A DNA stretch of 26,649 nt from Verrucomicrobia bacterium UBA4286 (GTDB lineage Bacteria > Verrucomicrobiota > Kiritimatiellia > RFP12 > UBA1067), in assembly GCA_002395905.1 (NCBI GenBank), contig DGVK01000237.1:1-26649 (forward strand). Direction: 5' to 3'. Shown here in pieces: positions 1 through 26,649 of this stretch; position 1 is the first letter of the stretch, and each line of letters starts with the position of its first letter. Both the position numbers and the translations under genes were made by a program. The notes below the pieces were generated by a model. It saw only the letters and a list, made by a program, of their open reading frames with translations, was not told the DNA's origin and searched no databases.

Positions 1-49
1 ACCCATTAGATATTACCATTTCCGTCCGGCCGTGTGCCGCCCGTGTGAT

Positions 50-79
50 TTGACATTTCGACGGTGAAATTGGTATAAT
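50..79 (+). promoter_or_regulatory. sigma70-type promoter of ribH
   Basis: A perfect TTGACA (50-55) is followed by an 18-nt spacer and a perfect TATAAT (74-79). A TG at 71-72 adds the extended -10 signature TGnTATAAT. The predicted transcription start is near 86, giving a leader of about 40 nt before the ribH ATG at 125. The rest of bases 1-109 shows no gene. Confidence 0.85.
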
Positions 80-111
80 ATACGAAAACTTCTGAACTGA
101 AAAGGAAGCAT

Positions 112-116
112 GGAGG
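112..116 (+). promoter_or_regulatory. ribosome binding site that sets the ribH start
   Basis: GGAGG sits 8 nt before the ATG at 125. An upstream in-frame ATG at 110 overlaps this site and has only a closely spaced AAGGAAG before it. The ATG at 125 is therefore preferred. Confidence 0.7.
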
Positions 117-124
117 GTTGTGTG

Positions 125-592
125 ATGAAAGAAGTAAGCGGAGAACTGGTTGCAAAAGGCCTTAAAATAGGTCTTGTGGTGAGCCGTTTCAACAGTTTTC
201 TTGTGGAGCAGCTTGTGAAAGGCGCTCTTGACGCTTTCGTGCGTCTTGGCGGTTCCGAGAAGGATGTAACCGTTGTCCGCGTGCCTGGAGCGTATGAACT
301 TCCTCTTGCGGCGGCGGCTCTTGCGAAGAAATCGGAAGTTGACGCGGTCGTGGCTCTCGGCGCGGTTGTGCAGGGCGCGACGATGCACGCGGCGTTGATC
401 AACGAGACGACGGCGCGCGCGTTCAGCCAGATTTCGCTTGAGACGGGTGTTCCCGTCCTGGACGGGGTTGTATCGGCCGAGAATCTTGAGCAGGCCGTGG
501 AGCGCTGCGGCACGAAGCAGGGCAACAAAGGTTTCGGGGCGGTCCAGGCGGCGGTCGAGATGGCCAACGTGATGCGCAGGCTCGGCGCGTGA
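125..592 (+). CDS. ribH: 6,7-dimethyl-8-ribityllumazine synthase
   Basis: This enzyme condenses 5-amino-6-ribitylamino-uracil with 3,4-dihydroxy-2-butanone 4-phosphate, the penultimate step of riboflavin synthesis, in the cytosol. The 155-residue length is normal for the family. Visible family marks are SRFN near the N-terminus, VPGAYELP, the ALGAVVQG segment with a following TMH that keeps the catalytic-type histidine, and the C-terminal TKQGNKG. The loop reads GAVVQGATMHAA, where most family members have GAVIRGxTPHFDYV, so it is a divergent homologue. The start at 125 is chosen because GGAGG lies 8 nt upstream; an in-frame ATG at 110 would add five residues. It is the first gene after a strong promoter. 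No other riboflavin gene is nearby. The next gene begins 81 nt downstream and may be co-transcribed. Confidence 0.93.
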   Translation: MKEVSGELVAKGLKIGLVVSRFNSFLVEQLVKGALDAFVRLGGSEKDVTVVRVPGAYELPLAAAALAKKSEVDAVVALGAVVQGATMHAALINETTARAFSQISLETGVPVLDGVVSAENLEQAVERCGTKQGNKGFGAVQAAVEMANVMRRLGA

Positions 593-673
593 AGCAGGGT
601 GCGCCCAAAGCGGTTTTTGTAAAAGCAAAGGACAAACGTAACTAAAACTACAGAAAGAGAGTGCTGAATCAAA

Positions 674-1909
674 ATGGCGAAAGAAGTAAAGAAGGTCGCG
701 TTCCTTACAGCAGGCGGGCTCGCCCCGTGCCTCAGCTCGTCAATCGGGTTTTTGATTGACGAGTATACGCGCAAGGCGCCGAATGTCGAGATGATCGGCT
801 ATGTGAACGGCTACATGGGCCTGCTCAAGGGTGAATCGATAAAGGTGACGGATGAAGTCCGCAGCAACGCGCTCGTTCTTACGCGCCATGGCGGGAGCCC
901 TATCGGCAACAGCCGCGTGAAGCTCACGAATGTCAAGGACTGCGTCAAGCGCGGTCTCGTCAAGGAGGGCGAAGACCCGCTCAAGGTCGCGGCGGACCAA
1001 CTCGTCAAGGACGGCGTGGACGTTCTCCATACGATCGGCGGGGACGACACCAACACGACGGCGGCCGATCTCGCCGCGTATCTCGCCAGGAACAACTATC
1101 CTCTTATCGTCGTCGGCCTTCCCAAGACGATCGACAACGACGTCTACCCGATCAAGCAGTCGCTCGGCGCGTGGACGGCGGCCGAGGAGGGCGCGAAGTT
1201 CTTCATGCGCGTCGTCAAGGAGAACAGCGCGAACCCCCGCGCCCTCATCGTCCACGAGGTCATGGGCCGCAACTGCGGCTGGCTCACGTACAAGACCGCG
1301 CAGTACTACCGCAAGATGCTCAAGCGCACGACGTTCCTGCCCGGGTTCAACCTCACGATGGCGCGGCAGGACGTGCACGCGGTCTACGTTCCCGAGAGCA
1401 AGATCGACTTCAAGAGCGAGGCCGCCCGTCTCAAGCCAATCATGGACAAGGTGGACTGCGTGAACATATTCGTCTCCGAGGGGGCGGGCGTCAAGGATAT
1501 CATCGACGAGATGAAGCGTCGCGGCGAGGAGGTTCCCGTCGATGCGTTCGGCCATCCGCGTCTTGACAAGGTCAATGTCGGCCAGTATGTCGCAAGGCGC
1601 TTCGGCGAGCTTCTCGGCGCAGAGAAGGTCCAGGTGTTCAAGTCCGGCTACTTCGCCCGCGCGGCGGCGCCGAACAGGAAGGACCTCAATCTTATCGCGG
1701 CGTGCGCGGCCAAGGCCGTGGAGTGTGCTTTGACCGGGGTTTCCGGAGTGGTCGGTCCCGACGAGAACGCCGGCGCGAAGATACGCGCCTGCGAGTTCTC
1801 GCGCGTGAAGGGCGGCAAGCCTTTCAACGTGCGCAAGGGGTCGTTCCGCAAGATGCTGGCCGAGATCGGCCAGCCCAAACCACGCAAGAAGAGAACCGCT
1901 AAAAAGTAA
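674..1909 (+). CDS. pfp: PPi-dependent 6-phosphofructokinase
   Basis: This enzyme phosphorylates fructose 6-phosphate to fructose 1,6-bisphosphate, probably with pyrophosphate as donor, and is reversible in glycolysis. The 411-residue protein has an N-terminal AGGLAPCL loop (about residues 13-20), GGDDT (122-126), PKTIDND (150-156) and MGRNCGWL (197-204). In this family GGDD in place of GGDG, and PKTIDND in place of PGTIDND, mark PPi use over ATP use; both are present. The C-terminus is a basic tail (KPRKKRTAKK). Its ribosome binding site is weak (AGAAAGAGAG). The 81-nt gap after ribH shows neither a clear promoter nor a terminator. PPi-PFKs are common in anaerobes that save ATP, which fits the fermentative genes further on. 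Confidence 0.93.
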   Translation: MAKEVKKVAFLTAGGLAPCLSSSIGFLIDEYTRKAPNVEMIGYVNGYMGLLKGESIKVTDEVRSNALVLTRHGGSPIGNSRVKLTNVKDCVKRGLVKEGEDPLKVAADQLVKDGVDVLHTIGGDDTNTTAADLAAYLARNNYPLIVVGLPKTIDNDVYPIKQSLGAWTAAEEGAKFFMRVVKENSANPRALIVHEVMGRNCGWLTYKTAQYYRKMLKRTTFLPGFNLTMARQDVHAVYVPESKIDFKSEAARLKPIMDKVDCVNIFVSEGAGVKDIIDEMKRRGEEVPVDAFGHPRLDKVNVGQYVARRFGELLGAEKVQVFKSGYFARAAAPNRKDLNLIAACAAKAVECALTGVSGVVGPDENAGAKIRACEFSRVKGGKPFNVRKGSFRKMLAEIGQPKPRKKRTAKK

Positions 1910-1943
1910 GGCCGCGCCAGGCGCGGCGGAAGGGAGTGCCGCA

Positions 1944-2609
1944 ATGCCCAAAGGAGTCATCATAGAGTTCGATTTCGCAGCCATGGACGGAGCCGGGCTG
2001 CTGTTCGAGACGACCAGAAAGTTCCTGAAGGATCTTGACGGCATTCCCTTCGACGAAGTGGTGGAGGCCAGGTACATGGCCGGCTTCAACTACCACGGTG
2101 CGTTTGCGGAGTACTTCCCGGTCGTCAAGACCAAGAAGACCGCGGCCAAGGCCGCCCTCGACCTGTTCACGACATTCGAGGCGGTCTTGAACGACGCCGT
2201 GCCGAAGTCCATAACGCCGGGCTTCAGGAACTTCGTTAAAACGCTTTCCGCCAAAGGGGTCAAGGTCGTGATAGCGACCAGGGCCGCGGAGGCGGCCGTC
2301 GAGCCTGCGTTCAGGCCGATGCTCGGGGCGGATGTCGTGCTGTATCACGAGGACTCGCCGACGTACGGCTGTGTGAAGTGGGACCTCTGGCGGCGCGCCT
2401 GCGCCGCGTGCGGTCTGCGCCATGTGACGACGGTCGCCGTGACGGGAAGCGGGAACGGCGTCAAGTCGGCGCTCTACGCAGGGATGGCTTCGGTGGCGGT
2501 TTCAAGCAGGCGCACGGAGTACCAGGATCATACCGGCGCGAATGCGATCGTGTCCGCGTTGAACGCCGACGCCGCGAGAGAGGTGCTGAAGATACTCAGG
2601 GTGAAATGA
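1944..2609 (+). CDS. HAD-superfamily-like protein with degenerate catalytic motifs
   Basis: The 221-residue protein has the layout of a beta-phosphoglucomutase/phosphoglycolate-type HAD hydrolase. Motif I is expected as DxDGT; here it reads IIEFDFAAMDG (residues 6-16), with Glu8 where the nucleophilic Asp should be. Motif II is VVIATRA, keeping a Thr at about 112. A motif III-type lysine may be K145. Motif IV is VTGSGNGVKSALYAGM (about 166-181), which resembles VGDSxxDxxAAxxAGM but lacks the metal-binding acidic residues. The fold is therefore likely while phosphatase activity is doubtful. Start: ATG at 1944 with GGGAG about 8 nt upstream. It lies between PPi-PFK and mazG in one direction, so a role in sugar-phosphate or nucleotide metabolism, possibly regulatory, is a guess. 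It could instead be a divergent active enzyme. Confidence 0.7.
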   Translation: MPKGVIIEFDFAAMDGAGLLFETTRKFLKDLDGIPFDEVVEARYMAGFNYHGAFAEYFPVVKTKKTAAKAALDLFTTFEAVLNDAVPKSITPGFRNFVKTLSAKGVKVVIATRAAEAAVEPAFRPMLGADVVLYHEDSPTYGCVKWDLWRRACAACGLRHVTTVAVTGSGNGVKSALYAGMASVAVSSRRTEYQDHTGANAIVSALNADAAREVLKILRVK

Positions 2610-2616
2610 CCGGACG

Positions 2617-3417
2617 ATGAACGGGATAGAAAGGCTGCACGAAATAATGACCCGCCTGCGCGACCCGCAGACGGGTTGCCCGTGGGACAGGGAGCAGACG
2701 CTGGAGTCGCTCAAGCCCTGCGTGCTGGAGGAGACCTACGAGCTGCTGGCGGCGATGGACCGGCCGGAAGACAAGGCCAACCACATTGAAGAGCTGGGCG
2801 ACGTTCTGCTGCAGGTGATGTTCCAGTGTGTGATGGCCGAGCAGGAGGGGCGCTTCAGCTTCGATGATGTCGCGAACGCAATATCCGACAAGCTCGTCCG
2901 CCGCCACCCGCACGTGTTCGGCGATGTGGACGCGAAAGACTCCGCCACGGTGCTTCGCAACTGGGAGCAGATAAAGCAGATGGAGCACCGCAAGGAGGCG
3001 CGGCACTCGGCGCTCGACGGCGTGCCGGGCGTCCTGCCCGGGCTGTTGAAGGCCCAGCGCACGCAGGAGAAGGCGGCCAGGGTCGGTTTCGACTGGAAGG
3101 ACGCGTCGGGGCCGATGGAGAAGATCGAGGAGGAACTTGGCGAGCTCAAGGCCGAGATCGCGGCGCGTGCAGGCGATCGTCCGGCTGATTCCGTGCGGGT
3201 GAAGGAGGAGCTTGGCGACCTTCTTTTCGCCGTCGCCAATCTCGCGCGCCATCTAAAGGTCGATTCTGAAAGCGCGCTCGAAGGAACGACGGCGCGTTTC
3301 TCGCGGCGCTTCCGCGCGGTCGAGGCCGCGGCCGGGGAGAAGGGGACGGCTTTGAAGGACATGACTCTGGACGAAATGGACGCCCTTTGGGAGGAGGCCA
3401 AGAGGAATGAGGCGTAA
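2617..3417 (+). CDS. mazG: nucleoside triphosphate pyrophosphohydrolase MazG
   Basis: MazG hydrolyses (d)NTPs to NMP and PPi and is thought to clean aberrant nucleotides from the pool. The 266-residue protein has the classic two-repeat layout. The N-terminal repeat opens with CPWDREQTLESL and has the helical acidic motif EETYEL (about 38-43) followed by EELGDVLLQVMFQ (58-70). The second repeat has EELGELKAEI and EELGDLLFAVANLARHL. Together these give the EExxE...ExxD Mg-binding pattern. Length matches E. coli MazG. It starts 7 nt after the previous stop, so it is probably translated from the same mRNA. Its last 11 nt overlap the next gene. The PPi it makes could be used by the PPi-PFK nearby, but this is inference. 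Confidence 0.95.
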   Translation: MNGIERLHEIMTRLRDPQTGCPWDREQTLESLKPCVLEETYELLAAMDRPEDKANHIEELGDVLLQVMFQCVMAEQEGRFSFDDVANAISDKLVRRHPHVFGDVDAKDSATVLRNWEQIKQMEHRKEARHSALDGVPGVLPGLLKAQRTQEKAARVGFDWKDASGPMEKIEEELGELKAEIAARAGDRPADSVRVKEELGDLLFAVANLARHLKVDSESALEGTTARFSRRFRAVEAAAGEKGTALKDMTLDEMDALWEEAKRNEA

Positions 3418-3877
3418 CGCCCTGCTTTTTGCGGCGGCGGCCTGTGCGTCGTTTTGCGCCTTCCCTCTGCAGTGCCCGGCCGGGGCGAAAGCCGGGGCCG
3501 CGGCATCCGCCGCCGACGGCTCTTCGAGAATGGCGAAGATGGCCGAGGCTGTGATGGAGAGGTTTTCGAAAGAGAAGCTTGACGCGGCGGCGGCGTTCTT
3601 CGGGCCGGTGGTGAAGAAGTATCAGCCGGACATCGCCGCGTTTCAAAAGGAATACGAGTCGGCGGTCGAGAAGGGCGAAGTGATCGCGAAATACATGCCG
3701 CGGCTGGAGGCCGCGCTTGAAGACGCGAAGGCTATGCGGGTTCCTGCGCGGTTCGAGAAGGAAAAGGCGTCTTACATACGGGCGGCGTCGGGCGCGGTGG
3801 CGTCGCTGAGAATGATAATGGCATTTCAAACCAGGAAACGGCAGTCTGCCGGAAACATCAAGGAAAGGACAAGATAA
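3407..3877 (+). CDS. small exported helical protein, unknown function
   Basis: I do not recognise this 156-residue protein. It opens with MRR and a hydrophobic Ala-rich stretch (about residues 4-24), then a small-residue segment that suits signal peptidase cleavage (around AKA-G or ASA-A, residues 28-36). The mature part is predicted helical and charged (KMAEAVMERFSKEKLDAAAAF and similar), with no catalytic motif I can name. Two cysteines lie in the signal region, but they do not form a proper lipobox. The ATG overlaps the mazG stop by 11 nt, with GGGAGGAGG upstream inside mazG, so it is likely translationally coupled. It ends 2 nt before the GH3 gene. A periplasmic or cell-surface role alongside that glycosidase is possible but unproven. 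Confidence 0.65.
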   Translation: MRRNALLFAAAACASFCAFPLQCPAGAKAGAAASAADGSSRMAKMAEAVMERFSKEKLDAAAAFFGPVVKKYQPDIAAFQKEYESAVEKGEVIAKYMPRLEAALEDAKAMRVPARFEKEKASYIRAASGAVASLRMIMAFQTRKRQSAGNIKERTR

Positions 3878-3879
3878 AC

Positions 3880-6135
3880 ATGACAGGTAGAACAGGGGCG
3901 GGATTTGCGTGTGCGGCGCTTGCAATCGGTGTTGCGGTGCAGGCGGGCGCCACGCCGGCGCTTGACGCGGCCACGGTCGCGGCGCACGCTGCGGTGGCAC
4001 GCAGGGCGGCAGGCGAGTCAATGGTGCTTTTGAAGAACGACGGCGTGCTGCCGCTCGCCAGAGGCGCGAAGGTCGCGCTTCTCGGCAACTTTGCGACATA
4101 CAGGCCGGGCGGCGGCGGCTCGTCGGATGTGAAGCCTGTGAGGACCGTGGACATCCCGGCCGGGCTCGCCGAGGCGGGACTTGTGATCGACGGCTCAAGC
4201 CGCGACGTGGCGGTGTATGTCGTCTCGCGCAAATCGTCCGAGGGCGGCGACCGCCCGGACGAAACATTCGATCTTTCGCGTGAAGAGCTCGACGGGATCG
4301 CCAGGGCCAGGGCCGACGGATTCCGCCGAGTTGTAGTCGTGTTCAATTCGGGTAACGTAATCAACCTCAGCCAGCTCAAGGACGATCCGTTTGTCGGGGC
4401 GATCCTCTGGGCATGGTATCCAGGCGGTGAGGGCGGCGCAGCGGTCGGCGACGTGCTTGCGGGGGCGGTGAACCCTTCCGGGCGGCTCGCCTCGACGTTC
4501 GCGAAGCGCGTCGACGATTATTCGACGAACCCCAAGTGGCAGGAGTCGTGCTGGTACGTCCCTTATGAAGAGGACATCTTCGTGGGCTACCGTTATTTCG
4601 AGACGATCCCCGGCGCGAAGGAGAAGGTTGTATATCCTTTCGGCCACGGTCTCAGCTACACGACGTTCAATGTCGAGCCGGGCGCGGTCGAGGCCGGCGG
4701 CGAAACTGTTTCGGTTAAGGCCAGGGTCACCAACACGGGCAGGGTCGCAGGCCGTCATTCAGTCCTCTGCTACACGTCGCAGACCGGCGGCGCGGCCGAG
4801 CATCCGGCGATAGAGCTGAGGGCGTTCGCTAAGACGGGTCTTCTCGCCCCCGGCGCGAGCGAGGAGCTCGTCCTCTCGTTCGCCAGGAGCGACCTTGCGT
4901 ATTTCGACGACGAGGGCGCGAGCGGCAGCATCGGTTCATGGGTCATCGACAGAGGCGTGTATCGCGTGCTTGTCGGCGGTTCGGTGAGAGATGTCGTCGA
5001 GGCCGGGACGATAGCCTGTGAGAAGGACGTGGTTCTCTGCACGCCCGGGTTCAAGCTTCAGGCCGACCGCCTTGCGCGCCGCATGAGGGCGGACGGAACA
5101 TACTCCGTCTCGCCGGTGGCGTATCCGGGCAGCAAGAAGTCGCCGCAACGCGTCGCGGTGCGGACCAACGCGCTCGAAAAGGCCGAGATCACCCTGTTCG
5201 ACGTTGCGGACGGCAGGGCGACGCTCGACGAGTTTCTCGACCAGATGACGCTTGCGGAGATGCTGAGACTTCTTCACGGCCACCCCAAGCACGATCCTTC
5301 CGGCACGGGTTCGATCGGCGATTTCGCGAAATTCGGCGTTTCGGCCGCGCAGACATGCGACGGTCCTGCGGGCGTCAGGCGCGCGACGCCTTCAACATAC
5401 TTCCCGTGCGCCGCGCTTCTCGCGTGCGCATACGATCAGGAGCTCCTTCGCGAAATAGGCGATGTGATCGGCGCTGAAGCTGCGGAGGTCGATTTCGACA
5501 TTCTTCTCGCGCCGGGTCTCTGCATCCACCGCCATCCGCTGTGCGGACGCAACTTCGAATATTTCTCCGAGGATCCGTTTGTCGCCGGCAGATGCGCCGC
5601 TTCGTATGTCAAGGGGGTGCAGGCGAACGGCGTCGGCGCGACGGTCAAGCATTTCGCGGGCAACGGGCGCGAGGCCACCCGCAAGACAGAGCTTGACATC
5701 GTCTCGGAGCGGGCGTTCCGCGAGATACACCTGCGCGGCTTCGAGCGCGCGATGAAGGAGGGAGAGCCGTGGGCCGTCATGACGAGCTACAACGGTGTCA
5801 ACGGTTACAACAGCGGCGAGAACTACGGGCTGCTGGAAGGAATAATGCGTGGCGAGTGGGGCTACAAGGGCCTTGCAATGACCGACTGGCACACAACAGT
5901 GCCCATGTGGCGCGAGATCGGCGCGGGAAATGATGTGAAGATGCCCGGCGAGGCAACCGACACAACGTGCCACTTCGTGAAGGAAGGCGACGGTGTAAAG
6001 GAGGCCGAGCGCGCCTACAAGCGCGGCTACCTCTCGGTGGAAATGGTGCGCCGCAGCGCGAAGAGGGTGTGCGAGCTGGTCATGAAGACGCGCCGCTTCG
6101 CCCGCGAGCGAGCCGTGGCGGCAGGCGGACGGTGA
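3880..6135 (+). CDS. secreted GH3 glycosidase with permuted domain order
   Basis: This is a glycoside hydrolase family 3 enzyme of 751 residues, likely a beta-glucosidase or beta-xylosidase type. An N-terminal signal peptide ends near QAGA-TPA (residues 21-27). The order of parts is inverted relative to most GH3 proteins. The C-terminal-type alpha/beta sandwich comes first (about 35-250; SMVLLKNDGVLPL, YPGGEGGAAVGDVL). The fibronectin-III-like domain follows (about 260-365, after YPFGHGLSYTTF at 252-261). The TIM barrel is last (about 448-700). By homology the nucleophile is Asp669 in MTDWH, and the acid/base is Glu121 in SSEGGDR. KHF (590-592) and GRNFEYFSEDPF are also family marks. Permuted GH3 enzymes are known from gut and rumen bacteria such as Ruminococcus albus. 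Substrate cannot be read from sequence. A ribosome binding site (AAGGAAAGGA) lies in the end of the preceding gene, 2 nt away. Confidence 0.93.
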   Translation: MTGRTGAGFACAALAIGVAVQAGATPALDAATVAAHAAVARRAAGESMVLLKNDGVLPLARGAKVALLGNFATYRPGGGGSSDVKPVRTVDIPAGLAEAGLVIDGSSRDVAVYVVSRKSSEGGDRPDETFDLSREELDGIARARADGFRRVVVVFNSGNVINLSQLKDDPFVGAILWAWYPGGEGGAAVGDVLAGAVNPSGRLASTFAKRVDDYSTNPKWQESCWYVPYEEDIFVGYRYFETIPGAKEKVVYPFGHGLSYTTFNVEPGAVEAGGETVSVKARVTNTGRVAGRHSVLCYTSQTGGAAEHPAIELRAFAKTGLLAPGASEELVLSFARSDLAYFDDEGASGSIGSWVIDRGVYRVLVGGSVRDVVEAGTIACEKDVVLCTPGFKLQADRLARRMRADGTYSVSPVAYPGSKKSPQRVAVRTNALEKAEITLFDVADGRATLDEFLDQMTLAEMLRLLHGHPKHDPSGTGSIGDFAKFGVSAAQTCDGPAGVRRATPSTYFPCAALLACAYDQELLREIGDVIGAEAAEVDFDILLAPGLCIHRHPLCGRNFEYFSEDPFVAGRCAASYVKGVQANGVGATVKHFAGNGREATRKTELDIVSERAFREIHLRGFERAMKEGEPWAVMTSYNGVNGYNSGENYGLLEGIMRGEWGYKGLAMTDWHTTVPMWREIGAGNDVKMPGEATDTTCHFVKEGDGVKEAERAYKRGYLSVEMVRRSAKRVCELVMKTRRFARERAVAAGGR

Positions 6136-6154
6136 AACGGGCATCAGCCATTTT

Positions 6155-6163
6155 TGATATAAT
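6155..6163 (+). promoter_or_regulatory. extended -10 promoter directly before etfB
   Basis: TGATATAAT is a perfect TGnTATAAT extended -10 box. No convincing -35 is visible 16-19 nt upstream, which extended -10 promoters can tolerate. The expected start point is about 6170, only 2-3 nt before the etfB ATG at 6173, so the transcript would be leaderless or nearly so. It separates etfBA-acd from the GH3 gene. Confidence 0.7.
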
Positions 6164-6172
6164 ACCAACAAC

Positions 6173-7039
6173 ATGAACGCAAAAACAAAAGGACGTGAGG
6201 GCGGCTACCGCTGTGTAGTCTGCATCAAGCAGGTTCCCGACACCAAAAAGGTGACAGGCGAGGCGATGAAAGCCGACGGGACCATCAACCGTGCGGCGCT
6301 GCCTGCGATTTTCAACCCGGAGGACCGCAACGCCCTCGAGGCCGCGCTCCGCGTCAAGGAGATGTATGGCGGAACCGTGACGGCGATCGCCATGGGGCTT
6401 CCGGCCGCGTGCGCGATACTGCGCGAGGCGCTGATGTGCGGTGCGGACGAGGCCTACCTCGTGACCGACCGCAAGGCGGCGGGATCCGATACTCTCGCGA
6501 CGAGCTACATCCTTTCGTGCGCCGTCAAGAAGTTCAACCCCGATATGGTGTTCTGCGGGCGGCAGGCGATCGACGGCGACACAGCCCAGACAGGTCCGCA
6601 GATAGCCGAGAAGCTCGACTTCGCGGCTATCACATATCTTGAAGGGCTTGAGATGGACGGCGACTTCGCCATAGCGACGCGCGACATCGGGACAGGGATC
6701 GAGACCGACCGTGTCAAGCTGCCTGCGCTCTTCACGGTAACCGAGAAGTTCGGCGAGCTTCGTCCCTTCGACATGCGCCGCGTGATGAAGTACAAGAAGG
6801 CGAAAGCACCTGTCGAGAACGGCGGCGCGCCTCTCGAGGGCGATCTCGCGATCGGCCAGCTGTCGTGCGACGACATCGGCGCCGAGGCGGACCGCTGCGG
6901 CTTCGCCGGCAGCCCGACGAACGTGAACAAGATAGTCTCCGTCGTGCTGGCCGGCGGCGACTACAAGGAAGTCGAGGCGACCGACGAAGGCGTTAAGGGC
7001 CTCGTCGAGGAACTCGTCGCGGATCATACAATCGGCTAA
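6173..7039 (+). CDS. etfB: electron transfer flavoprotein, beta subunit
   Basis: EtfB pairs with EtfA to carry electrons from acyl-CoA dehydrogenase. The 288-residue protein has CIKQVPDT (17-24), NPEDRNALEAAL (48-59), TLAT (107-110) and CGRQAIDGDTAQTGPQIAEKL (128-148). The DGDTAQ form of the last motif is that of the anaerobe electron-bifurcating type, as in Acidaminococcus EtfB; aerobic mitochondrial-type EtfB has QAIDDDxNQT. I therefore infer a bifurcating or anaerobic electron-transfer role, though sequence alone does not prove it. Most EtfB proteins begin close to the CxKQVPDT motif, and here there are about 12 extra residues. No Shine-Dalgarno is seen before the ATG, and the promoter lies only about 10 nt upstream, suggesting leaderless translation. 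etfA follows 10 nt later. Confidence 0.95.
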   Translation: MNAKTKGREGGYRCVVCIKQVPDTKKVTGEAMKADGTINRAALPAIFNPEDRNALEAALRVKEMYGGTVTAIAMGLPAACAILREALMCGADEAYLVTDRKAAGSDTLATSYILSCAVKKFNPDMVFCGRQAIDGDTAQTGPQIAEKLDFAAITYLEGLEMDGDFAIATRDIGTGIETDRVKLPALFTVTEKFGELRPFDMRRVMKYKKAKAPVENGGAPLEGDLAIGQLSCDDIGAEADRCGFAGSPTNVNKIVSVVLAGGDYKEVEATDEGVKGLVEELVADHTIG

Positions 7040-7049
7040 GGAGGAATCT

Positions 7050-8102
7050 ATGCTTCAGGACAGGACCAAGGGCGAGGTTTGGGTCTTCGCCGAACAGGAG
7101 GAGGGGCGTCTGGGTGACGTTCCGCGCGAGCTTCTCGGCAAAGGCCGTGCGCTCGCCGACAGGCTGGGGGTGAGGCTGGGCGCGGTTCTTATGGGCGGCG
7201 CGGGCGTAGGCGAAAAGCTCTCCCCGTCTCTTTTCGAGGCCGGCGCAGACGTGGTTCATGTCGTTGAGGACGCGGCCCTTGAGGTGTTCCGCGGCAAGGC
7301 ATACCGCCATTCGTTCGTCGAGCTTGTCAAGGAGTGCTCTCCGCAGATTGTGATTTTCGGCGCGACCCACATGGGCCGCGATCTCGCGCCGGCCGTGGCC
7401 TCCGCGCTGAGGTGCGGGCTTACGGCTGACTGCACCGACCTGCAGATAGGCGAATTCGTCGACAACAAGAAGAAGGACGCCGCCGGCAACCCGGCAGTGG
7501 TTAAAGACGTTCTTCTGCAGATACGGCCGGCTTTCGGCGGCAACATAATAGCGACGATCGTAAATCCCTACAACTGGCCGCAGATGGCGACCGTGCGCGA
7601 AGGCGTGATGAAGCCGCTGGAGCCGCAGCCGGGAAGAACCGGCGAGGTGGTCCGTCACGATTCAAGACTCGGCGGGGTGGACATCCCGGTAGAGGTGCTT
7701 GAGATTGTGAGGCGCCATTCGTCCGTCAATCTCAAGGGATCGCGCGTCATCGTGTGTGGCGGGGCGGGTGTCGGTTCAAAGGAGAACTTCAAGCTGCTGC
7801 ACGACCTTGCGGACGCTCTCGGCGGAGCTGTCGGCGGGAGCCGCGCGGCTGTCGACCTCGGCTATTGCGAGCATGAGCGGCAGATCGGCCAGACCGGCGT
7901 GACGGTAAGACCGGCGCTCATGATAAGCTGCGGTGTTTCCGGCGCTGTGCAGCACCTCGCCGGGATGCAGGACTCCGCCAAGATCATCGCGATCAACACC
8001 GACCGCGACGCGCCGATATTCAAGGTTGCGCATTACGGCATCGTCGGCGATCTGAATGTCGTCGTGCCCAGACTCATCAAGGCCATCAAGCAGAAGGGTT
8101 GA
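7050..8102 (+). CDS. etfA: electron transfer flavoprotein, alpha subunit
   Basis: EtfA binds FAD in its C-terminal domain and, with EtfB, shuttles electrons between acyl-CoA dehydrogenase and a redox partner. The 350-residue length is normal. The FAD-domain motifs are clear: QIGQTGVTVRP (278-288), CGVSGAVQHLAGM (294-306) and INTDRDAPIFKVAHYGIVGD (315-334). The N-terminal part is the ordinary ETF domain with no added ferredoxin-like iron-sulfur module. AGGAGG lies about 6 nt before the ATG. It sits between etfB (10-nt gap) and the acyl-CoA dehydrogenase (4-nt gap), so the three form one operon. Confidence 0.96.
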   Translation: MLQDRTKGEVWVFAEQEEGRLGDVPRELLGKGRALADRLGVRLGAVLMGGAGVGEKLSPSLFEAGADVVHVVEDAALEVFRGKAYRHSFVELVKECSPQIVIFGATHMGRDLAPAVASALRCGLTADCTDLQIGEFVDNKKKDAAGNPAVVKDVLLQIRPAFGGNIIATIVNPYNWPQMATVREGVMKPLEPQPGRTGEVVRHDSRLGGVDIPVEVLEIVRRHSSVNLKGSRVIVCGGAGVGSKENFKLLHDLADALGGAVGGSRAAVDLGYCEHERQIGQTGVTVRPALMISCGVSGAVQHLAGMQDSAKIIAINTDRDAPIFKVAHYGIVGDLNVVVPRLIKAIKQKG

Positions 8103-8106
8103 GGAA

Positions 8107-9837
8107 ATGGCTAACTTTTATCGTGACAATAAAGACATTGAAAATGTAATCGACGCGTTGGACCTTACGGAGGTCGCCACGCTTCTTGAAGAGGACTTCA
8201 AGTTCGCGAAGGAATACGACTTCGCGCCGAAGGACGCCGCGGACGCGATAGACAACTACAAGCGCGCGATAGATCTCTGCGGTGACATTATGGCGAACCG
8301 CATCGCTCCTCTTGCGGAGGAGACCGATCTTGTCGGCAACACGTTGAACGAAGACGGTTCTGTGACGCGCGCGCCAGGGATGAAGCTTGCGATAGAGCTT
8401 TTCGGCAGGACCGGGCTTATGGGAGTCACAATCCCTTACTATCTGGGCGGTCTCAATATGCCGTGCACCGTTCTCACCGCATGCAATGATATTGTAAGCC
8501 GCGGCGATGCGGGGCTGATGAACCTCTTCGGGTTGCAAGGCATAGCCGAGACGATCAACTGGTTCGCCGACGAGGAGATAAAGAAGGAGTATGTCCCGAA
8601 GCTCGTTTCTGGCGAGTGGACCGGCGCGATGGTTCTTACCGAGCCGGACGCTGGCTCTGATCTGCAGTCCGTAAAGACTTCGGCCTATCAGGACAAAGAT
8701 GGAGTCTGGCGCGTCAACGGGGTTAAGCGCTTCATAACCAACGGATGCGGCGAGGTGCTCCTTGTGCTGGCCAGGACCGAGCCGGAATTCAGCGACGGCC
8801 GCGGCCTAAGCTGCCTTCTCGTCGAAAAGGGGCCGTGGGTGAAGGTTCGCCGTCTTGAGAACAAACTCGGCATCCACGGCTCGCCCACATGCGAGATGGT
8901 GTTCACAGAGGCGCCGGCGAAGCTCATCGGTCTTCGCAAGCGCGGTCTGATTACCTATGTCATGGCGCTCATGAACGGCGCCAGGATGGGGATCGCGGCG
9001 CAAGGTACAGGTATAGGTGAAGCCGCCTACCGCGCGGCGCGCGACTATGCGGCGTCGAGAAAGCAGTTCGGCGTCACGATCGATACATTCCCGGCTCTTC
9101 GCGAACTCATGTCGACAATGTCCGTCGAGCTCCAGGCATCGCGTGCGCTCACCTACTACGCAGCGAAGAACGTCGATCTAGAGACCGGGCTTGGCAGGAA
9201 GTTCGAGTCTCTCAAGGGAACTCCCGAGGCTCAGACCGTGCGCGCGCGCTTCAAGAAAGCCGCGGCGTTCAACAAGATGCTCACGCCGATGGCCAAGTAC
9301 TACGGTTCCGAGATGTCGATGCGCAATGCGCAGGGAGCGATAGCCGTGCTCGGCGGCTCGGGCTTCATGAAGGACTACCCGTGCGAACGTTATCTGCGCG
9401 ACAGCCGCATAACGACCATCTACGAGGGAACCTCGCAGCTGCAGGTCGTGGCGGCGATCGCGGGCGTCACAGGCGGGCTGGTCAATGATGTTATAGCCGA
9501 CATTCTCGGCGAGGGATGGAGCGCGAATCATCCTCGCATGACCGCGCTTCTCGCCGCGCTCGACGAGGCGATTGCATACATCAAGGGCCGCGAAGATGCC
9601 AAAGTCTATCACGACCTGTCCGCGCGCAAGCTTGTGGACGCTGCAATTGCGCTTGTCGTCGCTGCGCTCTTCGTCAAGCTGGCGGAGAAGTATGACTACA
9701 AGAAGGCGGCGTTGGAGTTCTGGCTGAACATGGAGTTTCCGCGCGTCAAAGCCGGTCTTGAGCAGGTCATGTCCGGTTATGCCGGCTCTGCCGTCGACTT
9801 CGAGACGCTCGCTCCTGCCGTGCCGCAAGAGTCTTGA
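8107..9837 (+). CDS. acyl-CoA dehydrogenase, long (about 576 residue) type
   Basis: This is an FAD-dependent acyl-CoA dehydrogenase that oxidises an acyl-CoA to the 2-enoyl-CoA, or the reverse in fermentation, and passes electrons to the EtfBA encoded just upstream. Family marks are MVLTEPDAGSDLQSVKT (flavin/substrate loop), FITNG, the ARMGIAAQGTGIGEAAY helix, RKQFG, and IYEGTSQLQ with catalytic Glu440. At 576 residues it is about 190 longer than butyryl- or medium-chain enzymes. It has an insert near residues 358-400 and a C-terminal extension like the ACAD C-terminal domain seen in FadE/DmdC-like members. The substrate is unknown. The start is taken at ATG 8107, 4 nt after the etfA stop; an in-frame ATG at 8056 inside etfA lacks support. 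Ribosome binding is by GAGGAA close to the ATG. Confidence 0.93.
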   Translation: MANFYRDNKDIENVIDALDLTEVATLLEEDFKFAKEYDFAPKDAADAIDNYKRAIDLCGDIMANRIAPLAEETDLVGNTLNEDGSVTRAPGMKLAIELFGRTGLMGVTIPYYLGGLNMPCTVLTACNDIVSRGDAGLMNLFGLQGIAETINWFADEEIKKEYVPKLVSGEWTGAMVLTEPDAGSDLQSVKTSAYQDKDGVWRVNGVKRFITNGCGEVLLVLARTEPEFSDGRGLSCLLVEKGPWVKVRRLENKLGIHGSPTCEMVFTEAPAKLIGLRKRGLITYVMALMNGARMGIAAQGTGIGEAAYRAARDYAASRKQFGVTIDTFPALRELMSTMSVELQASRALTYYAAKNVDLETGLGRKFESLKGTPEAQTVRARFKKAAAFNKMLTPMAKYYGSEMSMRNAQGAIAVLGGSGFMKDYPCERYLRDSRITTIYEGTSQLQVVAAIAGVTGGLVNDVIADILGEGWSANHPRMTALLAALDEAIAYIKGREDAKVYHDLSARKLVDAAIALVVAALFVKLAEKYDYKKAALEFWLNMEFPRVKAGLEQVMSGYAGSAVDFETLAPAVPQES

Positions 9838-9906
9838 TGAGCAGGCGCCTGCGCGCGGCGGTCGATGGACTGAAGCGCGCGCGGCGCGCGGCAGACTGTC
9901 GCGCCC
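9838..9906 (+). other. GC-rich intergenic spacer with short palindromes
   Basis: After the acyl-CoA dehydrogenase stop the spacer has a perfect 12-nt palindrome GCAGGCGCCTGC (9841-9852) and a run of alternating GC (about 9875-9891). A 6-bp stem CGCGCC/GGCGCG (9900-9905 with 9912-9917) places the mreB -35 box in its loop. No T-tract follows, so this is not a normal intrinsic terminator. No gene is seen. Confidence 0.5.
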
Positions 9907-9935
9907 TTGACGGCGCGGCGGATTTTCGCTAAAAT
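9907..9935 (+). promoter_or_regulatory. promoter of the mreB envelope operon
   Basis: TTGACG (9907-9912), a 17-nt spacer and TAAAAT (9930-9935) give a good sigma70-type promoter. The expected start is near 9942, leaving a leader of about 28 nt before the mreB ATG at 9970. A TTG start could be read at 9907, but those bases are the -35 box, which argues against the longer mreB frame. Confidence 0.75.
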
Positions 9936-9969
9936 ATACGCACAAAAATCGAAAACGAAAGAGACCGCA

Positions 9970-11007
9970 ATGTTCGGCAAACTGAAATCTCTATTCTCTA
10001 CCGATATCGGAATCGATCTCGGCACGGCTAACTCGCTTGTTTATGCCAAAGATCGTGGCATCGTGTTGCGCGAACCGTCGGTGGTGGCGATTCAGGCCGG
10101 GTCGAAGCGGGTCATGGCCGTCGGCGAGGAGGCTAAGCGCATGCTTGGCCGCACTCCGGGCAACATTGTCGCCATAAGGCCGATGAAGAGCGGCGTCATA
10201 GCCGATTTTGACATCACCGAGGCGATGCTTTCGCATTTCATCAAAAAAGTCTGCCCTCCTCGCTTTTACTCCAAGTATTCCAGGCCAAGGATGGTTATTG
10301 CCGTTCCGAGCGGGATTACCGAGGTTGAGAAGCGTGCAGTGGAAGACGCCGCTCATGCGGCCGGTGCAGGCGATGTGTTTCTTATCGAGGAGCCCATGGC
10401 CGCCGCAATCGGCGTAGGGCTGCCTGTAAGTGAACCGGCCGGGTCGATGATCGTCGACATCGGCGGTGGCACATGCGAGGTCGCGATCATCTCCCTCGCC
10501 GGCATAGTCCACAGCTATTCGGCCCGTCAGGCGGGCGGAGACGCTATGGATGACTGCATCATCAGTTACATCAAACGCGTCTACAATCTCGCCATCGGCG
10601 AGCGTACGGCGGAGATGATCAAGGTGGAGATCGGAAGCGCCTATCCTATGGAAGAGGAGAAGTCGCTTGAGATCAAGGGTCGTGATATCGTGGCGGGGTT
10701 GCCGAAGACTTTGACGATAACCTCCGAGGAAATCAGGGATGCGCTCAAAGAGCCGGTGTCGCAGATCGTGGACGCAGTGAGGGCCACGCTGGACAAATGC
10801 GAACCGGAGCTCGCGGCGGATCTTGTGGACAGAGGCCTTGTGCTGTCGGGTGGAAGCTCGCAGCTGAGAGGCCTTGACAAACTTCTGGCTGTTCAGACGG
10901 GGCTTCCCGTGACTGTTGCGGACGATCCGCTGTCCGCCGTCGCGGAAGGGACCGGTGTTGTTATGAACGAGCTGGATTTCCTTGCGAAGAACAAGAAATC
11001 GTCATGA
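9970..11007 (+). CDS. mreB: rod-shape actin homologue MreB
   Basis: MreB is a bacterial actin that forms membrane-bound filaments and guides lateral cell-wall synthesis. The 345-residue length is typical. It begins MFGKLKSLFSTDIGIDLGTANSLVY, containing the phosphate-1 loop (IDLGTANS). It also has MVIAVPSGITEVEKRAV, the phosphate-2 region MIVDIGGGTCEVAIISLAG, and the adenosine motif LVLSGGSSQLRGLDKLL. The start at 9970 matches the family N-terminus. A longer frame from 9907 would add 21 residues and read through the promoter. The ribosome binding site is weak (GAAAGAGA). It is the first gene of mreBCD-mrdA-rodA and implies rod or elongating cells. Confidence 0.97.
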   Translation: MFGKLKSLFSTDIGIDLGTANSLVYAKDRGIVLREPSVVAIQAGSKRVMAVGEEAKRMLGRTPGNIVAIRPMKSGVIADFDITEAMLSHFIKKVCPPRFYSKYSRPRMVIAVPSGITEVEKRAVEDAAHAAGAGDVFLIEEPMAAAIGVGLPVSEPAGSMIVDIGGGTCEVAIISLAGIVHSYSARQAGGDAMDDCIISYIKRVYNLAIGERTAEMIKVEIGSAYPMEEEKSLEIKGRDIVAGLPKTLTITSEEIRDALKEPVSQIVDAVRATLDKCEPELAADLVDRGLVLSGGSSQLRGLDKLLAVQTGLPVTVADDPLSAVAEGTGVVMNELDFLAKNKKSS

Positions 11008-11050
11008 AGCTCTTCGGCAGATCCCCGCGCATTGAAAGGGATTTGCCACA

Positions 11051-11857
11051 GTGAAAGCAAAGACAACAGGAACATTGGCGATCGCGGCTGTTGCGGCGGC
11101 GGTTGTGCTTGTTCTTGCCTGTTGTCGATCTGCCGCTGTTGAAGCGGCTTTTCCGGTGGAGCGCGCGAATGCGTCGCTTGTGCGAAGGGCGTGGCGGTTT
11201 GTGCGCGGCGCGTGGCGCGGCGCCGCGGCCTCGGCTGAAGCCGCCAGATTAAGGCGGGATCTTGCCGCGCTTGCCGTGCTGCGCAGCGATTTCGACAGGC
11301 TTGCCGCAGAAAACGACCGTCTTCGCAAAGCGCTCGGGCTGGCGGAGCGCAGCCCTGCGGAATGGATGGCGGCGTCGGTTCTGTCCCGCGGGGGCGGCGC
11401 CGCAGGTGCCGGGCGCACGATTCGAGTCGACCGCGGTTCGATTGACGGTGTGCGTAAGGGCGCCGCCGTCGTCGTGCCTGACGGCTTGGTGGGGCTCGTG
11501 ACTGCTGTAACGCCGCATACAGCGCAGATCACACTTCTTACGGATCCAAGCGTCAAGGCGGCTTGCGAGCTTGAGGTCGTGCCGTCGCAGGGCGCTCCCT
11601 CCGCGCCTATGAGAGGCGTGGTCTCCGGCGGGACGGACGAGATCCTTGTAATGAGGTATCTGTCGCCGGTCGGCAGGACTGCTCTAAGGGCGCGAGTCGT
11701 GACGTCGGGGCTCGGGGGTGTGTTTCCCAAGGGGCTTGAGATAGGCACACTGCTGGATTTCCGGGAGGACGAGACAGGCCTTGTTCGCGAAGGCGAGGTC
11801 ATGCCGTCGGTTGATTATCTTTCGCTGGAGGAAGTGTTCATACGCCGTGAAAACTGA
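11051..11857 (+). CDS. mreC: rod-shape-determining protein MreC
   Basis: MreC is a bitopic membrane protein that links MreB to the periplasmic elongation machinery and activates PBP2/RodA. The 268-residue protein has one N-terminal transmembrane segment (about 7-25). A coiled coil follows (about 62-97, with the heptad-rich LRSDFDRLAAENDRLRKALGL). The two-lobed beta domain contains IRVDRGSIDGVRKGAAVVVPDGLVGLV and LLTDPSVKAACELEV. It starts with GTG 43 nt after mreB; an AAAGGGA site lies about 10 nt upstream. The last 11 nt overlap mreD. Confidence 0.94.
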   Translation: MKAKTTGTLAIAAVAAAVVLVLACCRSAAVEAAFPVERANASLVRRAWRFVRGAWRGAAASAEAARLRRDLAALAVLRSDFDRLAAENDRLRKALGLAERSPAEWMAASVLSRGGGAAGAGRTIRVDRGSIDGVRKGAAVVVPDGLVGLVTAVTPHTAQITLLTDPSVKAACELEVVPSQGAPSAPMRGVVSGGTDEILVMRYLSPVGRTALRARVVTSGLGGVFPKGLEIGTLLDFREDETGLVREGEVMPSVDYLSLEEVFIRREN

Positions 11858-12302
11858 CTTCATAAAACTTGTGCTGGCTGTTATCGCGCTGGTAGTCGGC
11901 GGTGCCGCCGAGGAGATTCTGCCGAAGATTGCCGGCGTAGGGTGGCCGGTGCTCATGGCGTCGTCGGTTTTCTTTGCGATGAGGCGCGGTGTTCCTGAGA
12001 TGGTCATGTTCGCGATTGCGGCCGGCGCTTTCGAGGATGCGCTTTGTGCCCTGCCTGCGGCCACCAGTTCAAGTTTCTTTCTTGCGGCTGCGGCTCTCGC
12101 ACGGTGGAGCGAATTCCCTCGCGGGGCGCTGGTCATGACGTATCCGCTGTATCAGTGGTGGCTGTGGGCGTGGACCGGCGGAACCGCCGGAGGTGTGTTC
12201 AACCGTGCGCTTGTCGCGCTTCCGTTCGGTCTGGCCACGGCAATTGCCGTGTGGGCCGTCCTGGCGTGGATTGAAAGGAGGGCGGCCGTCGATGAAGCGT
12301 GA
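11847..12302 (+). CDS. mreD: MreD-like rod-shape membrane protein
   Basis: This is a hydrophobic 151-residue protein with about five transmembrane segments (KLVLAVIALVVGG, LMASSVFFAM, MVMFAIAAGAF, FFLAAAALARW, LATAIAVWAVLAW). MreD is poorly conserved, so the call rests on size, topology and exact position between mreC and mrdA. The start is GTG at 11847, overlapping the mreC stop by 11 nt, with GGAGGAAG upstream inside mreC. A longer in-frame start at 11781 lies well inside mreC and would add a charged, non-membrane leader. Its own end overlaps mrdA by 11 nt. Confidence 0.82.
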   Translation: MKTDFIKLVLAVIALVVGGAAEEILPKIAGVGWPVLMASSVFFAMRRGVPEMVMFAIAAGAFEDALCALPAATSSSFFLAAAALARWSEFPRGALVMTYPLYQWWLWAWTGGTAGGVFNRALVALPFGLATAIAVWAVLAWIERRAAVDEA

Positions 12303-14046
12303 GGATTCGATCGTAAGCGACCTCTCCTGCTGGGCGGTCATGGCGGTATTCGTCGCCGGTCTGGCCGTGCTCGCGGTGCGCTTGAAGGAGGTCCAGGTCG
12401 ACGGCGCTCCTGACTACAACTACGAGAAGGCGCGCCAGTCGGTGCGTCGTGTGCAGACGGCCGGGCCTCGCGGCAGGATTCTCGACAGGCGCGGTCGTGT
12501 TCTGGCCGAGAACCGCCGGGCGCTTTCGATAGTTTGCAACGCTGCGGTGTTTCGCAAGCGCACATGGGACGCTACGGAGTCTGCCATAGCCGAGGCAGTG
12601 TCGAACGTCGCCGCGGTCGTCGGCCGTCCATCGCCGCTCACGGTGCGCGCGATAAGCCGCCATGTGCGCCAGTCTCTGGCGATGCCGCTCGTCGCCTGGC
12701 GTGATTTGAGTGAGGAGGAGCTTGCGCGTTTTTCCGAGCATTCGTGGCTTCACCCCGGTTTTTCTGTCGCCGAGACGGAGGAGCGGGTGTATCCGAACGG
12801 ATGCCTCGCGTGTCATCTCGTCGGTTATGTGGGACGCGACCGCGCGCACGGAGAGGAGGGAGACGAGCGCTTCAGCTTCAGGGAGTTCGATCTTTGCGGC
12901 AGAAGCGGGCTGGAGCTCTACTATGACGGTTTTCTGCGCGGCGTCGCAGGCGAGAAGAAGCTTCTGGTGGATGCGCGCGGATTCTCCGAACGGGAATGGG
13001 TGGTTTCCGAAGCGCGGCGCGGACCTGACCTGTGTCTTACGATAGACGCTGATATACAGCGCGTCGCCGAGGAGCAGCTTGCCGGGGTGCGCGGCGCCTG
13101 TGTAGCGCTGGATCCTCGCGACGGTTCGCTCCTGGCAATGGCCAGCTCGCCTGGATTCGACCTTAACGAATTCGTGCCGATGCTTTCCAGGGAGGTGTAT
13201 TCGCGATATCTTGATGACCCCGCCAAGCCGCTGTTGAACAGGGCTTCAGGCGGGACGTATGCGCCCGGTTCGACATTCAAGCCTGTTACAGCGCTTGCAG
13301 GACTGGAGATGGGGTATCCGGCTGATGCTGACTACGATTGTTCGGGTGTGTTTGCTCTCGGAGCCATGAGACTTCACTGCGCCCGGCGCTGGGGGCATGG
13401 CCCGATCAATATCAAGGAGGCGCTGAAGGTAAGCTGCAACACTTTCTTCTGCAATCTAGGAATGGATATAGGCACAAACGCCGTGATGTCCGCTGCACGC
13501 GCCTTCGGGCTTGGAGAGAGAACCGGGATTGACTTCCCCGATGATCGCGCCGGGCTTGTGCCGAACGATGCGTGGAAGCGCAAGACATACGGCGAGCGGT
13601 GGTATCCAGGCGATCTGGCGCAGATGTCGATAGGGCAGGGGATGCTGCTTGCGAGTCCGTTGCAGATGGCACTGGTCGCGGGGGCTGTCGGGACGGGCTA
13701 TCTTGTGACTCCGCATCTGAAGTACGGTGTGCCGCCGGCCAGACGCGCTCTGCCGTTCTCGCGGCGCAGCCTGGAAATCGTGCGGGAGGGGATGAGGTTG
13801 GTCGTCGCCGGCGGAAGCGGTTCTCTCGGCGGCGAGGGTGTGGACGCAGAGGTCTGCGGAAAGACCGGCACGGCCGAATATGGTCTTGGCGAGAACAGGC
13901 GCAAGAACACCTGGTTCATAGCGTATGCTCCTGCCGGTGCGCCGCGCGCTGCGGTGGCGCTTGTTGTGGAGAATGGCGAATCGGGAGGCGGAACCGCCGC
14001 GCCGAGGGTGGCGGCAGTCCTCAGGAGGATTTTCAATGCGCGCTAG
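12292..14046 (+). CDS. mrdA: penicillin-binding protein 2, elongasome transpeptidase
   Basis: PBP2 crosslinks peptidoglycan during lateral growth as partner of RodA. The 584-residue protein has a single N-terminal membrane anchor (about 12-31) and a PBP dimerisation domain (RGRILDRRGRVLAENRR). The transpeptidase domain has all three active-site motifs: STFK with Ser327 and Lys330, SCN (381-383) and KTG (524-526). ATG 12292 is chosen because AAGGAGG lies about 10 nt upstream and the first residues lead straight into the anchor. A longer frame into mreD is unlikely. It overlaps mreD by 11 nt and rodA by 11 nt, which suggests tight coupling of the three products. Confidence 0.96.
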   Translation: MKREDSIVSDLSCWAVMAVFVAGLAVLAVRLKEVQVDGAPDYNYEKARQSVRRVQTAGPRGRILDRRGRVLAENRRALSIVCNAAVFRKRTWDATESAIAEAVSNVAAVVGRPSPLTVRAISRHVRQSLAMPLVAWRDLSEEELARFSEHSWLHPGFSVAETEERVYPNGCLACHLVGYVGRDRAHGEEGDERFSFREFDLCGRSGLELYYDGFLRGVAGEKKLLVDARGFSEREWVVSEARRGPDLCLTIDADIQRVAEEQLAGVRGACVALDPRDGSLLAMASSPGFDLNEFVPMLSREVYSRYLDDPAKPLLNRASGGTYAPGSTFKPVTALAGLEMGYPADADYDCSGVFALGAMRLHCARRWGHGPINIKEALKVSCNTFFCNLGMDIGTNAVMSAARAFGLGERTGIDFPDDRAGLVPNDAWKRKTYGERWYPGDLAQMSIGQGMLLASPLQMALVAGAVGTGYLVTPHLKYGVPPARRALPFSRRSLEIVREGMRLVVAGGSGSLGGEGVDAEVCGKTGTAEYGLGENRRKNTWFIAYAPAGAPRAAVALVVENGESGGGTAAPRVAAVLRRIFNAR

Positions 14047-15190
14047 TCTTTACCGCTTCAACTGGATAATGTTCGCGGCGATGCTGGCGCTCATCGCGGT
14101 GGGGACGGTTTCAATATGGTCGGCCGGCAACGCCCGCGCAGAGACCGTGTTCCACGGCATGTGGCTTTCAAATCTTGCGACGGCGGGCGTGGGGCTGGTT
14201 GTTTACTTTGCGCTCGCCTTTGCAGACTACCGGAAGATTCTCGCGTGGACGTCGGTTCCGGCGTACGCCTTTGCGGTCGTTCTGCTGATCGCGGTGCTGG
14301 CGTTCGGTTCAAAGGTCTACGGCGGACGGCGCTGGCTGTGGTTCTTCCAGCCCAGCGAAGTGGCGAAGCTTTGCGTCATATGCCTTATTGCCAGGCTGTT
14401 CGGCGGCGAGGGACGACGCGGGTTCGGATGGTTTGCGCTTGCAGCGGCGCTTATCGCGGTTCCCACTTTTCTCATCCTGCTCGAACCGGATCTTGGAACC
14501 GCGCTCACTCTTGTGCCGGCCGTTGTGCTCATGCTGTTCGCCGCCCGCGTGTGGAGGCGGGGTCTTGTGACGATGCTGGCGACAGGTATGATCGCGGCGT
14601 TTGCGCTTCTCGGCGCCGTATATGAGGCAGAGCGGCCCGGCGTCACGGAGGCGCGGCGCGAGCGCATATTGAGGTGGGTCCCGCTCAAGAGCCATCAGCT
14701 CAGCCGTGTAAAGGTGTTCCTCTTCCCGGAGGAGGATTTGACGGGGGCGGGCTACACTTTGAGGCAGGCCAAGATATCTATCGGCTCCGGCGGGTTCTCC
14801 GGCAAGGGGATAGGCAAGGGTGAATCGAATCATTTGAAGTATCTGCCCCAGTCGATCTCCATGAACGATTTCATCTTCTGCGTCTATGCGGAGGAGACGG
14901 GCTATATCGGCTCGCTTGTCCTGCTGGCGCTTTTTGCTGCGCTGCTTTGTCCATGCGTGTGGAGTGCGCTCGTCTCGGCTGACGGCTCGGGACGTCTGCT
15001 CGCTCTGGGTGTGGCGACGCTGATCTTTGCGCATGTCTGGACAAACATAGCGATGTCCATAGGGCTTGTGCCGATAACCGGTCTGCCCCTGCCTTTCATT
15101 TCGTCCGGCCGAACCTTCCTGATGACGGTCATGGCCGGTCTAGGTCTAGTACAAAGTGTATCAATGCACGGAAGGGAAACTCAAAAATGA
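14036..15190 (+). CDS. rodA: peptidoglycan glycosyltransferase RodA
   Basis: RodA is a SEDS-family polytopic membrane enzyme that polymerises lipid II into glycan strands, working with PBP2. The 384-residue protein has about ten transmembrane segments. It carries SEDS marks: FQPSEVAKL, LLEPDLGTALTL, GAGYTLRQAKISIGSGG, FIFCVYAEETGYIG and GLPLPFISSGRTFL. The motif usually written FLPExHTDFIF is YLPQSISMNDFIF here, keeping the Asp but not the HT. AGGAGG lies 7 nt before the ATG at 14036, which overlaps the mrdA stop by 11 nt. The end overlaps rng by 4 nt (ATGA). Confidence 0.95.
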   Translation: MRASLYRFNWIMFAAMLALIAVGTVSIWSAGNARAETVFHGMWLSNLATAGVGLVVYFALAFADYRKILAWTSVPAYAFAVVLLIAVLAFGSKVYGGRRWLWFFQPSEVAKLCVICLIARLFGGEGRRGFGWFALAAALIAVPTFLILLEPDLGTALTLVPAVVLMLFAARVWRRGLVTMLATGMIAAFALLGAVYEAERPGVTEARRERILRWVPLKSHQLSRVKVFLFPEEDLTGAGYTLRQAKISIGSGGFSGKGIGKGESNHLKYLPQSISMNDFIFCVYAEETGYIGSLVLLALFAALLCPCVWSALVSADGSGRLLALGVATLIFAHVWTNIAMSIGLVPITGLPLPFISSGRTFLMTVMAGLGLVQSVSMHGRETQK

Positions 15191-16791
15191 ACCTGTTCGG
15201 ATGGCTTAGGCGCTCAAGGTTGAAGCGCGAGATCATCGTAAATGTGGAACGTCTGGAGACGCGTGTCGCCGTTACGGAGAACGGACGTCTCGAGGAATTC
15301 ATGGTGGAGCACACCGAAGAGGAGAGACTCGTCGGCAGTGTGTTCAAGGGGCGAATCCAGAATCTGGAGAACGATCTCCAGGCCGCGTTCGTGGACATTG
15401 GCCTCAAGAAGAACGCGTTCCTTCACTACTGGGACATGACGCCTGACGCCGACGCCATGCTTGACGATGTCGACGAGAACCAGCCCAGGGGAGGCCAGCC
15501 GCCGAAGGGCGGCAAGCAGGCTCGCCGTCCTGCGCGTCTCTCCAATGAGGAGATAGCAAAGCGATTCCCGCCTGGATCTGAGATTGTCGTCCAGGTGACG
15601 AAGGGGCCGATTTCGACAAAGGGTCCGCGCGTGACGGCGAATCTCTCCATCCCTGGCAGGTATCTTGTCATGATGCCTGGAACGCGCATCCGCGGCGTGT
15701 CGAAGAAGATCGGCGACGCACAGGAGCGCAAGCGTCTCAAGAAGATTCTCGACAGGCTCCCTCTGCCGGAGAACGTCGGTCTCGTAGTGCGCACGGTCGG
15801 TCAGGGCGCGAGCGCACGCGCTTTCGCGCGCGACCTGCGCAATCTGATAGCAGTCTGGAACGAGATGCAGGCCAACACCAAGACGCTGCGCACGCCGTGC
15901 TGCATCTTCCAGGAGCCAGACCTATGCGAGCGCGTCGTTCGCGACTGGCTTACCGAAGATGTGGACGCGATCGTCATCGACGACGCGAAGAGCTACGAGG
16001 CGATGCGAGAGGTGACAGGGCGCATCTCGCGCCGCGCGAAGAGCAAGATACGTCGCTTCGACGGAGCGACAGGGATATTCGAGCACTTCGGAATAGAACG
16101 CCAGCTGCATGAAGCGTTTGCGCGCCAGGTTCCGCTCAAGTCCGGCGGCTATCTCGTGATCGACGAGACGGAGGCTCTCATCGCGGTCGACGTCAACACC
16201 GGCCACCACAAGGGCAAGGGGTCGCAGGAGGACGCGATTCTTGAGGTGAACCTTGAGGCGGTGGATGAAGTCGCGCGACAGCTGAGGCTCAGGAACATCG
16301 GCGGTCTTGTGGTCCTGGACCTCATAGACATGAAGAGCCGCAGGCATCAGAAGCAGGTCTATCGCGCCCTCAAGGACGCACTCAAGCGCGACCGTGCCCG
16401 CACGAATGTTCTGGAGATATCCGAGCTGGGGCTCCTGGAGATGTCGCGCCAGCGCCAGGAAGAGTCGATCCTTTCAATGCTTACGTCGACCTGCCCTTAC
16501 TGCCACGGGCACGGCGTTGTGAAGTCGCCCATGGCCATTTCAATCGAGATACAGCGCCGCCTCGCGGGGCTTCTCAAGAAGGCGGAGGCCGAGAAGCGTC
16601 CCTTTGAGCCCAAGATCGTCATCGCGCCCCAGGTCATGCAGCGCCTGAGAACTGAAGACGCGCAGATACTCGCGAATCTTCAGAAGGAATTCAACACCAG
16701 GCTCACGTTTGTATCCGAGCTTCACCGCCACCCTGAAGCATTCTCCATACTGGACGCGGCCACCTCACAAGTGCTATACTCTCAAACATGA
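15187..16791 (+). CDS. rng: ribonuclease G/E family endoribonuclease
   Basis: RNase G/E cuts single-stranded RNA for 5S and 16S rRNA maturation and mRNA decay. The 534-residue protein has an N-terminal S1 domain (about 36-130, with a charged insert near 95-118). The RNase H-like and DNase I-like core follows. Metal-binding Asp335 (IAVDVNTG) and Asp378 (VVLDLIDM) are 43 residues apart, as in E. coli RNase E. The zinc-link CPYC (436-439) sits 101 residues after the first Asp, also as in E. coli. There is no long disordered C-terminal scaffold, so it is closer to RNase G in form. Its place after mre/rod genes parallels the enterobacterial mreBCD-rng order. It starts with an ATGA overlap with rodA; GGAAGGG lies upstream. 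Confidence 0.95.
   Translation: MNLFGWLRRSRLKREIIVNVERLETRVAVTENGRLEEFMVEHTEEERLVGSVFKGRIQNLENDLQAAFVDIGLKKNAFLHYWDMTPDADAMLDDVDENQPRGGQPPKGGKQARRPARLSNEEIAKRFPPGSEIVVQVTKGPISTKGPRVTANLSIPGRYLVMMPGTRIRGVSKKIGDAQERKRLKKILDRLPLPENVGLVVRTVGQGASARAFARDLRNLIAVWNEMQANTKTLRTPCCIFQEPDLCERVVRDWLTEDVDAIVIDDAKSYEAMREVTGRISRRAKSKIRRFDGATGIFEHFGIERQLHEAFARQVPLKSGGYLVIDETEALIAVDVNTGHHKGKGSQEDAILEVNLEAVDEVARQLRLRNIGGLVVLDLIDMKSRRHQKQVYRALKDALKRDRARTNVLEISELGLLEMSRQRQEESILSMLTSTCPYCHGHGVVKSPMAISIEIQRRLAGLLKKAEAEKRPFEPKIVIAPQVMQRLRTEDAQILANLQKEFNTRLTFVSELHRHPEAFSILDAATSQVLYSQT
16751..16780 (+). promoter_or_regulatory. candidate internal promoter before lptD
   Basis: TGGACG (16751-16756), an 18-nt spacer and TATACT (16775-16780), with TG at 16772-16773, make an extended -10 promoter inside the 3' end of rng. 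The expected start point is about 16787, at the lptD ATG (16788), so its transcript would be leaderless. The -35 matches four of six consensus bases. Confidence 0.55.
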
Positions 16792-18989
16792 AAAAAGAAG
16801 CCTTTCTTCTCGCCGCGGCATGCGCGGCGCTTGGAGCGGCGGCGCAGTCCGGTCTGTCCGTGACGGCCGATCGCATCGCGGCCGATCAGCGCACGGGGTC
16901 GCTGGTGGCCTCTGGCCATGTGAACGCGGTCTCGCATCCGTTCAGGCTGCTGTCTGAGGAGTTCTCACGCGATGCGAACGGAGTTACGAAGTTCTCCGCT
17001 CCCACGACCTTCACTACGTGCACGAACGAGTGCGGCCATATGCACTGGCGTGCGACAGGCGGCGCGGAGTATCTTGAGGGCAGATATGTCGGCATGAACG
17101 ACATGTGGCTCTATTTATGGGAGATTCCGGTTGCGTGGATGCCATATTGGCGCTATCCGCTCGATACCGACTACGGCCTGAGATTCATGCCAGGCTACAC
17201 GTCAAAATGGGGCGGCTACCTGCTTACGAAGTATGTCTACCGTCTCGCCGGCAATCCGTCCGATCCTGACGCGCCATTCGGTCTGCGCGGGGCTTCGCGT
17301 CTCGATCTCAGAACGAAGAACGGCGTCGCCCTCGGCCAGTCGCTCGATTGGGGGCTGGGTGATTTCGGCAGAGGCGGGTTCAGAGTGTATAACGCATGGG
17401 ACCTTGATCACGACCGCTACAGCAGGCATTGGAACGACAAGAAGCACGAGAACTACAAGAACTGGGGCAGCGAGGTCGAGTACAGGCGCTGGGCTGTCGA
17501 TCTGCACCACCGCTGGGAGCCGACAGAACGTGATGTCATCCGCGGGCGCGGCGCCGTCTACAGCGACTCGCATTTCAGGAACGACTTCCTGCGCGAGCAT
17601 ACGCTTACGTTCCGTAACAGATTTCTGGCGGGCTACACCGGGAACGAACTCGCGTGGGAGCACAACGAGAGCCTGTTCGGACTTGGCGTAAGCGTGTCAG
17701 GGCCGCTCAATGACTTCTATGACGGAGTGGCCCGTCTGCCGGAACTCTACTTCGACATTTCTCCGCAACCAGTTCTTTCCCTGCCGGTGAACTACGAGTC
17801 ATCTTCCCGCATAGGCTACCTCGACAGAATGCCGGCCGAATACGGCGGTTCGAAGACGCCCCGCACAGCCTACAGCCGACGTCCCGGCGCATGGGCCGAC
17901 TACAATACCTTCCGGATGGATTCCTACCACCGTCTTTCTGCTCCGTTCAAGGTCGCCGACGTGCTGTCGGTCGTGCCTCGCTTCGGCTTTCGCGGAACAT
18001 ACTGGAGCGACAGCGGCTACACCTCTGTGGACGGATGGAACCGTGCCGGTTCGAGCGGCGACTACATGGCGCGCGCGATTCTCGAAGGCGGCGTGACATT
18101 CGCCGCTCGCGGAACGGCTTGGATAGACGACCGCTGGCAGCACGTCGTCGAGCCATACCTCGATGTGCTTGCGCAGGAGGCGTGGTATAACTGTGATGGC
18201 GCGGGACGGCGCCCGTACATTTTCGACAATGTCGACGGCACTACCGACTGGCAGGACCAGTTCGCCGGGCGTTCTCGCGAGCTTCCCTACTCATGGTACG
18301 GCTTCACTCCCGGCTTCCGCAACATGCTCAGGCGTGCAGACGAGGCAGGGCGGCTCTCCTCGATTCTCGACCTCGATGTATATGCGGCTGTCCAGCTGAA
18401 CAAGTCCGACTGGACTGGCGGCAACCGCTACCACCGCCTTGCGAAGGTCGGCGAACCGAACTACGGCAAGGACTCGCCTACTGTCACGCCCGGAGTACGG
18501 GCCAGATGGTCGCCGGCACCAGGCACATCGCTCTCCGCACGGACGGAATACGACTGCGAATATGACAAGCTCGCCCTCGCCTCCGTAAGATGGGATCACA
18601 GGCTCAGCAGCCGCCTCAGCTGGTATGCCGAGGTCATTCATCGCGACCACAGGTGGTGGGATTATTCGTCTACCCCGTATGATCGCAAGCTTATGCGCAA
18701 CGAGGACTTCAACTGGGCCTACTACAGCTTTGTCGAAGTGGGTTTCGAGCAGGAGATATGCGATGCATTCGCCTGGGGACCCTACATCCGCTGGGACTGT
18801 CGTGAAGGCGAGTTCGAGGAGATCGGTTCGTGGTTCGACTACCGTACGGATTGTCTTGGCTTCCGGCTGAAGCTGAGCTATGAGAATTCCTACAAGCGTC
18901 TCGACGGCTCGGAGCATGAGGAGGATTGGCGCATCGGTTTTTATGTATATCTGAGAGCGTTTGGTCCTGACATGGGCGACATGTTCTGA
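16788..18989 (+). CDS. lptD: LPS-assembly outer membrane protein LptD
   Basis: LptD is the beta-barrel that inserts lipopolysaccharide into the outer leaflet of the outer membrane. The 733-residue protein starts with a signal peptide (KKEAFLLAAACAALGAAAQ). A short OstA-type beta-jellyroll domain follows (about 22-125: LSVTADRIAADQRTGSLVASGHV). The region IPVAWMPYWRYPLDTDYG, with its WMPYW signature, leads into a long aromatic-rich barrel whose alternating strands run to the end (FYVYLRAFGPDMGDMF). It is similar in size to E. coli LptD (about 780). No clear Shine-Dalgarno precedes the ATG, which overlaps the rng stop by 4 nt; the promoter just upstream may give a leaderless mRNA. The overall divergence means the call rests on domain order and the lpxK neighbour. 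Confidence 0.88.
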   Translation: MKKEAFLLAAACAALGAAAQSGLSVTADRIAADQRTGSLVASGHVNAVSHPFRLLSEEFSRDANGVTKFSAPTTFTTCTNECGHMHWRATGGAEYLEGRYVGMNDMWLYLWEIPVAWMPYWRYPLDTDYGLRFMPGYTSKWGGYLLTKYVYRLAGNPSDPDAPFGLRGASRLDLRTKNGVALGQSLDWGLGDFGRGGFRVYNAWDLDHDRYSRHWNDKKHENYKNWGSEVEYRRWAVDLHHRWEPTERDVIRGRGAVYSDSHFRNDFLREHTLTFRNRFLAGYTGNELAWEHNESLFGLGVSVSGPLNDFYDGVARLPELYFDISPQPVLSLPVNYESSSRIGYLDRMPAEYGGSKTPRTAYSRRPGAWADYNTFRMDSYHRLSAPFKVADVLSVVPRFGFRGTYWSDSGYTSVDGWNRAGSSGDYMARAILEGGVTFAARGTAWIDDRWQHVVEPYLDVLAQEAWYNCDGAGRRPYIFDNVDGTTDWQDQFAGRSRELPYSWYGFTPGFRNMLRRADEAGRLSSILDLDVYAAVQLNKSDWTGGNRYHRLAKVGEPNYGKDSPTVTPGVRARWSPAPGTSLSARTEYDCEYDKLALASVRWDHRLSSRLSWYAEVIHRDHRWWDYSSTPYDRKLMRNEDFNWAYYSFVEVGFEQEICDAFAWGPYIRWDCREGEFEEIGSWFDYRTDCLGFRLKLSYENSYKRLDGSEHEEDWRIGFYVYLRAFGPDMGDMF

Positions 18990-19002
18990 CGAGCGGGAAT
19001 GT

Positions 19003-19007
19003 GGAGG
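19003..19007 (+). promoter_or_regulatory. ribosome binding site that sets a TTG start for lpxK
   Basis: GGAGG lies 8 nt before TTG 19016, which is in frame with a GTG at 19001. The GTG itself has only AGCGGGAA upstream and overlaps the better site. I prefer TTG 19016. Confidence 0.55.
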
Positions 19008-19015
19008 GCGTTATC

Positions 19016-20197
19016 TTGCGCAAAGCGCCGCAGAGCGGAATAGAGCGTCTCGAGAGCCATCTCGTAAAGCTTATCCAGGAGAAGGGGGCCGATCAGGACC
19101 AAGGCGTAGGCGTGCGCCTGCTGCTTGCGGTTCTGAAGAGTATCAGCCTTGTTTTCGCGGCGGTAGTGTCGATTCGATACGCCTTGTACCGCACCGGTCT
19201 TTTGAGGCGTTTCCCTCTCGGCGTGCAGGTGATATCGATCGGCAATGTCACGGCGGGCGGCACCGGCAAGACTCCTGTCACGGAAATCTTCGCGCGCACT
19301 CTCGCGGCGGAGGGGCGCAAAGTGGCCATACTTTCCCGCGGATACCGCCGCAAAGAGGCGCCTTGGTGGAAGCGGCTCTTCACGCAGGTGATCGACCCGC
19401 CGCTCGTGGTCTCAGACGGACGCCGCGTGCTCCTTGACGCGGCGATCGGCGGAGACGAACCGTACATGCTCGCCTCGAATCTGCCGGGCGTTGCCGTAGT
19501 CGTCGATCGCAACCGTGTGAAGGCGGGGCGCTACGCCGTGAAGCGTCTCGGCTGCGACACGCTCATCCTCGACGACGGCTTCCAGTATCAGAAGCTGAAG
19601 CATTCAATCGAAGTCGTTCTCGTCGACTCTACAAACCCTTTCGGCAACGGAAACATGCTGCCGCGCGGAATACTGCGCGAGCCCGTGCGCCATCTCAAGC
19701 GCGCCGACATAATCTTCCTGACGAAGTGCCGCGGCGATGTTTCTTCCGTAAAGGAGGAGATTCGCCGCTACAACAAGACGGCCGACATTGTGGAATGCAA
19801 CCATACACCACGCATTCTCAAGGATGTATGGAGCCGTGAGGAACTGCCGCTTTCATGGCTTGACGGCAAGACGGTGTGCACGCTTTCGGGTATAGCTTCG
19901 CCGAAGGGGTTCGAAGATTCGCTGAGGCGTCTCGGCTCCAAGGTCGTCTGGTGCGAGCGCTACGCCGACCATCATCGCTATGATGCAAGCGAGGTTCTTT
20001 ATGCCGTCAACCGTACGGCCGACATGGGCGCCGATGCGCTCGTCACGACAGAGAAGGACGCCGTGCGCTTCCCGCGTTTCGAGACGGTGCCGGTCAAGTG
20101 CCTCTACCTCAGAATCGCGATAGAGATACTTTCGGGCGGCGAAAATTTTACGCAGATCATAAACAAGATATGCTTCAGGAGCGCGCATCAGAGATGA
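19016..20197 (+). CDS. lpxK: tetraacyldisaccharide 4'-kinase
   Basis: LpxK phosphorylates the 4' position of the lipid A disaccharide at the inner membrane. The protein is about 393 residues from the TTG start (398 from GTG 19001). It has a membrane-associated N-terminal helix (LLLAVLKSISLVFAAVVSI), then the Walker A loop ISIGNVTAGGTGKTP, AILSRGYRRK, ILDDGFQ, and the DHHRYDASEV and VTTEKDAVR motifs typical of the family. A region of about 35 charged residues before the membrane helix is longer than usual, so the true start could even be later. It begins 26 nt after lptD and ends in an ATGA overlap with murJ. With LptD it places lipid A synthesis and LPS insertion in one block. Confidence 0.94.
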   Translation: MRKAPQSGIERLESHLVKLIQEKGADQDQGVGVRLLLAVLKSISLVFAAVVSIRYALYRTGLLRRFPLGVQVISIGNVTAGGTGKTPVTEIFARTLAAEGRKVAILSRGYRRKEAPWWKRLFTQVIDPPLVVSDGRRVLLDAAIGGDEPYMLASNLPGVAVVVDRNRVKAGRYAVKRLGCDTLILDDGFQYQKLKHSIEVVLVDSTNPFGNGNMLPRGILREPVRHLKRADIIFLTKCRGDVSSVKEEIRRYNKTADIVECNHTPRILKDVWSREELPLSWLDGKTVCTLSGIASPKGFEDSLRRLGSKVVWCERYADHHRYDASEVLYAVNRTADMGADALVTTEKDAVRFPRFETVPVKCLYLRIAIEILSGGENFTQIINKICFRSAHQR

Positions 20198-21765
20198 AGC
20201 GTGGTGGATCGTCCGGCGGCGGAATGCTCCGCAACGCGTTCACCGTAGGCTCTTTCACGGCGCTCTCCAGAGTTCTCGGTCTGGTGAGGGAGATGCTCCA
20301 GTCGCGGCTTATCGGCGCAGGTGTCGAGCAGAGCGCTTTCACGATGGCTTTCGCCATACCGAACATGGCGCGCAAACTTTTCGGCGAAGGCGCGCTCACC
20401 GCCGCATTTGTGCCGGTGTTCAAAGCGTCCGTCGAGACTGAGTCTCTTGAGAGGGCCGCACGGCTCGCTCGAAGCGTTATGACAATGGTGCTCCTTATGC
20501 TTGGCGCGTTTGTCATTCTTTCATCTGGCGTGCTCGGGCTTCTGGAAGGATTCGGAACGGCTGTCGGTGTCGAGGATCGGGCGCGCTTTTCTCTTACGCT
20601 CGGTCTTGTGCGGACGCTTCTGCCCTATATGCTTTTCATCTGCGGTGCGGCGTTCGGCATGGGCGTTCTCAATTCTCTAGGCAGGTTCAAGGCGTCAAGT
20701 TTCATGCCCTGCCTCTTGAACATATGCTGGATAGGCGCTCTCGCCTGGATGATGTTCTTCCCCGAGCTGACCCTGACCCAGCGTATACGCCGCGTCGCCG
20801 TGACAATTCTGGCGGCCGGCGCGCTCCAGATGGCTTTTCTCATGTGGCGCATGCATGCCGCAGGCGTGACGCCCAGTCTCTCGTTCAGAGGCTGGCGCGA
20901 TGAAAAAGTGCGCATCGTATGGCGCAACCTCGGCGTGGCGGCGCTTGGCGCCGGTGCCGTCCAGCTCAACTATCTTCTAGACCAGCTTCTGGCATACTGC
21001 GCCAGCCCGTGGGCCGCCGGGGTCATAGGCTATGCCGAGCGCCTTATGGATCTGCCGCTCGGAATCGTCGGCGTGGCGTTCGGCACGGTTCTCCTGCCTG
21101 CATTCTCCGGTCTTTTCGCCAAGGGCGACGTCGATGGAGCAAGAGCGACTCTGAGATCGTCGGTGCAGTCTCTGATGTTTGTCATGCTGCCTTCCGCCGC
21201 CGGACTGTTCGTTCTTGCGCCCGAGGTGACAGGCGTCGTCTACCAGGGCGGGGCGTTCGGCGGCGAGGCGACGACGCGCGTCGCGCGCGCTCTTGCCGTG
21301 TACTCCCTCGGCCTCGGATTTTTCGGTCTTTTAAAGTCTCTTGTGCCGTGGTTCCAGGCGCAGAACGACATGAAGACGCCGCTCAAGGTTTCGCTGATCA
21401 CCGTAGTCCTCAACGCCGCACTGAACATCATGGCCGTGCTCCTTCTGCCGGAGGAGTGGCGTCATGTCGGTCTTGCCGCGTCCACGGTGGTCTGCGCGGC
21501 TGCGGGATGCGCGCTTCTGGCGGCGTTCGCCCGCAAAAAGAACGGTTCGCTGGGACTCGGCCCGTCTGTCGGCTCTGTCGCCGCGATGCTTGCCGCATCG
21601 CTTGCAATGGCGGCGGTGCTTGCGGCCGTCCGCCCGATTGTGGCGCCTTGGAACTCTGTAGCCGCGCTCGCCGTTCTTGTCGCGACCGGAATGCTTGTAT
21701 ACGCGCTTGCCGCGCTTGCTCTGTTTAGAGGGCGCGTTAAAACCTTCCTCCGCCGCCGTCCTTGA
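20194..21765 (+). CDS. murJ: lipid II flippase MurJ
   Basis: MurJ moves lipid II across the inner membrane and belongs to the MVF/MATE-like MOP superfamily. The 523-residue protein has about 14 hydrophobic segments. N-terminal marks are RNAFTVGSFTALSRVLGLVREML and AFTMAFAIPNMARKLFGEGALTAAFVPVF, the latter being the MurJ R-x-LFxEGAFxxAFVPV signature. It also has LMDLPLGIVGVAFGTVLLPAFSG. ATG 20194 is chosen because it forms a 4-nt overlap with the lpxK stop and leads into MKRGG; AGGAG lies 12 nt upstream. An earlier ATG at 20170 has no ribosome binding site. It ends the envelope cluster. Confidence 0.95.
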   Translation: MKRGGSSGGGMLRNAFTVGSFTALSRVLGLVREMLQSRLIGAGVEQSAFTMAFAIPNMARKLFGEGALTAAFVPVFKASVETESLERAARLARSVMTMVLLMLGAFVILSSGVLGLLEGFGTAVGVEDRARFSLTLGLVRTLLPYMLFICGAAFGMGVLNSLGRFKASSFMPCLLNICWIGALAWMMFFPELTLTQRIRRVAVTILAAGALQMAFLMWRMHAAGVTPSLSFRGWRDEKVRIVWRNLGVAALGAGAVQLNYLLDQLLAYCASPWAAGVIGYAERLMDLPLGIVGVAFGTVLLPAFSGLFAKGDVDGARATLRSSVQSLMFVMLPSAAGLFVLAPEVTGVVYQGGAFGGEATTRVARALAVYSLGLGFFGLLKSLVPWFQAQNDMKTPLKVSLITVVLNAALNIMAVLLLPEEWRHVGLAASTVVCAAAGCALLAAFARKKNGSLGLGPSVGSVAAMLAASLAMAAVLAAVRPIVAPWNSVAALAVLVATGMLVYALAALALFRGRVKTFLRRRP

Positions 21766-21820
21766 AACGGCCTGCGGACATCTTGGCGAAGATTTGAAAA
21801 CTACGCGACAATCGCCTTTC

Positions 21821-21843
21821 CGCCCTTGCCTTGCGCAAGGGCG
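21821..21843 (+). other. 9-bp hairpin after murJ overlapping a promoter
   Basis: CGCCCTTGC (21821-21829) pairs exactly with GCAAGGGCG (21835-21843) around a 5-nt loop. An alternative 12-nt palindrome, CCTTGCGCAAGG, lies inside it. No T-tract follows, so it is a weak terminator at best. It contains the likely -35 region of the promoter at 21826-21855 and could be a protein-binding site. Confidence 0.55.
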
Positions 21844-21855
21844 ATTTGCTATAAT
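21826..21855 (+). promoter_or_regulatory. extended -10 promoter of the structured RNA
   Basis: TGCTATAAT (21847-21855) is a perfect TGnTATAAT. TTGCCT (21826-21831) lies 18 nt upstream as a four-of-six -35. The expected start is about 21862. It transcribes the structured region and perhaps the SUMF1-fold gene beyond. Confidence 0.7.
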
Positions 21856-21861
21856 GTGTGC

Positions 21862-22106
21862 GTTAGGTTGAGAAAGGCGGCGGGTGCCGTCATGATGCCG
21901 AGCGCTAGATTTCCCGCGTGGCAGGGGTGAAGAAAAGTAACCAACCACCGCGTTTGGGCCGCGTCAGGTGAAAGCTTGAGAACCTATCACGCAGAGACGC
22001 AACGAAAAGGACACTGCCTGTCCGTGCAGTATCGCCTCATCGGTTGTATCTCTTTAGGTATTCTCAAGCACCTCACCTGATGCATCGGAGGAGGTGTCTA
22101 TTTTTT
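21862..22106 (+). ncRNA. structured RNA, about 245 nt, unknown family (ncRNA or attenuator leader)
   Basis: The region between a promoter and an intrinsic terminator folds into a long rod. Stem 1 pairs 21961-21971 with 22073-22083 (11 bp, one G-U). Stem 2 pairs 21974-21982 with 22061-22069 (9 bp, perfect). Short stems follow: 21983-21986 with 22055-22058, AGAGA 21993-21997 with 22049-22053, and 21999-22003 with 22043-22047. The tip has a GGACA/TGTCC hairpin (22009-22023) competing with ACTGC/GCAGT. The 5' 100 nt can close by GGTTG/CAACC and GCGGG/CCCGC. Stem 1 shares bases with the terminator hairpin, which is typical of attenuators. It lacks the hallmark motifs of tmRNA, SRP RNA, RNase P RNA and the TPP, cobalamin, SAM-I, c-di-GMP and FMN riboswitches. 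The gene beyond starts 77 nt after the terminator. Start and end are inferred. Confidence 0.6.
22069..22106 (+). terminator. intrinsic terminator
   Basis: CACCTC (22069-22074) pairs with GAGGTG (22091-22096). The inner part adds CC/GG and GA/TC pairs around a TGCA loop. A T-rich tail, TCTATTTTTT (22097-22106), follows. The left arm overlaps the 3' arm of the long RNA stem, so the two folds exclude each other. Confidence 0.8.
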
Positions 22107-22182
22107 CGTACTACTTCCGATATCTGGCAAGGCGGTCGCTGTAGGAAGAGTAGATTTTGAACAAACCGAAAGGAAACGAAAG

Positions 22183-23493
22183 ATGAACATGAAAAAGATG
22201 ATGATGGCGCTGGCGGCGGGTTCGCTGGCGATCACGGCACAGGCGCTTACGCTGTCTGTCAAAGACGTTAAGATCGCCCAGCGCTATCCGTGGAACGGGC
22301 TGGTCGATATCGACTACACGGTCGTGTGCGACGAGCCGGCGACGAACATATGGGTCTATCCCGTGGGATACGATGCGGACTTCAACGTCTCGGTGGCCCC
22401 GCGCACGCTTGAGGGCGACGGCGTGAACGGCGCGCCGGTGACCGTGGGAGCGGAGGGCGAGAAGACGTTCCGCATGACGTGGAACATGGCCGCCGACATG
22501 CCCGCCAACTACAACCGGGCAAAATTCTCGATGAAGATGTACGCCTACGCCGGTGCCGCGCCGTACATGGTGATCGACCTTTCCGCCGGCGCAAATGCCG
22601 AGAAGTACGAGGTGAGTTACCTGAGCGAGATGCCCGATACCGAATGGCCGGTTGAATATAAGACCACGAAGCTGGTGTTGAAGCTTGTATTGCCTGGTAC
22701 GTTTACGATGGGCAGCCCAGCAGAGGAGGTGGGGCACGATTATGCTGGAACAGGTTATGAAACTCAGCACAAGGTGACGCTCACGCAGTCGTTCTACATG
22801 GGCGTGTTCGAACTCACCCAGCAGCAGTACAATCTTGTGATGGGTTCTAATCCATCGTCTTATAAAGGTGATTCGCGTCCTGTGGAGGGAGTTTCTTACA
22901 ATGCCATCCGCGGCTCCACGCTCGGCGCGGCATGGCCAAGTCATCGGCAGGTGGACGCTACATCGTTTATGGGTAAACTTCGTGCGCGCACGGGCTTGAC
23001 CTTTGATCTCCCCACCGAGGCGCAGTGGGAATACACCTGTCGTGCAGGTACTGGTTCTGCTCTCAATAATGGATTGAACATTACAAATACCAATCGAAGT
23101 GTTCAATTGAATGATGTTGCACGTTATAATGGTAATTTGTCTGATGGCAGGGGGGGATATTCAGAACATACAATTGTTGGTTCTTACAAATCGAACGCAT
23201 GGGGATTTTATGACATGCATGGTAATGTGTCAGAGTGGTGTCTAGATTGGTTTCAGGGGAATTTGACGAGTTCTCCGACAACCGAGCCTAAAGGGCCCAG
23301 TTCGGGATCATATCGTTTGGTACGAGGAGGTGGATGGTTCTCTAATAACCCATATGAAGGTAATGCTGTTGGCCAGAGGAGTGCTTGTAGGTGGCAATAT
23401 TATTCTGGAAATTGGTTGTATAATCCAAATCATAGGCCTTCCGATGGCAATCAAGGACGGGGTTTCCGCGTGTGCTGCCTCCCCGCAGAGTGA
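22183..23493 (+). CDS. secreted SUMF1/C-type-lectin-fold protein
   Basis: The 436-residue protein has a signal peptide (MNMKKMMMALAAGSLAITAQA). A beta-rich N-terminal domain follows (about 22-160: LTLSVKDVKIAQRYPWNGLVDIDYTV). The SUMF1 (FGE-sulfatase) domain spans about 165-432, with PGTFTMGSP, FYMGVFELTQQQYNLVMG, RPVEGVSYN, FDLPTEAQWEYTCRAGT, GFYDMHGNVSEWCLDWF, LVRGGGW and GRGFRVC. It lacks the paired active cysteines of true formylglycine-generating enzymes, so a binding role is more likely than catalysis. C-type-lectin folds of this type are frequent targets of diversity-generating retroelements; the stretch RGGGWFSNN to GFRVC is where a variable region would lie. The first 500 nt are GC-rich, and about 22690-23460 is clearly AT-richer than all neighbours. 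AGGA lies 8 nt before the ATG. Likely cell-surface or periplasmic. Confidence 0.88.
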   Translation: MNMKKMMMALAAGSLAITAQALTLSVKDVKIAQRYPWNGLVDIDYTVVCDEPATNIWVYPVGYDADFNVSVAPRTLEGDGVNGAPVTVGAEGEKTFRMTWNMAADMPANYNRAKFSMKMYAYAGAAPYMVIDLSAGANAEKYEVSYLSEMPDTEWPVEYKTTKLVLKLVLPGTFTMGSPAEEVGHDYAGTGYETQHKVTLTQSFYMGVFELTQQQYNLVMGSNPSSYKGDSRPVEGVSYNAIRGSTLGAAWPSHRQVDATSFMGKLRARTGLTFDLPTEAQWEYTCRAGTGSALNNGLNITNTNRSVQLNDVARYNGNLSDGRGGYSEHTIVGSYKSNAWGFYDMHGNVSEWCLDWFQGNLTSSPTTEPKGPSSGSYRLVRGGGWFSNNPYEGNAVGQRSACRWQYYSGNWLYNPNHRPSDGNQGRGFRVCCLPAE

Positions 23494-23645
23494 ATGAGGC
23501 GTGTGGCGGCAGCGATCTGGCGGCGGTCGCGGGGTGGCTGGTTGCAATCGAGTGCAACCGAAAAACAAAGCGCCGCAATCGGCAGCAATCGAAAGCAGCC
23601 GATAGCAATCGAGAAACAACCAACCACTAAGCGAGAGGCACCCTA
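23494..23645 (+). other. intergenic region filled with GCAATCG repeats
   Basis: There is no gene in these 152 nt. The first part is GC-rich and purine-rich without a clear hairpin terminator. From 23540 it carries the short repeats listed separately. The ribosome binding site of the next gene (GAGAGG) lies at its end. Confidence 0.6.
23540..23611 (+). repeat. cluster of GCAATCG palindromic repeats, copy 1
   Basis: The cluster begins with a perfect inverted repeat, GGTTGCA-ATCGAG-TGCAACC (23540-23559). GCAATCG then recurs at 23575, 23585 and 23605. The 20-mer TCGGCAGCAATCGAAAGCAG (23579-23598) recurs exactly at 24134-24153, inside the next gene. The sequence is AT-richer than the flanks. Confidence 0.8.
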
Positions 23646-24470
23646 ATGGCAACCGAGCTTTTCAAAAACTCGACTGGCTACAAGCGGCTTGATGTTTACA
23701 TCTTGATGAACATCATCCAGCTTGAGACGCTCGTGTTCTGTCGCCGGTTCCTCTCGCTTGAAAACGACCCCTGCGGACGCCAGTTCGACCAGATGACGCA
23801 GGCCGCCCGCTCCGGCGTGAAGAACCTCACCGAGGGCAGCGAACGCCAGGCGACGTCGATGCAGACCACGCTCAAGCTCATCGACGTGGCCAAGGCGTCG
23901 CTCTGCGAGCTGCGCGACGACTACCTCACCTGGCTTCTCGACAAGAACATGCCGCCGTGGCCGCAGCGTTCGCCCGAGGCGCAGGAGGTGTATGCCGTGC
24001 GCTTCGATGCGCCGAATTACGGCGAGGATGTGAATTACGACCTCGCGCGGCACATCATCGCACAGCGCGCGCGATTTGCCAAGTGGTTTGGCGGGGGCGG
24101 TAATCGATTGCAATCGAATGCTATCGATAGCATTCGGCAGCAATCGAAAGCAGAGGCCGGCATCGCCTTTGCCAATGCGATGCTGATTCTCATCGGGCGG
24201 GCCTTGCACATGCTTGATAAGCTGCTGAAGCAGCATGGCGATGATTTCGTGAAAGAGGGCGGCTTCTCCGAGCGCATGACGGCGGCGCGCGTTGAAGAGA
24301 AGCGCCGCGAGCGGCGCGCCGTCGATGAAGATGCGCCGCCTTGCCCCAGGTGCGGCGGCATCATGCGCCTAAGGCACGGCAAGAATGGCGATTTCTGGGG
24401 TTGCATCAACTACCCGGCCTGCAAAGGCACAAAAGAGGCCGCGCCACGCGCGGTCAAGGAGGGCTTATGA
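23646..24470 (+). CDS. four-helix-bundle protein with C-terminal topoisomerase-type zinc ribbon
   Basis: The 274-residue protein belongs to the S23-like four-helix-bundle group (the 'four helix bundle suffix domain' form). Its N-terminal part reads KNSTGYKRLDVYILMNIIQLETLVFCRRFLS and has FDQMTQAARSGVKNLTEGSER, the classic helix-2 signature of the family. The last helix is near FANAMLILIGRALHMLDKLLKQ. A basic linker leads to a zinc ribbon with Cys233, Cys236, Cys253 and Cys259 (CPRCGG...WGCINYPAC), like DNA topoisomerase I C-terminal fingers; nucleic-acid binding is inferred. Avd, the accessory protein of diversity-generating retroelements, is a related four-helix bundle. Residues about 153-169 (NRLQSNAIDSIRQQSKA) are encoded by a palindromic repeat and look like an in-frame insertion. 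GAGAGG lies upstream of the ATG. The stop overlaps the next start (ATGA). Confidence 0.85.
   Translation: MATELFKNSTGYKRLDVYILMNIIQLETLVFCRRFLSLENDPCGRQFDQMTQAARSGVKNLTEGSERQATSMQTTLKLIDVAKASLCELRDDYLTWLLDKNMPPWPQRSPEAQEVYAVRFDAPNYGEDVNYDLARHIIAQRARFAKWFGGGGNRLQSNAIDSIRQQSKAEAGIAFANAMLILIGRALHMLDKLLKQHGDDFVKEGGFSERMTAARVEEKRRERRAVDEDAPPCPRCGGIMRLRHGKNGDFWGCINYPACKGTKEAAPRAVKEGL
24102..24153 (+). repeat. palindromic repeat inside a coding sequence, copy 2
   Basis: A 14-nt palindrome (24104-24117, centred on TTGCAA) is followed by a perfect 22-nt palindrome (24115-24136, centred on ATCGAT). The 20-mer shared with the upstream intergenic copy (24134-24153) then follows. The whole is in frame in the four-helix-bundle gene and reads NRLQSNAIDSIRQQSKA. 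Confidence 0.85.
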
Positions 24471-26649
24471 TTTTCGGAAGCAATCGATGGCATTCGACAG
24501 CAATCGCAAGATCGGTTGCAATCGTTGCGGCGGCGTGGGGGCACGCCGCCCTACCGGCGCTGGCCGATGAGCCGCTGCTGGGCGGCTTCGTTTCGGCGGT
24601 GAGCGCTGATAGCTCGGCGGTGCGGCTTGAGGCGCGCAGTATGTGGCTTGTCGCGCCGCGTGTGGTGTCCGGCACGCAGAATCTCGTTTCCTCCAACGGC
24701 CTTACGGTAACCGCCTGGGACACCACCGCCCTCGCCAACGGCTGGCAGGAAGTGACCGAGCCGACGGGCGGCGACAAGGCTTCGCTGCTGGTGGCGAATC
24801 TGCCGTCGATAGCGGTCGAGGGAGGGCGCTTGCAATCGAGCGTAACCTGGGGCTCGGATGCCGTTCATTGGGTGCGGAACCGCGTGATCGTGCCGCGCGG
24901 CGTCACGCTCACGGTGGCGGCGGGGGCCGTGGTGAAGTTCGGCGAACAGACGGGGATGTTTGTGGAGGATGGCGGCACGGTGAAGTTCAATGGCAATTCC
25001 TCCGCACCCGTGGTGCTGACACACTTCGCCGACGATGTTTACGGCGGCGACAGCGACTTCGGCGCGACGAACGCCGTGTGGAATTCATGGTCGCTCACGG
25101 CACAGACGGGCGGCACGATCAGCGACCTCTATACGCAGGCGCGCTACGGCACGGTGGGGACGTTCCCCACGCTCTCCATGCCTACGGCGGTGACGGCTTC
25201 GCGTTCGACGGGCAAGGCGCGGGTCTCGGTTTCGTTCGACGCCGCACCGACGAAGCGGGCGGCGCTCACATGGCGGACGGTGGACGGTACGGCGAAGTAC
25301 GGCGTCGATTTCTCGCAGAACAGCGGCACTGCGGTGTGGGTCTCGGGCACGACGGTCTATTTCGACATCCCGCTTGCGAATCTCGACGACGTGCAGGAGG
25401 TGCGCACGTTCACCATTGAGCTGATGACGGTGGAGGGCGCAAACGCCAATCCCTCCCGGCTGAAGACCACGGTGTCCATCACAGGCGGCGACGGCGCGGC
25501 GGAGGTGCCCACGTGCGCGGTGAGCGAGGAGAGCGAGGCGATACGGCTGGAGACGCGCGATCCGGATCCGAAGCCGGAGCCGTTGCCGGCGACGATTGCC
25601 ATCGAAGGCGGGCGCTTGCAATCGAATGCCATCTGGGATTCCGCCGCAACGAACTTCGTGCTGAACACGGTGGTGGTGCCGAGCGGCATCACGCTCACTG
25701 TGGTGACGAATGCGGTCGTTTACTTCACTCCCAACACGGGCATCAAGGTGGAGCAGGGCGGGGCGCTTCGCGTGGTTGGATCGGCCGAGCAGCCTGCCGT
25801 GTTCACGGCGGCGGTGAAGGGCGATTGGGCGCTTACGGTCGTGGAGGGCGGTGCGTTCTCGGATTCATACGCGCTTTTTGAGAAGGCGACCATTTCGCAG
25901 CATCCAACGGTGACGGTGCCGAATGGATGCGAGGTAAGCGAAAAGGATGGCGAGGCGCGCGTTCCGGTGGCCGTGAGCGGCAGCCGCACGAGCGCGTTCC
26001 GCGTGAAGTGGCGCGCCATCGACGGCACGGCGAAGTTCGGCGAGGACTATACGCTGGCTGCCGGCGAGGTGGAATGGAGCGGCACGTCGGAGGGCACGAA
26101 GTACATCACGATCCCGATCTGCAACGACGACGTGGAGGAAGACAGCGAAACGTTCGTCGTTGAGCTGTGCGATGCGCAGGGCGTGAACATCGGCGGCTCG
26201 TACCGCTGTTCGGTGCTGGTGCGCGACGGCACCGCCGCGCTCGTGCCGCTCGCGACTTGCATGGAGAGCGAGGAGAGCGCGGCGATACGGCTTGAAACGC
26301 GTGATCCGGATCCGAAGCCGGAGGTTGTTGATTCTTCGATTGCCATCGAAGGCGGGCGCTTGCAATCGAATGCCATCTGGAATTCCGCTGCAACCAATTT
26401 CGTGCTGAACACGGTGGTGATTCCCTCGGGCATCACGCTCACTGTAGTGACGAATGCGGTTGTGCATTTCACGCCGTACACGGGCATCAAGGTGGAGCCG
26501 GGCGGGGCGCTGAGGTGCGTAGGCTCGCAGGAGGGGCCGGTGGTGTTCGCGGCTGCGAACGACGGAGACTACACGATCAACGTCGTCTCCGGCGGTACGT
26601 TCACCGATGCGTGGACGGCTTTCCGAAACCTTAACTACGGCGGTTTCGG
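24467..26649 (+). CDS. large exported Calx-beta repeat protein, partial (runs off window end)
   Basis: An open frame starts at ATG 24467 (AGGAGG 4 nt upstream, ATGA overlap with the previous gene). It continues without a stop to the window end, giving 727 full codons. Residues 1-33 look like a signal peptide (ARSVAIVAAAWGHAALPALA, cleavage before DE). The rest is modular and beta-rich. A divergent motif SADSSAVRLEAR and a GGRLQSSVTWG block lead into a parallel-beta-type stretch (VIVPRGVTLTVAAGAVVKFG). A Calx-beta domain follows (about 235-345, TVDGTAKYGVDF near 272). A second module repeats this (EESEAIRLETRDPDPKPE, GGRLQSNAIWDSAATNFVLN, VVVPSGITLTVVTNAVVYF), with a Calx-beta domain near 480-590 (AIDGTAKFGEDY). 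A third module begins at about 600. Calx-beta domains bind calcium in surface adhesins. The C-terminus and any anchor lie outside the window. Confidence 0.85.
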   Translation, partial: MIFGSNRWHSTAIARSVAIVAAAWGHAALPALADEPLLGGFVSAVSADSSAVRLEARSMWLVAPRVVSGTQNLVSSNGLTVTAWDTTALANGWQEVTEPTGGDKASLLVANLPSIAVEGGRLQSSVTWGSDAVHWVRNRVIVPRGVTLTVAAGAVVKFGEQTGMFVEDGGTVKFNGNSSAPVVLTHFADDVYGGDSDFGATNAVWNSWSLTAQTGGTISDLYTQARYGTVGTFPTLSMPTAVTASRSTGKARVSVSFDAAPTKRAALTWRTVDGTAKYGVDFSQNSGTAVWVSGTTVYFDIPLANLDDVQEVRTFTIELMTVEGANANPSRLKTTVSITGGDGAAEVPTCAVSEESEAIRLETRDPDPKPEPLPATIAIEGGRLQSNAIWDSAATNFVLNTVVVPSGITLTVVTNAVVYFTPNTGIKVEQGGALRVVGSAEQPAVFTAAVKGDWALTVVEGGAFSDSYALFEKATISQHPTVTVPNGCEVSEKDGEARVPVAVSGSRTSAFRVKWRAIDGTAKFGEDYTLAAGEVEWSGTSEGTKYITIPICNDDVEEDSETFVVELCDAQGVNIGGSYRCSVLVRDGTAALVPLATCMESEESAAIRLETRDPDPKPEVVDSSIAIEGGRLQSNAIWNSAATNFVLNTVVIPSGITLTVVTNAVVHFTPYTGIKVEPGGALRCVGSQEGPVVFAAANDGDYTINVVSGGTFTDAWTAFRNLNYGGF
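24478..24530 (+). repeat. GCAATCG repeat at the start of the Calx-beta gene, copy 3
   Basis: GCAATCG occurs at 24480, 24500 and 24518. The middle part, GCATTCGACAGCAATCGCAAG (24490-24510), matches copy 2 (GCATTCGGCAGCAATCGAAAG) except at two bases. It encodes the n-region of the signal peptide (SNRWHSTAIARSVAIV). Confidence 0.75.
25522..26649 (+). repeat. 744-nt tandem coding module, one full and one partial copy
   Basis: The segment starting at 25522 recurs at 26266 with constant 744-nt offset (248 codons) and no indel in the parts I compared. The first 240 nt of each copy are close to identical. They encode ESEESAAIRLETRDPDPKPE-type and GGRLQSNAIW-type blocks. An older copy near 24590-25500 is more diverged (about 786 nt between GGGCGCTTGCAATCG marks). 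This points to recent module duplication. Confidence 0.85.
25616..25633 (+). repeat. GCAATCGA motif inside Calx-beta modules
   Basis: TTGCAATCGAATGCCATC here and at 26360-26377 differs at one base from TTGCAATCGAATGCTATC at 24108-24125 in the four-helix-bundle gene. It is read in the same frame (LQSNAI). A shorter match, TTGCAATCGA, is at 24830-24839. Confidence 0.75.

Follow-up and report, generated by a model that had tools for sequence, protein, structure and literature searches.

The stretch of DNA analyzed here (the window) comprises 26,649 nucleotides of contig DGVK01000237.1 from Verrucomicrobia bacterium UBA4286, and the region of interest lies between murJ and a gene at 22183–23493 whose product has an FGE-sulfatase (SUMF1) domain (PF03781, E=6.1e-31) and a start that, by eye, resembles a signal peptide. 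The leader parts mapped below and the gene behind them are on the forward strand. A pattern scan placed a predicted promoter at 21826–21855 (TTGCCT-18-TATAAT, with TG before the -10 element, i.e., an extended -10); the 601 bases scanned contained two sites resembling promoters, compared with a shuffled mean of 0.3, and TGnTATAAT recurs as an exact match in 29 of 40 copies of the RNA from the same genus. A 9-pair hairpin at 21821–21843, between murJ and the leader and listed by the pattern scan only, overlaps the promoter -35. Downstream, the segment 21862–22106 has a predicted folding energy of -90.7 kcal/mol (z=-2.89), equaled by none of 200 shuffled sequences, and an 11-bp closing stem is present at 21961–21971 with 22073–22083. 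The preliminary description of this DNA had proposed a TGnTATAAT promoter followed by RNA able to form a long rod; both proposals held, the rod also through the covariation described below.

The leader opens with a 5' domain (21862–21958) of variable hairpins together with conserved TAGATTTCCCGCG and CCGCG..TGGG, assessed by permutation test. The rod that follows consists of the helices P1a:P1b (21961–21970 with 22074–22083), P2a:P2b (21974–21981 with 22062–22069), and P3a:P3b (21993–22001 with 22045–22053), the arms P2b and P3b being assigned by covariation, and an apical pseudoknot at 22009–22030 (GGAC 22009–22012 with GTCC 22020–22023; ACTGC 22013–22017 with GCAGT 22026–22030). AGGT at 22056–22059 has a potential partner in ACCT at 22070–22073, within the terminator loop (99.4% of cells paired). 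The terminator, placed by covariation and direct pair count, has a 5' arm at 22033–22050 that overlaps P3b and a 3' arm at 22079–22096 whose first bases (22079–22083) are also part of P1b; the two arms enclose a 28-nt loop and are followed by the U-tract TCTATTTTTT at 22097–22106, with 8 T in 10 in the window copy. A hairpin behind the rod (22084–22121; ATCGGA 22084–22089 with TCCGAT 22116–22121, alignment columns 302–306 with 341–345) can coexist with the rod, but not with the terminator.

A DNA search returned copies, complete or partial, from the same genus and only weak matches outside it (best E=0.0018). An iterated profile over the window plus 43 loci gave the working set; 40 of its copies went into alignment A2, which was built from sequence alone, and alignment A5, likewise 40 copies aligned on sequence alone, is the basis of the rod statistics. 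With a covariance model built on the rod (R1), a second, more distant population of the RNA came to light, and a covariance model from 20 members (R2) found it at E≤1e-5 in 115 of 161 genomes from the order; a single genome has as many as 16 matches, and the per-genome counts sum to 545, possible antisense duplicates included. In a sample of the phylum, the RNA was present in 54 of 387 genomes, 8 of those in other classes; the genome to which the window belongs contains seven at E≤0.01. Among named genomes, a pattern scan gave 46 matching stretches, 39 of which were confirmed by R2 at E≤1e-5; six of the 7 unconfirmed matches were in clearly unrelated bacteria, and one was in a genome with confirmed copies. 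The record titles of the matching stretches name Kiritimatiellae, Verrucomicrobia, Lentisphaerae, or uncultured bacterium, and several refer to the ruminant gut. Three pattern matches on viral contigs were taken as chance because none was confirmed by R2 at E≤1e-5.

In alignment A5, 94.5% of cells in the rod and apical pseudoknot are paired, and 18 of 36 rod pairs have changed on both sides. The covariation score of the rod was 0.362 compared with 0.145 ± 0.008 for shuffled alignments (0/500 reached the observed value), slid versions of the rod scored 0.05 to 0.08, and seven of the top eight column pairs by mutual information are rod pairs. Within the apical pseudoknot, 82.4% of cells in the first helix and 98.5% in the second are paired, with changes on both sides at 3 of the 4 pairs of the first helix; one pair between AGGT and ACCT has also changed on both sides. 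Covariation in related genomes had been set beforehand as the test for a functional RNA, and the rod exceeded every shuffle. The conserved fold extends beyond the expression platform, as is expected of a riboswitch.

The arms of P1 and P3 are also complementary in a second combination: P1a with P3a, forming a local hairpin, and P3b with P1b, which is the terminator. Although they belong to separate helices in the rod, GCGTC, the first five bases of P1a, is complementary to GACGC of P3a (21996–22000) in 98.5% of cells, with P2a in the loop of the resulting hairpin. Because these five pairs are nearly invariant within the genus, they provide little evidence alone. In the alignment, the next five bases of P1a, its variable part, pair locally in just 54.1% of cells. 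Taking the local structure as a whole, the fraction of cells paired and the covariation score beat all shuffles (0/500); its pairs with changes on both sides and its pair types were no better than shuffled (382/500 and 306/500 shuffles as high, respectively). When alignment columns were dispensed with, the variable P1a bases behind GCGTC covaried in the genus with P1b (z about 10), the local segment came second (best z 4.4), and other segments reached at most 2.2. Across 80 members, the local hairpin gave a permutation z of 6.7 (0/2000), and two control segments gave -0.6 and -1.6; the members are the best-scoring copies, some of them closely related, and permutation leaves this relatedness in place, a point that the control segments answer only in part. 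In relatives, the base of the local hairpin has changed on both sides yet remains paired, as in GTCGTC:GACGAC (L153) and GGCTC:GAGCC (L155).

Covariation of the terminator stem was strong over the 80 members (z=15.8, 0/2000 permutations) and weak within the genus, where 9/2000 permutations attained the observed value because the stem hardly varies there. Under a rule allowing one mismatch, the median length in genus copies was 17 bp, with at least 13 bp in 37 of 40; in the wider set, 65 of 80 members have a stem of 10 bp or more and 52 have one of 13 bp or more, leaving 15 below 10 bp. The window copy scores just 8 bp under that rule; by direct count 15 of its 18 positions pair, i.e., there are three mismatches. 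The ten bases behind the stem contain on average 5.2 T in the 40 genus copies and 5.35 T in the 80 wider members, in which T makes up 21% overall; at least five T were present in 55 of 80 members, and some genus copies have few (2 of 10 in L029, L038, and L060). A terminator with a U-tract that excludes an upstream helix, as expected of an attenuator, is the arrangement found, with the 15 weak stems as the exceptions. That a stem and a terminator exclude each other had been proposed before, and this part of the proposal was confirmed; the terminator had been placed in a short hairpin at 22069–22096, which proved to be merely part of the conserved stem 22033–22050:22079–22096. The pattern scan, confined to loops of 3–8 nt, listed neither that hairpin nor the terminator with its 28-nt loop.

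When the two states were forced on 21959–22106, the rod gave -56.4 kcal/mol and the local hairpin plus terminator -39.1 kcal/mol, so the rod is favored by 17 kcal/mol in the window copy; over 40 copies, the mean advantage was 12.5 kcal/mol (sd 10). The order was reversed in four of the 40 (L041, L042, L043, and L067), perhaps due to misaligned forced columns. Since the predicted energies favor the rod, the choice to terminate is likely to be made co-transcriptionally. In the model we propose, the leader would be transcribed from its own predicted promoter, and the rod (P1a:P1b, P2a:P2b, P3a:P3b, and the apical pseudoknot) would lock up the terminator arms, allowing polymerase to continue into the gene. 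In the other state, local pairing of P1a with P3a would free P3b and P1b to form the long terminator stem ahead of the U-tract, and transcription would stop. The local hairpin may be able to form first, presenting P2a in its loop as a possible landing site for P2b, an order of events that we infer. The terminator would thus stop polymerase, the rod would be the ON state, and a signal acting at the conserved internal loops around P2 would tip the balance. This paired exchange of four arms is unusual and well supported by comparison; it would make a clear bistable design, and it specifies the exact mutations that should separate the two states.

Sequences on either side of the rod are also structured. 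Four helices of the 5' domain covary among 40 copies (permutation z = 8.6, 5.3, 3.7, and 2.5; the weakest was matched by 13/2000 permutations), and distant copies mostly have, by eye, one small hairpin in place of the genus-type 5' domain. Matches to the promoter and 5' domain alone (the first 80–105 nt) occur at L044:4585–4683, L046:4304–4399, and L037:3600–3678, ∼1.8 kb upstream of a full copy, and R2 at E≤0.001 found no rod at these three sites. In a copy at L058:6104–6278, the middle rod is missing between the 5' domain and the 3' end; this copy precedes a 1322-aa ORF.

Fifty of the 80 members have a usable start, and in these a conserved segment behind the terminator is predicted to pair with the ribosome-binding region (z=6.5; control -0.2). 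This pairing, which the attenuator model does not fully explain, points to a possible additional control of translation. Control might instead be mainly translational, with the upstream folds regulating this pairing; the same pairing is what speaks for such a scheme, which leaves the long conserved terminator stem and T-rich tract unexplained and which we regard as unlikely. The segment was also considered as a leader peptide and rejected because its frame and start codon are, by eye, inconstant; RNA pairing explains its conservation. Mutually exclusive stems ahead of a terminator are typical of ribosome-mediated attenuators, and the leader shares this layout; moreover, 18 of 40 copies contain within it an ORF of at least 8 codons with an RBS-like stretch. 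A search for a conserved short ORF in these 40 leaders found none: they have no common start, the best ATG column holding 7 of 40, any start codon 13 of 40, and an RBS plus start 3 of 40, and attenuation by ribosomes translating a leader peptide is accordingly highly improbable.

To score the genes behind the RNA, we used copies flanked on each side by 700 nt or more and counted co-directional ORFs, 100 aa or longer, whose start has an RBS and lies no more than 180 nt away. Such an ORF follows 46 of 71 wider copies compared with 1 of 71 when mirrored, and 27 of 36 genus copies compared with 0 of 36, and the RNA is in this respect placed as an attenuator should be, directly upstream of a co-directional gene; the median distance from the end of the model to the chosen start codon is 75 nt. 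This strong bias to close co-directional genes bears on the alternative of a free sRNA, raised in the preliminary description; such an RNA would act in trans and have its 3' end at the terminator, the gene behind it being incidental. Its own predicted promoter and terminator and the presence of several copies per genome would suit a free RNA, but neither the gene bias nor the building of alternative folds into the terminator itself would be expected, and we consider it very unlikely as the main role. The terminated leader could nevertheless act in trans as a by-product.

The first genes, taken in two sets of 39 and 68, include BspA-type LRR proteins (4/39 and 9/68), FRG (4/39 and 1/68), FGE-sulfatase (3/39 and 1/68), papain-type proteases (1/39 and 4/68), and EcoRI-type methylases (PF13651, 2/68). 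Two genes directly behind distant copies, L163:2830–3831 and L166:1302–2453, resemble EcoRI-type adenine methylases by eye. The first genes are enriched for signal-peptide-like starts: a crude test was positive for 21 of 39 and 36 of 68 compared with 4 of the 45 control genes that had a start codon. PADLOC matches were found among the downstream genes and also among the control genes before the RNA, and the cut-offs were unequal (0.001 in two downstream searches; 1e-10 in another downstream search and the control search); a role as a defense-island element was set aside because, for both reasons, an enrichment for defense is unsupported. The downstream genes suggest no particular ligand.

No family in Rfam 15 (4227 families) matched the window at the gathering threshold, nor did any match 17 relatives apart from one tRNA elsewhere in L164. 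A permissive search of 21700–22250 gave two sub-threshold matches alone (E=4.6 and 8.5), and a permissive scan of the relatives gave sub-threshold matches alone, all outside the RNA. The earlier statement that no known family is recognizable here, together with the Rfam comparison it called for, is in agreement with these results. A candidate 6S RNA lies at L189:1186–1334 (38.8 bits compared with a gathering threshold of 46.4), ∼2.7 kb from a copy of the RNA. Literature searches on RNAs of Kiritimatiellota, Verrucomicrobia, and Lentisphaerae, on leader attenuation, and on strand exchange, with preprints and most subscription papers outside their range, gave no description of this RNA among the matches listed, and the taxon names searched are absent from the main texts of PMC11109978 and PMC8632094.

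Antitermination by LoaP, RfaH, and ANTAR proteins acts on leader RNAs with a terminator and an antiterminator, as here, whereas the present RNA differs in its greater size and its four exchanging arms. A protein of this kind (a NusG paralogue of the LoaP/RfaH/UpxY type, an ANTAR protein, or another RNA-binding protein) could stabilize one of the folds: the window's genome has a second NusG-domain gene (G000:C83:1266–1493), and several target genes are very long. A second NusG gene does not, however, accompany the RNA in every genome rich in it; G078 and G073, with 10 copies each, have a single NusG match, in incomplete assemblies, and a search that had no positive control gave no ANTAR match. 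We consider a protein-dependent antiterminator unlikely. About half of the genomes of the genus have at least two NusG-domain genes, whereas a single one was found in those f3 and f4 genomes that have any match.

Further parallels come from riboswitches and other conserved RNA motifs. In strand-exchange transcriptional riboswitches such as the ZMP riboswitch, a pseudoknotted fold competes with an invading intrinsic terminator, and read-through results when the fold is kept (reviewed in PMC10907184). The RNA described here likewise opposes a pseudoknotted conserved fold to an intrinsic terminator that invades one helix, but two helices exchange simultaneously through four mutually complementary arms, and Rfam shows no relation. 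For the crcB and pfl motifs, predicted terminators are reported to extend over the 3' portion of the conserved RNA, and the associated genes are for ion transport, repair, or purine and folate synthesis (PMC2864571). The terminator overlaps the 3' part here too, and by this parallel keeping the conserved fold should raise expression; unlike those motifs, this RNA has no Rfam match to either, and its downstream genes often encode exported proteins. PMC2864571 also lists the Acido-Lenti-1 RNA (RF01687), a candidate structured RNA from Lentisphaerae that is marked as not cis-regulatory; the window had no RF01687 match in the Rfam scans.

Taken together, we propose, with a probability of roughly 80%, that the RNA belongs to an undescribed family and acts in cis as a transcription attenuator, possibly as an orphan riboswitch. 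Comparison among copies shows both predicted pairings, the T-rich tract, and the place before genes, and the suggestion that this is the layout of a riboswitch or attenuator is strengthened by comparative evidence for both alternative folds and by the position ahead of co-directional genes. The family is widespread in one order, present in multiple copies, and located before accessory genes for exported repeat proteins, cysteine proteases, and some restriction systems. Few regulatory RNAs have, to our knowledge, been described from PVC bacteria. Riboswitches mostly serve metabolism. More tentatively, and with rather less than even odds, the RNA may represent an orphan riboswitch class of the PVC group whose four arms swap in pairs, through which a shared signal gates genes for exported proteins and defense, with the ribosome-binding site as a second lock. 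If so, the signal might be a nucleotide messenger or a cue of envelope or phage stress, and exported proteins throughout the genome, together with some restriction and defense operons, would be gated by up to 16 copies per genome.

Copies may lie near one another in a genome. In G255, two are present in one locus ∼540 nt apart (L182:3534–3653 and 4073–4193), and in G320, L185 and L186 have identical printed sequence, are 12.8 kb apart, and each precede a 1282-aa ORF.
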